Assembly: GCA_017458125.1 (NCBI GenBank)
Contig: JAFTGB010000041.1
Location: 62,001 to 126,000 of the forward strand
Origin: Prevotella sp.
GTDB lineage: Bacteria > Bacteroidota > Bacteroidia > Bacteroidales > Bacteroidaceae
Direction: 5' to 3'
Length of the DNA stretch: 64,000 nt
The position numbers were made by a program, and so were the translations under genes. The notes under the pieces were generated by a model. The model was not told the origin of the DNA and made no database searches. It worked only from the letters and a program-made list of their open reading frames with translations. Numbering within the stretch: position 1 is the stretch's first letter; each line of letters starts with the position of its first letter. Below are positions 1 to 64,000 of the stretch, piece by piece.

Positions 1-738
1 GGCATCGGCAAGGGTGTGAACCCCATCACCGTTGCCCAGAAGATTGTCGAGAATGCAGAGGAGAACGATGCCATGCCTGCCGGTCACTGGGAATGCTCCA
101 AGCAGACCAAACGCGACCTGCTGGCCATGCCCTTCTTCCGCGAGCTGTTTGCCGTAGCCACCCGTCCCGACATCAACAAGGACGCGCTTCGCCTGTCGTG
201 GTCTTACACGCAGGACGATGAAGTTATCTGGAACTATATCCAGCAGCGCATCGGCCGCATCGAGGTTATCGACAAGCGCGGTGCCGTGGAGTTCATCGAC
301 CCCCGCACCCGCAAAGCTGCATACCACAACCTTCAGGCTTTCCGCGAGGGCGTGCTGGTCTACGTTCCCGACGGCGACATCGGTACCGTTCAGAGCGGCA
401 AGCTGGTAGCCATTGACGACGGCAGTACCCGTACAGCCTACTTCGATGATGGCCGCACGATGATACGCGAGGTGCGTAACGGTGAGAAGATGACCATCAA
501 GGTCAAGTCAGAGTCTCAGACCGTGTGTGTGCCCAATGCCACGCGCTGGTTCTACTACTTGAACGTGATGGGTGACGCTCCCACAGAGCCGACCTACACC
601 TACACCAAGGTAACGCCAGAAGCAGGTGACAATCCTTCCGAGAAGGGCTGGTACGTACAGTCTGACGGTGGTTTCATCCTGTCGACCGACACCGAGGTAC
701 AGGAGGGTACTGACTACTATACCCGCAGCGAGGCATAG
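1..738 (+). CDS. Probable phage major capsid protein, C-terminal part (5' end outside window)
   Basis: The frame is open from base 1, so the gene is truncated by the window edge; the GTG at 16 is internal. Identity as capsid rests on position, directly ahead of four connector/neck genes and the tail tube, and on length; I see no diagnostic motif. The last ~45 residues (Tyr/Thr/Pro-rich, containing GWYV, then STDTEV, then DYYTRSEA) look like a separate add-on domain. Similar GWY...TTDTxV...TYY segments are found at the C-termini of other phage structural proteins and may be surface exposed. The stop is followed by a 56-base gap to the next gene. It could instead be another head protein. Confidence 0.55.
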   Translation, partial: GIGKGVNPITVAQKIVENAEENDAMPAGHWECSKQTKRDLLAMPFFRELFAVATRPDINKDALRLSWSYTQDDEVIWNYIQQRIGRIEVIDKRGAVEFIDPRTRKAAYHNLQAFREGVLVYVPDGDIGTVQSGKLVAIDDGSTRTAYFDDGRTMIREVRNGEKMTIKVKSESQTVCVPNATRWFYYLNVMGDAPTEPTYTYTKVTPEAGDNPSEKGWYVQSDGGFILSTDTEVQEGTDYYTRSEA

Positions 739-794
739 ACAACGGATAAGGCAGGCCCCTCGGAGTCTGCCTTACTCTTAAAATCTTTGCGTGT

Positions 795-1241
795 ATGAAT
801 GATATGAGCGGAGCGACTAAGGAGAAGACGGTTAGGGACTACCTGTTTGGCTGTGTCAACTTTCCCGTGCCTGACGACTGTGTGGAGTGCATACTCAAAG
901 ACCGTGAGGAACTGGTGAGCGGCGACGATAAGTTGTCCGATACCGACCTGATGGTTCGTCATCTCCTTAAGGCTGACCTGTATGTTTGGATTTGCATGGG
1001 TCCGACAAAGGTCAACTCCACTTCTGACTCCGATAACGGTTGGAGCCATTCCGAGGGCGGCTATCAGTTGACGGATGAAGACAAAGACCGTATGCTGGCT
1101 TATGCCAAGACCATCTACGACAAGTATGGTGAAGAGTTCGACTACGATGACTCTGTAGAGGTGACAGTAAGCAGCTTTGGGATTCAGCCCTGTGACTACA
1201 ATGAGGCAGGCATCCCACTTCCACACGAAGTATCACTATGA
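795..1241 (+). CDS. Head-tail connector-like protein (hypothetical)
   Basis: A 148-residue acidic, mostly helical protein directly after the capsid-like gene, where siphoviruses encode the first connector (adaptor) protein. No motif proves this; the call is positional, supported by size and by helix-rich composition in residues 10-60. Its stop overlaps the start of the next gene by four bases (ATGA), so the two are translationally coupled. The ATG at 795 is preferred; an in-frame ATG three codons later is an alternative start. Confidence 0.5.
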   Translation: MNDMSGATKEKTVRDYLFGCVNFPVPDDCVECILKDREELVSGDDKLSDTDLMVRHLLKADLYVWICMGPTKVNSTSDSDNGWSHSEGGYQLTDEDKDRMLAYAKTIYDKYGEEFDYDDSVEVTVSSFGIQPCDYNEAGIPLPHEVSL

Positions 1242-1591
1242 GGAAGGTTAAGGTCAGTAATCCGCGATACCCTCACACTATCAAGATAGTGAGGCGCGAA
1301 GTGCCAGACAGGTACTCCGAAGGAGAGCTTTCAGAGCAAATCGTCTATGAGGGTATAGGCCGCAGCTATACAGACACCACGACAACGGGAGACGCTAAAG
1401 TCGACAGCAACAAGCGCAAAGCCAGCATTCCCGTCCGTTTTGACGAATGGGATGGCTTAGTACCAATGTCTGGTGATGTTCTTATAGCGGTAAAAGGTAA
1501 TATCGCCGAGGAATGGGAAGTCAAAGACTTCGAGCCGGACAACAACCGCAGCGTGGTTTACGGTCAGATGAACAGGAACAGTAACATGTAG
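1238..1591 (+). CDS. Head closure / head-tail joining-like protein (hypothetical)
   Basis: A 117-residue protein with a beta-rich pattern typical of head-closure (stopper) proteins: a short basic N-terminus, alternating strands, and a C-terminal segment ending in a Gln/Met/Asn stretch. It starts in the ATGA overlap with the preceding gene and ends five bases before the next. Between connector and tail-terminator genes this slot is normally the stopper. Function is inferred from order and size only. Confidence 0.5.
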   Translation: MRKVKVSNPRYPHTIKIVRREVPDRYSEGELSEQIVYEGIGRSYTDTTTTGDAKVDSNKRKASIPVRFDEWDGLVPMSGDVLIAVKGNIAEEWEVKDFEPDNNRSVVYGQMNRNSNM

Positions 1592-1595
1592 TGCC

Positions 1596-2159
1596 ATGGC
1601 AGTCAAGAGAAGCAACATCAAGCACGTATTCTACCATCTCCGCAAGAACGGCTACAACAAAGCCCAGCGTGAGATGGTCAAGAGTCTGCCCGGAGTGATG
1701 AACAAGGTACATCAGCTTATCCGCGACAAGATGGCTGAGCTGAAGAAGTCCGACATGACGGGTAACTACATCAACTCCTTCGGCATTGCCCTGTACCGAA
1801 ACGGGCAGTTTGTAGCCTGTGCCACCACCAACGACATAGAAGGCGAGGAGCCCTATCAGGTGACCCTTGCAAGCGGTGACATTTTTCAGAAGGGACGCAG
1901 CCGTTACGACGGAAGTTTTCAGAAGAAAACCTTCAAGGCTCCCGAAGGAAGCATGCGCAGGATTCTTGCCAACGAAGAAGTTGTGCGGTGGCTTAGACGG
2001 TACCGCCCTCGCGTCTCGAAGAGCCAGGAGTCGCTGGCATACCGCATTGTGACCGTGGTAGACTACGCGAAGATGCTTGGCGGCAACAAGGTGCTATTGC
2101 AGTTAGCCGACGACGTGGAGGGTCGCGGCGGTGACATCAGGGAATTTCGGTTTGCTTGA
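1596..2159 (+). CDS. Neck / tail-completion protein, HK97 gp10-like by position (hypothetical)
   Basis: A 187-residue basic protein. The N-terminal ~60 residues form a predicted amphipathic helix rich in Lys/Arg, followed by a mixed region with Gly/Tyr-rich loops. HK97 gp10-like tail-completion proteins have this size and an N-terminal helix and lie between stopper and tail terminator, exactly as here. The end of the gene abuts the start of the tail terminator. Sequence motifs are not decisive. Confidence 0.5.
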   Translation: MAVKRSNIKHVFYHLRKNGYNKAQREMVKSLPGVMNKVHQLIRDKMAELKKSDMTGNYINSFGIALYRNGQFVACATTNDIEGEEPYQVTLASGDIFQKGRSRYDGSFQKKTFKAPEGSMRRILANEEVVRWLRRYRPRVSKSQESLAYRIVTVVDYAKMLGGNKVLLQLADDVEGRGGDIREFRFA

Positions 2160-2161
2160 CT

Positions 2162-2578
2162 ATGCTTACTCCAGAGGATATACTTGAAGTGATGGACAAA
2201 GAGGCACAGAAGGTGTGCGAGAAGACGTACCTACAGGAACGTCCGAATGCCACTACCACCAAGCTGACTCAGTTCATCGTGGTGTCTCTCCCTTACTCTC
2301 CCGTCAACAAGACGCTTGGTGAAGATGATGACTGGTGGATAGACCAGACTGTGGTGTTTGAGATATATGTTGCCGACAAGAAGACGGCAGCAAACCCGAA
2401 GGAGTACGACTTCAAGACAATGAAGACGCTGAGGGAAAATCTCAGGGCTCGGTTTCCCATCATGGATGGCGAAGGTCGTTTCAAAATTACGAGGCCGCGA
2501 ACGGTTATTATCGGTAGCAGCGACGGCAACGGTTATCATTACTCCAGCGTGCAGGCAAAGATGACGACTATGGTTTAG
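2162..2578 (+). CDS. Tail terminator-like protein (hypothetical)
   Basis: A 138-residue protein of the alpha/beta type expected for tail terminators. The N-terminal helix (PEDILEVMDKEAQK) is followed by beta strands such as TKLTQFIVVSLP and DQTVVFEIYVADKK. It lies immediately before the tail tube gene, the usual place for this function. The reading frame is open two codons further upstream from a TTG that overlaps the previous stop; the ATG at 2162 is chosen as the more likely start. Confidence 0.5.
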   Translation: MLTPEDILEVMDKEAQKVCEKTYLQERPNATTTKLTQFIVVSLPYSPVNKTLGEDDDWWIDQTVVFEIYVADKKTAANPKEYDFKTMKTLRENLRARFPIMDGEGRFKITRPRTVIIGSSDGNGYHYSSVQAKMTTMV

Positions 2579-2582
2579 GACT

Positions 2583-3209
2583 ATGGCAAAGAAAAGAACA
2601 CTTAGTAATAACAATTTAACATCAACAACTATGGCTATAAAGACAAAGAAAGACTTGAAGGACGTATTCAGCGGCCTTGCAAGCCTGTTGTACCAGAAAG
2701 CGGAGCTTGATCTGTCGAACCTTACAGGACTGGCAATCACTCCAGAGTTTGACCTTCCCGTGAAGGTAGAAACCTTCACTTTGGAGCAGGGCGACCCCTC
2801 TATTGAGCACTACAAGGTGATTGGCCTTCCCGGTGACTGGGTAACGAGTTCTGAGCCCGGCGACATTGACCTGTCATTCCGTGTGCCTACCAAGCATACC
2901 GACGTGCTGAAACTGGCCTACGGCGAGGATGCTGTGAAGCAGGTTACGGCCACTGTGAACACAAAGGGTACTGGCGACGGCGACAGCTACACAGGTGTTG
3001 GCCTTGTGCTGCAGCAGACCAAGGTTGACGGAACTTTCGTCCTGGTCAGCGAGGACAAGAAGAATCTTCTTGTGCTTACGAACACCTCCCTGTGGGCGAA
3101 GCCTGTGCTGGACAAAGACACGAAGGGTGTGTTTGCGCTGGACTTCAACGGTACCATCGAGACCGACGGCACGAATCCCGACATTCTGTTCCTGACGAAG
3201 GCAGCGTAG
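2583..3209 (+). CDS. Major tail tube protein
   Basis: A 208-residue (192 if started at 2631) beta-rich protein with an extended strand pattern around residues 50-190, including ITPEFDLPVKVETF, GDIDLSFRVPTKH and GVFALDFNGTIETDG. It fits siphovirus tail tube proteins in size, in position before the chaperones and tape measure, and in being followed by its own terminator, as expected for a highly expressed structural gene. The ATG at 2631 is preceded by an AT-rich stretch typical of Bacteroidota translation starts and may be the true start, because the first 16 residues look like untranslated leader. Confidence 0.7.
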   Translation: MAKKRTLSNNNLTSTTMAIKTKKDLKDVFSGLASLLYQKAELDLSNLTGLAITPEFDLPVKVETFTLEQGDPSIEHYKVIGLPGDWVTSSEPGDIDLSFRVPTKHTDVLKLAYGEDAVKQVTATVNTKGTGDGDSYTGVGLVLQQTKVDGTFVLVSEDKKNLLVLTNTSLWAKPVLDKDTKGVFALDFNGTIETDGTNPDILFLTKAA

Positions 3210-3231
3210 AAGGGTGTACGACCAAAGACCA

Positions 3232-3270
3232 AAGGGGCGGCGGGGTGACCGTCAGCCCCTTCTTTCTTTT
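3232..3270 (+). terminator. Rho-independent terminator after the tail tube gene
   Basis: A stem of AAGGGGC (3232-3238) with GCCCCTT (3255-3261) closes over a GC-rich loop and is followed by TCTTTCTTTT. It lies 23 bases past the tail tube stop and would let the tube gene be transcribed more than the downstream chaperones. Confidence 0.7.
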
Positions 3271-3370
3271 AAAAGGTGGCATAAAAAAGAAAAGAATCAA
3301 ATTGGAGAAAATAAAAACCTACTGAGTATCAGCAAGATATTCTTTTTATGGATTTTCTACGAAGAAAAAG

Positions 3371-3841
3371 ATGGCAGAAGAAAAGAAGATAGAACAGCCG
3401 TCACAGGACTTGCAACAGCTGTTGGATGACATCATGGAGGCGAGTCCCGAAACGGTTGTGGTGAACGGCAAGAAGCGCAAGATAGGTTGGCTGCATAACG
3501 GTGTGACACGGAAGTTCTCACATATCATGGTGACAGAGAAAGACCCTTGGAAGCGGAATGTGAAGGTAGCATCATGCGTACTGCTTAACCATCGGTACGG
3601 ACTGGTGACATGTCTGCTGCTGCACCTGTGGTACTGGGTGTACTGGCGTTGGCAGTACTATGTGCGTGACATGGACCAAGTAGAGGTAATGGGAGTGCTC
3701 GATGCCTCCAAAAAAAAAATTCAATCAGGGCCGTTAGCAGTGGCTACCATATTAGCGACCGCAATGATGGACACGATAATGACGATGACCAAACAAGAGT
3801 ATGGCCGAGCCGCACACGATGGGGCGCAGCCTACTCTCTAA
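3371..3841 (+). CDS. Tail assembly chaperone, first frame (G-type product)
   Basis: A 156-residue protein directly upstream of the tape measure. Its N-terminal ~115 residues contain a Trp/Tyr-rich amphipathic segment (LLHLWYWVYWRWQYYVRDMD), and the zero-frame end (LAVATILATAMMDTIMTMTK) is hydrophobic. Position between tail tube and tape measure is the classic place for the G/GT chaperone pair. An uninterrupted run of ten A's at 3710-3719, read TCC AAA AAA AAA ATT, offers a -1 slip into the frame of the next gene, which is open throughout. The zero frame continues 40 codons past the run to a TAA at 3839. Confidence 0.65.
   Translation: MAEEKKIEQPSQDLQQLLDDIMEASPETVVVNGKKRKIGWLHNGVTRKFSHIMVTEKDPWKRNVKVASCVLLNHRYGLVTCLLLHLWYWVYWRWQYYVRDMDQVEVMGVLDASKKKIQSGPLAVATILATAMMDTIMTMTKQEYGRAAHDGAQPTL
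3710..3719 (+). promoter_or_regulatory. Candidate -1 programmed frameshift site (A10 run)
   Basis: Ten consecutive A residues contain the heptamer A AAA AAA in the right phase relative to the zero frame (third base of one codon, then AAA AAA). After a -1 slip the ribosome reads AAT TCA ATC AGG and continues with no stop to the end of the next reading frame at 4116, passing through its ATG at 3850. Fusion of the two chaperone frames by -1 slippage is well known in lambda and many siphoviruses. Confidence 0.6.
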
Positions 3842-3849
3842 GCGAGAAA

Positions 3850-4116
3850 ATGCCTTGGTTGTTTGATCGGCGGTTTGGCATCAGAGCCTTTGATTATTGG
3901 TGGGGCTATACTACGGCTCAGATAGAGTTGATGGTGGCCGACCAGCCCGTGATAGACTATGGCAGCAAAAATGGAAAGAAGGGCATGGGTAACAGTCGTG
4001 CCGACGTGAACGAGATGGATGCCCTTGCAGATGCCTGGGCCAAGAAGAAAGAGGCCGAGGGTGGCATGGATGGTAAGACATTCTCGCTGAGCGGGTTCTT
4101 ACGGAGAGAGGTGTAG
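3850..4116 (+). CDS. Tail assembly chaperone, second frame (T-type; probably made as a frameshift fusion)
   Basis: An 88-residue frame from the ATG at 3850; as a -1 fusion it would begin around base 3718 and add ~133 residues to the first chaperone product. It contains a Trp/Tyr cluster (FDYWWGYTTAQIELMVADQP), then an Asn/Asp/Lys-rich C-terminal part. It ends seven bases before the stop of an opposing membrane-protein gene. Independent initiation at 3850, nine bases after the upstream stop, is also possible by translational coupling. Confidence 0.6.
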   Translation: MPWLFDRRFGIRAFDYWWGYTTAQIELMVADQPVIDYGSKNGKKGMGNSRADVNEMDALADAWAKKKEAEGGMDGKTFSLSGFLRREV

Positions 4117-4123
4117 ATTGGGA

Positions 4124-4405
4124 CTACTTTTCGAGTGTTCCGAAATGGAATTTCTTGCGGTAGTAGTTGCGTTTCTGCTTCTGTTGTTCAAGGTACTTCT
4201 TGCGTTGCTTGTCGAACATGTAAGGCCAGTTAGGGCAAAACTCCTGTGGGTAATACCACCATATAATAGGGCGAAATATGGCATAGGCCACCAAACCACA
4301 TAAAGGTGCAATAACAAAGTACCCTATTATCTCAAAATCAGAAACAGGGGCAAAGAAAATAACAAAGGCACAAAGAGCAAAAAAGGCATATTTCAAAATC
4401 TTCAT
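4124..4405 (-). CDS. Small membrane protein, moron-type gene inside the tail operon
   Basis: A 93-residue protein with two likely transmembrane helices (KYAFFALCAFVIFFAPV and YFVIAPLCGLVAYAIF) and a basic C-terminal tail of ~40 residues (KQRKKYLEQQKQKRNYYRKK). It is the only reading frame here with membrane-protein composition, and it runs against the virion genes. It has its own promoter (TTTG, 19 bases, TAACTTTG) in the gap before the tape measure gene. This arrangement fits a moron expressed from the prophage, such as a superinfection-exclusion or envelope-modifying protein. No family was recognised. Confidence 0.6.
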   Translation of the reverse strand: MKILKYAFFALCAFVIFFAPVSDFEIIGYFVIAPLCGLVAYAIFRPIIWWYYPQEFCPNWPYMFDKQRKKYLEQQKQKRNYYRKKFHFGTLEK

Positions 4406-4427
4406 AAGCAGTATATTTATACGGCTA

Positions 4428-4458
4428 CAAAGTTAGGCAAAATTTTCAGGATAACAAA
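4428..4458 (-). promoter_or_regulatory. Bacteroidota-type promoter for the small membrane protein
   Basis: On the - strand, TTTG at 4455-4458 is followed after 19 bases by TAACTTTG at 4428-4435, an exact match to the TTTG / TAnnTTTG pattern. The start codon of the membrane protein gene follows 22 bases later. Confidence 0.65.
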
Positions 4459-4474
4459 ATAAATCTTCATAATT

Positions 4475-7400
4475 ATGGCAGAATCAGACAATCTATATAT
4501 CGGCTGGGAGTTGCGCGGCAAGCTCGAACAGCAAATCAAAGATGCTATCAAGGACGCGGAAAAACTTCAAGAAGCGATTGAGCAAGTGCAGGCCGCTGGC
4601 GAGAAGATAGACGCAAGCAAAGGCCAGAAGCACATCGAGAAGAATGCCCGTGAGGCGACGGAAGCCATTTTCAAGATGACGGAAGTCTTGGAAAAGGCCA
4701 ACCAAGCCATTGCCAGGAATACGGCCCATCGGAACGAAGACCTGTGGGGATTCGACGATGCCCGGCTGCAACGTAGTGTTGCGCGTTTGGGAGAGATTGT
4801 GGAAAAGGTTACCAATATCGGTGCAGAAGCAGCCCTTTCCGGCAATGCCGTCAAGAATCTTCTTGCGACCCTTGATGCCAATTTGGTTATGAAGGATGTG
4901 AAGTCAGGCACGAAAACCCTTGTCGGCCAGATGGACAAAGAAGAGAAGGAGCAAGCCAAAGCCAAGAAGGAAGCTGCCAAGGAAGCCGCCAAAGCCGAGA
5001 AAGATGCCGAGGATGCCGCCGCCCGCAATGCCGCTGCCCAGGAGAAGGTGAAGGATGCCTTGGCGCGTATTGCCACAGCCCGCTCACAGTTATCAGCCGT
5101 CAGTGCTAATGCCAGCCAGCAGGAGCAGATGCACATCCAACTCCTGCTGTCATTGCTTGACAGGCTATCAAAGAAACTTGCGACGCTGAAAGGTACAGAC
5201 CTCAGTGCCAAAGGTGCACTGGCAGGTGTGCTTGGCAGTGGGTATGCCGGGCTGATGCGCAATGTCAGCACAGCCATCAACGATCTACAAAGCGGAAGAC
5301 TAAACGGTCTTGGCATGAGCGACGAAGAATGGGAGAAATCCAAGGCTCTTGCAGCCCAAGCCCAGCGTCGGAAAGAAATAACCGAAGCCGTAAACGAGCA
5401 AGCTGCTGCCGAGGCCAGAGTAGAGGCCTTCATTCAGCTGCGCCAGCATAAAAAGCAGATGGAAGAAGCGCGTGAAGAGCGCGAGATGGCCGCTGCCGTG
5501 AGAGAGGTAAACCGTGCCTTGGAAGAGAAAGCTGCAAAAGAGGCCAAGGCCATACAGGTAACGAGGGAGAATGCACAGGCTAATCAAGGACTTGCGTCTG
5601 CATACGAGCGTGCAGCGGAGATGGGTAATAGGCAGAACAAGATAGTCACCCAGTTGCAGCAACAGGTGGCAGGATATTTCGGGCTTTATGCAGGTGAGCA
5701 CTTCCTCAAGAACCTGATACAGATAGGCGGTGAGTTTGAGGTGCAGCACATAGCACTACAGAACATCCTCGGTGACGTGCAGCAAGCCAATTCGATGTTT
5801 GAGCAGATGAAGGAGCTGGCCGTTGTGTCACCCTTCAACTTCCGTCAGTTAGCAAGTTACGCCAAACAGGTTGCAGCGTTCAACGTACCATACAACGAAA
5901 TGTTTGACACCACCAAGAGGCTTGCCGACATATCAGCAGGACTTGGTGTAGACATGGGCCGACTGATATTGGCCTACGGACAGGTAAGAAGTGCCTCTGT
6001 GCTGAGAGGTCAGGAACTAAGGCAATTCACGGAAGCAGGCATTCCGCTCGTGCAAGCTTTGGCCAACGAGTTTACCCGTCTGAATGGTCGTGCGGTATCT
6101 ACGGCCGAGGTCTTTGACCTTATCTCGAAGCGTGCCGTGCCGTTTGAGATGGTGAAGAAAATCCTGTGGGATATGACCAATGAGGGTGGTCGATTCTTCG
6201 ACACCCAGTTTGTGCTTGCAGACACGTTGGCAGGTAAGTGGTCGAACTTGCAGGACGCTTGGGAGATTATGCTTTCTAATCTGGCAGACGGGGAAGGTAC
6301 GGGAGGAAAGGCGTTAAAAACATTTGTCTCTTTAACGACATCGTTGATAGAGAACATGAACACCCTCTTTCCTCTTATCTCAGGTATGGCCTTTGCCTAT
6401 GGCTCTATCAAATTCAAGAACTGGGCAAGTAGCTTTGGAGATATTGGCTTTAGAGGCATTGATGCCAATATCCAAAAGGCACAACAGTTGAGAGCTATTG
6501 AACTGACCAGACAGAAGATAAACGGAGAGATAACAGGTCATCAGTATGCCCAGCTGATGCGGATGAATGCTCAGAAGGGCAACTATTACCAGGTATTGGC
6601 CATGGAAGGCAAAATGAATGCTCTCCAGATTCAGCGCGTCTACCAGCAAGGTAACCTGAACAAGAAGCAGCTGGAATACTTGGTGCTGATGGGGCGTATT
6701 ACTGCCGAACAAAGGAAGCAGATTATTGCGGGTTCATTGCAAACGAACGCCATGACTAACGCTTTGACTAACTTGAAAGGGTTTGGGAGTAAATTATGGG
6801 CAATGACAGGCTGGACAGGTGTTGCCATGATAGGCATTGAAGCCATCATAGGCGGCTTGATAGCATGGGAAGGCCATCTTGACGAGATAGCGCGGAAGAA
6901 CAAAGACCTGACCGACAGTTTCAGCAATCGTGGCAAGGAGTTGTCGGATGTCATCAGTGGCATGACAGGCACACCGACGAGCAATGATGAGTACAAAAGT
7001 GCCATTGACGGCATGAAGGAAATGCTCAAGCAGCACTCCACCAACTACGGTGCCATCATCCGTGAGACCGAGGCCCTTAATGGTCTTGAGTCGCAATACA
7101 ATCACCTAAAGAATGTGCTCCATGAAGAGAAGCAAATCACAGAAGAGGCCGAGAACAAAGCCACAGATTTCGGCTCTGCTGTACGTGACATTTTTGAGAG
7201 TGCAAAAAACAATGCGCGTACTTTCACTTCCAAGCGTCTTGGATTATGGGACACAATTATGGGCGGCGGTACTGCTGTCGGTAGGAATCTTGACAAAGAT
7301 ATTCAAGAGTTACATGACAAAATACTTGAAGCTATTCCTAATGTCGGGAAGAGCGAACGCGCCAATGAACTGTACCGCAAACTGAGAAACAGTCTTGAAG

Positions 7401-10400
7401 AAGAGCTTGGCTTTGGAAGCAAGGAGAAAATGCTTGTCAATATCAAATTGAACGAACTGTTCCATATTGACAATATTGAGGATGCTACCACTCTTGTTGT
7501 TGACAAGTTTGGTGAAATGCTTGCCCAAGCAGAGCCAAAAATTGCCAATAAAATCCGTTATGGACAGAAACTCAATCAGGCAGAAAAAGACAAGGTGCAG
7601 GAACTTGTCAACGATGCTGTCGAGAAAACGAAGGAGAAATATCCATATTATGAAGATACCTTACAGGGGTTGTTGAATGACAGCAATTTCGTTGCCAATA
7701 TTCAGCTGGCTTTCTCTACGAGTGGCACGAATGTAAATGATTTGCAGAAATTGGCTTACGGAAATATGCCCGAATATCTCGACGAGAAGATTAAGAATAT
7801 TGCAACAAGATGGGCTGCAAGCGGTAGTAGTTTCGATGCTCAGAATGCAGCCAAGAAGGACCTTGACGCGTCGAAAAACGAAAAAATCTCCAGACAGAAG
7901 CAGGCTGAAATTGCAAAGAAAAACCTCGAATCAGCAAAGAAACGAAAGGCTTCGAATGATGAGATTAGGAAACTTGAAGTGCTGGATAGTATAGCCAACC
8001 AAAGACTTATTAATATAACCAATCAACACAATAATGAGAAAACAGCAGCATTATACGGAATTGGCTATGACTATGAGGGCGAGAAGAAGAAATCGAACAA
8101 AGAGCCGAAGAGTGGCAGCAAGTCCGACGAGCAGCTGAAACGTTGGAAAGAGGAATGGAGCGAGCTGAAAGCGTTCTATGCCGAGTTCAAGAAGTGGGCA
8201 CAGGAGATAGGCAGTGATGCCGCCTTGAAGAAACTGAGAGAGACAGGGCTTTGGGGCCAGTTCTTCAATGCCGACGGGAGCACTGTCTACGACATGGGCG
8301 ACTGGAACAAGGCTATCGGTGACTTCCGTAAGAAGCTCAGTGGTGGAAGCACTGAGCGCACGAAGTTCCTGTTTGATGTCAGCAAGGAGCAGCTGACCCC
8401 GCAGTACGACGAGATGAAGAAAGCCGCCGAGGCCATCCTGTCGCAGCTTGACGCAGCACTGAAAGAGCAGGGGAAGAAATGGAACCTGTATAAGAAGGTG
8501 CTGGAGGCTACGGGAAACAAAGGACAGGCAGCACAGATAGCCTTTGGCGGACAGGTGGACTTTAGCAACCAGGCAGAGCAACTTAGGAGCGAGATAGGTA
8601 AGGCTCTTGCGGGAAACAGCAAGGCACAGGGGCTTACGGTGGACGAGCTGTTGGGGATGAATGACGAGGCCCTGAGAAAGGTGGATATTTTCAAGGAGAA
8701 TACTGACGGGGTATACCAGAGGCTTATGGCTCTGAAAGAAGCCGAACAACAGGTGAAAGCCGAAGATGTAGAGCTGTTCCTTGACGCGCTGAAGAATGCC
8801 AAAAGCCTTGAAACGGAGCTGGAGCAGATACGCTTGAAGTATGACAGGACGCGTAATGCCATCCGGAAGAATGGCGGTAGCCCAACCCTGTTGGCCAACG
8901 CAGACAGGAATGAGGCCAAGGAAATTGCCGACAAACGGTGGGAGTATTTCAAGAAGGATGAAGACTGGGGTCGCATCTTCGGCAATCTTGACAAAATGAG
9001 CACTCGGACGCTCCGTAATATGCGCAACAACCTGAATGCCACGTTGTCCAGCATCACTGCCAGCGAAGAAGCCACCAAGGCACTATACGAGGCATTGGCA
9101 AAAATAGACAGCGTAGTTACCCAGCGCAATCCATTCAAAGCCATCGGTGAAGCCCTTGGCAAGAGAAACCGTCTGAGTTCCTACAGCAAGCAAGCCAGTG
9201 GTGGCGACCTTATTGCCAATTCCGAATTATCCAAACTCCTTGGTGTGCAACTTGGCTCCAAAGTGACGAAGAGGCAGATAGATGACGGAATAAAAGGTGC
9301 AGAGGATGACTTTGTGAAAGGACTTGACGGTATTTCCGAGAAGTTCAAGGCCGTGCAAGATGTGCTACAGCCCGTCATTGACCTGTTTGACCAGTTAGGA
9401 ATGACAGAGGCGAGCGAACTTTTCCAGATGGGCAGCAATGCCCTTGGTGCAGCAAGCCAAGTGGCCGGAGGGCTTAACGCCCTTGGGCTTGGAGCCGCAT
9501 CGCCTTACGGTGCTGCTGCAGCAGCAGGAATCTCCATAGTGTCAGGAATCTTTGCCCTGCACGACAAAGCCCTGCAAGAAGAGATAGATGCGAGCAAGGA
9601 GCGTCAGAAGGAGATGGAGAACCTGACGAAAAACCTTGAAAAAGCACTGGAACGTACCTTGGGCGGTGTCTATACCACCAAGGCCAGTGCTGGCGACATT
9701 GAGAAGTTGAGAGAGTACAAAAAAAAATATGACTCTCAGAGCTTCTTGCAATTTGTAGGATTTGGCGGCAACGGCTACGTGAAGAGTGACACAGCCAAGG
9801 CTATTAGCGAAGCATTAGATTCTGAGACTTACTACGACACCAAACTTGCAGAGCTTTACATTCAGCGTGACGAGATACGCAAGCAGATGGAAGCCGAGCA
9901 GGACAAGAAAAACTCTGACGGCGGAGCCATTGAGGACTACAAGCAGCAGCTTGTGGAGATGCAAGATCAGATAGACAACTTTGCTCTTGACATGGCCAAG
10001 GCCATCTATGACATCGACCTGAAATCGTGGGCCAAGGAACTGAGTGATGCCGTTGTTACCGCATGGGAGAAAGGTGAGGACGCTGTACAGGCCTATACCG
10101 ACGCGGTGAAGTCGCGGATGAAAGACCTGTCGAAGAATATCCTTGCACAAAAGGTGATGGAGAAAGCCTTTGAGAATGCGAAGATAGACGAGCTGATAGC
10201 CAAGATGATGAACACGACGAACGGCAAGCTGGACCTGTCTATAGTTCCCCAGTTGGCAACAGCCTTGGGTGAGGCAGGGGAAACGTCGGTAGATGCCATC
10301 ACAGCAGCTCTTGACGAGTTGGAGCGTCAAGGTTATATCGACAAGGGTGACGGAAGCAGCTCTTCGTCTGCATCGAAAGTAATACAAGGCGGCTTCACTG

Positions 10401-10651
10401 AGCAGGAAACAGGTCTGCTGCTGTCGTATGTCAACGCCATACGTGCTGATGTGAGTCTGAACGGAGCAAGGTTTGACCAGCTGCTGTCTGTTGTGCAGAG
10501 TCAGCGCGAGATGCCCGTCATAGCACGGGCACAACTCACGGAGCTGCGTGCCATATCGGCCAACACGCTTCGCAACGTCGGTTTCGTGGAGCAGATTTAC
10601 AATCTGCTGCACAGGGTGGCACCGGACGGCCAGAGTATTAAAATTAAATAA
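4475..10651 (+). CDS. Phage tail tape measure protein (first of two)
   Basis: A 2,058-residue protein whose length would set tail length. Residues 1-380 are a long Ala/Glu/Lys-rich coiled coil. Residues ~387-630 match the tape-measure N-terminal domain pattern found in many phages (motifs VAGYFGLYAGEHFLKNLIQI, VVSPFNFRQLASYAKQ and RGQELRQFTEAGIP). Hydrophobic segments lie near residues 773-800 (VAMIGIEAIIGGLIAWEG) and 1670-1695 (PYGAAAAAGISIVSGIFAL), as expected for the part that enters the host membrane. The rest alternates coiled coil with charged stretches. It sits directly after the chaperone pair and is followed by a bidirectional terminator. Confidence 0.92.
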   Translation: MAESDNLYIGWELRGKLEQQIKDAIKDAEKLQEAIEQVQAAGEKIDASKGQKHIEKNAREATEAIFKMTEVLEKANQAIARNTAHRNEDLWGFDDARLQRSVARLGEIVEKVTNIGAEAALSGNAVKNLLATLDANLVMKDVKSGTKTLVGQMDKEEKEQAKAKKEAAKEAAKAEKDAEDAAARNAAAQEKVKDALARIATARSQLSAVSANASQQEQMHIQLLLSLLDRLSKKLATLKGTDLSAKGALAGVLGSGYAGLMRNVSTAINDLQSGRLNGLGMSDEEWEKSKALAAQAQRRKEITEAVNEQAAAEARVEAFIQLRQHKKQMEEAREEREMAAAVREVNRALEEKAAKEAKAIQVTRENAQANQGLASAYERAAEMGNRQNKIVTQLQQQVAGYFGLYAGEHFLKNLIQIGGEFEVQHIALQNILGDVQQANSMFEQMKELAVVSPFNFRQLASYAKQVAAFNVPYNEMFDTTKRLADISAGLGVDMGRLILAYGQVRSASVLRGQELRQFTEAGIPLVQALANEFTRLNGRAVSTAEVFDLISKRAVPFEMVKKILWDMTNEGGRFFDTQFVLADTLAGKWSNLQDAWEIMLSNLADGEGTGGKALKTFVSLTTSLIENMNTLFPLISGMAFAYGSIKFKNWASSFGDIGFRGIDANIQKAQQLRAIELTRQKINGEITGHQYAQLMRMNAQKGNYYQVLAMEGKMNALQIQRVYQQGNLNKKQLEYLVLMGRITAEQRKQIIAGSLQTNAMTNALTNLKGFGSKLWAMTGWTGVAMIGIEAIIGGLIAWEGHLDEIARKNKDLTDSFSNRGKELSDVISGMTGTPTSNDEYKSAIDGMKEMLKQHSTNYGAIIRETEALNGLESQYNHLKNVLHEEKQITEEAENKATDFGSAVRDIFESAKNNARTFTSKRLGLWDTIMGGGTAVGRNLDKDIQELHDKILEAIPNVGKSERANELYRKLRNSLEEELGFGSKEKMLVNIKLNELFHIDNIEDATTLVVDKFGEMLAQAEPKIANKIRYGQKLNQAEKDKVQELVNDAVEKTKEKYPYYEDTLQGLLNDSNFVANIQLAFSTSGTNVNDLQKLAYGNMPEYLDEKIKNIATRWAASGSSFDAQNAAKKDLDASKNEKISRQKQAEIAKKNLESAKKRKASNDEIRKLEVLDSIANQRLINITNQHNNEKTAALYGIGYDYEGEKKKSNKEPKSGSKSDEQLKRWKEEWSELKAFYAEFKKWAQEIGSDAALKKLRETGLWGQFFNADGSTVYDMGDWNKAIGDFRKKLSGGSTERTKFLFDVSKEQLTPQYDEMKKAAEAILSQLDAALKEQGKKWNLYKKVLEATGNKGQAAQIAFGGQVDFSNQAEQLRSEIGKALAGNSKAQGLTVDELLGMNDEALRKVDIFKENTDGVYQRLMALKEAEQQVKAEDVELFLDALKNAKSLETELEQIRLKYDRTRNAIRKNGGSPTLLANADRNEAKEIADKRWEYFKKDEDWGRIFGNLDKMSTRTLRNMRNNLNATLSSITASEEATKALYEALAKIDSVVTQRNPFKAIGEALGKRNRLSSYSKQASGGDLIANSELSKLLGVQLGSKVTKRQIDDGIKGAEDDFVKGLDGISEKFKAVQDVLQPVIDLFDQLGMTEASELFQMGSNALGAASQVAGGLNALGLGAASPYGAAAAAGISIVSGIFALHDKALQEEIDASKERQKEMENLTKNLEKALERTLGGVYTTKASAGDIEKLREYKKKYDSQSFLQFVGFGGNGYVKSDTAKAISEALDSETYYDTKLAELYIQRDEIRKQMEAEQDKKNSDGGAIEDYKQQLVEMQDQIDNFALDMAKAIYDIDLKSWAKELSDAVVTAWEKGEDAVQAYTDAVKSRMKDLSKNILAQKVMEKAFENAKIDELIAKMMNTTNGKLDLSIVPQLATALGEAGETSVDAITAALDELERQGYIDKGDGSSSSSASKVIQGGFTEQETGLLLSYVNAIRADVSLNGARFDQLLSVVQSQREMPVIARAQLTELRAISANTLRNVGFVEQIYNLLHRVAPDGQSIKIK

Positions 10652-10662
10652 CATGAAGAAGA

Positions 10663-10690
10663 AATGCAGGGTTATTTCCCTGCATTCTTT
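10663..10690. terminator. Bidirectional terminator between tape measure and opposing membrane gene
   Basis: A nine-base stem, AATGCAGGG (10663-10671) with CCCTGCATT (10678-10686), and a six-base loop. On the + strand it is followed by CTTTATTA; on the - strand by TTCTTCTTC. It separates the convergent tape measure and moron genes. Confidence 0.75.
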
Positions 10691-10691
10691 A

Positions 10692-11009
10692 TTAGAAGTC
10701 TTTGTGTGTGCTTGAATAATCGTCAATGGCTTTCAAGTCTTGCTGTTGCTCCTGACTCCCCTGATACTGGATTTGTTCTCGCCCCGTCTTGGAGTCATGG
10801 TAGCGATAATGGTTTGATTTCGTGTTGACATACTTGTAGCCGAAGAATCCGCAAAGAGCAAGAATGAATATTACTCCTATGCCAACACCCTTCCAAAACT
10901 TCTGCATGGCATCTTCATCGTTGGAATATCGCGCCTTTTCATACTCTTCATAGGCGCAATATCCTGCCACAGCTATCAGTCCTAATGCAAAAATCACAGA
11001 AAACCACAT
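10692..11009 (-). CDS. Small membrane protein, second moron-type gene
   Basis: A 105-residue protein counted from the ATG at 11009. It has an N-terminal transmembrane helix (MWFSVIFALGLIAVAGYCAY), a charged cytoplasmic loop (EEYEKARYSNDEDAMQKFW), a second helix (GIGVIFILALCGFFGYKYV), then a hydrophilic Gln/Asp/Ser-rich tail. The frame extends upstream to an ATG at 11048, but the promoter -7 box (11026-11033) lies inside that extension, so 11009 is preferred. Orientation against the tail genes and a private promoter mirror the gene at 4124-4405; sequence similarity between the two is limited to the two-helix layout. Function unknown. Confidence 0.6.
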   Translation of the reverse strand: MWFSVIFALGLIAVAGYCAYEEYEKARYSNDEDAMQKFWKGVGIGVIFILALCGFFGYKYVNTKSNHYRYHDSKTGREQIQYQGSQEQQQDLKAIDDYSSTHKDF

Positions 11010-11025
11010 AGTTATAATTTTCTTG

Positions 11026-11057
11026 CAAATATACAGAAACCAGCTCATTACGGCAAG
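11026..11057 (-). promoter_or_regulatory. Promoter for the second membrane protein gene
   Basis: On the - strand, TATATTTG (11026-11033) matches TAnnTTTG, with a CTTG at 11054-11057 twenty bases upstream as a weak -33 box. The proposed ATG is at 11009, so the untranslated leader is short. Confidence 0.5.
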
Positions 11058-11101
11058 ATTTATGCAGAAAAGTATGTTAAAACGAATAAATATTCAGTAT
11101 A

Positions 11102-11136
11102 TTCGTATATATATACGAAAAATATTTGTATCTTTG
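11102..11136 (+). promoter_or_regulatory. Operator palindrome overlapping a late-gene promoter
   Basis: A perfect 18-base palindrome, TTCGTATATATATACGAA (11102-11119), is followed nine bases later by TATCTTTG (11129-11136), an exact TAnnTTTG -7 box. The palindrome covers the place where the -33 element should be, and no good TTTG is seen there, so a DNA-binding dimer is likely to control this promoter. Additional CGAATA (11083-11088) and TATTCG (11100-11105) arms form a second inverted repeat. The site lies between the divergent moron gene and the distal tail gene and could affect both. Confidence 0.6.
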
Positions 11137-11179
11137 TGGCAAAAATCAATCATTTAGGATAACAAAGGCAGGGTGACTT

Positions 11180-11683
11180 ATGGAGAAATGGCAGAACTTT
11201 TTCTTGCAGCGTATGGGAACTGACGAGAACGGCAGTACCTATCCTGTATGTGAGAGCACCAAAACATGGGGCATTTATTGTAAGGCCATCCCTTTTAAGG
11301 TCTACGAGAAAGCAAAGGAGCCTGCCAAGCGCAGTTATCCTGACGAGCATGGTGATGACGAGTACATTGGTCCTGACGGGTTGTATTTGGAAGCCTACAC
11401 TATGAAGGTTGAGCTTGGGTGCAAGAAGATGTCTGCGGGAAATGCCGCTGGCACTACGGCTGTTGACGATGTGAGGCAGAAGGTGGGCATATTCCTGAAG
11501 TATCTGAGGGAGAGCGGGATGCTGAACCTGTATTCCTCGTACACCAGAATAGGGCGTCAGAATGTCCGTCTCGACTCCGTGTCTGACGGTGCCAAATGGA
11601 AAAGCGAAGACGACAACGAGTTTCTGATTTTCGAGATTACACTGAAAGTCAATGACCCTGTAACCGATATTGAGTTGCAATAA
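11180..11683 (+). CDS. Distal tail protein-like (hypothetical)
   Basis: A 167-residue protein between tape measure and hub/fibre, the usual place of the distal tail (Dit-like) protein. It contains beta strands, a conserved-looking central KVELGCKKM stretch and a helical part (VGIFLKYLRESGML). It ends two bases before the large downstream frame and 32 bases before the preferred ATG of that gene. It is the first gene behind the 11102-11136 operator and promoter. Assignment is by position and size. Confidence 0.5.
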   Translation: MEKWQNFFLQRMGTDENGSTYPVCESTKTWGIYCKAIPFKVYEKAKEPAKRSYPDEHGDDEYIGPDGLYLEAYTMKVELGCKKMSAGNAAGTTAVDDVRQKVGIFLKYLRESGMLNLYSSYTRIGRQNVRLDSVSDGAKWKSEDDNEFLIFEITLKVNDPVTDIELQ

Positions 11684-11715
11684 TATTGCAACATACTGGA
11701 CATAGAAAAACGAAT

Positions 11716-14700
11716 ATGAGCAGATGGACGATATACGATAAGAACGGTAATGAACGGGCGGTGCAGTGGAGCGCGGACGTTAGTGAGAACGTCGGTGAGT
11801 ATGCCAATCCGCAACTGGAGTATCGTGGTACGTGGATGGGTGAGTGTTTTGTGACGCTGACTGTGAAATGTGCCGTGCCTGTGGACTTCCATATTGGTGA
11901 CTATATCGTCTATCGCGGTGAGAAGTTTGTCATCAACTATGACCCGTCCGTTGTCAAGAAAGCACGGAGGGGAACATACGGCGAGGGCTTTACCTACGAA
12001 AACGTGAAGTTCAATGCCCTGCATAACGAACTGACGGAAGTCATGTTCATAGACTATGTTCTTGGCGACAACGGCTTGCACTATACCAGCCTGCCCGTGT
12101 TCCCGTTCTTTGCGGCAAGCATAGATGACTTCTGTGACAGGTTGCAGGCGAATACGAACCGCTATTGCGAAAATAATGGCATAGCTGCTGATGACAGGTG
12201 GCTGTTTCTTACGCCAACGTTAGACCGTACCGTGCAGAGGGCCTTGTCTTGCGGTATGAGTGAGACAGAGGCCGTACGCCGGTGGAATGAGGCATACGGC
12301 AGTGGTACGAGCATTGACGAGATAAAGACCGACGTGAGCGTAAGCATCAGCAATCAGACTATCTGGAATGCTATGACCATGATTAAGAACAGCTTCGGCC
12401 TGAACTTTGTCAATCGTAGTCGTAGTGTTATCATTGGCAGTGCCGGGCTTCCTACCAACCACATCTTTGAGTACGGCAAGGGCAACGGTCTGTATGAGAT
12501 AGAGCGCGTTGCAGACAGCGAACAGCAGATAGTAACGAAGCTGTATGCCTATGGCAACGAGACCAACCTGCCAGTAAGGTATTATGCCAACGCAGGTACT
12601 ACGTGCTGGGCAGTCCCGTCGGAGATAACGCATAACGGAACCACATACCATGTGCTTGACATTGCGTATAACTCAGGATGTTTCACTAACGAGGGTAATA
12701 CGGAAAGCGTAAGGTTTTGGGTCTGCACCATAAAGAACGAGCGTGGCGACACGGCGACAGCACGCGTGTACCACCCGAGCGTGTTCAGTCTTGGTGATGT
12801 CCTTCCCGACATAGACACAAAGACTATTATTGTCGTTGCGGATGACGGAACGTTTATGCCCACGGGCGCACGGCTGACATTCCTCAGCGGCATAGACAAG
12901 GACAAGTGGCCGTCGGATATGCGTACACACCCGGAGAACCTGCCCAACAACATGGCAGTAAACAGGCTCATGCTGCCAGGTTTCCCGTCCATGTCGCTCT
13001 ACGAGTGGGTGAAGGCCAACGGCGGTACGGATTATAACGATGCCACAGGTCTGGCCACATGGCACGGTTACACGGCCTATTTCTCGAAAGACAAGTACCA
13101 GCCCTACATCCTTTCTCTGAACAGCGACGAGCTTGGCATCAGAGAGTATGCGAAGACCTTTGACGGCTCAGATGGTGACGAAGACATCTTCCCCACCATT
13201 GAGGGCACGGGCTTCGATACCATCCAATCCGCCGAACAGGTTGATGACAACGGTATCTTCGCTGAAGGTGACGATGAACCGACCGTAACGCTGACTCTCC
13301 CGTCATTCGGGGCAGATTTCGACCTGAAAGAGCAGGCAGGACTCGGCGACTCTCCTGCTATCGTGATGAAGGACGGTTATTGCGGTGGCAGAAGTTTCTC
13401 GTTTGAGGCAGCGAATGTTGTCAAAAACACCAACGGCACCTTCACCGTCAAATGCAAGCGAGAGCATGACAGTCTGCTGGATTTGTGGTTTCCCTACTCG
13501 TACAACAAGAGCAAAGGACAGCCGTCATCGGCTGACGAACCGTATCAGGTATGCGCTGGTGACAAGTACGTGCTCACAGGCATCCCCATGACCAGTACCT
13601 ATGTAGAAGCCAATGCCGTCAAGTTGCTTGAAGCCTCGCTGCTATGGCTTTCTAAGAACGACTACACGCGACACACCTACCTTCCCAAGGTCGACGAAAT
13701 ATACATGGCACGTCAGCATGACACCTATCTACGTGGAGAAACCGCGCGTTCGCTGTATCTGACTATCAAGGAAGGCGACCTGCTGCGCTTCATGGATGAA
13801 GACCTGCATATCGGTGACAGCATGATTTTTATAGACTCCCTGACTATCAAGGAGTACGGCAACGCACAGATACCCACCTACGATATTACCCTTCGTAACG
13901 ACAAGGAGGTAGGTACTATCGAGCGGATGCAGGAACAAATCAATTCGTTGTCCGTCGGCTCGTCATCAAGGAGCGGCGGTGGCAGTGGTGGCAGTGGTGG
14001 TGGCATGACCGCTAACCAGATTAACAGCCTTATAGAAGGTACGGGTGAGAAACTTTTCCTCTCGAAGAAAAAGGATGACACGGCAGAGGGGCGCATTACG
14101 TTCCTGAAGGGGCTGGAGGCCGTGGGCGGCGTGCTGGTGCGTGGTGTATTGTCGGCGTGGGAGGCGGTGACGAACCGCGTGCGCTCTGAGAACTACACGG
14201 ACGACACGGGCTTTGAACTGACGAACGACAACGGGGCGGGGGCCTCGCAGCTGACGGTGGACTACATCCGGGCGCGGCGCAAGCTGATAGCCGAGAGCGT
14301 AGAGGTTAAGGAGTACCACGCATCGGCGGGAGATGAGATATTCACGGGAGCAACGGCCGAGATTAGCCGCGTGGATTATTTCGACTCGGAGGGCCAGCAG
14401 TTAGGTGTGCACCAGCGGAAGGTACCGTTTACGTTAAACGGTGTGCTGCTGATGTTGCGCAAGGTGATGGGTACGGCGAGACTGGAGCCTCGCGGCATAG
14501 CAGCTGACAGCAGGTCGGTGCGCGGTGCGCTGTCAGCGGCAGAGCGGCAGCAGATAGCGCGTGTGCGGTGCTACTTCTTAGCATCGGACGGCGAGCGTGA
14601 CGTGGAGAACTGGTGGGCTGTGGGCGACCTTGCGTACTGCATGACGCAGAACCTGACGCGCACGCCGCGCGACAGTCGCGTGGGTTCGTCCGAGAAAGCG

Positions 14701-17700
14701 GGCAATGTGTTCTGGTGGAGACAGGTCATCGCCGTCGACGCTGACAGTGCGGTTACGTTGGATGACGGCAAGGAGTACCACTACATCGACTTCGCCGTGA
14801 ACTATGCCGAAGAGCAGGCGGGGACGTATAACAACTCGGCCTACCTGAGCGACCTGCCTGCCCCGGGCGACAAGTGCATGCAGTTTGGCAATGTCAGCAA
14901 CTCGGACAGGATGAACGCCATCATGGTGGAGGTGAACGGTGTGGGCAACGTAAATGCGCCGGACATCGTGTTCTACCGCGGCATCTACACTTACAGCTTA
15001 GACCGCTGCTGGTGGGGTGGCGAGTCGTGTCGTAAAGCCAAGCTGTCGCCGTCGACGGGCTGGGAGTTCACTGGCCCTGACTTCAAGTTCATCACGGAGT
15101 ACGGTCAGGCGCGGGTGCCAGTCGACCGTGGGGCATGGTCGCTCATCCCCAAGGAGCGCGACGTGCGCGAACCCCACGGGCAGGTCATCAAGTGCTACTA
15201 CTTCGACAGAGTGACGCATTTGGGAAGCCTGTGGCTATGCGTAAAGGCCGACGACTACATTTGGTTGAAGAACGAGGGTACGGCAGAGAGTCCCGTCTGG
15301 AACTATTGGGGCACGACAGACCCGCGCACGCAGCCTGACTACTCAGACGATTTGTACCAGCGTGTGCTGGACTATACCACCGTTGAACCATCTGAGAATG
15401 CGCCTACCGTATGGCAGAAGCAGGTGGCGAAGGGTGAGACCCCCGTGCCGGTATCGGCCTACCAGTGGAACCAGTCGCCAACGGTGGCACCGAGTCCGCT
15501 GCCTGCCACGGGTGCCACGCTGCCTTCAGAGGGGTGGACGGCAACAGCACCGGCGCGTCCCGGCAACGGTTATTACTTGTGGATGACCATGTGCTCGCGC
15601 TACAGTGACGGCTCATATACCCCGTGGGGCGATGCCGTGTGCATCACGGGCGGACAAGGGTCGGCAGGTGAGGACGCGAAGGAGCGCGAATGGATATACA
15701 CGGGCAAGAGTGAGCCGACGACGTTCAGCGGCGACACCCTGCCTGCCAACATCAAGAAAGATGTGGACGGCACGACGCGCACGGATGACTATATAGCCAC
15801 GACGGACGACTTTGTGCCGCAGGGCTGGCAGGACACGGCGATAGCCATCGACGAGACGGCGAACAGGTATGTGTATGCCTCATGGCGCGTGTGGGACAAG
15901 CAGACGCAGCGGTGGGGCAGCTTCCAGCCGCCAATCCTGTGGGGTAACTGGGGTGTGAAAGGCGAGGACGGCGACGGCGTGCAGTATGTCTTCAAGCTGT
16001 TCGACCATGAACTGACGGACACGGAGCGCGAGACGACCTACAAGCCTACGCGTCAGGGGCTGGAGCCTACGCAGGAGGGCGAGTGGATACCCGCAGGATG
16101 GAGCGACGACCCCCTGAGCACCACGTCGCAGCTGAAGTGGTGCTACTGCTCGACCATCAAGCGCATCGGCGGCGAGTGGGGCGACTTCGAGAAGCTGGCC
16201 TTGTGGGCGAAGTGGAGTGAGGACGGTACAAGCCCGTGGGTGGCCGACTTAGACAATGAGATGGATAGTGTGGTGTGCGACGCGAACGGCCATCCTACAA
16301 GTGAGCAGACGGTAACGACGGGTGTGTCGCTGGTGTACGGCGGCGAACGGCGTGCGGCCACGGTTGCCGTCTACAAGGACAGGGCATGCGAACAGCCGTA
16401 CACCAACAGCGAGACGATGGAGAACGGGCTGGCCGTGTACTGGACTAAAGGTGCATGGAGCAGCCTTACCGTGTCGGTGAAGGTAGGCAGTGCGCTGACC
16501 ATCAGCGGCAGCATGAACTTCTACGTCAAGATAACCGACGGCGAAAGCGGCGTGTTCCGCCTGCTGGTGTTCACCGTCAACGGCATGCGCCCCGGAGCTG
16601 ACGGCAAGCCCGCAACCATCTACAACCTGCTTCCGAGTGAGAAGCAGGTGAGCGTGGGACGCAACACCGATGGTACGTACAACCCCGCCACATTCTCGAT
16701 GACGTGCGGATATACGAAGAACGTTGGCGGCGTGATGACAACCGTAGACAACGTGCAGGCGAAGATTGATGATAAATACGAACTGTACTACCGCCTGCGA
16801 GACCGTGAGAGCCAGCAGATGGGTAATTACGTTCTTTACAGGAATACACATGGGGGTCAGGTTCCAGTATGGAATGTAGGGGATTATGACAAGGTGGAGT
16901 TTGTGCTGAGCACGGCATCTATCCCCGCAGCGGTCAGCGACTCGAACATCATCGACCGCGAGACTGTACCAGTCGTGGCTGACGGCAAGCAGGGCGAACA
17001 GGGCAATAATGGTGACGCTGCGGTGACGGTGCGCTTCAGCCGTAACCCCGTCGTGTTCCAAGGTAATTCGCTGGGTCAGTCGGTCAACACCACGGTCATT
17101 ACAATCTATCCTGTCGTGTATGTCGGTGGTACACCCGTGAATGCTACGTCGGTCGCACCAAAAAGCAAGCCCAGCGGTTTGGATGTCACCATCCGTAATG
17201 TTGCAGCCGAGTGGGACGGCGTAGAGACGCAGCCCGTAGACATATCTCCGACTGACATAGGTGTGGCCGAGGGTGCCTTGACAGGCATCGTCGAGCTGAC
17301 CATCGGCTACGGCGACAACAAGACCGTGACGGGTTCCGTGGTGACTACCGTTGCACATTCGGGCACCAGCGGCAACGGCGTGAAGGAGATATTCAAGGCC
17401 AGCGACACGAAGCCTGACACACCGAGCGGGACGGACGTGCTGCCTGCGGGATGGAGTGAGCAGCCTCCCGTGCTTACCACAGGGCTGACCTATTCAGTGA
17501 CGGGAGACTGGACGCGCAGAGGCAATACGCTAACATCACCAGCGACAACAGAAGACGGCGGAGTGTACCGTAGCCGTGTTTCGTTTACGACGAACGGCAA
17601 GGCTACTATAGCTGTGCGGCTGACGGTAAGCAGTGAGGAGACTTACGATATTGCCGCCATCGCTGCTGCTGACAACAACTTCCTTGAAGGAAAGACCGCT

Positions 17701-19050
17701 GGCGATATAAGGGACTATAGCGGCACGGACTTGGTTGCCAATTTGTCGGGCAACGGCACCACTGGAGTATTCCTGCTGACGGTAGACACAGCAGGGGGGC
17801 ATTACTTTGATGTGGTCTATGCAAAAGACAGTTCTACCGACGACTACAACGACAACGCTGTATTGGAACTGAACCTTGACACGATTTGGGTCAGCACGTC
17901 GAAGATAGTGACCGATGCCAGCGGCAACGAGACCGCAGCGGGCTGGAGTGAGCCTGTTCGTTGGAACGGCCCTCATGGCAAGATGGGACGTAACTTCTAC
18001 TACGACGGCGTGTATGACAGCAGCAAGACGTATAGCGTCACGGACTATGAAGCCCCGTTTGTTTCTTACGGTGCCAACTACTACGTGCGCGTCGGCGAAG
18101 GCAGCTGTCAGGGTGTGACACCCTCTGCTGGCAGTCCTTATTGGGAGCTGATGACATCGACGTTCAAGTATCTCATCACGGCGGCGATATTCTCTGAGTA
18201 TGCCAAGTTGGGCAGCTGGGTATTCAACAGTGACTATATGTTCTCTGCCAACGACGCAAGCGGTCAACCTCGCGGCAGTCAGGATTACACTGGTATGACC
18301 GACGCCAAGAAGACATCAGGTTTCATTCCCACGGTTGCTATGGATGCTGCCAATGGCCGTTCTTCTTTCAGTGGAGACAAGGTGCGCTTCAACCCCGATG
18401 GAAGCGGATGGTTGGCTGACGGTAACATCAGCTGGAACAGCAGCGGCAGTGCCGAGTTCAGCGGCGAGGTTACGGCGACGAGCGGCAGTATAGCTGGATT
18501 TCAGATTAATCAAGACTTTCTCGGCACTCAAAATGACCACCACACACAAGGTTTTATGATGACCATACAGAGTTTGGCGTACTATTACGGTGGGAAGTAC
18601 GTCTCTATTGGAACAAACGACAACGCTATTAGCGTGACTGGTTTTTCAGGGGCAACAGCCTTATACACTGAAGGCGGTGATGTCCTGCACAAATTGGGTG
18701 CAAACGACTCGTTTACCGTGGGCGATGCTTCGTCTGTGAACACAGGTGAGACTGTAATCCTGAGCAAGTTTGAAGCACGCGGCGATGTCGCCATTGGCGG
18801 GTCAGTCATCACGGATAGCAGCATGCAGGATTATCTTCCGTTGGCTGCAAACACCAGAAAGGGGCAACTGCTGTTGTTCTCCTCTGGCGATTGGGAAATA
18901 AAAACCAGTAGCACTGTATGGATATACGATGAAGACGGACGTGTAAAGAAGAATGGTGGAACGTTTGAAAGGACGGGGCCGTTCATGCTGGTGTGTGTCG
19001 GCTTTAACAGTAGTAACGTAGCTTTATGGCAATATTTTAGCGGTAGGTAA
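11716..19050 (+). CDS. Giant tail hub / fibre fusion protein (host-recognition)
   Basis: A 2,444-residue protein from the ATG at 11716; the frame is open 10 codons further upstream. Residues 1 to ~745 look like a baseplate hub (beta-rich, ending in NAQIPTYDITLRNDKEVGTI and a helix EQINSL). A Ser/Gly linker (~746-763) joins this to a fibre part beginning MTANQINSLIEGTGEKLFLS. The fibre has many Trp/Gly/Tyr/Asp-rich beta modules, including WIYTGKSEPTTF and GPHGKMGRNFYYDGVYD, and a segment WLADGNISWNSSGSAEFSGE near residues 2,235-2,255 of a type common in Bacteroidota phage fibres. The last ~195 residues form a distinct, more AT-rich tip. Likely role: tail tip and receptor binding. Confidence 0.75.
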   Translation: MSRWTIYDKNGNERAVQWSADVSENVGEYANPQLEYRGTWMGECFVTLTVKCAVPVDFHIGDYIVYRGEKFVINYDPSVVKKARRGTYGEGFTYENVKFNALHNELTEVMFIDYVLGDNGLHYTSLPVFPFFAASIDDFCDRLQANTNRYCENNGIAADDRWLFLTPTLDRTVQRALSCGMSETEAVRRWNEAYGSGTSIDEIKTDVSVSISNQTIWNAMTMIKNSFGLNFVNRSRSVIIGSAGLPTNHIFEYGKGNGLYEIERVADSEQQIVTKLYAYGNETNLPVRYYANAGTTCWAVPSEITHNGTTYHVLDIAYNSGCFTNEGNTESVRFWVCTIKNERGDTATARVYHPSVFSLGDVLPDIDTKTIIVVADDGTFMPTGARLTFLSGIDKDKWPSDMRTHPENLPNNMAVNRLMLPGFPSMSLYEWVKANGGTDYNDATGLATWHGYTAYFSKDKYQPYILSLNSDELGIREYAKTFDGSDGDEDIFPTIEGTGFDTIQSAEQVDDNGIFAEGDDEPTVTLTLPSFGADFDLKEQAGLGDSPAIVMKDGYCGGRSFSFEAANVVKNTNGTFTVKCKREHDSLLDLWFPYSYNKSKGQPSSADEPYQVCAGDKYVLTGIPMTSTYVEANAVKLLEASLLWLSKNDYTRHTYLPKVDEIYMARQHDTYLRGETARSLYLTIKEGDLLRFMDEDLHIGDSMIFIDSLTIKEYGNAQIPTYDITLRNDKEVGTIERMQEQINSLSVGSSSRSGGGSGGSGGGMTANQINSLIEGTGEKLFLSKKKDDTAEGRITFLKGLEAVGGVLVRGVLSAWEAVTNRVRSENYTDDTGFELTNDNGAGASQLTVDYIRARRKLIAESVEVKEYHASAGDEIFTGATAEISRVDYFDSEGQQLGVHQRKVPFTLNGVLLMLRKVMGTARLEPRGIAADSRSVRGALSAAERQQIARVRCYFLASDGERDVENWWAVGDLAYCMTQNLTRTPRDSRVGSSEKAGNVFWWRQVIAVDADSAVTLDDGKEYHYIDFAVNYAEEQAGTYNNSAYLSDLPAPGDKCMQFGNVSNSDRMNAIMVEVNGVGNVNAPDIVFYRGIYTYSLDRCWWGGESCRKAKLSPSTGWEFTGPDFKFITEYGQARVPVDRGAWSLIPKERDVREPHGQVIKCYYFDRVTHLGSLWLCVKADDYIWLKNEGTAESPVWNYWGTTDPRTQPDYSDDLYQRVLDYTTVEPSENAPTVWQKQVAKGETPVPVSAYQWNQSPTVAPSPLPATGATLPSEGWTATAPARPGNGYYLWMTMCSRYSDGSYTPWGDAVCITGGQGSAGEDAKEREWIYTGKSEPTTFSGDTLPANIKKDVDGTTRTDDYIATTDDFVPQGWQDTAIAIDETANRYVYASWRVWDKQTQRWGSFQPPILWGNWGVKGEDGDGVQYVFKLFDHELTDTERETTYKPTRQGLEPTQEGEWIPAGWSDDPLSTTSQLKWCYCSTIKRIGGEWGDFEKLALWAKWSEDGTSPWVADLDNEMDSVVCDANGHPTSEQTVTTGVSLVYGGERRAATVAVYKDRACEQPYTNSETMENGLAVYWTKGAWSSLTVSVKVGSALTISGSMNFYVKITDGESGVFRLLVFTVNGMRPGADGKPATIYNLLPSEKQVSVGRNTDGTYNPATFSMTCGYTKNVGGVMTTVDNVQAKIDDKYELYYRLRDRESQQMGNYVLYRNTHGGQVPVWNVGDYDKVEFVLSTASIPAAVSDSNIIDRETVPVVADGKQGEQGNNGDAAVTVRFSRNPVVFQGNSLGQSVNTTVITIYPVVYVGGTPVNATSVAPKSKPSGLDVTIRNVAAEWDGVETQPVDISPTDIGVAEGALTGIVELTIGYGDNKTVTGSVVTTVAHSGTSGNGVKEIFKASDTKPDTPSGTDVLPAGWSEQPPVLTTGLTYSVTGDWTRRGNTLTSPATTEDGGVYRSRVSFTTNGKATIAVRLTVSSEETYDIAAIAAADNNFLEGKTAGDIRDYSGTDLVANLSGNGTTGVFLLTVDTAGGHYFDVVYAKDSSTDDYNDNAVLELNLDTIWVSTSKIVTDASGNETAAGWSEPVRWNGPHGKMGRNFYYDGVYDSSKTYSVTDYEAPFVSYGANYYVRVGEGSCQGVTPSAGSPYWELMTSTFKYLITAAIFSEYAKLGSWVFNSDYMFSANDASGQPRGSQDYTGMTDAKKTSGFIPTVAMDAANGRSSFSGDKVRFNPDGSGWLADGNISWNSSGSAEFSGEVTATSGSIAGFQINQDFLGTQNDHHTQGFMMTIQSLAYYYGGKYVSIGTNDNAISVTGFSGATALYTEGGDVLHKLGANDSFTVGDASSVNTGETVILSKFEARGDVAIGGSVITDSSMQDYLPLAANTRKGQLLLFSSGDWEIKTSSTVWIYDEDGRVKKNGGTFERTGPFMLVCVGFNSSNVALWQYFSGR

Positions 19051-19073
19051 TAATCTTTTAACAACAATACGAC

Positions 19074-19358
19074 ATGACTGAAGAAGAGGTAAGAAACATA
19101 GTGATGAGCGTGCTCGCAGAGTTAGGCGTAGCACTCTCGAATGACGGTGAGGTGCCCGAGGTGATGACGCTGGACGGGACGGAGATGCTGTTCGGCATGA
19201 GAACGGTTGGCGGTACGCCCAGCTACTTCAAAGTGCAGGCGGGTTCTATCGGCATCCCGCAGACGGCTACGGTGAAGGCAGTACGGTCGCTGACACAGGC
19301 GGAGTATGACGCGCTGGCAGCTCCGGACGCGACGACGCTGTACGTAATAACGAATTAG
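19074..19358 (+). CDS. Small tail-associated protein with DATTLY C-terminal motif
   Basis: A 94-residue protein starting 24 bases after the giant fibre gene. The N-terminal helix is followed by a central DGTEMLFGMRTVGGTPSYFKV segment, and the C-terminus is LTQAEYDALAAPDATTLYVI plus TN. The final motif recurs at the end of the next protein (VPDATTLYNITD). Short proteins ending this way are frequent beside phage tail fibres and may be fibre adaptors or tip proteins. Function is inferred from context. Confidence 0.55.
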   Translation: MTEEEVRNIVMSVLAELGVALSNDGEVPEVMTLDGTEMLFGMRTVGGTPSYFKVQAGSIGIPQTATVKAVRSLTQAEYDALAAPDATTLYVITN

Positions 19359-19397
19359 AATGAAATGCTAAAAATGAAACATTAAATATTAAACATT

Positions 19398-20456
19398 ATG
19401 ATTGTTAAAGGGAAAAAGGCCGTGCGCCTCTGTCTGGGTGCCAAGGATGCTGACGCAGAGTACGTGATGCTGAACGGTCACAAGGTCTGGCCGTATGATG
19501 ACAGCGTGGCGCACCCCTTCACGCTGCTGTCACGTGCTGACGGCAACGAGATGACGCTGACGCTGACGGCTCCTGACCCCGCCGAGGGCGAGGATGCCGA
19601 GACGCTGGATGTCGAGGTGTGGGTGGACGGTGCCGCATCGCCGACTGTGCTGACGGCCACGGCGGGCACGCCTCTGCTGCTGGCCACGCTTGACCGCACA
19701 CACAGGGTTCGCGTGCGGCTGGGCGATTATACTCCCTCGTCGACGCGCTATGTCACCTTCTCGGCCACGGACAGCTACGAAGTCTACGGCGACCTGCTAA
19801 CGCTGAAGGGCAAGACGGAGGTGAACGGCTACGACTACTACCGCCTGTTCTACGGTAGTACGACACTCGTGCACTCTCGCGGGCTGGTGATGCCGTCGGT
19901 GGCCATGGCCACGTACTGCTTCGCCGCCATGTTCCTATACTGCACGGCACTTGTCGACGCGCCCGAGCTGCCCGCCATGAAACTGGCCAGGTACTGCTAC
20001 TACGAAATGTTCTACAGATGCACTGCATTGAAACGTGCTCAGCGCATACTGCCAGCGACGAAGCTGGCGAACTATTGCTACCGGGCAATGTTCAGATATT
20101 CCGGTATAGAGATTGCCCCAGTTATGCCAGCAGAGAAATTAGTCACACAGTGCTACCACGACCAGCTCCGCAACTGTAATAGCCTTCGGTGGGTTAAGGC
20201 GTTGTTCACCACCACTCCGGGAAGTACCACAGCGGGCAACTGGATGTATAGTTCACGTAATGAAAGTAGTTGCGTATTCGTGAAGAACGAAGAAGCTACA
20301 TGGACTACTACGGGTCAGCACAGCGTGCCGGGAAATTGGACGCAGTACACCTGCGCCCCCGACGACTACACTACACCGTGGGACGGGACTTGGGAAGAAC
20401 CTGAACAGGAAGAAGCCGTTCCTGACGCGACGACGCTGTATAATATTACAGATTAG
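19398..20456 (+). CDS. Tail receptor-binding candidate with Cys/Tyr leucine-rich-like repeats
   Basis: A 352-residue protein. Residues ~1-30 form a short adaptor that mentions a typical GHKVWPYDD stretch, ~35-115 a beta domain, and ~164-268 four to five ~24-residue repeats of the form LPAxKLAxYCYxxMFxxCTAL. The repeats resemble BspA-type surface leucine-rich repeats of Bacteroidota. The C-terminus ends in PDATTLYNITD, shared with the preceding protein. Position after the fibre gene and a repeat domain suited to binding suggest a receptor-binding or decoration role; it could also be a lysogenic surface protein. Confidence 0.6.
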   Translation: MIVKGKKAVRLCLGAKDADAEYVMLNGHKVWPYDDSVAHPFTLLSRADGNEMTLTLTAPDPAEGEDAETLDVEVWVDGAASPTVLTATAGTPLLLATLDRTHRVRVRLGDYTPSSTRYVTFSATDSYEVYGDLLTLKGKTEVNGYDYYRLFYGSTTLVHSRGLVMPSVAMATYCFAAMFLYCTALVDAPELPAMKLARYCYYEMFYRCTALKRAQRILPATKLANYCYRAMFRYSGIEIAPVMPAEKLVTQCYHDQLRNCNSLRWVKALFTTTPGSTTAGNWMYSSRNESSCVFVKNEEATWTTTGQHSVPGNWTQYTCAPDDYTTPWDGTWEEPEQEEAVPDATTLYNITD

Positions 20457-20592
20457 ATACTCCAAATGAGTAATGAGGAATGAAAAAATGATGTTATCAT
20501 AAGCTTCAAACTTCTATGCGCTGCGCAATAAGGAGCGTGTTAAATTGAAAATAAGAATTGGTACAAAAAGCGATTGTTTTATTTCAAAATCC

Positions 20593-20623
20593 TTGGTGGT
20601 ATGGAATAAATTTCGTATATTTG
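20593..20623 (+). promoter_or_regulatory. Promoter for the 20645 gene
   Basis: TTGG (20593-20596), 19 bases, TATATTTG (20616-20623) matches the Bacteroidota -33/-7 pattern. Transcription would start near 20630, which supports the ATG at 20645 over the upstream in-frame start at 20558. Confidence 0.6.
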
Positions 20624-20644
20624 CACCAAGAAAGAAGTGAAGTT

Positions 20645-20992
20645 ATGCTTGGAATATTATCTACTCTTTATGCGCTCTTAGGGGTTGGTGCCGGATCTTA
20701 TCTTGCTGGTTCCGGTGCGCGGTCTCTTTGCAGGAGTATTAAACCCAAGGAAGGTAGAAGGGACATTCCTGTAAAGAAACTCCACAAGAAATGTCTCATC
20801 ATGGTGGACGAGGCCTACTATAACAGTGCAGCACAGAAGTATGTGGCAAAGGTGAGGTCCACCTTGACCAACGACTACGAATTCATCTGGTGTGACACTG
20901 AAAAGGAAATGCGCTCACGGATAGACGAGGCAGTACAGTACATGAGCCGGAATATAGACGACCATCTCAGGAAGGCAAGGAGCAGAAACTAA
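20645..20992 (+). CDS. Small single-helix membrane-anchored protein, unknown function
   Basis: A 115-residue protein from the ATG at 20645. It has one N-terminal hydrophobic helix with small residues (TLYALLGVGAGSYLAG), then a basic and mixed soluble domain. The frame is open for 29 more codons upstream but that part lies over the promoter. It stands alone between the fibre module and the second tape measure, each with its own promoter. It does not resemble a holin, which would have little soluble domain. No family recognised. Confidence 0.55.
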   Translation: MLGILSTLYALLGVGAGSYLAGSGARSLCRSIKPKEGRRDIPVKKLHKKCLIMVDEAYYNSAAQKYVAKVRSTLTNDYEFIWCDTEKEMRSRIDEAVQYMSRNIDDHLRKARSRN

Positions 20993-20996
20993 GTAT

Positions 20997-21027
20997 TTTT
21001 ACTTTCCGTATTATAAGTATACCTTTG
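20997..21027 (+). promoter_or_regulatory. Promoter for the second tape measure unit
   Basis: TTTT (20997-21000), 19 bases, TACCTTTG (21020-21027), which fits TAnnTTTG. The ATG at 21057 is 30 bases downstream. This makes the second tape measure and hub genes an independent transcription unit. Confidence 0.6.
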
Positions 21028-21056
21028 CGAGTGAGTAATTCGTGAAGGTATTTTTT

Positions 21057-24000
21057 ATGGAAAAAGACGACATATACAGAAGCGTCATCCGGCTGAACAC
21101 GGAGGATGCGCAGAACAAGATGGAGGACCTGAAGAAGAGGGTTCAGGACCTTGTGGCACTCCGTGACACCATCGACAAGAAAAAGGACTCCGGCTACTAC
21201 AAGACCGTGAGCCAGCAAATCAGCAAGGCGAAGGTAGAGCTGAAGGTGTACGAGAACGAGGTGATGAAGACCATTCAGACGCTCGACAACCTCGGCAATG
21301 CTTCAGCAAAGGATATCCGTAGTGCCCAGAAGGCTTTGCAGAAGATGATCGATGCAAAACCACAGGGGGCTGAGGAGATGGGCGATTTCGTCAGAAGACT
21401 CCAGGATGTGAAACAGGAACTGCAAAGCATCGCCACCATGAGAGCCTTCGACGAGGTGAAGGCAGGTATTACCGGCACAGGGAAGAGTGCCCATCAGTTG
21501 GGTGCGGAGATGCGCTTTCTCCGCGAGACCTCGGATAATATCGGTTCTGCATCCGTCCAACAGCTGGAGAAAGCACTTGAGGTGGCACGCGAGCACCTGA
21601 AGGTGGCCAAGCAGGGCAGCAATGCCTATGAGCGGTCATCGGAATACATCCGTGTGTATTCTGCACAACTGGAAGCCATAAAGGAGAAACAGAAACAGTC
21701 GAACACGCTCATTGACCGTTACAACAAGGAACTGAAAGATGCAAACCAAGAGTCGAAATCCGTGAGGAACGAGACGGAACTGATAAATCGTACATTGGGT
21801 AACATCAGCGGAGCCAGCGTACGAGACCTGGAATACTCTATCAAGGTCCTGAATGAGCAGATGAAGGATATGGACCGAAGTTCTGACGCATATCTGAAGG
21901 CAGAGAAAAAATTGAGAAAGCTGCGCACAGAGATGGAACGGACAAGGCTGGAATCTTCTGCCCAACAGTCTGCATGGGGCAAATTCATCACGTTCCTGAA
22001 TACGAACTGGGGGGCTATTACCCAAATTCTAGGTACTTTAACGGGGCTTACCATGACGGTACGTAAATCCGTCCAAGACTATGCCACCATGGAGGAAGAG
22101 ATGGCCAACGTCAGGAAATACACTGGTCTTGCTACTGAAGGTGTGGTGGAATTGAATGAAGAACTGAAAAAGTGGGATACCAGAACTAAGCGAGAAGACC
22201 TAAACAAACTTGCTGGTGCTGCCGGACGTCTCGGTATTCAGACGAAGGAAGGTGCATTGGAATTTGCCGATGGTGCAAACATGATCAAGGTGGCGTTAGG
22301 TGATGATTTGGGCGAAGATGCCGTTGACCAGATAGGAAAACTGGCCATGGCTTTCGGTGAGGACGAGCGCATGGGACTGCGTGGTGCCATGCTGGCCACC
22401 GGTTCTGCAGTCAACGAGCTGGCTCAGAACTCCAGCGCTAACGCCGGATTCCTCGTTGACTACACGGCTCGCGTGGCTGGCTTCGGCAAGCAACTGGGGC
22501 TGACACAGGCACAGATTATGGGATACGGAGCCGTGATGGACGAGAACCTTCTGCGTGACGAAATGGCCGCTACAGCCTTTGGAAACATGCTCACGAAGAT
22601 GCAGACGGACACAGAGAAATTCGCTCGCATCGCTGGACAGAATGTGGAGGATTTCACTAAGCTCCTGAATGAGGATGCCAACCAGGCAATCCTCAACCTG
22701 GCCGACAGCCTGCGCAGTCAGGATCCGAAGACAATGATGAAGATGCTCGATGACATGGGGCTGGATGGCAGCCGTGCCGTTGCGGTGCTTGCTACCATGG
22801 CCGACAAAATAGATGATGTCAGGGAACGCCAGGAACTGGCCACTAAAGCTTACAAGGAAGCAACCAGCATTACAAAAGAATACGAGGTAATGAACAATAC
22901 CGTCCAGGCACGCCTCGATAAATGCAAGAACAAGTTCCATGAGATGACGATAGAACTTGGTGCCCAGCTGCTGCCCATAGTCGGATATACATGCACAGGA
23001 TTCTCCATGCTGGTGAAAGGGCTCTCGACGACCACAAAGTTCGTAGCCGAGAATGCAGGTCAGATAACAGCAGCTGCAGTAGCTATTGCCGCATACACGG
23101 CATACGTCAATGCGGCCACCATAGCAACGAAGCTGCACACCGCTTGGGTGACAGCAGCAAAACTGGCTACTGAGGCATGGAACTTTGTTACGAAGATGAG
23201 TCCCGTCGGCCTCTTGATTGCAGCCCTGACAGCTGCTGTTGCCCTGTTCATCAAGTACCGCGACCGCATCGATGGGGCAAGCGAGGCCACATCGATGCTC
23301 AGGCAGGCCGGAGCCAAACTTGCCGGAATCCTGGCGCAGGTGACAGGATGGGTGATTAATCTGGTCAGATGGGTTGTGTCACTGTATGACAAGTTTTCTT
23401 TCCTCAGGAAAATCATACAGCTGCTGGTGACAGCCTTCACAACCGGCTTCACGACCATCACCATAGCCGTAAAATACCTGATAGACGAACTTGGAGCAGT
23501 TGCTACCGTCATCGAGGGAATCTTCACGCTTGACTGGGACAAAATAAAGGAAGGCTACAAGCAGGGCTTCAAGGCTATAGCCGATGCTGCAGTCGCCCAA
23601 TTCAACAATATCAAGCGGACTGTAAAGGAAACGTTCTCTGCTCCTCCTGCAGGGACTGGAGCAAGTGCAGTTGCTGCAGGAGCGACTGTTGGGGCAGTAA
23701 TCGGAAAGGCTGCAGCAGACAAGCCTGTAGAGCAAACGCTGCCGGAGATTGTCGTGAAACCACAGAAAAAACAGACGTATGTTTCGGATGCCGATGAGAA
23801 GAAAGCCGAGGCTGACCGCAAGAAGCGCGAGGCAGAGGACAGGAAGCACCAGGCCGAGGAGAAGCGCACACTGCGCGAGCAGAGCAAGCAGCTGAAGGCC
23901 GAGACGGAACAGCGGCTGGCCGACCTGACACTGTCGTACAGCCAGGGCCTGATGGACTACCGCTCTTACCTGAGCGACCGCAAGAAACTGCAGCTGGAGG

Positions 24001-25586
24001 GCATCCGTGAGCGCATGAAACTCTATAAGGAGGGCACGGCTGAGTACATTGCCCTGCAGAACCAGGAGAAGATGATGCTCGCCCATGGCGACGAGGAGGA
24101 GCAGAGAATGTCGCTGAGCATGCTGGACAGGACACACCAGTTGAGAAAAGCTAAGATAGAGGCCCAGTATAATGACGAAAAGAGCGAAGGCTACCATAAC
24201 GAGTGGGCCATCAACGAGGCTCTTTTCGAGGCCGACATCGACTATCTGGAGAAAAAGAAGAAAAAATACCGCGAGGGCTCTCTGGAGCGCATGCAGATAG
24301 AGTGGGACATCGAGGACCGCAGCGCACAGCACCAGACGGAGCTTCGCACCAGGTTCCTGGAGCAGGCGGAACGCCTCCGTCAGGAGTATTTCCAGAAGTC
24401 ATCAAAGGAGCGCGAGGCTGAGGAACTGAAAGCCGTCAACGACATGTACGACGCCATGAAGGCGGCGGGCATGGCCAACGAAAAGGAACGGCAGGACCTG
24501 CTGACGGCCATCAGCGTGCGCTATGCCCGCGAGCGGGCCAACAAGGAGGTGGAAATCAGCTCTAAGGCACAGAAGGCCATCGACCGCGCACAGCAGGCGT
24601 TGGGTCAGCGCAAGGAGATTGGCGGCGATACCATGGTATCGACCGGTTTCAACTTCGCATCGTCTCTCTCCGAGTTCATCAGCACGCGCGAGCAGCTGAA
24701 GACGCAGTATGACCAGGGCATCATCGACTACCAGACCTACATGGAGGCCATGCAGGCTGTCAACGGTCAGGGATGGAGCAACATCCGCAATGCGGCAGCG
24801 TCCGCTCTCAACGGTGTTTCAAGCATCCTTGGCGGTGTCTCTGCATACGCCCAGGCATGCAGCGACCTCGAGGTGGCGCGTATCACGGCCAACTACGACA
24901 AGCAGATACAGGCCGCCGGCAACAATGCGAACAAACGCAAGAAACTGGAGGAGAAGCGTGACAAGGAAATCAAGAAGGCAAAGAACGAGGCCAACAAGAA
25001 GGCGATGACCATACAGATAGCACAGGCTATCGCATCGACGGCAGCCAACGCCATCTCGGCCTATGGTGCCGTCCTGATTCCCGGTGTGCCCTGGACGGTG
25101 CCTCTGGCTGTTGCGGCAGCTGCTGCTGCCACCGCCAGCGGCATGCTGCAGGTGGCCACCATCAAGAAACAGGCTCAGGCCCAGCAGACGGGCTACTACG
25201 AGGGCGGCTTCACAGGGGGCAAGCAATATAGGAAAGAGGCTGGCGTGGTGCACGAAGGCGAGTTCGTAGCCAACCATCAGGCAGTGAACAATCCCAATGT
25301 GCTGCCCATGCTGCAGTTCCTCGATCAGGCTCAGCGTAACAATACAGTCGGCTCCCTGACTGCAGAGGACATCTCCCGACAGCTTGCGCAGGGTAGCAGT
25401 GCTGTCGTGACTCCGATAGTAAACGTTCAGAATGATAATGAGGAACTGCGCCAAGAATTGGAGGGACTGCGCGAGACCAACCAACTGTTGCGCAAGCAGC
25501 TGGAGGAGGGCATAGGAATACTGTTCCCGATGGACTCGTTCGACCGCAGTTACAGGCATTACCAAAAACTGAAGAAAAGACCATGA
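21057..25586 (+). CDS. Second phage tail tape measure protein (TP901 type)
   Basis: A 1,509-residue protein from the ATG at 21057 (a GTG at 21042 is in frame). Residues 1-310 are coiled coil. Residues ~315-640 match the TP901 tape-measure core (SVQDYATMEEEMANVRKYTG and FADGANMIKVALG, then NELAQNSSA). Hydrophobic segments occur near 665-690 and 714-735, a charged coiled coil at ~900-1130, and a long hydrophobic stretch near 1324-1367. The C-terminal GGFTGG...HEGEFVANHQAV pattern is common in Bacteroidota tape measures. It is not a duplicate of the first tape measure: length, core motif and ends differ. It overlaps the next start by four bases (ATGA). Confidence 0.88.
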   Translation: MEKDDIYRSVIRLNTEDAQNKMEDLKKRVQDLVALRDTIDKKKDSGYYKTVSQQISKAKVELKVYENEVMKTIQTLDNLGNASAKDIRSAQKALQKMIDAKPQGAEEMGDFVRRLQDVKQELQSIATMRAFDEVKAGITGTGKSAHQLGAEMRFLRETSDNIGSASVQQLEKALEVAREHLKVAKQGSNAYERSSEYIRVYSAQLEAIKEKQKQSNTLIDRYNKELKDANQESKSVRNETELINRTLGNISGASVRDLEYSIKVLNEQMKDMDRSSDAYLKAEKKLRKLRTEMERTRLESSAQQSAWGKFITFLNTNWGAITQILGTLTGLTMTVRKSVQDYATMEEEMANVRKYTGLATEGVVELNEELKKWDTRTKREDLNKLAGAAGRLGIQTKEGALEFADGANMIKVALGDDLGEDAVDQIGKLAMAFGEDERMGLRGAMLATGSAVNELAQNSSANAGFLVDYTARVAGFGKQLGLTQAQIMGYGAVMDENLLRDEMAATAFGNMLTKMQTDTEKFARIAGQNVEDFTKLLNEDANQAILNLADSLRSQDPKTMMKMLDDMGLDGSRAVAVLATMADKIDDVRERQELATKAYKEATSITKEYEVMNNTVQARLDKCKNKFHEMTIELGAQLLPIVGYTCTGFSMLVKGLSTTTKFVAENAGQITAAAVAIAAYTAYVNAATIATKLHTAWVTAAKLATEAWNFVTKMSPVGLLIAALTAAVALFIKYRDRIDGASEATSMLRQAGAKLAGILAQVTGWVINLVRWVVSLYDKFSFLRKIIQLLVTAFTTGFTTITIAVKYLIDELGAVATVIEGIFTLDWDKIKEGYKQGFKAIADAAVAQFNNIKRTVKETFSAPPAGTGASAVAAGATVGAVIGKAAADKPVEQTLPEIVVKPQKKQTYVSDADEKKAEADRKKREAEDRKHQAEEKRTLREQSKQLKAETEQRLADLTLSYSQGLMDYRSYLSDRKKLQLEGIRERMKLYKEGTAEYIALQNQEKMMLAHGDEEEQRMSLSMLDRTHQLRKAKIEAQYNDEKSEGYHNEWAINEALFEADIDYLEKKKKKYREGSLERMQIEWDIEDRSAQHQTELRTRFLEQAERLRQEYFQKSSKEREAEELKAVNDMYDAMKAAGMANEKERQDLLTAISVRYARERANKEVEISSKAQKAIDRAQQALGQRKEIGGDTMVSTGFNFASSLSEFISTREQLKTQYDQGIIDYQTYMEAMQAVNGQGWSNIRNAAASALNGVSSILGGVSAYAQACSDLEVARITANYDKQIQAAGNNANKRKKLEEKRDKEIKKAKNEANKKAMTIQIAQAIASTAANAISAYGAVLIPGVPWTVPLAVAAAAAATASGMLQVATIKKQAQAQQTGYYEGGFTGGKQYRKEAGVVHEGEFVANHQAVNNPNVLPMLQFLDQAQRNNTVGSLTAEDISRQLAQGSSAVVTPIVNVQNDNEELRQELEGLRETNQLLRKQLEEGIGILFPMDSFDRSYRHYQKLKKRP

Positions 25587-27460
25587 TAAGTTGCATAATC
25601 GACGGAAAGGCTGCCTTTCCTGAAGTCAAGGAAAACATTAAGGTAACCCTTGAGAATCCCTATATCAAGGAACAGGGAGAGTATACGTTTGACATCGTCT
25701 TCCCTCTCGACATTCCGGAGAACATCGCCGTGTTCGGACCTGTAGGCAGAGTGGATGTCATGAAAGGCAGGCGCATCTACGAGGACTGCAGGCTGATGTG
25801 CAGCAACAGGACTGTCATACAGGGGACGGGTACCGTCACCGGCATCACCAGAGACGAAGTGAAGATGCAGATCCTTTCCGGCAGTTCGTCGGTCAGATAC
25901 AGGTCGGACTTCCAGCAGATTTATATCGACCGGCTGGACTATCCTGAAGTCCCTGCCAAATACAAGGGGAACTGTGTCAAGTGGCACGGACGGATAGCCA
26001 ACATGATAGACGTGGATGCCGAGATACGTAACAAACGCTATATCGGCGACATCCACCGCGCTGTCTTCATGCCCGTCTGGGACGAAAGCAACGGCTGTAT
26101 TGCCAATGATATAGTCATCGGGTCGGAGGACATCACCGGCAGCTCGTTCGTGAGCGGCGACGCTACCTTCTACTTGTTCAACAGGGCCGTGCAGCCGAAC
26201 CTGATGATGGTCGTGAGCACAGTCCTTCAGCACATGGGGTATACCGTGTCGCATAACGATTACGACGTGACGCCATGGAACGAGCTGGTGATATGTTCGG
26301 CACGGCAGACCGCCATCATTGCCAACGCCTTGCCTCACTGGACGGTGAAGACATTCCTGGATGAGTTCCGCAAGCTCTTCAACGCCGCCCTGCTGTTTGA
26401 CGAGGGACAGAAGACGGTGCGCATCGTGAGAGCCAACACCGCACCGGAAGCGGAGACGGCGGACTACGAGATGGCAGACGGCTTCGAGACGGACTACGAC
26501 GAGGAGGGCGTGGAGTATATCGGCTCGTCTAACCTCCAGTACAGACTGAGCGGGTTGGGCGACCTGACATGGGAGATACCGCAGGAAGTGATCAGCAGCT
26601 TCACTGTCCGGGAGTACGATTCCCACGACGCACTGGTCTCTGCCTTCAATGCCATGACTGACGAGGAGAAGCTGACGACGCTGATGGTAGACCCGGAAGG
26701 ATTCGTCTATGCCTATGAAGTCAGGGACTCTGAGGGAGAAAAGACGGGCGGCATCGACCTGAAACGTACGGGCTGGTTTACACAGCTCACGCGCAACATC
26801 AGCGACAGTCAGGCTATAGAGCTGCTGATGTGCCCCGTCGCGCTGGCTAACAGGGAGTTCAAGTGGAAACTGATGCGTCTGGGCAGCGGGCAGTATGACC
26901 ATGTTGACGACATCATGGCCACCTGCTGGCTACCGGTAATAGAGAACGCTGTCAGCGAGGTAGGGCCGCTGGACGAGCATGACGTCCCCGTGGACGAACA
27001 GGAAAGAGGGTATGTGACCATAGAGGAGATGATAGACCAGGGTGAGAGTGCGTCCGGCGAGTCGCAGGAGGAGTCGTCCACGATACAGCTGATGTGGCCG
27101 GCAGCTGCCACCATGCACCCTGTCGACGGGACAAACGTCATCCTGACGGAGGTTCCTGTCAGCATGACGGACTGGCGTTTCGGGCCGACAGCCTGGTCAA
27201 GTTCCCTTGCACTCACCCACGCCGGCAGCCGTCCCAGCATAGCGCAGTTCCACGAAACGTCATGCGAGATAGGTGCCGGTGGCAGCATAGATGCCAACAA
27301 CCTGGTGCGCATACCTTTCCTCTATTCCGGTAAGCCGGACCCGACAAAGATGTATGTGTTCCGCAACAAGAGGTTCCTCTGTGCCAAAATAGAGATGAGC
27401 ATTGACCATACCGGTATTGACGACCTCAAGGTCGGCTTTTTCTACGAGGTTTTGTCATAA
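25583..27460 (+). CDS. Tail hub-like protein of the second tail module
   Basis: A 625-residue protein translationally coupled to the second tape measure by an ATGA overlap. The N-terminus (MISCIIDGKAAFPEVKENIK) is followed by a strand-rich domain (TFDIVFPLDIPENIAVFGPV), a middle region with helices (WTVKTFLDEFRKLFNAALLF), and a mixed C-terminal half ending in FFYEVLS. Proteins with this layout commonly follow TP901-type tape measures in Bacteroidota prophages and probably form the distal tail hub. The gene ends convergent with the integrase; the two stops overlap by six bases. Confidence 0.65.
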   Translation: MISCIIDGKAAFPEVKENIKVTLENPYIKEQGEYTFDIVFPLDIPENIAVFGPVGRVDVMKGRRIYEDCRLMCSNRTVIQGTGTVTGITRDEVKMQILSGSSSVRYRSDFQQIYIDRLDYPEVPAKYKGNCVKWHGRIANMIDVDAEIRNKRYIGDIHRAVFMPVWDESNGCIANDIVIGSEDITGSSFVSGDATFYLFNRAVQPNLMMVVSTVLQHMGYTVSHNDYDVTPWNELVICSARQTAIIANALPHWTVKTFLDEFRKLFNAALLFDEGQKTVRIVRANTAPEAETADYEMADGFETDYDEEGVEYIGSSNLQYRLSGLGDLTWEIPQEVISSFTVREYDSHDALVSAFNAMTDEEKLTTLMVDPEGFVYAYEVRDSEGEKTGGIDLKRTGWFTQLTRNISDSQAIELLMCPVALANREFKWKLMRLGSGQYDHVDDIMATCWLPVIENAVSEVGPLDEHDVPVDEQERGYVTIEEMIDQGESASGESQEESSTIQLMWPAAATMHPVDGTNVILTEVPVSMTDWRFGPTAWSSSLALTHAGSRPSIAQFHETSCEIGAGGSIDANNLVRIPFLYSGKPDPTKMYVFRNKRFLCAKIEMSIDHTGIDDLKVGFFYEVLS

Positions 27461-28612
27461 ATTCCCTTCAAAGTTCTTTACGCTATCGGGGACTATGCGG
27501 CTCTTCTTCAGATACCGGTTCGTTACCGATATATCATAGTGACCTGCCTGATCACGGGCCACGACGACACCCTGGGCATTGGCAAGATCTCGTATGCCGG
27601 TGTCCTTCAGACTGTAGAATTGGTAGTAGTCTGGCCACCTGAGCGCGGTACGCATTTTCTTCCACTCCAGACGGAAATGGTTAAGGTAGGTCATCTGCGG
27701 GCCGGGCCTGAGGCCTTCGCCGAAGATGTAGTATTGTGACGGCGAATCGAAAATGTTGAGTTCTGCCATCAGTTGTATGACTTTCCGGTTCAGCCCCACA
27801 GTCCGCTCTTTACGGTTCTTTGATACTTCTGCGGGTACCGTCACTTCCTTGTTGCTCACTGAGACATACCCGATTTTGAGATGGCGCATCTCATCCGGCC
27901 GGATGAAGGTGTAATACTCCATCATGCACGCCAAAAGGAAATGACGGTTATTTATATATAGGTATTCGCGCATGCGCGCGAGAGCTGTGCTGCTCAAGGC
28001 TTCCCGCTTCTTCTCCTTTTCACGCAGCATGTGAACGTCCTCCACCGGGTTCCTGCTGATATATTTCCTTTCCACCAGCCAGGTGCCCATTGTCGACAGC
28101 CATGTGCGGTAATTGTTGCGTGTCGTTGCTGATACATCCTTGTCCAGTACCAGATAGTCCAGGAAGTCAACGACAAAGCCACGGTCGAACTGGTAAATAT
28201 AATCTATGCGTACATGGCAGTCTCTGATGTAGGCTTCGAGTGTTCCGACTCTGGAAAGGTAATCGTAGGCGGTTTTTTGTTTCAACGTTCCCTTGGCCTC
28301 CATGGAGGAGATATAGTCGCGGTATTTTCCCAGGACTTCACTGAATGACGTCAGTTGACGAGTGCTGTCACTGGCGGCAAAGGGATTCCAACCCTTCATC
28401 AGTCTTATCGTGATATTGGTGATAAGCAGTGAGGCCATCGTCCTGCGCTCACTGACGGACTTGCACCTGTCGAGCATGTATTTCTTTCGCTTCATCCGTT
28501 CAGAGACGGGGTCCCATGCGAAAAAATCAACATACCAGCTTTTCCCGGTATGAAGCCGGGGAAGGGTATATCCTACTAAAGCGGCACCTGACAGAAATTC
28601 ACCTATGGCCAT
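27455..28612 (-). CDS. int: Tyrosine-family phage integrase
   Basis: A 385-residue tyrosine recombinase from the ATG at 28612. An SAM-like arm/core-binding domain occupies ~residues 75-190. The catalytic domain carries Arg in TFIRPDEMRHL (box I), SLKDTGIRDLANAQG at the box II position, then His and Tyr in AGHYDISVTNRYL. The usual HxxR of box II reads YSLK here, a form seen in Bacteroidota phage integrases. The open frame runs upstream through the tRNA gene to 29125, but that is chance; the ATG at 28612 gives the usual family length. The start follows a 9-bp hairpin and an A8 run. Confidence 0.93.
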   Translation of the reverse strand: MAIGEFLSGAALVGYTLPRLHTGKSWYVDFFAWDPVSERMKRKKYMLDRCKSVSERRTMASLLITNITIRLMKGWNPFAASDSTRQLTSFSEVLGKYRDYISSMEAKGTLKQKTAYDYLSRVGTLEAYIRDCHVRIDYIYQFDRGFVVDFLDYLVLDKDVSATTRNNYRTWLSTMGTWLVERKYISRNPVEDVHMLREKEKKREALSSTALARMREYLYINNRHFLLACMMEYYTFIRPDEMRHLKIGYVSVSNKEVTVPAEVSKNRKERTVGLNRKVIQLMAELNIFDSPSQYYIFGEGLRPGPQMTYLNHFRLEWKKMRTALRWPDYYQFYSLKDTGIRDLANAQGVVVARDQAGHYDISVTNRYLKKSRIVPDSVKNFEGNL

Positions 28613-28618
28613 TTTTTT

Positions 28619-28649
28619 TGTTGGGGAAAATCCGGAGGACTCCCCAACA
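28619..28649 (-). promoter_or_regulatory. Hairpin in the integrase leader
   Basis: TGTTGGGGA (28619-28627) pairs with TCCCCAACA (28641-28649) around a 13-base loop containing TCCGGA. On the - strand it ends right at the A8 run before the integrase ATG, so it would sit in the mRNA just ahead of the start codon. It lacks a T tract on the - strand, so it is not a terminator for that strand. Confidence 0.5.
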
Positions 28650-28659
28650 GGTTTAACAT

Positions 28660-28692
28660 TTGTGTCCGAGTTGTGTCCGAGTTGAGACCCGG
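28660..28692. repeat. Direct repeats beside the attachment site (possible integrase arm sites)
   Basis: Two exact 11-base copies of TTGTGTCCGAG at 28660-28670 and 28671-28681 are followed by a degenerate third copy, TTGAGACCCGG (28682-28692). They lie between the integrase gene and the tRNA, where arm-type integrase or excisionase sites are normally found. Confidence 0.5.
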
Positions 28693-28704
28693 AAGAGATG
28701 AAAA

Positions 28705-28725
28705 AAGCCCCATTCTCAGGGGCTT
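28705..28725 (-). terminator. Terminator downstream of the initiator tRNA
   Basis: A 7-bp stem, AAGCCCC with GGGGCTT, and a 7-base loop, followed on the - strand by a T run (GGGGCTTTTTTC). It ends tRNA transcription before the integrase gene and would keep tRNA transcripts out of int. It lies on the prophage side of the tRNA 3' end. Confidence 0.75.
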
Positions 28726-28737
28726 CTTCGTTAGTCT

Positions 28738-28760
28738 TGGTTGCGGAGGCAGGATTCGAA
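28738..28760. other. Putative attachment site (att) at the tRNA 3' end
   Basis: Location is inferred from an integrase gene pointing away from a tRNA whose 3' end borders it. The matching att copy should be at the left prophage end, outside this window, so the core length cannot be defined here. Confidence 0.5.
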
Positions 28761-28813
28761 CATGCGACCTCCAGGTTATGAGCCTGGCGAGCTACCAACT
28801 GCTCCACTCCGCG
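28738..28813 (-). tRNA. Initiator tRNA-fMet (anticodon CAU)
   Basis: The 76-base sequence includes an encoded CCA. The 5' C1 faces A72 (no pair), and the D stem has A11:U24; both are hallmarks of bacterial initiator tRNA. The anticodon loop reads CTCATAA on a CCAGG/CCTGG stem. The acceptor stem is otherwise fully paired. The T stem is GCATG/CCTGC, with one U-C mismatch at 52:62. The 3' end faces the integrase, so this gene is the likely attachment target and its 3' part may have been rebuilt by phage sequence. Confidence 0.88.
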
Positions 28814-28833
28814 ATGTTTTCTAAAAGCGAGTG

Positions 28834-28865
28834 CAAAGGTATGCATTTTTCTTGTAATCTCCAAA
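28834..28865 (-). promoter_or_regulatory. Promoter of the initiator tRNA
   Basis: On the - strand, TTTG (28862-28865), 20 bases, TACCTTTG (28834-28841): a near-ideal Bacteroidota promoter. The tRNA 5' end is 20 bases downstream. Confidence 0.7.
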
Positions 28866-28921
28866 CTTTTGCGTGGATTTTCTAAAAAAAAAGCAATAAA
28901 AGAACATTTTTCGCTTAAAAG

Positions 28922-28953
28922 TTTGTTAGTTTCGCGGGAAATGCCTACTTTTG
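28922..28953 (+). promoter_or_regulatory. Promoter of the TetR-fabG operon
   Basis: TTTG (28922-28925), 20 bases, TACTTTTG (28946-28953). It is divergent from the tRNA promoter. The leader carries GGGAGGAC close to the 29004 ATG, an unusually clear Shine-Dalgarno-like site for this genome. Confidence 0.65.
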
Positions 28954-29003
28954 CACACGTCAACCGCAATGTGCAATAGGTAAACGTTAGGGAGGACTCA
29001 CAA

Positions 29004-29597
29004 ATGTCTATAACGAAAACGAGAAACAAATTGGTCGATGTGGCTCGGCAATTATTTGCCAAAAACGGGCTTGAAAATACGACGATGAACGATATTGCCC
29101 AGTCATCAGGCAAAGGTCGCCGCACGTTGTATACCTATTTCAAGTCCAAGGAGGAAATCTACTATGCTGTCATAGAAAGTGAGCTGGAACGCCTGTCAGA
29201 CAAACTTGACGAGGTGGCGGCCAAGCGCATTCCCCCTCAGGAGAAAATCATAGAGCTGATATACATGCACCTGAGTATGATTCGTGAGACGGTAGTACGT
29301 AATGGTAATCTGCGTGCAGAGTTCTTCCGTAACATCTGGATGGTCGAAAAGGTTCGCAAGAACTTTGACGATGCAGAGATAGAATTGTTTCGCAAGGTAT
29401 TCCGTGAGGGTATGGAAGACGGGGAGTTCGATATAGAGAACGTTGAGCTCATTGCCGACATTACGCATTATTGCATTAAGGGTTTGGAAGTACCTTATAT
29501 CTATGGCCGCATAGCTCATGGCATGAAAGAAGAGGACACCAAGCCTCAGGTGGCCAAGTTTGTGTATGGCGCATTAGGAAAATTTCAACGAAAATAA
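29004..29597 (+). CDS. TetR/AcrR-family transcriptional regulator
   Basis: A 197-residue protein with a typical TetR N-terminal helix-turn-helix (residues ~5-55: VDVARQLFAKNGLENTTMND, then RRTLYTYFKSKEEI) and an all-helical ligand-binding C-terminal part. It is the first gene of an operon with fabG, 16 bases apart, so it probably regulates fatty-acid or membrane lipid functions and may repress its own operon. The ligand is unknown. The length is normal for the family and the start is supported by a GGAGG just upstream. Confidence 0.88.
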   Translation: MSITKTRNKLVDVARQLFAKNGLENTTMNDIAQSSGKGRRTLYTYFKSKEEIYYAVIESELERLSDKLDEVAAKRIPPQEKIIELIYMHLSMIRETVVRNGNLRAEFFRNIWMVEKVRKNFDDAEIELFRKVFREGMEDGEFDIENVELIADITHYCIKGLEVPYIYGRIAHGMKEEDTKPQVAKFVYGALGKFQRK

Positions 29598-29613
29598 ATA
29601 TAAATAAAGTATT

Positions 29614-30351
29614 ATGGCATTATTAGAAGGTAAGACGGCACTGATTACGGGTGCTGCACGCGGTATCGGAAAAGCTATCGCGCTGAAGTTCGCCTCGGAA
29701 GGCGCAAATATTGCATTCACTGATCTGGAAGTGAACGAAGAGACGGAGAAAGAGATTGCTGCTCTTGGAGTGAAAGCTAAGAGCTATGCATCGAATGCCG
29801 CCGACTTTGCTCAGACGGAGGAAGTGGTGAAGCAGGTGAAGGAAGAGTTTGGCAGCATTGACATTCTGGTCAACAATGCTGGAATTACGAAGGACGGTCT
29901 GATGCTGCGCATGACAGAGCAGCAGTGGGATGCCGTGATTGCTGTTAATCTGAAGTCGGCTTTCAATTTCATCCATGCCTGTGTACCCGTAATGATGCGC
30001 CAGCGCGGTGGCAGCATTATCAATATGGCCTCTGTGGTGGGTGTCCATGGCAATGCTGGTCAGGCTAACTATGCAGCCTCTAAGGCTGGTCTGATAGCTT
30101 TAGCCAAGTCTATTGGTCAGGAAATGGGTCCGAAGGGCATTCGTGCCAACGCTATTGCTCCAGGTTTCATTGATACGGCCATGACGCAGGCTCTGCCCGA
30201 CGACATCCGTAAGGAGTGGATAAGCAAGATACCTCTGCGCCGTGGCGGTCAGGTGGAAGATATTGCCAACGTAGCCACGTTCCTTGCTTCCGACCTGTCG
30301 AGCTACGTCAGCGGCCAAGTCATTCAGGTCGATGGCGGCATGAATATGTAA
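29614..30351 (+). CDS. fabG: 3-oxoacyl-ACP reductase FabG (short-chain dehydrogenase)
   Basis: A 245-residue SDR enzyme that reduces 3-oxoacyl-ACP to 3-hydroxyacyl-ACP with NADPH in fatty-acid elongation. The Rossmann motif TGAARGIGKA occurs near residue 12, NNAG near 88, a catalytic Ser in MASVVG, YAASKAG near 150, and IAPGFIDTAM further on. The C-terminal YVSGQVIQVDGGMNM is the usual FabG end. It is co-transcribed with the TetR gene and ends in a bidirectional terminator. Confidence 0.93.
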   Translation: MALLEGKTALITGAARGIGKAIALKFASEGANIAFTDLEVNEETEKEIAALGVKAKSYASNAADFAQTEEVVKQVKEEFGSIDILVNNAGITKDGLMLRMTEQQWDAVIAVNLKSAFNFIHACVPVMMRQRGGSIINMASVVGVHGNAGQANYAASKAGLIALAKSIGQEMGPKGIRANAIAPGFIDTAMTQALPDDIRKEWISKIPLRRGGQVEDIANVATFLASDLSSYVSGQVIQVDGGMNM

Positions 30352-30374
30352 TAAAGACGCAAAGGAAGGAATGA

Positions 30375-30406
30375 ATAAAGGCACGGGCAGAAGTCCGTGC
30401 CTTTAT
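30375..30406. terminator. Bidirectional terminator between fabG and the beta-glucosidase gene
   Basis: A 12-bp perfect stem, ATAAAGGCACGG (30375-30386) with CCGTGCCTTTAT (30395-30406), and loop GCAGAAGT. It lies between the convergent stops at 30351 and 30414. Confidence 0.85.
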
Positions 30407-30413
30407 CGTATGC

Positions 30414-32732
30414 CTATATGTTGGGCGTGTCCCATGTTTTTGTCTGCGTACATGTGATGTTGCAGGTCTGGCGTCCGACACGTAGTGTGAAGTCCCCTTC
30501 CTCAAGCGTCCATCTGCCGTCAGCGTCGACAAAGGCCAGCGCCTTGGCTGGTAGCTTGAACGTCACCGTCTTGGTCTCGCCGGGTTCCAGTGCTATTTTC
30601 GTGAAGTCGCGTAGTCTGCAGTTATCAGGTACTATGCTGGCTATCAAGTCGCTGCTGTAGAGAAGTACAGACTCCTTTCCGGCACGCATGCCGGTATTTT
30701 TAACCTCGACGGAAACAGTCAGTATGTCTTCAGCCGTGAACTGTGTGCGGTCGACCTTCAGGTTGGCATATTCGTACGTGGTATAACTCTGTCCGTAGCC
30801 AAAGGGCCATTGCAGCGACACCTGTGCGTTGTAGTCGTAGGCTCCGGCCATGGTTCCCACCACCTCGCTAACCTTGTAGTCATAGGTGTTGAGTGAGTTG
30901 ATTTCCCGTGGGTAGGTGTATGGCAGTTTGCCCGAGAAGTTGGCTTCGCCGCAGAGCAGGTTAGCCAGTGCATCGGCACCATAGTTTCCGGGTAGCAGGA
31001 TATTTACAATGGCTTTGGCCATCGGCTCGATGTCGGCAATAAGCCTTGGGCGTCCCTCGTTGAGCACCAGAATGATGGGTTTTCCAGTCTTGGCCAGTTG
31101 CTTCACCAGGTTCCGCTGGTTTTCTGACAGCCACAGGTCAGTCAGGTTGCCGGGAGTCTCAGTATAGCTGTTCTCGCCAATGCATGCTATGATGACGTCA
31201 GCCTGGGCAGCAGCCTTGACGGCATTCTCTATCATCGGTACGTTCTCTTCGTAGTATTTCCCCTGTTCGTTATAGGTGACGCCCTGTTCCAGTATGATGT
31301 TCTCCTGTCCGTACTTCTTGCACAAAGCCTCGTATATGGTGTTGTATTTCTCAGCCATGTCTTCAGCCTTTGAGCCCTGCCACGTGTAACTCCAGCCGCC
31401 ATTCAGACAGCGCATTTGGTTGGCGTTAGGCCCTGTCAGCAGAATCTTCTTGCCCTTAGCCAGCGGAAGGGTGTTGTCCTCATTCTTCAGCAGGATCTCA
31501 GTTTCCTCTGCGGCCTGTAGTGCCTTCTGTGCAAACTCGTCGCTGCCAAACTTCTCATATCCCTTGCCGCCGGTGTTGGGCTCGTCGTACAGTCCCAGGC
31601 GGTGTTTTACCCTGAGGATGCGGCGCACGGCGTCGTCGATGCGTGCCATCTTGACCTGTCCTTCCTCTACTAATTGTTTCAGGAGAATGCAAAAGTCGAC
31701 GCTATAGGGGTCCATCGACATGTCGATGCCGGCATTGATGGCCAGCCGTATGGCATCCTTCTTGTCCTTGGCCACTTTCTCGCGGGTATACAGATTGTTG
31801 ATGTCGGCCCAGTCGGTGACAATCATGCCGTCCCACTGCAAGTCCTCTTTCAGCCACTTGGTCAGGTATTCGTAGCTGGCATGCACGGGAACGCCGTTGA
31901 CACTGCCCGAGTTAACCATGACGGTGAGTGCTCCGGCCATGATGGCTGCACGGAACGGCTCGAAGTATTTCTCACGCAACAATTGTGGCGACAGGTAGGC
32001 TGGCGTACGGTCTTTGCCTGACCATGGCGCTCCGTATGCGAAGTAGTGTTTTACGCAGGTGGCTACATGGTATTTGTCCAAGTGGTTGGGGTCGTCGCCC
32101 TGGTAGCCTTTGATTTCGGCCTCGGCCATACGGGCATTGACGATGGCATCCTCGCCGAAACTCTCCCAGATGCGCGGCCATCGCGGGTCGCGACCCAAGT
32201 CGACGACAGGGTTGTAGACCCACGGGCAGTTTCCGGCCCGGCTTTCGTAGGCGCAAATCTCGGCGCCAGTACGTGCCAGCTCCGTGTTGAACGATGCCGC
32301 CAGATTGATAGGCTGTGGAAACAGCGTTCCGCCTTGGGTGTAGGTGACCCCATGGTTATGGTCCAGTCCGTAGATGTCCGGAATGCCTATATGCTTCATT
32401 GATTTCTGCTGAATCAGTCTTATCCACTCCTGCCATTGGCTCACGGTGGCAGCCTTGGTGCCCGGTGCGTTCAGTATGGATCCAATCTTGTATTTAGCGA
32501 TGATGGTGTCGAGCATGGTCTCGTTCAGTTTCCATGTTCCGCTGTCATCATAGCCTCCCATGATGTCGAGGTTCAGTTCCAGCATTTGTCCCACTTTCTC
32601 GTCCAGAGTCATTTGTGAGAGTTGTTTCTCAATCTTTGCCTCCATCTTTTCGTCGCGTGGAATGGCAGTCCTCTGTGCCGACAGGTACGTTGCTACCATC
32701 AGCAGCACTGTTAACAGCGTAGTCTTTTTCAT
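30414..32732 (-). CDS. bglX: Beta-glucosidase, glycoside hydrolase family 3 (BglX type), secreted
   Basis: A 772-residue GH3 enzyme. The signal peptide [20 protein letters not shown] is followed by the TIM-barrel domain, with the nucleophile Asp in GMIVTDWAD (~residue 300). The alpha/beta sandwich domain carries the NEGRPRLI stretch, and a C-terminal fibronectin III-like domain starts near residue 660 ([17 protein letters not shown]). The protein releases terminal beta-linked glucose (or similar sugars) from oligosaccharides in the periplasm. It is monocistronic, convergent with fabG and divergent from the pseudouridine synthase gene. Substrate preference cannot be read from the sequence. Confidence 0.93.
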
Positions 32733-32764
32733 GTTTCTTGTTATAGTTAGTGTAATCGTAGGCG

Positions 32765-32795
32765 CAAAGATACGAACATTTTTCCAAATCCCAAT
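32765..32795 (-). promoter_or_regulatory. Promoter of the beta-glucosidase gene
   Basis: On the - strand, TATCTTTG (32765-32772) with ATTG (32792-32795) 19 bases upstream. The start codon lies 32 bases downstream of the -7 box. Confidence 0.55.
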
Positions 32796-32867
32796 ATCTT
32801 GTCAGCATTCTTTCTTGGCATTCATGATAATTCCTGACGAAAAGCTAAGTTTTTCCAGAAAAAGTTG

Positions 32868-32875
32868 TATCTTTG
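32868..32875 (+). promoter_or_regulatory. -7 box of the pseudouridine synthase-tamB-tamL operon
   Basis: TATCTTTG at 32868-32875 matches TAnnTTTG; only a poor -33 box is seen. The ATG at 32884 is eight bases beyond the box, so the transcript would have almost no leader. Confidence 0.5.
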
Positions 32876-32883
32876 CACACGTT

Positions 32884-33555
32884 ATGCAAGTCATCTACGA
32901 GGACAACCATATCATCATCGTCTCCAAGCAGAGCGGCGAAATTGTTCAGGGCGACAAGACGGGCGATGTGCCCCTTCTTGACGTGGTGAAAGCGTACGTC
33001 AAAGAGCGCTATGCCAAACCTGGTGCCGTCTTCTTGGGTGTTGTTCACCGTCTGGACCGTCCCGTCAGTGGCCTTGTTGTCTTTGCCCGCACGTCAAAGG
33101 CTCTTTCCCGCCTGAACGACATGTTCCGTAACGGTGAAGTCCACAAAACCTACTGGGCTATAGTGCAGAACAAGCCTGCCGCTCCTGAAGGCACCTTGGA
33201 GCATTGGCTGGTGCGCAACGAGAAACAGAACAAGTCGTATGCCTATGACCGTGAGCGTCCTAACGCCAAGCGTGCCATGCTGAAGTACAGGCTGATAGGC
33301 CAGTCCGACCGTTACTGGCTGTTAGAAGTTAATCTGTTGACAGGCCGTCACCATCAGATACGCTGTCAGCTTTCCGCCATGGGCTGTCCCATCAAAGGCG
33401 ACTTGAAGTATGGTGCCAAGCGCAGCAACCCCGATGGCAGCATCTCGCTCTTGGCGCGTCGTGTCGAGTTTGTTCACCCCGTTTCTAAGCAGCCTGTTCT
33501 GGTAGAGGCCCCGCTTCCTGCCGACCCCCTTTGGGAGCGTTTTTATAACGTATAG
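32884..33555 (+). CDS. RluA-family pseudouridine synthase
   Basis: A 223-residue protein that converts uridine to pseudouridine in rRNA or tRNA. The catalytic motif HRLDRPVSGLVVFA carries the essential Asp near residue 60; GEVHKTYWA and LLTGRHHQIRCQLSAMGCPI are standard RluA-family segments. There is no S4 domain. The open frame extends 108 codons further upstream through the promoter region, so the ATG at 32884 (VIYEDNHIIIVSKQSG) is the true start. It is directly followed (no gap) by tamB, so the two are co-transcribed. The RNA target is unknown. Confidence 0.88.
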   Translation: MQVIYEDNHIIIVSKQSGEIVQGDKTGDVPLLDVVKAYVKERYAKPGAVFLGVVHRLDRPVSGLVVFARTSKALSRLNDMFRNGEVHKTYWAIVQNKPAAPEGTLEHWLVRNEKQNKSYAYDRERPNAKRAMLKYRLIGQSDRYWLLEVNLLTGRHHQIRCQLSAMGCPIKGDLKYGAKRSNPDGSISLLARRVEFVHPVSKQPVLVEAPLPADPLWERFYNV

Positions 33556-36500
33556 ATGATGAAGAAGGCTTTCTGGTGGTTACTGGGCATCCTGCTGGCT
33601 CCCGTACTGCTGTTTGCAGTGCTGGTCGGACTGCTTTATCTGCCGCCAGTTCAGAACTGGGCTGTCGACAAAGTGGCTGCGATAGCCTCAGAGAAGACGG
33701 GCATGCAGGTCACCGTCGGCCATGTCGACCTGTCCTTCCCCTTAGACTTGGTCGTTCAAGACTTCCGTGCCATAAAGCAAGGAGACACCATAGCCGATGT
33801 CCGGCGTTTGGTCACAGACGTTCAGCTGTGGCCCCTCTTCCGTAATCAGGTCGTGATAGATGCCTTGGAGTTGACTTCCGGCAAGTTGAACACCAATGGC
33901 TTTATTGATGCTGTCCGAGTGAAAGGACGCTTCAAGTCGCTGTCAGTCGCCAGCAGAGGCATCGACCTCGACCGGCATGTCGTCGAGGCCAATGGTGCCC
34001 GTTTGGAGGAAGCCGTATTAGACATCGCCATGAACGACTCCGTTCCCGAAGACACTACAGTTACTGAGACTCCATGGAAGATACGCTTCGACGATGCTAC
34101 CATTCTCCGCTCCGACGTGACCTTCCATACCCCGGGCGACACCATGAGCGTCAGCGGCCACATCGGTGAACTGGTGGCACGTGAAGGTGATATCGACTTG
34201 AAAACCTCCACCTATACCGTGAGCAGCGTTGACTGGAAGGATGGCCGCCTCTCTTACCACCAGAACTATGTGCCGGCAGTCGCCGGGCTCGACTACAACC
34301 ACCTCGACCTGACCCGTCTGAACATTGGAATCGACAGCATTCGTTACAGCGCCCCCAACCTCCGCTTGAATGTCCGTCAGGTGGCCTTGAAGGAGAAGAG
34401 CGGCTTGGAAGTCTCCGAATTGTCCGGCCCTGTGGCCATGGAGGGTGACAGTCTTCGCCTGCCCCGTTTCCGCATGAAGACTCCCGGCTCCGACATCTAT
34501 GCCGAGCTGGACTTTCCCCTTTCGCTGACCGACTCGGTAGCCCCCGGCCAGATGACGCTGCTGGTGGATGCTCAGTTGGGCAGGAGCGACCTGGCACTCT
34601 TTATGCAAGACCTGCCCCAGGCCGTGAGGGAGCGCTGGCCCCACTATCCGCTGGCGCTCAGGGGACGCGTAAAGGGCAATATGGATAAGCTGGAGTTTTC
34701 CGGCCTTGACGTGTCGCTGCCTACCGCTCTTGAGTTGCAGGCTGACGGCAGCGTCGCCCGCCTCAACGACGTGAAGCGCTTGCAGGCCGACGTGCAGTTC
34801 AAGGCCGGTGTGCAGAACGTTGACTTCCTGATGGCCGCACTGCCCCGCGACGTCCAGCGTAACTACCGTGTGCCCGCCGGCCTTCGGGCCGAAGGGCGTG
34901 TGAAAGCCGACGGCTCCCGCTATGATGCCGACGTGACCGCCCGTGAGCATGACGGAACCTTAGCGTTGAAAGGCACCTTTGACGCCGATGCCGTGCGCTA
35001 CGATGCCGAGCTGACCGCCACCAACCTGAATGTCCACCACTTCATGCCCCGCGACTCCATCTATACCGTCACAGCTCATGTCACGGCCAAAGGGCAGGGT
35101 AGCGACCTGTTTTCGCCACGTACCACCCTCACTGCCAATGCCGACATCAGCCAGTTGCGGTATGGAGGATGGCATTTCACTGACATGATAGCTCAGGCTG
35201 ACATCAGCAATGGCCGCGCGCGTGCCAGCATCGACAGCCACAACGACCTCCTCAATGGCACCTTGGGAATAGACGCCCTGATGACTAAGACACGCTTGGA
35301 CGGCACCCTTACCGCCGACCTCTCCCGTGCCGACCTCTATAAGCTGCGGCTTACTGACCTGCCGCTTACCGTGGGGGCTTGTGGCCATGTGGACATCACT
35401 TCCGACCTGAAGATGACCCATACCGTCAGCGGCCTGTTCAACGACCTGACCATTGCCGACTCCAGCCGGGTGTTCCGTCCCTCCGACATCGGACTGTTAG
35501 TGAAAACCCGTACCGACACGACATACGTCAGAGCCCAGAGCGGCGACTTCATCGTGAAACTGGATGCCAGCGGCAACTACGAGCGGCTACTGAAGCAGAT
35601 AGAAACCCTCACCGACTCCGTCATGGCACAAATAGACCAGCGCGTCATCGACCAGCCCGCCATCAAACGCCTGCTGCCCGCCATGACCCTGCATGTGGAG
35701 AGCTTGCGCGACAATCCTGTGGTCACGTTCCTGAACACCAGTCAGAACGTCGATTTCCAGACCCTGCTGCTTGACATTGCTTCCTCTCCGGTCAGCGGAC
35801 TCAACGGCAAGGGCTACGTGCACGGGCTTTCCGTCGACGACATGTTGCTCGACACAGTCAACGTGCGGCTGACCCAGCGCGACGACCACCTGTCGTTCGG
35901 CGGCCAGATACGTAATAACAAAAAGAACCCCGACTTCGTGTTCAACGCCCTCTTCGACGGTGCCGTGCAGGGACGCGGCGCTACGGTGGGCGTGCGCTAC
36001 TTCGACTCTAAGGACAAGTTGGGTGCGCGCATCGGTGCGCAAGTCGAGATGGTTGACAGCGGCCTGAACATCCATCTCGTGCCCGAGCGCCCGACGCTGG
36101 GCTACAAGGAGTTCAATCTCAACAAAGACAACTACATCCTCCTTGGGCGCAACAACAGGATGGAGGTCAAGGTGGACCTGATAGCCGACGATGGCACCGG
36201 TGTCAAAGTCTATTCCGAGCATAGCGACCCCACGGCGCGGCAGGACATCACCGTCAGCCTGAACCGTGTCAACCTGGCCGAGCTGACGTCGGTCGTTCCC
36301 TATGCTCCCCGCATGGCGGGCATGATGAATGGCGACTTCCATGTGGTGCAGGATGCCGAGGGCCAGTTGTCGCTGGTCAGCGACATGGCCGTGCGCCAAC
36401 TGACCTACGAGCACAGTCCCATCGGCAATGTCAGCACCGAACTGGTCTACCTGCAGAAGGAGGACGATGCCCATGCCGTGGAGGCCCGGCTGATGAAGGA

Positions 36501-38184
36501 TGAGCGCGAGGTGGGGCTGCTGACCGGTACCTATTATAATAAGGATAAGGGCGTCTTCGATGCCAAGCTGTTTCTGGAGCGCCTGCCGTTGTCCATTGTC
36601 AACGGCTTCGTTCCCGACAGGCTGTTGGGCCTGCAGGGCTATGGCGACGGCGAGCTGACAGTCAAGGGCTCGCTCAACAAACTTGACGTTGACGGTGAGG
36701 TATATCTCGACTCAGCCTACATGGAGAGCATCCCCTACGGTGTCACGTTACGCTTCGACAACGACCCCGTGCGCATCATCAACTCCCGGTTGCTTTTTGA
36801 AAACTTCACGCTCTATGCCTACAACGAGAACCCCCTCAACGTGCAGGGCGATGTCAATTTCGAGAATCTGGACGACGTCAGGCTTAATGTGCGCATGCGT
36901 GCCCAGAACTTCCAGCTCATCGGAGCCGACGAGAACCCTGAGAGTATAGCCTACGGCAAGGCCTTTGTCAATGTCTTTGCCACGATGAACGGCCCGCTCA
37001 GCAACCTGTCCATGCGTGGCCGTCTCAGCGTGTTGGGCTCTACCGACATGAACTACGTGCTGCGTGACACGCCGCTGGCCAACGACAACCATTTGTCCGA
37101 ACTGGTCAAGTTCACCGACTTTGCCGACACGGCGCAGGTCGTCGTGCAGCGTCCTTCATTGGACGGTTTCCGCATGGACATGACGGTGGACGTGTCAAAG
37201 GGCGCACACGTGATGGCCTACCTCAATACCGACCACTCCAACTACGTCGACCTGATGGGCGGCGGAACGTTGCGCATGCAGTATTCGCCAGCCGACAACT
37301 TGCAGCTGCATGGCCGCTACACCCTCTCCGACGGCGAGATGAAGTATTCGCTGCCCGTCATTCCGCTGAAGACCTTCACCATTCAGGACGGTGGCTACAT
37401 CGAGTTTACCGGCGACCCCATGAATCCCACGCTCAACATCAAGGCTACGGAGCGTACCCGTGCCGCAGTGGCTGATAGCAACGGGGCTGGTCGCAGCGTG
37501 CTGTTCGACTGCGGCATCCACATCACCAAGACCCTCAACGACATGGGACTGGAGTTCACCTTAGACGCCCCGGAGGATATGCAGATGCGCAGCGAGCTGC
37601 AGGCCATGGGCATCGAGCAGCGAGGCAAGCTGGCCGTCACCATGCTGACCACAGGCATGTATCTGGCCGACGGCAACACCGGAGCCGTCTCCATGAATGC
37701 CGCTCTCAGCTCGTTCCTCAATTCCGAAATCAACCAGATTACGGGCAATGCCCTGCGCAGCCTCGACCTCTCCTTCGGCATGGACAACTCTGCCGATGCC
37801 TACGGCCGCATGCATACCGACTATTCGTTCAAGTTCGCCAAGCGCTTCATGAACAACCGCCTGAAGATAGCCGTGGGCGGCAAGGTGTCGACGGGTGCCG
37901 AGTTGCAGCAGCGCAACAACTCGTTCTTCGACAATGTCACCCTGGAGTATCGCTTGGACGACACCGCCAACAAGTTCGTCACCCTGTTCTACCAGAACAA
38001 CAGCTACGACTGGCTCGACGGCTATACGCAGAAGTATGGCGGAGGCTTCATCTGGCGGCGCACGCTGCAGTCCTTCTGGGACATTTTCCGCTTCAAGGAA
38101 CCGGCTCGTACCCTGCCGGGCAGCCTCCGTCCCTCCGCAATCCGCACCGACTCCCTAAACACGAAAGCCCATGACCCGAAATAG
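33556..38184 (+). CDS. tamB: TamB-like translocation and assembly protein (inner membrane, periplasm-spanning)
   Basis: A 1,542-residue protein. An N-terminal transmembrane helix (AFWWLLGILLAPVLLFAVLV) is followed by a long beta-rich repeat region of AsmA/TamB type (start VDLSFPLDLVVQDFRAIKQG) and the conserved TamB C-terminal (DUF490) domain over the last ~400 residues. TamB proteins bridge inner and outer membrane and help outer-membrane protein insertion or lipid transport together with an Omp85 partner. That partner is encoded next, overlapping by 14 bases. The start follows the stop of the pseudouridine synthase gene without a gap. Confidence 0.9.
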   Translation: MMKKAFWWLLGILLAPVLLFAVLVGLLYLPPVQNWAVDKVAAIASEKTGMQVTVGHVDLSFPLDLVVQDFRAIKQGDTIADVRRLVTDVQLWPLFRNQVVIDALELTSGKLNTNGFIDAVRVKGRFKSLSVASRGIDLDRHVVEANGARLEEAVLDIAMNDSVPEDTTVTETPWKIRFDDATILRSDVTFHTPGDTMSVSGHIGELVAREGDIDLKTSTYTVSSVDWKDGRLSYHQNYVPAVAGLDYNHLDLTRLNIGIDSIRYSAPNLRLNVRQVALKEKSGLEVSELSGPVAMEGDSLRLPRFRMKTPGSDIYAELDFPLSLTDSVAPGQMTLLVDAQLGRSDLALFMQDLPQAVRERWPHYPLALRGRVKGNMDKLEFSGLDVSLPTALELQADGSVARLNDVKRLQADVQFKAGVQNVDFLMAALPRDVQRNYRVPAGLRAEGRVKADGSRYDADVTAREHDGTLALKGTFDADAVRYDAELTATNLNVHHFMPRDSIYTVTAHVTAKGQGSDLFSPRTTLTANADISQLRYGGWHFTDMIAQADISNGRARASIDSHNDLLNGTLGIDALMTKTRLDGTLTADLSRADLYKLRLTDLPLTVGACGHVDITSDLKMTHTVSGLFNDLTIADSSRVFRPSDIGLLVKTRTDTTYVRAQSGDFIVKLDASGNYERLLKQIETLTDSVMAQIDQRVIDQPAIKRLLPAMTLHVESLRDNPVVTFLNTSQNVDFQTLLLDIASSPVSGLNGKGYVHGLSVDDMLLDTVNVRLTQRDDHLSFGGQIRNNKKNPDFVFNALFDGAVQGRGATVGVRYFDSKDKLGARIGAQVEMVDSGLNIHLVPERPTLGYKEFNLNKDNYILLGRNNRMEVKVDLIADDGTGVKVYSEHSDPTARQDITVSLNRVNLAELTSVVPYAPRMAGMMNGDFHVVQDAEGQLSLVSDMAVRQLTYEHSPIGNVSTELVYLQKEDDAHAVEARLMKDEREVGLLTGTYYNKDKGVFDAKLFLERLPLSIVNGFVPDRLLGLQGYGDGELTVKGSLNKLDVDGEVYLDSAYMESIPYGVTLRFDNDPVRIINSRLLFENFTLYAYNENPLNVQGDVNFENLDDVRLNVRMRAQNFQLIGADENPESIAYGKAFVNVFATMNGPLSNLSMRGRLSVLGSTDMNYVLRDTPLANDNHLSELVKFTDFADTAQVVVQRPSLDGFRMDMTVDVSKGAHVMAYLNTDHSNYVDLMGGGTLRMQYSPADNLQLHGRYTLSDGEMKYSLPVIPLKTFTIQDGGYIEFTGDPMNPTLNIKATERTRAAVADSNGAGRSVLFDCGIHITKTLNDMGLEFTLDAPEDMQMRSELQAMGIEQRGKLAVTMLTTGMYLADGNTGAVSMNAALSSFLNSEINQITGNALRSLDLSFGMDNSADAYGRMHTDYSFKFAKRFMNNRLKIAVGGKVSTGAELQQRNNSFFDNVTLEYRLDDTANKFVTLFYQNNSYDWLDGYTQKYGGGFIWRRTLQSFWDIFRFKEPARTLPGSLRPSAIRTDSLNTKAHDPK

Positions 38185-40522
38185 TATCCTCCTGCTGACG
38201 GCTGCCCTCCTGTTAGCCTCCTGCTCCATGACCAAGGACATCCCCGCTGGCGACCAGCTCTTTACGGGGCTGAAGAAGATAGCCTACGAGGACAGCGAGC
38301 CCAGCGACAATCTCACGGCCGCCAAAGAGGAGGTGGAGGCTGCGTTAGCCACGGCCCCCAACGGTGCCATCTTCGGCAGCAGCTACTACCGCGTGCCTTT
38401 CTCGTGGGGCGTCACCGTGTGGAACAAGTATCACGACAAGGACAGCGGCTTTGCCCGCTGGATGACGCGCACCTTCGGCAAGCAGCCCGTGCTCATGTCG
38501 TGGGTCAACCCCGAGCTGCGCGCGTCGGTGGCCCAGTCGGTGCTCCACAATCATGGCTATTTCAATGGCACAGTACGCTATGAGACCGTTCAGCAGCGCA
38601 ATCCCAAGACGGCCAAGATAGCCTACACCGTCAGTCCCGGCCGCCTCTACACCCTCGACAGCATCGGCTACTTTGGCTTCCCCGCCGAGGCCGACAGCCT
38701 CATTCGCAGCACATTGTCAGACGCACGCATACACAAGGGCGACCCCTTTGTGGTCAGCAACATGGAGGCCGAGCGCCAGCGCATAGGACTGCTGCTGCGC
38801 AACAACGGCTACTATTACTACCAGCCCGGCTATGCCTCCTATCTGGCCGACACCTTTGCCGTCGACGGCAAGGCCCAGCTGCAGTTGCGCATGGCTGAGG
38901 GCCTGCCCGACGTGTCGCGCCGTCCGTGGTACATCGGCCGTGTCAGCATCAACATGAAGAAGTCGTTCATGGAGCAGCCCACCGACTCCTTCCGTGGCCG
39001 CTTCTTCACCATCCGTTTCTCCGGCCAGAAGCCCCCCATCCGTCCCCGCGTGCTCATGGCCGACCTGAAGCTGCGCCCCCGCCAGCGCTACAGCTACGAC
39101 AACTACCAGCAGTCCGTCAGCAAGATTAACGCCATGGGCCTGTTCTCCATGACCGACTTCCTGTTTACGCCCCGCGACACGACGGCAGCCTGCGACACCC
39201 TTGACCTCACGCTGAACTGCGTGTTCGACAAACCGTGGGACTTCTACGTCGAGACCGTCGTCAACGCCCGCACCATAGGACGCGTAGGCCCAGAGCTGCG
39301 CATGGGTGTCACCCGTCGCAATGCCTTCCGTGGCGGCGAGAAGATTGACGTCAACCTGCACGGCTCCTACGAGTGGGCTACCAGCGGCGGCTCGTCGATG
39401 AGCAACTACGAGTACGGTGCCGACGCTTCCATCGAGTTCCCCCGCCTCATAGCCCCCTTCTTTGGTGGCAACCGTGTGCGCCGCGACAAGCAGGGCCGCA
39501 TCATCCGCCCGCGCCGCTTCTACACCACGCCCACCACGCTGGCCAAGGTGTCTACCAACATCATCAACCGTCCGAAATACTATAAGATGCATGTGGTCAG
39601 CGGCGAGTGGACTTACCGCTGGCGCATGTCAGCGCAGAGCAGCCACGAGCTGTCGCCGCTGACGGTGAAGTACCAGTTTATGAACAGCCACACCGCCGAC
39701 TACGAGGCATTACTGGAAATAAACCCCTACCTGCAGGTCAGCATGCAGAACTACTTCATACCCGAGATGCGCTACACCTACACCTACACCAGTCCTGCCG
39801 ACTTGCAGAACCCCATACGCTGGGAGACCACCGTGGCTGAGTCGGGCAACCTGGTGTCGGTGGGCTATCTGATGGCCGGCCGCCGCTGGAACGAGCGTGA
39901 CAAGAAACTCTTCAAGAACCCCTACTCACAGTTTCTGAAGATAGAGACCGACTTCACCAAGACGTGGCGCACCGGCAGCGCGTCGAGTCTGGTGGCTCAT
40001 GTCAACGCAGGCTACATCTGGAATTACGGCAACAGCGACTGGCTGCCCAACAGCGAGATGTTCTATGTCGGCGGTGCCAACAGCATCCGTGCCTTCTCCG
40101 TCAGAGGTCTCGGACCGGGAGCCGTCCAGAGTTTCGGCAACCGCTCTATGGACTACCTGATGCGCAACGGCTCCATCAAGTTTGTGTCGAACCTCGAATT
40201 CCGCACCCAGCTCTTCGGCAACCTGCACGGCGCCCTGTTCCTCGATGCCGGTAACGTGTGGACATCGCCTGGCAACCGCTACGACGACCCCGATGCCGAC
40301 AGCATGTTTTCGCCGGGCAATTTCAAGCTGCGCAACTTCTTCCGCGAGTTAGGTGTCGGCACGGGTGTCGGCCTGCGCTACGACCTCAGCTTCCTCGTGC
40401 TGCGACTCGACTGGGGCATCGGCTTGCACGTGCCGTACGACACGGGTAAGTCCGGCTTCTACAATGTCGACGGCTTCGGCAAGAACCAAACCCTCCACTT
40501 TGCCATTGGCTATCCCTTCTAA
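38171..40522 (+). CDS. tamL: TamL: lipoprotein TamA/BamA-like outer membrane beta-barrel (Omp85)
   Basis: A 783-residue protein. The signal peptide ends in a lipobox (LLLAS before Cys18), so it is lipidated, the feature that separates TamL of Bacteroidota from TamA. POTRA-like domains follow (e.g. KIAYTVSPGRLYTLDSIGYF), then a C-terminal 16-strand barrel with the Omp85 GGANSIRAFSVRGLGPG region, ending in HFAIGYPF. It forms the outer-membrane partner of TamB; the genes overlap. A hairpin terminator follows within ten bases of the stop. Confidence 0.9.
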   Translation: MTRNSILLLTAALLLASCSMTKDIPAGDQLFTGLKKIAYEDSEPSDNLTAAKEEVEAALATAPNGAIFGSSYYRVPFSWGVTVWNKYHDKDSGFARWMTRTFGKQPVLMSWVNPELRASVAQSVLHNHGYFNGTVRYETVQQRNPKTAKIAYTVSPGRLYTLDSIGYFGFPAEADSLIRSTLSDARIHKGDPFVVSNMEAERQRIGLLLRNNGYYYYQPGYASYLADTFAVDGKAQLQLRMAEGLPDVSRRPWYIGRVSINMKKSFMEQPTDSFRGRFFTIRFSGQKPPIRPRVLMADLKLRPRQRYSYDNYQQSVSKINAMGLFSMTDFLFTPRDTTAACDTLDLTLNCVFDKPWDFYVETVVNARTIGRVGPELRMGVTRRNAFRGGEKIDVNLHGSYEWATSGGSSMSNYEYGADASIEFPRLIAPFFGGNRVRRDKQGRIIRPRRFYTTPTTLAKVSTNIINRPKYYKMHVVSGEWTYRWRMSAQSSHELSPLTVKYQFMNSHTADYEALLEINPYLQVSMQNYFIPEMRYTYTYTSPADLQNPIRWETTVAESGNLVSVGYLMAGRRWNERDKKLFKNPYSQFLKIETDFTKTWRTGSASSLVAHVNAGYIWNYGNSDWLPNSEMFYVGGANSIRAFSVRGLGPGAVQSFGNRSMDYLMRNGSIKFVSNLEFRTQLFGNLHGALFLDAGNVWTSPGNRYDDPDADSMFSPGNFKLRNFFRELGVGTGVGLRYDLSFLVLRLDWGIGLHVPYDTGKSGFYNVDGFGKNQTLHFAIGYPF

Positions 40523-40531
40523 CCCATCGCA

Positions 40532-40562
40532 GGAAAAATTCCCACGATGGGAATTTTTTTCC
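40532..40562 (+). terminator. Terminator after tamL
   Basis: GGAAAAATTCCCA and TGGGAATTTTTTTCC form a hairpin around CGA just after the tamL stop, with the T run inside the right arm. Confidence 0.75.
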
Positions 40563-40732
40563 TGACCATCAGAATTTTTGTAATCAGCATCACTGTGGAG
40601 TTTGAAGTGTGAAATGTGAAGTTTGGAGTTTAAAGTTTATGATTATTGTCATTTCTACATTTTTCATTTACATTTCTCATTTCTCATTCCTCATTCCTCA
40701 TTTTATATATATGTATAGTTGAATGTTTTTTC

Positions 40733-40803
40733 TGCCTGCACCCACAACACCCACAACACTGAAGTCCAGTGTTGTGGGTGTTGTGGGTGCAGGCATTTTT
40801 TTT
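40733..40803 (+). terminator. Long perfect hairpin with T tract
   Basis: A 29-base left arm (40733-40761) pairs perfectly with 40767-40795 around the 5-base loop AAGTC, and T8 follows on the + strand. The arms contain a repeated CCCACAACA unit. It lies 18 bases past the aroB stop on the other strand; no T tract follows on that strand. The 170 bases between it and the tamL terminator hold only AT-rich, CATTTCTCATT-type simple repeats. Confidence 0.7.
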
Positions 40804-40813
40804 GTTTCACATA

Positions 40814-41860
40814 CTATCCTTCGCGGTAGAAGTCGAGTGCTTCCTTGATTTCCTCCTCGGTGGCTGTCTGGTTGATGCGGATGTCGCCGATGTCGCCTAA
40901 CAGGGTGAAGTTGATGGTGCTGCCCTGGTTTTTCTTGTCGTGGTGCATCAGCTCCAACAGGCGCGGGTAGTCGTCGCAGGTGATGGCCATGCGGCCGTAG
41001 TGTTCGCGGATGAAGTTCACCGTCTGCCGCATCTTGTCGGTGGGGAATGCCGTCTTCACGCAGCACAGGTACAGCTCCACGATGAGTCCCCAGGCTACGG
41101 CATAGCCGTGCAGCACGGGCTTACGCTCCAGTGCCAGCGACTCGAAGGCGTGTCCTGCGGTGTGTCCCAAGTTCAGTGCCTTGCGCAATCCCTGCTCGGT
41201 GGGGTCTTCGGTGACGATGCGCTGTTTCACGGCGACGCTCTGCTCTAAGGCAGCAGCAAATTTTTCACTCTTCACTATTAACTCTTCACTTAAAAGTTCC
41301 GCCCATGTGGCGTCGTCGCTGATGAGTCCGTGCTTCAGCATTTCGGCATAGCCCGAGAGGATGTTCGCGCTGTCTAAGGTGCTGAGGAATGTCGTGTCGA
41401 GGATGACGCTGCGGGCATTGTTGAAGACGCCGATTTCGTTTTTCAGTCCTCCGAAGTTGATGCCCGTCTTGCCGCCCACGCTGGCATCGACCATGGCCAG
41501 CAGGGTGGTGGGTATATTAATATAAGGTATGCCGCGCTTGAATGTCGATGCGGCAAATCCGCCCAGGTCGGTCACCATGCCGCCGCCCACGTTGACCATC
41601 AGCGAGTGGCGTGTGGCCCCCATGCGCTGCAGTTCGCTCCATACGTGGCTCAGCGACGCTAAGGTCTTGTTGGCGTCGGTGGCCCCGATGGTGATGGGCT
41701 GTGCCTGCCGCATGCAGTCGAAGCCGGCCACGACGGGCAGGCATAGCTGGCGCGTGGTGTCGTCGGTGAGTACGAACAGGCGGTCGTGGCTTACCTCGCC
41801 GATGGCGGTGGTCAGTGCCTGTTCTAAGTCGGTCGATATGACTACTTTCTGCTTTTCCAT
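40814..41860 (-). CDS. aroB: 3-dehydroquinate synthase
   Basis: A 348-residue enzyme of the shikimate pathway that converts DAHP to 3-dehydroquinate with NAD+ and a divalent metal. Diagnostic stretches: GGGMVTDLGGFAASTFKRG, IPTTLLAMVDASVGGKTGIN and LNLGHTAGHAFE (metal ligand His). The ATG at 41860 (MEKQKVVIST) is preferred over the frame start at 41887 because the -7 promoter box lies at 41885-41892. Monocistronic, divergent from an outer-membrane protein gene. Slightly short but complete for the family. Confidence 0.93.
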   Translation of the reverse strand: MEKQKVVISTDLEQALTTAIGEVSHDRLFVLTDDTTRQLCLPVVAGFDCMRQAQPITIGATDANKTLASLSHVWSELQRMGATRHSLMVNVGGGMVTDLGGFAASTFKRGIPYINIPTTLLAMVDASVGGKTGINFGGLKNEIGVFNNARSVILDTTFLSTLDSANILSGYAEMLKHGLISDDATWAELLSEELIVKSEKFAAALEQSVAVKQRIVTEDPTEQGLRKALNLGHTAGHAFESLALERKPVLHGYAVAWGLIVELYLCCVKTAFPTDKMRQTVNFIREHYGRMAITCDDYPRLLELMHHDKKNQGSTINFTLLGDIGDIRINQTATEEEIKEALDFYREG

Positions 41861-41884
41861 AAGTCGTTGTTTGGTTTTCGCGCA

Positions 41885-41915
41885 CAAAATTACGATTATT
41901 TTTTAAACCTTCAAA
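41885..41915 (-). promoter_or_regulatory. Promoter of aroB
   Basis: On the - strand, TTTG (41912-41915), 19 bases, TAATTTTG (41885-41892). It fits the Bacteroidota pattern and places transcription start close to the 41860 ATG. Confidence 0.65.
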
Positions 41916-41957
41916 ACTTCCGTGCGTCTTAATGACCGTAATACACAAAAATTTTTT

Positions 41958-44906
41958 ATGAACTTCAGACGACTTCTTTTTTTGCTGCTCCTGCCCCTGG
42001 CGGCCGTGACGGCCCTGGCGCAGCGCAGTGTGACGGGCACGGTGTACGAAAGCGACTCGCAGGAGCCTGTTCCGCAGACCACGGTACGCCTGCTGAAGAC
42101 CGACAGCACGCTGGTGACTGGCGCGCTGACCGGTTTCGACGGTAAATTCAGTGTCAAGGCGCCGTCCAACGGCAAGTATATCGTGCAGGTGACCTGTGTG
42201 GGTTTCAAGCCCTACACCAAGAACGTCACCGTCAGCGGCGACAAGGACGTGCCTTTAGGCACCATAGCCCTCAAGCCTGACGCCATCATGCTGAAGGGAG
42301 CCACCGTCACCGGCCAGGCCGCCAAGGTGACGCTGAAGGCCGACACCTTTGTCTATAACGCCTCTGCCTACCGTACGCCGGAAGGCTCGGTGGTCGAGGA
42401 GCTGGTGAAGCGTCTGCCCGGAGCGCAGGTCGACGACGACGGCAAGATAACCATCAACGGCAAGGAAGTCAAGAAAATCATGGTTGACGGCAAGGAGTTC
42501 ATGACCGGCGACACCAAGACGGCCATGAAGAACCTGCCCACCTCCATCATAGAGCGCGTGAAAGCCTACGACCAGAAGAGCGACCTGGCCCGCGTGTCGG
42601 GTATCGACGACGGCGAGGAGGAGACGGTGCTCGACTTCGGCATCAAGCGCGGCATGAACAAGGGTACCATGGTCAATGCCGACCTGGCAGCAGGCACCAA
42701 GAAGCGTTACAGCGGACGCCTCTTCGGAGGCTGGATGAAGGACGACCTGAAGGTGTTCCTCATGGGAAGTGCCAACAACGTCAACGACATGGGCTTCTCC
42801 GGCGCTGGCGGCGGACGTTTCGGCGGCGGACGCCAGGGGCTGACGGCCACCAAGATGACCGGTGTCAACCTGAACTACGAGAAGAAAGACCGGCTGAAGC
42901 TCGACGGCAGCATTCGCTGGAACCACAGCGACGGCGACGCCACCGTGCGCCGCTCCACCGAGGACTTCATGAGTAGCACGTCGTCGTCCTTCGGCAACAG
43001 CTTGAACAGCAACCTGACGCGCTCCAACAGCTGGGATGCCCGTCTGCGTCTGGAGTGGATGCCCGACTCGATGACCAACATCATGTTCCGCCCCCAGTTC
43101 CGCTACAACTCCAACGACGGACTGAGCGAGGGCGTCAGTGCCACCTTCAGTGACGACCCCTACACCAACAGCGGCATCACCAATCCCCTCGCGCAGCTTG
43201 ACGAGCTGGTGGACGCCGGCATCGTCAAGAACAGCAACATGAGCAATTCGACCACCTACAGCGACTCCAAGAGCGTGGGCGGCAACCTGCAGCTCAACCG
43301 CAAGCTCAACAGCACTGGGCGCAACATCACCCTGCGCCTCGGCGGCAACTACAGCGAGGGCATAAGCCGCTCCTTCAGCAACGACTCCGTCAACTACTAC
43401 CAGTTTGACCGCGACTCCACGTACCAGGCCAACCGCTACGCCGTCACGCCCACCAAGAACTGGGACTACAGCGTGCGCACCACCTACAGCGAGCCCATCT
43501 TCCCCCGCACCTACCTGCAGTTCTCCTACCAGTTCCAGTACAAGTACACCAAGAGCGACCGCAGCACCTACGACTTCAGCCGTCTGGGACTGCCCTTCTT
43601 CAGCCTCGTGCCCGAGTACCGCCAGTGGGACCAGTACCTGTCGCTGTTAGGCTCAACACCCCTTGACACCTACCTCAACGACGACCTGAGCCGCTTCTCC
43701 GAATACAAAAACTATATACATACTGCCGAGGTGGCCCTGCGCGTCACCCGTAAGGCCTACAACTTCAACGTCGGTGTGCAGCTCATCCCCCAGAAGTCGC
43801 ACTTCACGCAAGACTACCAGGGACTGCACACCGACACCACGCGCACCGTCACCAACTTTTCGCCGACTGCCGACTTCCGCTGGAAAATCAGTGACGTCTC
43901 GCAGCTGCGCCTCACCTACCGCGCCAACAGCAGCCAGCCCTCCATGACCGACCTGCTCGACATCACCGACGACTCCAACCCGCTGAACATACGCAAGGGT
44001 AACCCGGGACTGAAGCCGTCGTTCACGCAGAACCTGCGCGTCTTCTACAACAACTACATCCAGAACCACCAGCGCAGCATCATGGCACACCTTAACTTCC
44101 AGACCACGCGCAACAGCATCTCCAACATGGTGACCTACAACGAGGCCACCGGCGGACGCACCACGAGGCCCGAGAACATCAACGGCAACTGGAACGCCTT
44201 CGGTATGTTCATGTTCAACACCGCCATCGACTCCACCGGCTACTTCAACGTCAACACGTTCACCACCCTGCGCTATGCCAACAGCGTGGGCTACGTCAGC
44301 GTCGACCGACAGTCCAACTCCGTGGAGTCTACCACGCGCAGCACCACCGTCAGCGAACGACTGGCCGGTAGCTACCGCAACGACTGGTTGGAGTTCGAGC
44401 TTAACGGCTCCTTGCAGTACATGCACGCCCGCAGCCAGTTGCAGGAGAACAACAACCTCGACACGTGGACCTTCTCCTACGGAGCCAGCGCCATGCTCAC
44501 CGCGCCGTGGGGCACGCAGCTGTCGACGGGTATCAACATGAACTCGCGCCGTGGCTACAACGATGCCGCCATGAATACCAATGAACTCATCTGGAACGCC
44601 CAGCTGTCGCAGTCCTTCCTGCGCGGCAATGCCCTGACGCTCTCGCTGCAGTTCTACGACATCCTGCACCAGCAGTCCACCTTCAGCCGTGCCGTCAACG
44701 CCATGCAGCGCAGCGACACGGAGTACAACGCCATTACCAGCTATGCCATGGTGCACGTCATCTACCGGCTCAACCTCTTCGGCGGCATGTCCAACATGCG
44801 CGGTCCCGGCGGTCCCGGCGGACGTGACGGCGGACGCGGAGGCCGTGGCGGCTTCGGCGGTGGGGGCCGCAATGGCGGCGGCTTCGGCCGTCCCGGGCGG
44901 TTCTGA
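41958..44906 (+). CDS. Outer-membrane beta-barrel protein with carboxypeptidase-regulatory-like N-domain
   Basis: A 982-residue protein. The signal peptide (FLLLLPLAAVTALA) is followed by a CarbopepD_reg-like domain (residues ~22-110, VTGTVYESDSQEPVPQTTVR and GYK/GFK-type ending), a plug-like segment (VVEELVKRLPGAQVDDDGKI), then a long outer-membrane barrel. The C-terminal ~45 residues are a Gly/Arg/Phe-rich tail (GGRNGGGFGRPGRF) beyond the barrel. It resembles the TonB-receptor-like barrel family of Bacteroidota without a SusD partner; substrate unknown. It is followed by a Fur-family gene 26 bases downstream, hinting at metal-linked regulation. Confidence 0.85.
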   Translation: MNFRRLLFLLLLPLAAVTALAQRSVTGTVYESDSQEPVPQTTVRLLKTDSTLVTGALTGFDGKFSVKAPSNGKYIVQVTCVGFKPYTKNVTVSGDKDVPLGTIALKPDAIMLKGATVTGQAAKVTLKADTFVYNASAYRTPEGSVVEELVKRLPGAQVDDDGKITINGKEVKKIMVDGKEFMTGDTKTAMKNLPTSIIERVKAYDQKSDLARVSGIDDGEEETVLDFGIKRGMNKGTMVNADLAAGTKKRYSGRLFGGWMKDDLKVFLMGSANNVNDMGFSGAGGGRFGGGRQGLTATKMTGVNLNYEKKDRLKLDGSIRWNHSDGDATVRRSTEDFMSSTSSSFGNSLNSNLTRSNSWDARLRLEWMPDSMTNIMFRPQFRYNSNDGLSEGVSATFSDDPYTNSGITNPLAQLDELVDAGIVKNSNMSNSTTYSDSKSVGGNLQLNRKLNSTGRNITLRLGGNYSEGISRSFSNDSVNYYQFDRDSTYQANRYAVTPTKNWDYSVRTTYSEPIFPRTYLQFSYQFQYKYTKSDRSTYDFSRLGLPFFSLVPEYRQWDQYLSLLGSTPLDTYLNDDLSRFSEYKNYIHTAEVALRVTRKAYNFNVGVQLIPQKSHFTQDYQGLHTDTTRTVTNFSPTADFRWKISDVSQLRLTYRANSSQPSMTDLLDITDDSNPLNIRKGNPGLKPSFTQNLRVFYNNYIQNHQRSIMAHLNFQTTRNSISNMVTYNEATGGRTTRPENINGNWNAFGMFMFNTAIDSTGYFNVNTFTTLRYANSVGYVSVDRQSNSVESTTRSTTVSERLAGSYRNDWLEFELNGSLQYMHARSQLQENNNLDTWTFSYGASAMLTAPWGTQLSTGINMNSRRGYNDAAMNTNELIWNAQLSQSFLRGNALTLSLQFYDILHQQSTFSRAVNAMQRSDTEYNAITSYAMVHVIYRLNLFGGMSNMRGPGGPGGRDGGRGGRGGFGGGGRNGGGFGRPGRF

Positions 44907-44932
44907 ATTCAAATGAGAAATGAGTAATGTAA

Positions 44933-45349
44933 ATGAGAAATGAAGAAATAGCCCTCCTTGAGCAACACGGCGTGAAGCCTACGGCTAACCGCATCGTCGT
45001 GGTCAAAGCATTGGCCGCCGCCGGGCGGCCCATGTCGCTCACCGAACTGGAATATAACATACTGACCATCGACAAGTCTGGCATCTTCCGTGCCCTGACG
45101 CTCTTCCGCGACCACCACCTTGTGCACGTCATCGAGGACGGTGGCGACGGCGTGCGCTATGAACTGTGCCACAGCCATGCCACCGACGTCGACGACGACC
45201 TCCACGTCCACTTCTACTGCGAGCGTTGCCGCCGCACCTTCTGCTTGGAGCAGGTCGCCGTGCCCGCCGTGCCCCTGCCTCCCGGTTTCACCATGACGTC
45301 CGTCAACTACATGGTTAAGGGCATCTGTCCGGATTGCGGAAAGGAGTAA
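44933..45349 (+). CDS. Fur-family transcriptional regulator
   Basis: A 138-residue metal-responsive regulator. The winged-helix N-terminus (VKPTANRIVVVKALAAAGRP) is followed by a dimerisation and metal-binding domain with HVHFYCERCRRTF and the final CPDC; these two CxxC pairs form the structural zinc site. Fur, Zur and PerR are all possible; no residue decides between them here. The ATG at 44933 lies inside a run of ATGAGAAATGA-type intergenic repeats, so the exact start is uncertain. It may control the outer-membrane protein gene just upstream. Confidence 0.85.
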   Translation: MRNEEIALLEQHGVKPTANRIVVVKALAAAGRPMSLTELEYNILTIDKSGIFRALTLFRDHHLVHVIEDGGDGVRYELCHSHATDVDDDLHVHFYCERCRRTFCLEQVAVPAVPLPPGFTMTSVNYMVKGICPDCGKE

Positions 45350-45366
45350 AAAGTATCAGCTATTTT

Positions 45367-45457
45367 GGTAAAAAACATCAGCGACCGTGGCAAATTTCAT
45401 TGCCGGCGGTCGCTGATTTTATTACCCGATTTACCACTGCGGATGATGTTTTTTACC
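45367..45457 (+). repeat. Nested inverted repeats with terminator hairpin
   Basis: Outer arms GGTAAAAAACATCA (45367-45380) and TGATGTTTTTTACC (45444-45457) are exact reverse complements. Inside lies an 11-bp hairpin, ATCAGCGACCG (45377-45387) with CGGTCGCTGAT (45407-45417), further extended by GGCAA/TTGCC and followed by TTTTATT. The inner hairpin is a credible terminator for the Fur-family gene. The outer repeat allows an alternative fold. Confidence 0.6.
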
Positions 45458-45529
45458 ATGACGGGGTATAAAATTCACTACCGTCAGGCATAAAATTTCA
45501 TGCCGGTGATAATCAGAAGGTTACAAATG

Positions 45530-45976
45530 CTATTCTTTCTCTTGCCTGTCGTCGATGTTGTCGCCCTCGGTGGGTGCAAGGTCTTCCTCAAAGTCGGTGA
45601 TGCCGGCGGCAACGAGGATGTTGTACCACTGGATGAGCTTCTTGATGTGGCTGCTCTGCACGCGGTCCTGGTCCCACTCGGGGAGCACGCGGGTGAAGTA
45701 TTCCTTCAGCTCCTCGGGCGTAGCCTTCTTGTAGTTGAGCGACGACGGCTTGCCGCCCTCCAGGTCGCGCAGCGAGGCCATGACCTGCATGAGGGGTACG
45801 TCGTCGGTCTCGGTGAACATGGCGATGTCGGCCAGCGACGTGATGCGGTCGGTACCGAAGGCGGGCATGCGCTTGTGAGTGCTGTCGAGTGCCTCCACGA
45901 TGAGGCTGTTCTTGGCGCGTGAGACGAGTTTGTAAAGTCCGGGCTTACCGGAGATGGCTAAAATGGTTTGTTTCAT
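45530..45976 (-). CDS. DUF5606-type protein conserved in Bacteroidota
   Basis: A 148-residue protein with the N-terminal pattern ILAISGKPGLYKLVSRAKNS, then VEALDSTHKRMPAF, SLADIAMFTE, and a helical region LKEYFTRVLPEWDQDRVQSS before an acidic tail (TEGDNIDDRQEKE). This matches a widely conserved small protein family of Bacteroidota with no assigned function. It has its own promoter (TACCTTTG at 46010-46017 on the - strand) and is divergent from the Mfa2-like lipoprotein gene. Confidence 0.85.
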   Translation of the reverse strand: MKQTILAISGKPGLYKLVSRAKNSLIVEALDSTHKRMPAFGTDRITSLADIAMFTETDDVPLMQVMASLRDLEGGKPSSLNYKKATPEELKEYFTRVLPEWDQDRVQSSHIKKLIQWYNILVAAGITDFEEDLAPTEGDNIDDRQEKE

Positions 45977-46009
45977 TGTCTTCTTCGTTCTTTTTGGGTT
46001 TTAGGGTTG

Positions 46010-46068
46010 CAAAGGTACGCATTTTTATCCGTAATCTATTGTCTTTTCGGGAAAAAGTGTTATCTTTG
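46010..46068. promoter_or_regulatory. Divergent promoters for the DUF5606-type gene and the Mfa2-like gene
   Basis: On the - strand a TACCTTTG box lies at 46010-46017. On the + strand ATTG (46038-46041), 19 bases, TATCTTTG (46061-46068). The two -7 boxes are 43 bases apart, so the two units could influence each other. Confidence 0.6.
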
Positions 46069-46090
46069 CATGACTAAAAACTGTTAAGCT

Positions 46091-46957
46091 ATGGTGAAAA
46101 AGTGGTTGCCTGTGTTGCTGCTGACGGTTGTGGCCTTGTTGTCGGCAGGATGTGAGAAGACGCTGTTAGAGGAGTCAGCGTCGGAGTCTGCGAGTAAGGG
46201 AAATGTGGTGCTGAGGCTGTCGGCCTACGAACAGATGGACTTCAGCACGCGCGGCGTACAGGACATTGCGCTGTTGTGCCGTCGGGTGAACGTGGCTTTC
46301 TTCCAGAACGGGACGAAGGTGCTGGCGGTGAGCCAGTCGGCAGGCGACGGAGCCTTTGGCACGGTGAGTGCGACGCTGCCCGAAGGCACATGTCAGGTGG
46401 TGGTGATGGCGCACAACAGTGACGGCTCGGCCACCATCAGCTCGGAACAGAAAGTCACATTCCCGAGCAATCAGGTCAGCGACACCTTTTATTATTATGG
46501 ATCAGTGGAGGTGGGCGGCTCGCAGCGCGTCTACGACCTGGTGCTGAGGCGTGCCGTGTCGATGTTCAGGCTGGACGTGGTGAACGCACTGCCTGCTACT
46601 GCGGCGAAGATACGCTTCTACTACACGGGAGGCTCGTCGACGTTCAGTCCCTCGGCGGGCTACGGCTGTGTGAACTCGCGGCAGACGGTGATGATGCCGG
46701 TGGAGGCGGGGCAGACGGTGTTTGACGTCTACACGTTTCCGCATGAGGAGAGTGACGTGCTGAAGATGCTGGTGACGGTGTATACGGCTGAAGACAACAT
46801 TCTGAAGGAACAGACGTTTGAGGAAGTGCCGGTGACGCGCAACCGGATTACGAAATATACGGGTGACTTCTTCAGCAGCTCGGCCAGCATGTCGGGCACG
46901 CAGTTCCGGCTGTCGGGCAATGGCGACTGGGACGGAACGGACGCCTACTCGTTCTGA
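46091..46957 (+). CDS. Mfa2/FimB-like fimbrial-type lipoprotein
   Basis: A 288-residue lipoprotein. The signal peptide ends in the lipobox LLSAG before Cys21, then come two beta-sandwich domains. Typical features of the Mfa2/FimB family: an early LRLSAYEQMDFSTRG, VAFFQNGTKVLAVSQ, LPEGTCQVVVMAHNS, then LRRAVSMFRLDVVNALPATA. In Porphyromonas, Mfa2/FimB anchors fimbriae to the cell surface. No major fimbrial subunit gene is next to it, so here it may anchor a filament encoded elsewhere or act alone. Its 3' end overlaps the opposing coaE by 13 bases. Confidence 0.75.
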   Translation: MVKKWLPVLLLTVVALLSAGCEKTLLEESASESASKGNVVLRLSAYEQMDFSTRGVQDIALLCRRVNVAFFQNGTKVLAVSQSAGDGAFGTVSATLPEGTCQVVVMAHNSDGSATISSEQKVTFPSNQVSDTFYYYGSVEVGGSQRVYDLVLRRAVSMFRLDVVNALPATAAKIRFYYTGGSSTFSPSAGYGCVNSRQTVMMPVEAGQTVFDVYTFPHEESDVLKMLVTVYTAEDNILKEQTFEEVPVTRNRITKYTGDFFSSSASMSGTQFRLSGNGDWDGTDAYSF

Positions 46958-47487
46958 GCCAGAAGGCTAAGCAGCTGCTCCACCTGGCTGTCGACGTCGG
47001 CGGTGCCGTCGTTGACGATGACGTAGTGGGCGCGGCGGCTGACTTCGTCCTGCGGCCACTGGCGGCTGATCCACTGCAGTGCCTTGTCGCGGCTGATGCC
47101 GTCGCGCTGCTGTATGCGGCTGATACGCACCTCTAAGGGAGCGACGACGGCAACGACGCGGTCTACCAGCTTGTCGGCTCCCGACTCGTACATGATGGCG
47201 CTCTCCATCCACTGCATGCCGCTCTGCTGAAAGTCGCGGAAGACGGCGGGGTGGATGATGGCGTTCATGGCCTGCTGGTTGGCACTGCTGGCCAGCAGGA
47301 AACGGCTCATGGCGGCCTTGTCCAATGAACCGACGAGGGCGATGAGCTGCTGCTGCAAGTCGGGTGAGGTGCGGATGAGGCGCTTGGCGGCGGCGTCGCA
47401 GTCGTAGACGCTGATGCCGTGGGCGGCTAAGCGCTGGCATACGTAGCTCTTGCCGGCTCCGATGCCTCCGGCTATTCCTACTTTCAT
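46945..47487 (-). CDS. coaE: Dephospho-CoA kinase
   Basis: A 180-residue kinase for the last step of coenzyme A synthesis. The P-loop GIAGGIGAGKS is at the N-terminus, then YDCDAAAKRLI, AIIHPAVFRDF and the lid region RISRIQQRDGISRDKALQWI. The ATG at 47487 is chosen because the P-loop then starts at residue 4; an upstream frame extension overlaps ybbR. Last gene of nusB-yajC-ybbR-coaE and translationally coupled to ybbR (ATGA overlap). Its 3' end overlaps the convergent Mfa2-like gene. Confidence 0.93.
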   Translation of the reverse strand: MKVGIAGGIGAGKSYVCQRLAAHGISVYDCDAAAKRLIRTSPDLQQQLIALVGSLDKAAMSRFLLASSANQQAMNAIIHPAVFRDFQQSGMQWMESAIMYESGADKLVDRVVAVVAPLEVRISRIQQRDGISRDKALQWISRQWPQDEVSRRAHYVIVNDGTADVDSQVEQLLSLLAQNE

Positions 47488-48464
47488 TCTTCTTCTATCA
47501 GGTAGTCGACCTGCTTGGCACTGAGCGTGGCGCGGCTGATGCCGGGCGGCGTCTGACGCAGGTAGAGGTTGCACTTCTCGGAAGGTTTCTGGTCAATCTC
47601 GGCGTAGTCGGCCACGACGGTGAAGTCCTCGGGGCGCAGGAGGCGTATGCGGCTGGCTCCAGTGACGAAGTGTACCCTGACTTTGGCGGGGAACGTGCGC
47701 AGCACCTTGCCCGCAGGCAGGTTGATGCAGCCGATGGGTACGTTGATACTCTCCTCAGTGAGCACGTCGGTGAAGAAGCGGACCTTAATCTGCTCAGGCA
47801 CCACCTTGACGTTGGCGGGGTGGGAGAGCTGGCAGGTGACGCGCAGCGTGTCGCGGAAGCCTACGTGGTTGAGGGGCTCGGTCTCGATGTAGCGGATGCT
47901 GTCGAGTTTCTCCTTCGAGGCGTAGACATCGACGCTGTCGGGCTCGTACTCGGTGTGGTCGATGAAGAAGAGCTGGTCGGGCATGACGCGTCCTGTCCAG
48001 CGCACGGGCACACGCTTGTATTCACCGTTGTTGTAGGAGAACTCCAGTTTGTCGGGCTTGACGGAGATAATCTTCGACGAACTCTCTAACTGCTGGTCGA
48101 TGAGTCGTTTGAGTTCGGAGGCCGATGCCGTGCCTGTGCCGTTGCCCTTGTCGTAGTTCTTGTAGTTAAGGCGCAGCTCGAACTGGAGGTCGCCGTAGAG
48201 GTAGGAGAAAATCATCCAGCCCTTGTCGCGCACGGTGAGGCGCACGGTGTCCACCTCGGTGGAGGTGAGCACGACGTTCTTGGGCACGTTGACGATGTGC
48301 ACGGGTATCTTTATCTCCTTCTCGTACGTCTCGTTGAAGGTCTGGATAATCCAGAAGATGGCAGAGAGCACGACAAAGAACAAGAACACCAGGAACTGCC
48401 TGTTGATAATGCGTGACAGAAAGTTCCTGATGGTATCGAAGGTGCTGTTGTCGTCGGTGTGCAC
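47484..48464 (-). CDS. ybbR: YbbR-like domain protein, membrane-anchored
   Basis: A 326-residue protein with one N-terminal transmembrane helix (FLVFLFFVVLSAIFWIIQTF) and extracytoplasmic YbbR-type beta domains (KIPVHIVNVPKNVVL, VRWTGRVMPDQLFFIDH and VPIGCINLPAGKVLRTFPAK). In Firmicutes the YbbR protein CdaR regulates a c-di-AMP cyclase; the role in Bacteroidota is less clear. The only start consistent with an upstream stop codon is a GTG at 48464. It lies between yajC and coaE, a conserved order in this phylum. Confidence 0.85.
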   Translation of the reverse strand: MHTDDNSTFDTIRNFLSRIINRQFLVFLFFVVLSAIFWIIQTFNETYEKEIKIPVHIVNVPKNVVLTSTEVDTVRLTVRDKGWMIFSYLYGDLQFELRLNYKNYDKGNGTGTASASELKRLIDQQLESSSKIISVKPDKLEFSYNNGEYKRVPVRWTGRVMPDQLFFIDHTEYEPDSVDVYASKEKLDSIRYIETEPLNHVGFRDTLRVTCQLSHPANVKVVPEQIKVRFFTDVLTEESINVPIGCINLPAGKVLRTFPAKVRVHFVTGASRIRLLRPEDFTVVADYAEIDQKPSEKCNLYLRQTPPGISRATLSAKQVDYLIEEE

Positions 48465-48485
48465 AGGCCTTGACGTCGTTTCTTC

Positions 48486-48809
48486 TTACTTCTGCATGGG
48501 GGTGCTGGTGGTGTCTTTGAAGACGTAGCTCTTGTCCACCTTGATGACCACGCCGTCGGCAATCTTGACATCAACAGTGCCGTTGGCCAGGTCAATCTTC
48601 TTCACTGTGCCGTAAATGCCGCCTCCGGTGATGACCTCGGAGCCTTCGGCCAGCGAGTTCTGGAAGTTCTGGATTTCCTTCTGGCGCTTCTGTTGCGGAC
48701 GGATCATAAAGAAATACATGATGGCGAAGATGGCTACCATCATAATGATGAAACTCATGCTGCCGCCTCCCTGTGCGGCACCTTGTGCTGCTAAAAACAA
48801 CTCTTTCAT
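48486..48809 (-). CDS. yajC: Preprotein translocase subunit YajC
   Basis: A 107-residue protein with an N-terminal transmembrane helix (FIIMMVAIFAIMYFFMIRPQ), then the standard cytoplasmic pattern RPQQKRQKEIQNFQNSL, GSEVITGGGIYGTVKKID and GVVIKVDKSYVFKD. YajC accompanies SecDF in the Sec translocon. The start is preceded on the - strand by an AT-rich block of TAGTAAAAT-type tandem repeats that fills the gap to nusB. Confidence 0.93.
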   Translation of the reverse strand: MKELFLAAQGAAQGGGSMSFIIMMVAIFAIMYFFMIRPQQKRQKEIQNFQNSLAEGSEVITGGGIYGTVKKIDLANGTVDVKIADGVVIKVDKSYVFKDTTSTPMQK

Positions 48810-48811
48810 TT

Positions 48812-48862
48812 GACAATTTTACTATTTTACTATTTTACAATTTTACTATTTGACTATTATAA
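48812..48862. repeat. AT-rich 9-base tandem repeats between nusB and yajC
   Basis: The block consists of degenerate TTTTACTAT units read on the + strand. An equivalent block of the same unit, in the same orientation relative to the following gene, lies at 58,700-58,736 before the E1-like gene. Confidence 0.6.
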
Positions 48863-48885
48863 AGAGGCAAGAGTAATCATAATTC

Positions 48886-49824
48886 TCAACTCTCAACTTT
48901 CATTTGTTTCAGCATCTTTCCCGTTTGGATGAGGTGACGGGCTATGGTGTCAAGCATGCCGTTGATGTAGCCGCCGGACTGTGGGGTGGAGTAGAGCTTG
49001 GCGATGTCCACAAACTCGTTGATGGTAACGCTGACGGGAATGCTGGGGAAGTTGAGCATCTCGGCAATGGCAATCTGCATGACGACGATGTCCATGTAGG
49101 CCAGACGCGAGAAGTCCCAGTTGCGCGAGGCCTCGCTCATGTAGTGCTGGTACTCGTCGCCGTTGAGGATGGTGGCACGGAACAGCTTGCGGGCGTACTC
49201 CTTGTCGTCTTCGCTGTCGTACTCGGGCAGCAGCTGCTGACTCTGGCGGTTCGTCTCGTCGAAACGCTTGATGGTCTTCAGCACGAAGGTGTCCACCACC
49301 TCCTTGTCGTCGTTCCAGTAGAGGCTCTTCTCCTCTAACAGGGCGTCCAGGTCGCTGTTGTCCTGGATAAGCGTGCGGTACACCTTGCGCCACAGCTCAC
49401 GGTCGGCCTGGTAGTTGTCTTCCGGGTCGTCCATGTAGTCCTTGTAGATTTGGCTCTCGCTGATTTGGGTGTAGATTTTCTTCAGAAATTCGGGCTCGTC
49501 GTCCCAGTTCAGCTTCTGCGTCTCCATAAAGTCGTTGAGCATCTTGTTACCCTCCAACTGAAGGGCAAAACGGTTGTAGACGAACTTCGTAGACGGCATG
49601 GGCGTGCCCTCGCGCTTGGCTCTTGACTCAGCCACCTCCAAGTGGCGGCGGGCTTCCTTGGTGATGCCCACGATGAGTGCCAGCAGGTAGTTATATAGGT
49701 CGTATGCTTTCGACAGGCTGAACAGGAGTTCCTTTTCCGCCGTCTCTATATTCTTGTTGCCGTTCTGATAGTACGCATAGGTCAACTGTACTATCTTTAT
49801 TCTGATGAGTTCTCTGTTAATCAT
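48886..49824 (-). CDS. nusB: Transcription antitermination protein NusB
   Basis: A 312-residue NusB. The N-terminus (NRELIRIKIVQLTYAYYQNG) and the RNA-binding C-terminal domain (VVMQIAIAEMLNFPSIPVSV, then INEFVDIAKLYSTPQSGGYI) match the family. It is much longer than the ~140 residues of E. coli NusB because of a long charged helical insert, as is usual in Bacteroidota. It promotes rRNA transcription with NusE and other factors. First gene of the four-gene operon, with a promoter at 49860-49891. Confidence 0.92.
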   Translation of the reverse strand: MINRELIRIKIVQLTYAYYQNGNKNIETAEKELLFSLSKAYDLYNYLLALIVGITKEARRHLEVAESRAKREGTPMPSTKFVYNRFALQLEGNKMLNDFMETQKLNWDDEPEFLKKIYTQISESQIYKDYMDDPEDNYQADRELWRKVYRTLIQDNSDLDALLEEKSLYWNDDKEVVDTFVLKTIKRFDETNRQSQQLLPEYDSEDDKEYARKLFRATILNGDEYQHYMSEASRNWDFSRLAYMDIVVMQIAIAEMLNFPSIPVSVTINEFVDIAKLYSTPQSGGYINGMLDTIARHLIQTGKMLKQMKVES

Positions 49825-49859
49825 ATTTTTTACTTGCGCTTGATACTCTTATCGGAGTG

Positions 49860-49938
49860 CAAAGGTAAACAAAAATAGGGAGAAAAACAAGATAAAAGGG
49901 AAAAAGTTTGCTGGTGTCGCAGGAAATTACTACCTTTG
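49860..49938. promoter_or_regulatory. Divergent promoters of nusB and rplY
   Basis: For nusB on the - strand: CTTG (49888-49891), 20 bases, TACCTTTG (49860-49867). For rplY on the + strand: TTTG (49907-49910), 20 bases, TACCTTTG (49931-49938). The rplY leader is about 70 bases. Confidence 0.65.
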
Positions 49939-50011
49939 CACCCGCTTTTCGCATCGTGTGATGGTGGATTAAGCAAAGAGAACTTAATTTTAGAGTAACA
50001 CATTATTAATT

Positions 50012-50614
50012 ATGTTAGAGATTAATGTAAGCGGTAAGAAGCGCACCGAGACAGGCAAGAAGGCCTCGAAGATGCTTCGCAAGGAGGGCCTGGTGCCCTG
50101 CAATCTGTATGGTGAGAAGAAGGGGGAGAACGGTCTGCCCGAGGCTCTGGCTTTCTGTGCTTCGGCCGCCGAGCTGCGCAAGGCTGTCTACACGCCCCAC
50201 GTCTACGTGGTGAACCTCGACATTGACGGCACTGCCCACAAGGCTATCATCAAGGAGCTGCAGTTCCACCCCACGACGGACGCACTGCTGCACGCCGACT
50301 TCTTCGAGATCAACGAGACCAAGGCCATTACCGTCGGTATCCCCGTCAACCTGACCGGTCACGCTCAGGGTGTGCGCGATGGTGGTCGTCTGAACCTCTC
50401 CATTCGCAAAATCAACGTCACCGCTCCTTACAAGAATATTCCCGAGAAGCTGGACATCGACGTCACCGAGCTGCAGTTGGGCAAGGCCATCAAGGTGGGC
50501 CAGCTGAGCTTCGAGGGCTTGGAGATTGCCACTCCGAAGGAGGTTATCGTCTGCTCCGTCAAGGCTACCCGTGCTTCGCGCTCGGCTGCTGCTGAGGCTG
50601 CTGCAAATAGCTAA
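50012..50614 (+). CDS. rplY: 50S ribosomal protein L25 / general stress protein Ctc
   Basis: A 200-residue two-domain L25 (Ctc type). The N-terminal 5S rRNA-binding domain (VSGKKRTETGKKASKMLRKE, YVVNLDIDGTAHKAIIKELQ) is followed by a C-terminal TL5-type domain (VGIPVNLTGHAQGVRDGGRL) and a short Ala/Ser tail. First gene of rplY-pth-S4, a conserved cluster for translation. Followed by a 24-base perfect palindrome in the gap before pth. Confidence 0.93.
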   Translation: MLEINVSGKKRTETGKKASKMLRKEGLVPCNLYGEKKGENGLPEALAFCASAAELRKAVYTPHVYVVNLDIDGTAHKAIIKELQFHPTTDALLHADFFEINETKAITVGIPVNLTGHAQGVRDGGRLNLSIRKINVTAPYKNIPEKLDIDVTELQLGKAIKVGQLSFEGLEIATPKEVIVCSVKATRASRSAAAEAAANS

Positions 50615-50625
50615 TGCTAAATGAG

Positions 50626-50649
50626 AAATGAGGAATGCATTCCTCATTT
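50626..50649. repeat. 24-base perfect palindrome between rplY and pth
   Basis: The half site AAATGAGGAATG is followed by its exact reverse complement CATTCCTCATTT with no spacer. It is built from the ATGAGRAATG unit that recurs in other gaps of this chromosome. It could fold into a hairpin just upstream of the GGAGG and start of pth. Confidence 0.6.
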
Positions 50650-50657
50650 ACGGAGGA

Positions 50658-51260
50658 ATGGATAAGTATTTAATTGTAGGACTGGGCAACCCCGGCGACG
50701 AGTACGCCGAGACCCGCCACAACACTGGATTTATGGTATTGGACGCTTTTGCTAAGGCGTCCAATATCGTTTTTGAGGACAAACGCTACGGCTTCGTGGC
50801 CGAGACCACAGTGAAGGGACGCAAGGTGGTATTGCTGAAGCCCACCACGTTCATGAACCTCAGCGGCAATGCCGTGCGCTACTGGCTGAGCAAGGAGAAC
50901 ATAGACCAGCAGCGGCTGCTCGTGGTCAGCGACGACGTGGCGCTGCCCTTGGGAGCCTTCCGGCTGAAGGGCAACGGCAGCAATGGCGGCCACAACGGCT
51001 TGGGGCATATCCAGCAGCTCATAGGGCAGCAGTACGCCCGCCTGCGCATGGGCATCGGCAACGACTATCCCGTAGGCGCACAGATTGACCATGTGCTTGG
51101 CCGCTTCAGCAGTGAGGAGCGCGAGCACCTGCAGCCAAGCATCGACATGGCCGTCGACATCATCCGCAGCTTCGTGCTGGCTGGCATCGACGTGACCATG
51201 AACCAGTATAACAAATTTGGGAAACGACCATTATGGCAGCAACAACAGAAGCCAGAATAG
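50658..51260 (+). CDS. pth: Peptidyl-tRNA hydrolase
   Basis: A 200-residue enzyme that frees tRNA from drop-off peptidyl-tRNA. Catalytic and substrate motifs: [19 protein letters not shown] (with the essential His), [33 protein letters not shown] and [14 protein letters not shown]. The start at 50658 is supported by a CGGAGG five bases upstream and by the usual N-terminus; the longer frame start at 50628 is in the palindrome. Its 3' end overlaps the next gene by 28 bases. Confidence 0.95.
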
Positions 51261-51667
51261 ACAAATGGCTGTGGGCGGCGCGCATCTTCAAGACGCGCTC
51301 CATTGCCGCCGACGCTATCAAGAACGGACGCGTCACCATACAGGGTGTCAACGTCAAACCCTCGCGCATGGTGAAGGCCGGCGAGGTGGTCAGCGTGCGC
51401 AAGCCGCCCGTCACCTACTCGTTCAAAATCCTGAAGACCATTGAACAGCGGGTGGGCGCCAAGCTCATCCCCGAGGTTTACGAGAACGTGACTGCGCCCG
51501 ACCAGTACGAGCTGCTGGAGATGAACCGCATCAGCGGCTTCGTCAACCGTCAGCGCGGTACGGGCCGTCCCACCAAGAAGGAGCGCCGCGCCCTGGACGA
51601 GTTTGTCGGTCCGTCGTTGGAGGGCGACTTCTTCGACTGGGACGATGGTGATGATGAAGAAGAATAA
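51233..51667 (+). CDS. S4-domain RNA-binding protein, Hsp15-like
   Basis: A 144-residue protein with an N-terminal S4 domain ([35 protein letters not shown]) and an acidic C-terminus ([10 protein letters not shown]). Hsp15 (HslR) of E. coli rescues stalled 50S subunits carrying nascent chains, which fits with coupling to pth. The two coding regions overlap by 28 bases in different frames. Confidence 0.85.
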
Positions 51668-51692
51668 CGGTATTCCGAAAATAGATCAGACA

Positions 51693-52625
51693 ATGCTATT
51701 AGAAGTCATTTTTATTGTAGTCGGCGTAGCCATGGTGCTCGTCGGAGCCGACCGGCTGACCGAGGGTGCCTCGGCATTGGCGCGTCGTATGGATGTACCC
51801 GAGATTATTATCGGCCTGACCATCGTTGCCGCAGGAACGTCGGCACCCGAACTGTTTGTCAGTCTGGTGTCGGCACTGAAGGGCACACCCGACATGGCTG
51901 TGGGTAACGTGGTGGGTTCTAACACCATGAACGCCATGCTCATCGTGGGCTGTGCAGCCATGGTGGCTCCCATGACCATCAGCCGTTCCACGGTGAAGAA
52001 GGACATCCCCTTCTCCGTGGGTGCCTCCGTGCTGCTCATGCTGCTGGCCCTCAACAACTTCTTGGGGCGCTGGGACGGCATTGTGCTGCTGGCGGGCTTT
52101 GCCATCTTCATGACCTACACGCTGATGCAGGCCAAGAAGGGACAGGCTGAAGCCACGGAGCAGAAGACCGAGCGGCGCAGCCCGTGGCTCAGTGCTGCAA
52201 TGGTGGTGATAGGCTTGGCCGCCCTCGTGGTGGGCAGCAACCTGTTTGTCGACTCGGCCTCTACCGTAGCTGCTGCGTTAGGCATCAGCGAGGGTGTCAT
52301 TGGACTCACCGTGGTGGCCGGCGGCACCAGTCTGCCTGAGTTGGCCACCAGCGTCGTTGCTGCCCGCAAGGGGCAGTCGGCTATTGCCATTGGCAACGTC
52401 ATAGGTTCCAACGTCTTCAACATCCTTATGATATTAGGACTGACGGCCACCATCAGTCCCTTGCAAATAGAAGGCATCACCACCATCGACATGGCAGTGA
52501 TGCTTGTCTCTGTGGCCTTGGTGTGGTTCTTCTCCTTTACCAAGTTCACCGTGGAGAGATGGGAGGGGGCATTGCTCGTCATTGGCTACCTGGTCTACCT
52601 GTGGTGGCTGATAAGCAGTTTGTAG
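51693..52625 (+). CDS. Calcium/sodium antiporter (CaCA family)
   Basis: A 310-residue membrane protein with ten predicted helices and two inverted alpha-repeats. Repeat 1 carries GLTIVAAGTSAPELFVSLVS with NVVGSNTMN, and repeat 2 GLTVVAGGTSLPELATSVVA with NVIGSNVFN; these hold the ion-binding acidic residues. The family exchanges Ca2+ (or other cations) for Na+ or H+. The ATG at 51693 is preferred because the longer frame (from 51603) overlaps the S4 gene. A strong hairpin terminator follows. Confidence 0.9.
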   Translation: MLLEVIFIVVGVAMVLVGADRLTEGASALARRMDVPEIIIGLTIVAAGTSAPELFVSLVSALKGTPDMAVGNVVGSNTMNAMLIVGCAAMVAPMTISRSTVKKDIPFSVGASVLLMLLALNNFLGRWDGIVLLAGFAIFMTYTLMQAKKGQAEATEQKTERRSPWLSAAMVVIGLAALVVGSNLFVDSASTVAAALGISEGVIGLTVVAGGTSLPELATSVVAARKGQSAIAIGNVIGSNVFNILMILGLTATISPLQIEGITTIDMAVMLVSVALVWFFSFTKFTVERWEGALLVIGYLVYLWWLISSL

Positions 52626-52645
52626 ACCGTTTTCCCGTATAGAAT

Positions 52646-52695
52646 AATATTCTTTCCAGGCGAATATCGAAAGGTCTGGAAAGAATATTTTGTTT
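52646..52695 (+). terminator. Terminator before the sulfur operon
   Basis: A 14-bp perfect stem, AATATTCTTTCCAG (52646-52659) with CTGGAAAGAATATT (52676-52689), and a 16-base loop, followed by TTGTTTT. It separates the antiporter gene from the sulfur operon promoter. Confidence 0.85.
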
Positions 52696-52740
52696 TCGTG
52701 ATAGTCCTTTTTGGCGAAATGTTCTGAATATGGACGATGT

Positions 52741-52772
52741 TTTGGCGGATTGTTCCAAACGTCGTACCTTTG
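52741..52772 (+). promoter_or_regulatory. Promoter of the sulfur/encapsulin operon
   Basis: TTTG (52741-52744), 20 bases, TACCTTTG (52765-52772), a strong match to the phylum consensus. The regulator start is at 52824, leaving a leader of about 45 bases. No other clear promoter is seen within the following 7 kb of co-directional genes. Confidence 0.7.
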
Positions 52773-52823
52773 CCGTCGGAAAGTTGCTTACGAGCAAAGG
52801 TAAATACAAACAACACAAGGACT

Positions 52824-53465
52824 ATGGCAAACTATATATTGGCAGATAATCAAGACCTGACGTGCTTCGCGGTGGAAAGCCTGTTGCGGAGTGACGAGCG
52901 GAACGTAGTGTACAGGGCTTCGGACAGGGCTGGTCTCATGCAGTTGCTGAAGGAGCATGAGAGCGCTACGGTGGTGCTGGACTACACGCTGTTCGACTTT
53001 GCTGATGTGGAGCAGCTGGTGATAGTGAGCGAACGGTTTGCGCTGTCGCAGTGGCTGCTGGTGAGCGATATGCTGTCGCCAGCCTTTCTGCGGAAGGTGG
53101 TGTATGCGACACATCAGTTCAGCATTATCTTTAAGGACTGTGGGCTGGGTGAGCTGCGCGAAGCCCTGCAGACCTTGTCGCACCACGGGCGTCACATCAG
53201 CCAGCGTGCGCTGGAGGTCGTCATCAGCCAGCAGCATGAGAATGAGGCTATGGACATTTTGACGGAGACGGAGCGCGAGATAGTGCATGCCATCGCACAG
53301 GGCAAGACGACGAAGGAGATAGCCGCCGAGCGCTATTCGAGTGTTCACACAGTGACGACGCACCGCAAGAACATCTTCCGCAAACTCGGAGTGAATACGG
53401 CTCACGAGGTGGTGAAATACGCGCTGCGGGCAGGGCTGATAGACCAGGCAGAATTTTATATTTAA
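52824..53465 (+). CDS. LuxR-type response regulator leading the sulfur operon
   Basis: A 213-residue protein with an N-terminal receiver domain (acidic pair near residue 8, phospho-acceptor Asp53 in VVLDYTLFDF, Ser81 in LLVSD, Lys104 in IIFKDC) and a C-terminal LuxR helix-turn-helix (residues ~150-210: LTETEREIVHAIAQGKTTKE, HTVTTHRKNIFRKLGVNT). The ATG at 52824 is chosen because the promoter lies inside the longer frame. No histidine kinase is adjacent, so it may answer an orphan kinase, acetyl phosphate, or act unphosphorylated. First gene of the operon, so probably its own regulator. Confidence 0.85.
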   Translation: MANYILADNQDLTCFAVESLLRSDERNVVYRASDRAGLMQLLKEHESATVVLDYTLFDFADVEQLVIVSERFALSQWLLVSDMLSPAFLRKVVYATHQFSIIFKDCGLGELREALQTLSHHGRHISQRALEVVISQQHENEAMDILTETEREIVHAIAQGKTTKEIAAERYSSVHTVTTHRKNIFRKLGVNTAHEVVKYALRAGLIDQAEFYI

Positions 53466-53480
53466 ACGGTAAAAATCAAT

Positions 53481-54662
53481 ATGAAGAAACAGACGATAGC
53501 CATACATACGCCTTACGTGAGGCCTGACGCCTACGGGTCGCTGGCCGTACCCATATATCCGAACGTGGCGTTTGAGTTCGGCGATGCCCAGCAGATGGCC
53601 GATGCCTTCTGCAACCGCATCAAGGCTCCCGACTATGCGCGCATAGCCAATCCCACGGTGACGAATCTGGAACAGCGCGTCCGTGCGCTGACGGGTGCTG
53701 CCCATGTGACGGCCTTCAACTCGGGCATGGCAGCCATCAGCAACACGCTGCTGGCGGTCGCCGCACAAGGCAAGAACATCGTGACCTCGCGACACCTCTT
53801 CGGTAACACGCTGGCGCTGATCAGCGGCACGCTGCTGCGTCTGGGCATCAAGCCGCGACTGCGCGACCTGACAGACCTGGAGGCGGTGGAGCAGGCGGTG
53901 GACAACGAGACGGCTTGCATCTACCTGGAGACGGTGACGAACCCCCAGCTGGAGGTAGCCGATCTCGGAGCACTGGCAGAGATAGCCCACCGGAAGGGTG
54001 TGCCCCTGATAGTTGACAGCACCATCATCCCCTTCACCGAGACGTCGCTCAGCGTGCTGGGCGTGGACGTGGAGGTGATATCGAGCACGAAGTACCTGTC
54101 AGGGGGCGGCACATCGCTGGGCGGACTGGTGATAGACTACGGCACCTTCCCGCAGATTAACCAACGCATCAAGTACGACCTGCTGATCAACCTGGGGGCG
54201 TATATGGCTCCGCAGGTAGCCTACCAGCAGACCTTAGGACTGGAGACGCTCGATGTGCGCTACCAGCGGCAGGCGGCGAACGCGCTTTATCTGGCAGAGT
54301 CGCTGCGCGAGTGGGGCAACATCCGCAGGGTGAACTACATCGGGCTGAAGGACAATCCCTACTACGAGCTGGCACAGCGGCAGTTCGGCCCTACGGCAGG
54401 TGCCATGCTCACTATTGACTTGCAGTCGAAGGAGCATTGCTTCCGTATGCTGAACCGTCTGAGGCTCATCCACCGCGCCACCAACCTGTTCGACTCGCGC
54501 ACGCTGGCCATCCACCCGGCGAGCACCATCTTCGGACTATTTCCAGAGCGGCAACTGGAACAGATGGACGTGCGGCAGACCACCATCCGGCTGTCGGTTG
54601 GGCTGGAAGATGCCGACGACTTGCTGGCCGACATCCAGCAGGCGCTGCAAGACGACTTGTGA
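53481..54662 (+). CDS. metY: PLP-dependent sulfhydrylase, MetY/Cys-Met metabolism family
   Basis: A 393-residue fold-type I PLP enzyme. The PLP lysine is Lys204 in VISSTKYLSGGGTSLGG, with LIVDSTIIPF carrying the ring-stacking and Asp contacts, and TAFNSGMAAISNTLLAV binding the phosphate. The family includes O-acetylhomoserine sulfhydrylase (MetY), MetZ and cystathionine gamma-synthase/lyase. Next to a sulfur carrier, E1 and JAMM gene, a MetY-type role, sulfur transfer to O-acetylhomoserine giving homocysteine, is the best guess. It is slightly shorter than classical MetY (~430), so a lyase remains possible. Confidence 0.8.
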   Translation: MKKQTIAIHTPYVRPDAYGSLAVPIYPNVAFEFGDAQQMADAFCNRIKAPDYARIANPTVTNLEQRVRALTGAAHVTAFNSGMAAISNTLLAVAAQGKNIVTSRHLFGNTLALISGTLLRLGIKPRLRDLTDLEAVEQAVDNETACIYLETVTNPQLEVADLGALAEIAHRKGVPLIVDSTIIPFTETSLSVLGVDVEVISSTKYLSGGGTSLGGLVIDYGTFPQINQRIKYDLLINLGAYMAPQVAYQQTLGLETLDVRYQRQAANALYLAESLREWGNIRRVNYIGLKDNPYYELAQRQFGPTAGAMLTIDLQSKEHCFRMLNRLRLIHRATNLFDSRTLAIHPASTIFGLFPERQLEQMDVRQTTIRLSVGLEDADDLLADIQQALQDDL

Positions 54663-54689
54663 TGATTTACGATTTACAGATTTACCATT

Positions 54690-55169
54690 ATGCAAGACAC
54701 AAAGAAACTAAGCATCATCGCCTTCTCTGGCGACTTTGACAAGCTGACGGCTGTATTCACGCTGGCCACAGGGGCTGCAGCAGTAGGCTACGAAGTGAAC
54801 ATCTTCTTCACCTTCTGGGGTCTTGACGCCATCAAGCACAAGCAGGGCAGAGCATTCATAGGCTCCAACTGGCTCACCAAGACCTTCGGCTTCATGATGG
54901 GCGGGCTGAAGGTGACCCCCACCTCGCGTTTCAACTTCTGCGGTGCCGGCCCCAGAATATTCCGCTCGCTGATGCGCAAGAACAATGTCGCCACGCTGGA
55001 GGAACTGGTGGACGCCGCCAAGGCGCTGGATGTTAACCTCTACGCCTGCGAGATGGCTATGCACGTGCTGGGACTCAAGCGCGAGGACTTCATCCCTGAG
55101 GTGAAGGACGTGCTGGGCGTGGCATCGTTCCTGAAGTTTGCTGACGGCGGACAGACCTTATTTATTTAA
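54690..55169 (+). CDS. DsrE/DsrF/DsrH-like sulfurtransferase-type protein
   Basis: A 159-residue protein of the DsrE-like family, which moves persulfide sulfur between carriers. The N-terminus SIIAFSGDFDKLTAVFTLAT and VNIFFTFWGL fit the family; Cys120 in LYACEMAMHVLG is the likely sulfur-bearing Cys, with a second Cys84 in RFNFCGAG. The gene lies between the MetY-like gene and tusA, in the same order as the sulfur relay it would serve. The gap upstream consists of GATTTAC repeats. Confidence 0.85.
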   Translation: MQDTKKLSIIAFSGDFDKLTAVFTLATGAAAVGYEVNIFFTFWGLDAIKHKQGRAFIGSNWLTKTFGFMMGGLKVTPTSRFNFCGAGPRIFRSLMRKNNVATLEELVDAAKALDVNLYACEMAMHVLGLKREDFIPEVKDVLGVASFLKFADGGQTLFI

Positions 55170-55188
55170 CAAAAGATAAATTGAAGTT

Positions 55189-55413
55189 ATGGCAACAAAA
55201 ACACTGGACATCACGAAGGAGCATTGCCCGATGACCTTCGTCAAGACAAAGATTGAACTGTCACGGCTACAGCCGGGTGACACCTTGGAAGTGCTGCTCT
55301 CTGAGGGCGAACCGCTGGACAATGTGCCCCGCAATGCGGTGGAGCAGGGATACGACGTGCTCTCGGTGGAGCATGTGGAAGGCACCACGCACAAGGTCGT
55401 CATCAGAAAATAG
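55189..55413 (+). CDS. tusA: TusA-family sulfur carrier
   Basis: A 74-residue protein. The signature ITKEHCPMTFVKTKIEL places the persulfide-carrying Cys13 in the CPxx motif, and the remainder is the usual two-layer fold (LQPGDTLEVLLSEG). TusA accepts sulfur from cysteine desulfurases and hands it to DsrE-type proteins; both partners are in this operon. Family length is normal. Confidence 0.92.
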   Translation: MATKTLDITKEHCPMTFVKTKIELSRLQPGDTLEVLLSEGEPLDNVPRNAVEQGYDVLSVEHVEGTTHKVVIRK

Positions 55414-55477
55414 CGGAATATGCAGACTAATAAGATAACCAGAGTTATTAACAATTAAAACAAGAGAAAACTGAACT

Positions 55478-56917
55478 ATGGCAGATTCAAATCTTCAACG
55501 CAGTGTGACCACTGCTACGGCCAGAAGACTGGCCACCACCACCAAGACCGCCCCGCAGATGGGCTCCATCACCCCTCGTTTGCTCCTCAAGCTCCTGCCC
55601 TGGGTGCAGGTCAGCGGCGGCACGTTCCGCGTGAACCGCACGAAGGTAGAACTCCGCAAGAACGACCGCTTGCCCATCCAGTACGTCAACGGCCAGCCCT
55701 CGTTCACGGCCAAGGACCTGAAAGCGATACCCCTGTTCTCGGAGTTTGACGACGAAATTCTCGCCCGACTCGTGAGCTCGTTCGAGGCCAAGGAGGTCGA
55801 TGTCGACAAACTCTTTGTCGAGGAGGGCAAGGACAAGCAGCGCTTCTTCATCGTTGCCAGTGGCCAGGCCGAGGTCATCAGCAAGGGCCCCCACGGCGAG
55901 GACCTGCGGATAGCCCTCCTGGGCGACGGCGAATACTTCGGCGAGGCCGACCTGCTGGACGAGCAGGAGTCGACGGTCTCCGTGCGCGCCATCACGCCTA
56001 CCGTCTTCCTCGGCCTGAAGCTCAAGGAGCTCATCAAGTTCATCAAGGAGGTGCCCGACTTCCGCGAGACCTTCAACAAAGCCGTCGACAAGCAGCTGCG
56101 CCTCAAGGCATCGGTCAATGACAACGGCGAGAAGCACATCGACCTCGTCTCGGGCCACGAGGAGGACAACATCATCCCCGAGACCTACATCGACTACGAG
56201 GAGAACCCCACCGAGTACTCGCTCAACACGCTGCAGACCGTCGTCCGCGTGCACACCCGCGTCAGCGACCTCTACAACAATCCCTATAACCAGCTCGAAG
56301 AGCAGTTGCGTCTCAGCATCGAGAGTATTAAGGAACGCCAGGAGTGGGAGCTCATCAATAACCGTAAGTTCGGTCTCTTGGCCGCCGCCAACCCCGCCTA
56401 CCGCATCACCACGCGCTACGGTGCCCCGACGCCCGACGACCTCGACGAACTGCTGTCATTAGTATGGAAGGAGCCGGCCTTCTTCATCGCCCATCCGCGA
56501 GCCATCGCTGCCTTCGAGCGCGAATGCACCTGGCGCGGCGTACCGCCCGTGACCACCGACCTCTTTGGCACCAAGGTCATCCTGTGGCGCGGTGTGCCTC
56601 TGATTCCCAGCGACAAGGTGGAGGTGGAAGGCCAGTATCTGACCGGCCGCGGTGTAGGCACCACCAAGATTATCCTCGTCCGTGTCGGCGAGAAGAGTCA
56701 GGGTGTCGTCGGCCTCCACCAGAGCGGTATTCCCGGCGAGATAGCCCCGTCGCTCTCCGCCCGCCTGATGGGCCTCGACAAGTTTGGCGTGGCTTCCTAT
56801 CTGCTCACCAAGTATTTCTCATTAGCCTCGCTGACTGACGATGCTATCGCAGTGCTGGAAAATGTGGAGGTGGGCTACTATCACGACTATCAGCACCGCA
56901 ACAAAGTAGAGAAATAA
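55478..56917 (+). CDS. Family 2 encapsulin shell protein with inserted cNMP-binding-like domain (family 2B type)
   Basis: A 479-residue HK97-fold shell protein of the family 2 (SrpI-related) encapsulins. N-terminal arm residues 1-50 are Thr/Arg-rich (TTATARRLATTTKTAP) and lead into the shell fold. Residues ~80-210 are an inserted cyclic-nucleotide-binding-like domain (LKAIPLFSEF, GEYFGEADLLDEQESTVSVR with Arg170). The shell domain then resumes (NTLQTVVRVHTRVSDLYNNP, ITTRYGAPTPDDLDELLSLV) to the C-terminus. It should assemble into a protein cage. The next gene is its probable cargo, four bases away. Nucleotide or ligand binding by the insert is not shown by sequence alone. Confidence 0.9.
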   Translation: MADSNLQRSVTTATARRLATTTKTAPQMGSITPRLLLKLLPWVQVSGGTFRVNRTKVELRKNDRLPIQYVNGQPSFTAKDLKAIPLFSEFDDEILARLVSSFEAKEVDVDKLFVEEGKDKQRFFIVASGQAEVISKGPHGEDLRIALLGDGEYFGEADLLDEQESTVSVRAITPTVFLGLKLKELIKFIKEVPDFRETFNKAVDKQLRLKASVNDNGEKHIDLVSGHEEDNIIPETYIDYEENPTEYSLNTLQTVVRVHTRVSDLYNNPYNQLEEQLRLSIESIKERQEWELINNRKFGLLAAANPAYRITTRYGAPTPDDLDELLSLVWKEPAFFIAHPRAIAAFERECTWRGVPPVTTDLFGTKVILWRGVPLIPSDKVEVEGQYLTGRGVGTTKIILVRVGEKSQGVVGLHQSGIPGEIAPSLSARLMGLDKFGVASYLLTKYFSLASLTDDAIAVLENVEVGYYHDYQHRNKVEK

Positions 56918-56920
56918 ACC

Positions 56921-58393
56921 ATGATGACAGAACTACAGAATCTTTCCGGCTACGGACTGGAAGACCCCGGGTTTGAGCTTTTGCGCCAAGTGGCGCAAAA
57001 GTACTGCCCCGAGGAGTTGCAGTCAGAGCGCCGAGCCGTCATCCCCGACGAGGTGCTGAATATAGAGGCCCTCGCCGCCCTCGTCCCGTCTGAAGCTGTG
57101 TCACAGCATCCCCAGGAGCCCTCCTCCATCCGCCCCTTCGGCGAGACCGAGCTCAGCCACCTCCACTACGAAGAGACCGACACGCTCTCGACGGACGAGA
57201 TCAAGAAGGACTTCCCCGTGTTGCAGCAGCGTGTGAACGGCCACCCGTTAGTATGGCTCGACAACGGTGCCACGACGCAGAAGCCCCTGCAGGTGATAGA
57301 CAAGATTTCGGACTACTACCGCAACTACAACTCCAACATCCATCGCGGTGCCCACACGCTGGCTGCTCGCGCTACCGATGCCTACGAGGCTGCCCGCGAG
57401 AAGGTGCGCCGCTTCATCAACGCCCCGTCGGCTGACGACATCATCTTCGTGCGGGGTACCACCGAGGGCATCAACCTCGTGGCACAGACCTACGGTCGGC
57501 AGTATCTGACCCCTGGCGACAATGTCATCGTCTCCGAGCTCGACCATCACGCTAATATCGTTCCCTGGCAGCAGGTGGCCAACGAGCGGGGTGCTGAGCT
57601 GCGCGCCATTCCTACCGACAAGAACGGCGACCTCATCCTCTCCGAGCTGGAGCGACTCATCACACCGCGCACACGCTTCGTCTCCGTGGGCCACGTGAAC
57701 AACACCTTTGGCACCATCAACGACGTGCAGCGCATCATCGACATCGCCCATTCGCACAACATCCCCGTGCTCATCGACGGCGCTCAGTCGATAGCCCACA
57801 CGCCTGTCGACGTGCAGCAACTCGGTGCCGACTTCTTCGTGTTCAGCGGTCATAAGATTTATGGCCCCAACGGCATTGGCGTGGTCTATGGCCGCAAGGA
57901 TATATTAGAGAAGATGCAGCCTTGGCAGGGCGGCGGCAACATGATTAAGGATGTTACCATCGAGCGCACGGAATATAACGTGCCGCCCGCCCGCTTTGAG
58001 GCCGGCACACCCAATGTGGCCGATGCTATCGGTTTGGGGGCAGCCCTCGACTACGTGAGCAGTATCGGCATCCGCAATATCGAGGCTCACGAGCACCAGC
58101 TCACGGAGTATGCCCGCGAGCAGCTGGCACAGGTGCCCGGGCTGCACCTCATCGGCAATCCCAAGCGTAGGGTCAGCGTGGTGTCGTTCTATCTCGACGG
58201 TATCCCCGTGCCCGAGACGGGCAAGCTGCTCGACCAGGAGGGCATCGCCGTCCGCGCCGGCCACCACTGTGCCCAGCCTGCCCTGCGTGCCCTGGGTCAC
58301 GAGATGTCGGTGCGTCCCACCTTCGCCCTCTATAATTCGCGTGACGATGTAGACCGTCTGGTCATCGCCCTGCGGAAAATTGTTGGAAGTTGA
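56921..58393 (+). CDS. Cysteine desulfurase with N-terminal cargo-type extension (SufS-like)
   Basis: A 490-residue PLP enzyme that takes sulfur from cysteine, giving alanine and a protein persulfide. PLP Lys312 lies in FSGHKIYGPNGIGVVYG, with VWLDNGATTQKPLQVIDKIS and SNIHRGAHTLAARAT upstream. The active-site Cys450 is in AVRAGHHCAQPALR. About 90 residues precede the catalytic fold (from MMTELQNLSGYGLEDPGFEL to EETDTLSTDEIKKDFPVL). They are low-complexity and Pro/Glu/Ser-rich, the form of the disordered targeting region on encapsulin-loaded desulfurases. It starts directly after the shell gene. Confidence 0.9.
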   Translation: MMTELQNLSGYGLEDPGFELLRQVAQKYCPEELQSERRAVIPDEVLNIEALAALVPSEAVSQHPQEPSSIRPFGETELSHLHYEETDTLSTDEIKKDFPVLQQRVNGHPLVWLDNGATTQKPLQVIDKISDYYRNYNSNIHRGAHTLAARATDAYEAAREKVRRFINAPSADDIIFVRGTTEGINLVAQTYGRQYLTPGDNVIVSELDHHANIVPWQQVANERGAELRAIPTDKNGDLILSELERLITPRTRFVSVGHVNNTFGTINDVQRIIDIAHSHNIPVLIDGAQSIAHTPVDVQQLGADFFVFSGHKIYGPNGIGVVYGRKDILEKMQPWQGGGNMIKDVTIERTEYNVPPARFEAGTPNVADAIGLGAALDYVSSIGIRNIEAHEHQLTEYAREQLAQVPGLHLIGNPKRRVSVVSFYLDGIPVPETGKLLDQEGIAVRAGHHCAQPALRALGHEMSVRPTFALYNSRDDVDRLVIALRKIVGS

Positions 58394-58446
58394 GAATTGA
58401 GCGTTGTCGGCTCACGGATTAAGCATTAAACATAGAAAAAAGAAAT

Positions 58447-58722
58447 ATGGCAAAGTTAACAGTTAACGGAGAAGTTCAGGAGGTGCAGTTGCCCCTGACG
58501 CTCACACAGCTTATCAAACAGAATAATGTGCTACAGCCCGAGATGGTCAGCGTCCAGGTGAACGAGGACTTTGTGGACCGCAGCGAGTGGGACGCTATCC
58601 AAATTCAGGAGGGCGACTTGGTGGACTTCCTTTACTTCATGGGGGGCGGAAGCTATTGGACTATTGGACGATTTACAATTAGACAATTACCAGCTGATAC
58701 ATACGGTAAAATAGTAAAATAG
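58447..58722 (+). CDS. hcyS: ThiS/MoaD-like sulfur carrier protein with C-terminal extension (HcyS type)
   Basis: A 91-residue protein whose first 68 residues match small beta-grasp sulfur carriers (MAKLTVNGEVQEVQLPLTLT, VSVQVNEDFVDRSEWDAIQI). They end in FLYFMGGG, the Gly-Gly tail that becomes the thiocarboxylate. Residues 69-91 (starting SYWTIGRFTIRQL) form an extension that must be removed before activation. The extension is encoded by AT-rich sequence of the intergenic repeat type, so it may be a read-through of a lost stop. It lies just before the E1-like gene and two genes before the JAMM protease that could trim it. Confidence 0.85.
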   Translation: MAKLTVNGEVQEVQLPLTLTQLIKQNNVLQPEMVSVQVNEDFVDRSEWDAIQIQEGDLVDFLYFMGGGSYWTIGRFTIRQLPADTYGKIVK

Positions 58723-58736
58723 TGAAATAGTAAAAT

Positions 58737-59543
58737 ATGGTAGATTTCACAGAAGAACAGATACAACGCTACTCGCGGCATATCCTGTTGCAGGACGTTG
58801 GCGTCGAGGGGCAAGAGAAGATCATGAACGCCCGAGTATTGGTGGTCGGAGCAGGCGGCTTAGGTGCTCCTGTATCGCTCTACCTCGCTGCTGCGGGCAT
58901 CGGGCGCATTGGCATCATCGATGCCGACGTGGTAGACCTCTCGAACCTGCAGCGTCAGGTCATCCACTTCACCAAGGACGTGGGGCGTCCGAAGGTGGAG
59001 AGCGCCAAGGAGAAAATACAGGCCATCAACCCCGATGTCGAGGTCGACACCTACCATGAATTCCTCTATTCGGGCAATGCGCTGGATATTATCAGACAGT
59101 ACGACTTCATCGTCGACGGCACAGACAACTTCCCAGTGAAGTTCCTCATCAATGATGCCTGCGTGATGGCCGGCAAACCCTTCTCGCACGGTGGTATCCT
59201 GCGTTTCAACGGCCAGACGTTCACTCATCTGCCCGGCACGGCGTGCTACCGTTGCTTCTTTAAGGAACCGCCGCCCGCTGGAGCCGTACCCACCTGCTCG
59301 CAGGCCGGTGTGCTCGGAGCCATCGCGGGTATGCTGGGCACCATTCAGGCCGCCGAGACGCTTAAATACTTCACAGGCGTAGGCGAACTGCTCACCAACC
59401 GCCTGCTGACCTTCGATGCCAAGACGATGCAATTCCGCACCATTCCTGTGCGCCAGCGTCCGTCGTGCGAGATATGCGGCGAGCATCCCACCATCACGCA
59501 GCTGATAGACTACGAGCAGGCCGCCTGCGACCTTCATAAGTGA
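58737..59543 (+). CDS. hcyF: E1-like adenylyltransferase (ThiF/MoeB/HesA family; HcyF type)
   Basis: A 268-residue enzyme that adenylates the carrier's C-terminal Gly so that sulfur can replace AMP. The ATP-binding loop VLVVGAGGLGAPVSLYLAAA is followed by LSNLQRQVIHF and the acidic IVDGTDNFPVKFLINDA. A PTCSQAGVLG Cys is a candidate catalytic residue, and two CxxC pairs (CYRC, CEIC) bind zinc. The ATG directly follows a block of TAGTAAAAT-type repeats. Its partner is the carrier encoded just upstream. MoeB and ThiF share this layout; context decides for the sulfur pathway here. Confidence 0.88.
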   Translation: MVDFTEEQIQRYSRHILLQDVGVEGQEKIMNARVLVVGAGGLGAPVSLYLAAAGIGRIGIIDADVVDLSNLQRQVIHFTKDVGRPKVESAKEKIQAINPDVEVDTYHEFLYSGNALDIIRQYDFIVDGTDNFPVKFLINDACVMAGKPFSHGGILRFNGQTFTHLPGTACYRCFFKEPPPAGAVPTCSQAGVLGAIAGMLGTIQAAETLKYFTGVGELLTNRLLTFDAKTMQFRTIPVRQRPSCEICGEHPTITQLIDYEQAACDLHK

Positions 59544-59560
59544 AAAATATGCATTAACCG

Positions 59561-59947
59561 ATGATTATACCACAGAGCATAATAAATGAATTGACAGTAC
59601 AGGCTCAGAAGGATGCGCCCAATGAGACCTGTGGCTATCTCTTAGGAATCGATGATGTCGTCATCGAGAACTACTGGATGGAGAACATCGACCACTCGCC
59701 GGAGCACTTCAGCTTTGCTCCCAAGGATCAGTTTGCGGCACTGCGGTATGCGCGGTCAAAAGGACTGAAGATTCTTGCCAACTGGCACTCGCATCCCGCT
59801 TCGCCGTCGCGTCCCTCGCAGGAGGACTTGCGCCTGGCCAACGACCCCACCATCCGCTATGCCATCCTCTCGCTCTACGAGGGCATCCACCTGAATTCGT
59901 TCAGAATTTCTGGTGGCGAGGTCGTCGACAAGGAGGTACACCTCTGA
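59561..59947 (+). CDS. hcyD: JAMM/MPN+ metalloprotease (HcyD / Mec-like)
   Basis: A 128-residue zinc protease of the JAMM family. Glu22 in NETCGYLLG and the metal motif HSHP (76-79) with Ser86 and Asp89 in SPSRPSQED are complete, so it should be active. In Mycobacterium the related Mec protease cuts after the Gly-Gly of the carrier CysO; in Wolinella HcyD trims HcyS. Here the carrier encoded two genes upstream has an extension past its Gly-Gly-Gly, matching a need for this protease. Last gene of the operon, 17 bases after the E1 gene. Confidence 0.88.
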   Translation: MIIPQSIINELTVQAQKDAPNETCGYLLGIDDVVIENYWMENIDHSPEHFSFAPKDQFAALRYARSKGLKILANWHSHPASPSRPSQEDLRLANDPTIRYAILSLYEGIHLNSFRISGGEVVDKEVHL

Positions 59948-59977
59948 GCCGACGAGCCGTAATGCCGTAGCCGACGT

Positions 59978-60139
59978 GAGGGTGTTTCAAAATGGGCTAA
60001 TTAATTCCTCCCCTTGGAAAGGGGAGGTTAGGAGGGGTTGATTTCATCGACGAATATATTATATTTACCTGCGAATTATCAACCACCCCCAGCCCCTCCT
60101 TGGAAAGGAGGGGAGTTAGTTACATTTTGACACACCCTC
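59978..60139. mobile_element. MITE-like inverted-repeat element (162 bp)
   Basis: Terminal inverted repeats GAGGGTGTTTCAAAATG (59978-59994) and CATTTTGACACACCCTC (60123-60139) differ at one base out of 17. Inside, CCTCCCCTTGG...AGGGGAGG and its counterpart CCCCTCCTTGGAAAGGAGGG form further palindromes. The ends resemble Bacteroidota insertion-sequence ends; there is no transposase. No clear target-site duplication is seen. It lies in the gap after the sulfur operon. The 59,948-60,400 gap holds this element, a promoter and a leader ORF. Confidence 0.65.
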
Positions 60140-60196
60140 TCGTTTTTCTTTACACGATACCCCGTTTGTGGTATGCGAAATGCCATGCATGGGGTA

Positions 60197-60227
60197 TTGT
60201 AGGAACGGGAATTTCGCCGTACCTTTG
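60197..60227 (+). promoter_or_regulatory. Promoter of the solute-binding-like protein gene
   Basis: TTG (60197-60199), 20 bases, TACCTTTG (60220-60227). It starts a leader of about 165 bases that holds the Met/Cys-rich ORF at 60262. Confidence 0.6.
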
Positions 60228-60261
60228 CAACCAGAAACATTAAACATTGAAAGCAAGAGTT

Positions 60262-60450
60262 ATGAAAACAATGAACGTGAAGCGAATGCAATGCCACACT
60301 CTCAACGAGAGAATGCGATCCTGTTGCGGCATGCAGATGATGAGAAATGAAAAGGAGGGTAGTATACACATTACTTATAAATATAAAGAACGGCAAACGT
60401 ATGAAAAAGAACATTTTTACCATAGCATTGATTTTAGGGCTGCAGCTTAG
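60262..60450 (+). CDS. Met/Cys-rich leader ORF (doubtful)
   Basis: A 62-codon frame from the ATG at 60262 runs through the leader and overlaps the start of the next gene by 50 bases in another frame. The first 33 residues hold eight Met and three Cys (e.g. MKTMNVKRMQCHTLNERMRS, then CCGMQMM). A stretch of ~29 bases in it (60288-60316) is nearly identical to bases 60485-60513 inside the next gene, read in the matching frame. It may be a leader peptide, a degenerate duplicate of the gene start, or chance. Confidence 0.3.
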   Translation: MKTMNVKRMQCHTLNERMRSCCGMQMMRNEKEGSIHITYKYKERQTYEKEHFYHSIDFRAAA

Positions 60451-61345
60451 TCTGACAGCCGTTGCACAACAGTCAGAAATTGCATTGCAACGCCACACGC
60501 TCAAAGAGAGAACGCCACACGCTCAAAGAGAGAAGGTAACCCTGCGCGTGCCAGACTTCGCACGTCCGTTGGTCGAGAAATGGGTTGAAGAGTATCAGAA
60601 GACCAATATGGAAGCCGATTTCCAGTTTATCTCAGGGAAATCGCAAAACACAGAAAATAGCCTCGCACTTACTACCGGCAACTCCGCCGTACTTGTGGCA
60701 CGCTATGCTGTGCTGCCAGTCACCACGCGCGGCTCCGAAGCCGAGCAGTTGGTTGGTGGGCATGCCTTGAATGCGAAAAAGCTGAAGCAGCTGTTCTTCG
60801 TCAACGACGACCTGGACGACGAACGTAAGGAAGGAAAGCTGGAGCAGCGATTGCACATCGTGACAGGTAACAGCCCACTGTCGGCTTCGCGCCTGTATGC
60901 AAAGAAATTCCATCAGGAGACAGTCAACTACAAAGGTAAAAAGATATCAGGAGACGATTCTTACCTCAACCTTGCCATTAGCCGCGACCCGCTGAGCGTG
61001 ACGGTCAACTCGCTGTCGAACATCTTCGACCTGGAGAGCCGCCAGCTGCGCCAGACGCTGGCCCTGTTGCCCCTGGATGTCGACAAGCAGGGACGACAGG
61101 TGCTCAGCGGGGGAAGTCTGGACGACATCCTGCAGTTGCTGGAGAACAAGCACTATGATGAGATTGCTGTTGGCGATATTGGATTCGAGTATAATCGTGC
61201 CAACTCCGTCCTGACCAGCTTTGTACAGTGGGTGCTGCAGAATGGTACACAGTATGTCCACCAGTATGGTCTGCTGCAATTGTCGCAGCAGGAACTGCTG
61301 GCGCAGTTGCGCCGTACGGTGCAGCATGAGCTGGCACAGAAATAG
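60401..61345 (+). CDS. Secreted periplasmic solute-binding-like protein
   Basis: A 314-residue protein from the ATG at 60401, with the signal peptide MKKNIFTIALILGLQLSLTA ending near AVAQ. The mature part has the alternating strand-helix pattern of a periplasmic binding protein of the PstS/phosphate-binding type (VTLRVPDFARPLVEKWVEEY, TGNSAVLVARYAVLPVTTRG, ISGDDSYLNLAISRDPL). No ABC transporter genes are adjacent; a TonB-dependent receptor follows, so it may feed or be fed by that receptor. A 22-base tandem duplication lies at 60491-60534 within the mature N-terminus. Ligand unknown. Confidence 0.6.
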   Translation: MKKNIFTIALILGLQLSLTAVAQQSEIALQRHTLKERTPHAQREKVTLRVPDFARPLVEKWVEEYQKTNMEADFQFISGKSQNTENSLALTTGNSAVLVARYAVLPVTTRGSEAEQLVGGHALNAKKLKQLFFVNDDLDDERKEGKLEQRLHIVTGNSPLSASRLYAKKFHQETVNYKGKKISGDDSYLNLAISRDPLSVTVNSLSNIFDLESRQLRQTLALLPLDVDKQGRQVLSGGSLDDILQLLENKHYDEIAVGDIGFEYNRANSVLTSFVQWVLQNGTQYVHQYGLLQLSQQELLAQLRRTVQHELAQK

Positions 61346-61394
61346 TAGCAATACGAGACTTTAGCCATAATCAATTAGTAGTTTGTTTTTAGAA

Positions 61395-61431
61395 GAGGGG
61401 CGGACTCACATCAACCACGAGTCCGCACCCT
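61395..61431 (+). promoter_or_regulatory. 5' leader hairpin before the SusC-like gene
   Basis: GCGGACTC (61400-61407) pairs with GAGTCCGC (61419-61426) over an 11-base loop, and AGGG/CCCT extends the stem past a bulge. It ends 17 bases before the ATG at 61449. It lacks a T tract, so it is not a terminator. No known riboswitch consensus is recognised. Confidence 0.4.
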
Positions 61432-61448
61432 TAGGGAGAATTGTGTTT

Positions 61449-64000
61449 ATGAAGAAAAGATTGGTTTTAATTTTGATGGTGCTGGGCACGGTATTGCCGT
61501 CGGCCCTGGCACAGACCACGCTGACGGGCCGCATTGCGGATGCCCGTACAGGAGAACCGCTGGCTGGCGCCACACTGGTGCCCAAGTCGAGCAAGGAAGT
61601 AGGGACGGTGACGAACTATGACGGGCGCTTCCGGCTGCAGACCAAGCAACAGCTGCCGCTCACGCTGATTGTCCAGTTTATAGGCTATCGCCCTCAGGAG
61701 GTGGATGTCTACGATGCTTCTGAGGAGATAGACATACAGCTCATTGAGGTGCCCAACTACCTGAGTGAGGTTGTGGTGACGGCCCTTGGCATCTCGCGCG
61801 AGAAGAAAGCCCTGGGATATTCGGCACAGGGCATCGATGCTGATGCGTTGAGCACGGGCAAGGACAACAACCTGCTGAACTCGCTGGAGGGAAAACTGGC
61901 GGGTGTGCGCATCACCAACACCCAGGGAGATGTCGGATCGAGCCGTATCATCATTCGTGGCGAAACCTCGATAGCGGGCGAGAACCAGCCGCTGTTCATA
62001 GTCGATGGTATTCCCGTGGACAACTCGCAGCTCAATGCACAGACTCAGGGACGTGACCCTAAGAATGCCATTGCTGACCTGAACCCGGAGGACATCGAGA
62101 ACATCACCGTGCTGAAGGGACCCAATGCCTCGGCGCTCTATGGCTCGCGAGCTGCACATGGCGCGATAGTGATTACCACCAAGACGGGGCGTGGCAGCAA
62201 GGGGCTGGGTATTACCGTACACTCGTCCACCCAACTGGCAACAGCCGCCAACCTGCCTGATTTCCAGAATGTGTTTGGTCAGGGTGCCGGCGGACAGTTC
62301 AGCTATGTAAACGGTGCAGGAGCCGGCATCAACGACGGTGTGGACGAAAGCTGGGGCCCACGGCTCGACATCGGTCTGCTGATACCGCAGTTCGACAGCC
62401 CGCTGGATGCCAACGGCAACCGCACGGCTACTCCGTGGGTGTCGCATCCAGATAATGTGAAGGACTATTTCCGTACGGGACTCACCCAGAATACGGGCAT
62501 CTCCATAGCGCGTTCGGCAGACAACTTCCAGTTCCGCTTGGCTTTCAACCATGAATATCAACGTAGCATCGTTGAAGGCTCGTCGAACAACAAGAGCAAT
62601 GTCAACCTGAATGTAGATTACGACTTGACCAAATGGCTCAGCGTGGGGGCTACCGCCAACTATATCATCTATAAGGCCCCCAACATCCCAGGGTCTGCCG
62701 GTGCCACAGGTTCTAACTATCGTGCCAACTCGACGATGCTCCAGTATCTGTGGTTCGGGCGACAGGTGGACGACGCTTCCCTGCGTGACGACTATTCGCG
62801 CAACTGGAATGCCAGTTACTACTCAAACCCCTATTGGAGTGCCTACTACAACACCTATGAGCAGGAGCGTCACCGACTCATTGGCGACCTGCATGCTACA
62901 TTCCATGTCATCAAGGGCCTTGACCTGCGCTTCCGCACCAGCACAGACTGGTATCAGGATCGCCGCAAGGCGAAGGTGAAGTGGGGAACGAGCGGCACGC
63001 CCTATGGCAAATATGAGGAGGATGCCTACACCGTCCAGGAGAATAATACGGAGCTGACGGCCGTCTACAACAGAAAACTGTCGGACGACCTGACCCTCGA
63101 TGCCCTGCTGGGATGGAACGTGCGCAACAAGCGCTATGAGAACAATTATCAGGCTGCTCCCGACTGGCTGTGGCTGACCTCTATACGCTGACCAACTCGC
63201 GCGACCAGCTCGTATCCAGCAACTATTTCTATCGCTTGCGCCAGTATGGTCTCTATGGTTCCGTGCAGGTAGGATATAAGGACTGGGCTTTCCTGAATGT
63301 CACCGGGCGCAACGACTGGTCGTCGACGCTGCCCAAGGATAACAACTCCTATTTCTACCCCTCGGTTACGGCCAGCGTGCTGCTGACGGAGGCTCTGGGA
63401 CTGAAGAGTAACACACTCAACTATCTGAAGTTGCGCGGTGGCTGGTCGCAGGTGGGCTCTGATGCCGATCCCTACCAGCTGGCCACGGTGTTCACCTCGG
63501 AAACGGCGTTCAACGGCAATCCACTGCAGACCACCAGCGGACAAGGCAAGAACGCCAACTTAAAACCCGAACGCACCACCTCCTGGGAGGCTGGTCTTGA
63601 GGCTCGTCTGCTGGACGACCGCATCCGACTGGACTTCTCCTGGTATCAGACCGACTCGAAAGACCAGATTCTTCAGCTGGCCACCACGGCAGCCAGCGGC
63701 TATAACACGCAGGTTCGCAATGCGGGCCATATCCGCAATCGCGGCTATGAAATACAGCTCGGAGTGACCCCGGTGCTCACCAAGAAGTTCAGGTGGGATG
63801 TGGATGTGAACTACGGACACAACGACAGCAAGGTCATCAAGTTGGACGACGAGGGGCTGATTACCAGCTACCAGCTGTATTCGTCGGGCATCCAGATTCT
63901 GGCTACAGTCGGCGAGTCCTATGGCACACTCTTCGGTTCGGCCTATACTCGTGATGCGCAGGGTCGCATCGTGGTCGATGCCAACGGACTGCCCAAGGTG
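61449..64000 (+). pseudogene. SusC/RagA-type TonB-dependent receptor, frameshifted, 3' end outside window
   Basis: The protein has a signal peptide (MKKRLVLILMVLGTVLPSAL), a CarbopepD_reg-like domain (GRIADARTGEPLAGATLVPK), a plug domain (SLEGKLAGVRITNTQGDVGS, PLFIVDGIPVDNSQ, VLKGPNASALYGSRAAHGAI) and a beta-barrel. The frame is open to a stop at 63191 but the barrel continues in a different frame (from about 63167, ADLYTLTNSRDQLVSSNYFY onward) to the right edge. Comparison of the two frames points to one missing C near 63164 (GCTCCCGAC then TGG, where CTG is expected). It could be a real mutation or a sequence error; if real, the gene is inactive. No SusD gene is visible yet. Confidence 0.85.

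Follow-up and report, generated by a model that had tools for sequence, protein, structure and literature searches.

A nine-gene Prevotella cluster predicted to couple an encapsulin sulfur store to a ubiquitin-like sulfur carrier

In a 64,000-nucleotide stretch of Prevotella DNA (the window), nine neighboring genes unite the shell and enzyme of a cysteine-desulfurase encapsulin with the carrier, activating enzyme, protease and acceptor of a thiocarboxylate route. At somewhat better than even odds (about 0.55), we read the cluster as a predicted sulfur bank with its own dispenser, in which cysteine sulfur from the shell would pass by way of DsrE2 and TusA to the carrier and then into homocysteine. 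The shell half and the carrier half are each known separately; their joining appears to be the new part. We know of no exit route for sulfur from desulfurase encapsulins, and the cluster names a candidate, protein by protein. Through it, protein nanocompartments become connected with ubiquitin-like sulfur carriers.

Organization of the cluster

The closest kin of the source genome are rumen-type Prevotella. Profile searches and a gap count on the window place all nine genes on the + strand in the order LuxR-type regulator, MetY, DsrE2, TusA, family 2B encapsulin, cysteine desulfurase, ThiS-like carrier, ThiF-like E1 and JAMM protease. Ahead of them stands a Bacteroides-type promoter, TTTG-N20-TACCTTTG (52741..52772, + strand, consensus match), the sole consensus match from 51000 to the end of the JAMM gene. 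On both strands between 51 and 62.5 kb the consensus occurs twice, compared with 0.065 on average after mononucleotide shuffling; the second match lies at 61442, past the nine genes. The original prediction of nine co-directional genes behind one promoter is thereby borne out. The start that it gave, 52741, is the position of the promoter and not of a gene, and the intergenic gaps, put at 3-76 bases, measure 15, 27, 19, 64, 3, 53, 14 and 17, a range of 3-64. A secreted protein encoded downstream has a weak PstS-like match of its predicted fold, at middling confidence (pLDDT 66.9).

The regulator (52824..53465, + strand) probably starts at 52824 rather than at the ATG at 52737. It had been called a response regulator; its LuxR/GerE domain (PF00196) is present, but no receiver domain passed in Pfam.

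Shell and putative cargo

The shell protein (55478..56917, + strand) matches PF19307 at 375 bits and passes the curated family 2B model NF041163 at 565 bits (cut-off 400). Residues 113-190 form a cNMP-binding-like domain (PF00027, 52 bits), which confirms the family 2 encapsulin with such an insert that had been proposed. According to the available portion of one source, the cNMP-binding-like domains of these shells do not bind cyclic nucleotides (PMC12407261), and for that reason control of the shell by cNMP was set aside.

The adjoining gene (56921..58393, + strand) encodes a SufS-type cysteine desulfurase (PF00266; TIGR01979, 555 bits, cut-off 475), a putative cargo with an N-terminal extension of ~89 residues; the second SufS of the genome aligns to it from residue 90 onward. 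The claim of a cargo-type extension stands as to the extension itself but not as to its type: with the family 2A cargo model NF041166 the protein scores 720.5 bits, below the cut-off of 800 and over profile positions 213-623 only, and two motifs of studied cargo, LARLANEFFS and AASPYYFLDG, were not seen by eye in the extension. A conserved motif of its own, LLrevAqkYCPEE, marks the N-terminus in the consensus of 75 kin.

Relay proteins, carrier and acceptor

Two putative relay proteins precede the shell gene. The DsrE2-type protein (54690..55169, + strand) matches PF13686 at 138.8 bits and falls under the cut-off of NCBIfam NF047629 (75 vs 210). The TusA-type protein (55189..55413, + strand; PF01206) is 47% identical to a TusA domain fused to sulfite reductase at a related locus, L179. 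It carries CPMT; the motif CPxP occurs in 0/87 matches.

The ThiS-like carrier (58447..58722, + strand; TIGR01683, 61 bits, cut-off 37.45) has GGG followed by a tail of 23 residues. GGG is found in 75/75 matches and the tail spans 1-10 residues in 68/69, so that of the window is long for the group. Since the genome (88% complete) holds one ThiS and no match to ThiG, a thiamine role for the carrier was rejected. The ThiF/MoeB-like E1 (58737..59543, + strand; PF00899, 279 bits) has no second Pfam domain, and hence no rhodanese domain; its PTCSQAG-type cysteine is kept in 74/75 matches. The JAMM metalloprotease (59561..59947, + strand; PF14464, 83 bits) has the motif HxHx7SxxD, intact in all 72 matches scanned, window included.

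The MetY-like O-acetylhomoserine sulfhydrylase (53481..54662, + strand; PF01053) is of the Wolinella type: its best solved structure is 3RI6 at 323.9 bits (next 244.6), as for the MetY of the other layout form (351.2, next 263.4). The other MetY of the genome prefers 8WKO (531) and reaches only 271 with 3RI6. The operon MetYs form one group with support 100/100. Besides the operon MetY, the genome encodes an ordinary one and a third member of the superfamily, so the cluster need not be its sole route to homocysteine. Sequence comparison supports a match of MetY, carrier, E1, JAMM motif and TusA to the Wolinella type or class 4e route, and the Wolinella-type thiocarboxylate set foreseen for this DNA finds support in the 3RI6-like MetY and in a neighborhood class described earlier (Iyer 2006).

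Conservation of the linkage

Conservation was followed in 80 loci of close kin (shell identity at least 95%). All seven partners accompany the shell in 40 of the 44 with enough flanking DNA, so the linkage of shell and carrier is no accident of one genome. The upstream neighbors in the window, pth, hsp15 and a Na/Ca exchanger, reach half coverage in none of the 80. The predicted linkage in close relatives thus stands, but a fixed gene order does not: there are two main layouts (15/80 and 47/80). Nor does a single operon without a transcript break hold as a rule, as in 47/80 loci transcription of E1 and its companion genes leads away from the shell genes. The local carrier set is absent beside the shell cluster at L069, L079 and L084, and within 10 kb on the layout B side at L039, L061 and L074, which fall outside the flank limit of the locus count. 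For five of these six a JAMM gene lies elsewhere in the genome; none was found in that of L079. At L136 the carrier is present, and E1 and JAMM were not found in the 19 kb stretch. The cluster also occurs in Xylanibacter ruminicola D31d, Prevotella aff. ruminicola Tc2-24 and Prevotella sp. khp7, whose records are not labelled metagenome assemblies.

Over the order, NF041163 at E 0.001 matched 340/393 genomes, most of them on the strength of the cNMP domain and below the cut-off; we used the 10 genomes over the cut-off, window's own included, and left out a partial second shell in G335. Outside the genus, 5 of 9 same-order loci, from three families, hold ThiS, ThiF, DsrE2, TusA, JAMM, shell and desulfurase in new orders, together with a cysteine synthase-like gene and, in one, MetY as well. 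In the kin clusters L141-L144 there is a CysK-like gene, and at L143 a PAPS-reductase-domain gene lies 1.5 kb from the cluster.

A universal link between desulfurase encapsulins and the carrier set was rejected: JAMM occurs in 0/20 shell loci outside the order, drawn from 60 matching genomes other than the window's own (16 of family f136, four of the same class with a shorter shell; some cut by contig ends). The f136 loci hold CysK in 16/16 (two weak), CysE in 11/16 and thiG in 8/16.

Carrier sets beside sulfate-assimilation genes

The carrier set also occurs apart from the shell. Locus L179 runs regulator-ThiS-ThiF-JAMM and continues into the sulfite reductase-TusA fusion and sulfate genes. 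At L177, ThiS-ThiF-JAMM adjoins a fusion 74% identical to it; the sulfate and sulfite genes there were judged from the match of the fusion and by eye. MetY was not found in the stretches of L177, L179 and L180 that hold carrier, E1 and JAMM. Because the set adjoins sulfate-assimilation genes in two shell-less genomes of the same genus, it has the look of a shared outlet that can be served by different sulfur sources, here encapsulin and desulfurase. That the set serves sulfate assimilation in shell-less kin adds to the original picture.

Among 36 same-genus genomes, JAMM occurs in 7/8 with the shell or that reductase and in 2/28 without (Fisher p = 3e-5, kinship not corrected); in both exceptions a contig ends at the JAMM or E1 gene. 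There are no sulfate or sulfite reduction genes among the nine, and sulfite reductase had no match in the genome of the window (88% complete). Shell and sulfite reductase occur together in 0/5 shell genomes of the 36 (p = 1). We do not assert strict mutual exclusion of the two, given that p and the PAPS-reductase-domain gene near the L143 cluster.

Proposed mechanism and alternatives

Gene content, conserved linkage and active-site motifs are read directly from the DNA, as is the variety of source and acceptor genes next to the carrier set in relatives. Relay, cargo loading, sulfur storage and transfer we infer as follows. The N-terminal extension would load the desulfurase into the shell, where, as in other cysteine-desulfurase encapsulins, the enzyme would strip sulfur from cysteine, to be held as persulfide or elemental sulfur. 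DsrE2 and TusA, the latter common to the sulfate version, may relay sulfane sulfur outward to the carrier C-terminus. If CysO and HcyS chemistry applies, JAMM would trim the tail after GGG and ThiF would adenylate the carrier on the way to a thiocarboxylate. MetY would then add the thiocarboxylate to O-acetylhomoserine, and JAMM, as suggested by CysM and Mec, would free homocysteine from the carrier adduct.

A broader reading, which we hold tentatively and at less than even odds, is that of a modular cassette. A virus-derived nanocompartment would take the place of sulfate reduction in supplying sulfur to a ubiquitin-like carrier; the shell would bank cysteine sulfur, DsrE2, TusA, carrier and E1 would be an ATP-driven dispenser, and acceptors would be interchangeable, MetY giving homocysteine in rumen Prevotella and CysK giving cysteine in other families of the order.

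Storage is the point on which a simpler account departs. The shell may only speed or confine the desulfurase, and the operon be a constant transsulfuration bypass from cysteine sulfur to homocysteine. The desulfurase of the Synechococcus system turned over about sevenfold faster when encapsulated, in the part of the report available (PMC8049743), and the carrier set stays with the shell in relatives; moreover, sulfite reductase was not found in the five shell genomes of the genus, and therefore cysteine would be the sulfur source. We nevertheless consider this account unlikely, as its simple version would need no shell and the accessible text of PMC12407261 refers to desulfurase encapsulins as stores of sulfur.

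The two halves might instead be neighbors in a regulon that act apart, with sulfide or a different desulfurase supplying the carrier. The sulfate-assimilation operon of L179 begins with a relative of the regulator, regulator relatives adjoin an ordinary MetY in many layout B loci, and the genome has its second SufS. Such independence is quite improbable: the linkage survives rearrangement and is present in several families, the genes for TusA and DsrE2 separate MetY from the shell, and close DsrE2 proteins (at least 87%) occur in exactly the 5 shell genomes among the 36. Least probable, and very unlikely in our judgment, is that carrier, E1 and JAMM tag the shell, desulfurase or MetY in the manner of archaeal SAMPs rather than transport sulfur. 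In its favor, the SAMP E1 model gives E1 338 bits (cut-off 450) and the desampylase model gives JAMM 55 (cut-off 130), and an archaeal SAMP-JAMM pair is reported to regulate enzymes reversibly (PMC4443979). However, no E2-like Pfam match turned up in any of the nine proteins, the neighbors are sulfur genes, the carrier set heads a sulfate-assimilation operon, and MetY is of the Wolinella type.

If the modular cassette is true, an encapsulin sulfur store would for the first time have a discharge route dedicated to it. The exchange of sulfite reductase for shell and of CysK for MetY in relatives suggests roles of source, relay, carrier and acceptor. With a candidate exit route, and the cluster present in named strains, the question can be put to the test with eight purified proteins and gene deletions.

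Comparison with known systems

In oxidative sulfur relays, TusA and DsrE2 proteins are found side by side, and the cluster shares this adjacency. Unlike those relays, it has no oxidative gene among its nine, CPMT stands in place of CPxP, and its DsrE2 is under the NCBIfam cut-off.

Sulfur storage in a desulfurase encapsulin was reportedly described in 2024. The cluster resembles the 2A and 2B cysteine-desulfurase encapsulins in its SrpI-family shell and adjoining SufS-type desulfurase with N-terminal extension; the available sections of one survey treat SrpI-CyD of Synechococcus elongatus and count 1281 2A and 199 2B desulfurase operons (PMC8346489). The accessory genes named in those sections are serine O-acetyltransferase and rhodanese (PMC8346489), whereas here they are carrier, E1, JAMM, DsrE2, TusA and MetY. 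The extension of the cluster desulfurase is also short and differs from 2A cargo, as far as the latter is described in the text available, in the two motifs.

Our literature search, mostly outside subscription journals, found no paper joining an encapsulin desulfurase with a carrier-thiocarboxylate route. The Wolinella route to homocysteine consists of HcyS, HcyF, HcyD and MetY. Like it, and like gene-neighborhood class 4e, for which the accessible text lists a carrier, rhodanese-less E1, JAB/JAMM, SirA/TusA and O-acetylhomoserine sulfhydrylase (Iyer 2006, PMC1779556), the cluster keeps a ThiS/MoaD-like carrier, E1 without rhodanese, JAMM, TusA and sulfhydrylase together. Where class 4e has, in that text, PAPS reductase and sulfite reductase as source genes, the cluster has encapsulin and cysteine desulfurase. 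It shares with the Mycobacterium CysO/MoeZ/CysM/Mec route (PMC3227635) a carrier, an E1 and a protease by which the amino acid is released; L141-L144 add a CysK-like gene. The parts of that source available give the Mycobacterium E1 a rhodanese-like domain, name no shell or desulfurase and call the sulfur source unknown (PMC3227635). Its acceptor enzyme, in the same text, is a cysteine synthase; that of the window is MetY.

Composition of the operon

A Bacteroides-type promoter and nine plus-strand genes, separated by intergenic gaps of 3-64 bases, occupy positions 52741-59947. By Pfam and NCBIfam, the genes encode a LuxR/GerE regulator, MetY (a PLP enzyme of Cys/Met metabolism, of the sulfhydrylase group), a DsrE2-type protein, TusA, a family 2B encapsulin shell (565 bits against a cut-off of 400), a SufS-type desulfurase with an N-terminal extension, a ThiS-like carrier, a ThiF/MoeB-like E1 and a JAMM protease. 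The original prediction had listed these nine genes correctly, with small corrections only, and its layout of co-directional genes behind one promoter stands, although it had put the gaps at 3-76 bases.

Linkage among close relatives

With each species represented by one genome, a scan gave 473 shell relatives, of which the best 80 were kept; shell identity is at least 95% throughout these 80, and 71 of their records carry the names Prevotella, Xylanibacter or Prevotellaceae. Isolates are among the carriers of the cluster, X. ruminicola D31d being one example. The 80 loci are close kin, so that the linkage counts are not independent events. At least 4.5 kb to the left and 5.5 kb to the right of the shell gene are available in 44 of the 80 loci, and all seven shell partners (DsrE2, TusA, desulfurase, MetY, ThiS, ThiF and JAMM) are present in 40 of these 44; the linkage on which the original prediction rested is thus kept in close relatives. 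In the other four, either ThiS, ThiF and JAMM are locally absent (loci L069, L079 and L084) or ThiS is (L102). For L069 and L084, a JAMM gene lies in another part of the genome; for L079, none was found in the genome.

Gene order, which the original prediction had proposed to follow in relatives, is conserved in part: 15 of the 80 loci are co-directional as in the window (layout A), but in 47 JAMM-ThiF-ThiS is divergent from DsrE2-TusA-shell-desulfurase-MetY (layout B). One locus has another order and 17 have no ThiF in view, 14 of these 17 falling outside the flank limit. The carrier set is absent from 10 kb on the layout-B side in three loci outside that limit (L039, L061 and L074), and JAMM is located elsewhere in their genomes. 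None of the genes that lie upstream of the operon in the window (pth, hsp15 and an exchanger gene) was found in the 80 kin loci. The gene set mostly moves as a unit, and its surroundings and inner order vary. Genome G032 has two copies of the cluster start on different contigs (L021, L024, L025), each broken off within the shell gene or shortly beyond it.

Motifs of the encoded proteins

The JAMM motif is intact in all 72 matches, the E1 cysteine pattern is found in 74 of 75, the CPMT of TusA in 85 of 87 and the DsrE2 cysteine in 83 of 83. GGG is present in 75 of 75 carrier homology matches. Among the 69 carrier rows selected by the GGG pattern for a count of C-terminal tails, 68 have 1-10 residues after GGG and the window has 23 (58651-58722). 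The tail is of two residues in many layout A relatives because the carrier stop overlaps the E1 start; the window has extra DNA at this ThiS-ThiF junction. In the CysO pathway, the amino acid is freed from its carrier by the protease Mec (PMC3227635); by analogy, JAMM would both trim the carrier and release the product.

The desulfurase cysteine pattern occurs in 81 of 87 matches and the lysine in all 87. Its extension has neither of the two motifs known from the 2A cargo that has been studied, but a conserved start of its own, LLrevAqkYCPEE (consensus of 75), which makes loading of this putative cargo into the shell plausible.

Among solved structures, 3RI6 scores highest with the operon MetY (323.9 bits; next 244.6) and with layout B MetY (351.2 bits; next 263.4), whereas for the genome's second MetY 8WKO is best, with 3RI6 at 271. 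The PLP-lysine pattern is found in 72 of 88 MetY matches, ordinary MetYs included. In a midpoint-rooted tree of 28 sequences, for which the program warned of long branches, 17 operon MetYs form one group with support of 100/100. Judged by sequence, the operon MetY is different from the genome's ordinary MetY. 3RI6 is the Wolinella enzyme (PMC11568248), which supports the proposed Wolinella-type route for the carrier-E1-JAMM-MetY set.

The carrier set and sulfate genes

Among 36 genomes of the same genus, the shell is present in five, and DsrE2 of at least 87% identity in exactly those five. JAMM is present in nine and a sulfite reductase-TusA fusion in three, all of which have JAMM and no shell. 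The order in one such locus (L179) is regulator-ThiS-ThiF-JAMM-sulfite reductase/TusA-siroheme genes-sulfate activation genes. In another (L177), ThiS-ThiF-JAMM adjoins a fusion of 74% identity, with sulfate genes recognised by eye, and about 17 kb separate reductase and JAMM in genome G008; MetY was not found in the three reductase-genome stretches examined. In two further JAMM genomes (G020 and G033), contigs start at the JAMM or E1 gene. JAMM is present in 7 of 8 genomes with shell or reductase vs 2 of 28 without (p = 3e-5, a statistic that ignores kinship); avoidance between shell and reductase is not significant in these 36 (p = 1).

The TusA domain of the fusion shares 47% identity with the window TusA. 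TusA is thus common to both sulfur sources, and would fit a role as the carrier's sulfur donor. No sulfite reductase was found in the genus's shell genomes, a result consistent with life on organic sulfur but tempered by two features of the window's genome: it is 88% complete, and it holds a second MetY and a third member of that superfamily.

Regulator and downstream region

At the MetY end of layout B in L026 and L030, the regulator adjoins a second, ordinary-type MetY on the opposite strand, and a relative of it heads the L179 sulfate-assimilation operon; for these reasons the LuxR/GerE protein is probably a sulfur regulator. The gap after JAMM (60010-60125) has similar G/C-rich repeats in opposite orientation, a candidate terminator or small mobile repeat. 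Genes for a secreted-looking protein, a SusC-like TonB receptor, a SusD-like lipoprotein and a TlpA-like thioredoxin lie downstream, at 60347-63191 and in L186, and possibly serve uptake of a sulfur source. The secreted-looking protein has no Pfam match and a weak predicted PstS-like fold, and is present in 26 of the 80 kin loci. The receptor is read in two overlapping frames of 602 and 502 codons (1017 in L187).

Wider relatives and the acceptor enzyme

In an even sample of 393 genomes from the window's order, 10 exceed the 2B cut-off, the window's own among them; the other nine loci (L136-L144) are all from other families. Shell, desulfurase, DsrE2, TusA, ThiS, ThiF and JAMM occur together, in further new orders, in L140-L144 (three families). 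L136 has ThiS, DsrE2 and TusA; a fetched stretch of 19 kb showed no ThiF or JAMM there. L137-L139 are interrupted by contig ends. At bases 770-6242 of L136, nitrogenase-family genes (NifH, two component-1 family proteins and a NifB-like radical SAM protein) adjoin the desulfurase-encapsulin cluster, and a radical SAM gene follows the cluster in L143 too.

Eight of the nine other-family loci have a cysteine synthase-like gene (in two pieces in L140), against one of the 80 close loci. It seems, therefore, that the acceptor enzyme has been swapped, with a serine branch in other families and a homoserine branch in rumen Prevotella. A serine acetyltransferase-like gene is found in five of the nine (CysE in 14 of the 80), and MetY in L138 and L140.

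JAMM was found in none of the 20 fetched shell loci outside the order, so that within the loci sampled here the carrier-E1-JAMM link is limited to the window's order. Sixteen of the 20 (L146-L161) belong to one family, f136; CysK is present in all 16, weakly in two of them, and CysE and a related regulator in 11 each. In eight of these 16 the shell-desulfurase cluster adjoins a set of thiamine genes that includes thiG. JAMM was found in none of the 16, and their MetYs lie outside the operon MetY group in the tree. Carrier, E1 and JAMM may have been grafted on an older neighbourhood of desulfurase encapsulin and cysteine synthase.

A charge-discharge reading and its relation to known systems

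The best reading of the operon is one of charge and discharge. Cysteine would enter, and the desulfurase enclosed in the shell would leave cysteine sulfur there; on discharge, sulfane sulfur would pass to the carrier via DsrE2 and TusA, with ATP spent by E1 and homocysteine made by MetY. A plain cysteine-to-homocysteine bypass, in which no sulfur is stored, explains almost as much. Less likely are a tagging role of the carrier set and a mere shared regulon.

In a search of article texts drawn largely from outside the subscription journals, no paper was found that joins an encapsulin with TusA or with a sulfur carrier, nor was a description of the joint shell and carrier-set arrangement found among the encapsulin papers listed. 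Each half is known separately. Desulfurase encapsulins are known in both types, with 1281 2A and 199 2B operons (PMC8346489). The carrier-E1-JAMM-SirA-MetY set is likewise known, and its sulfate version was described in 2006 by Iyer and colleagues as class 4e, of which Wolinella is a member (PMC1779556).
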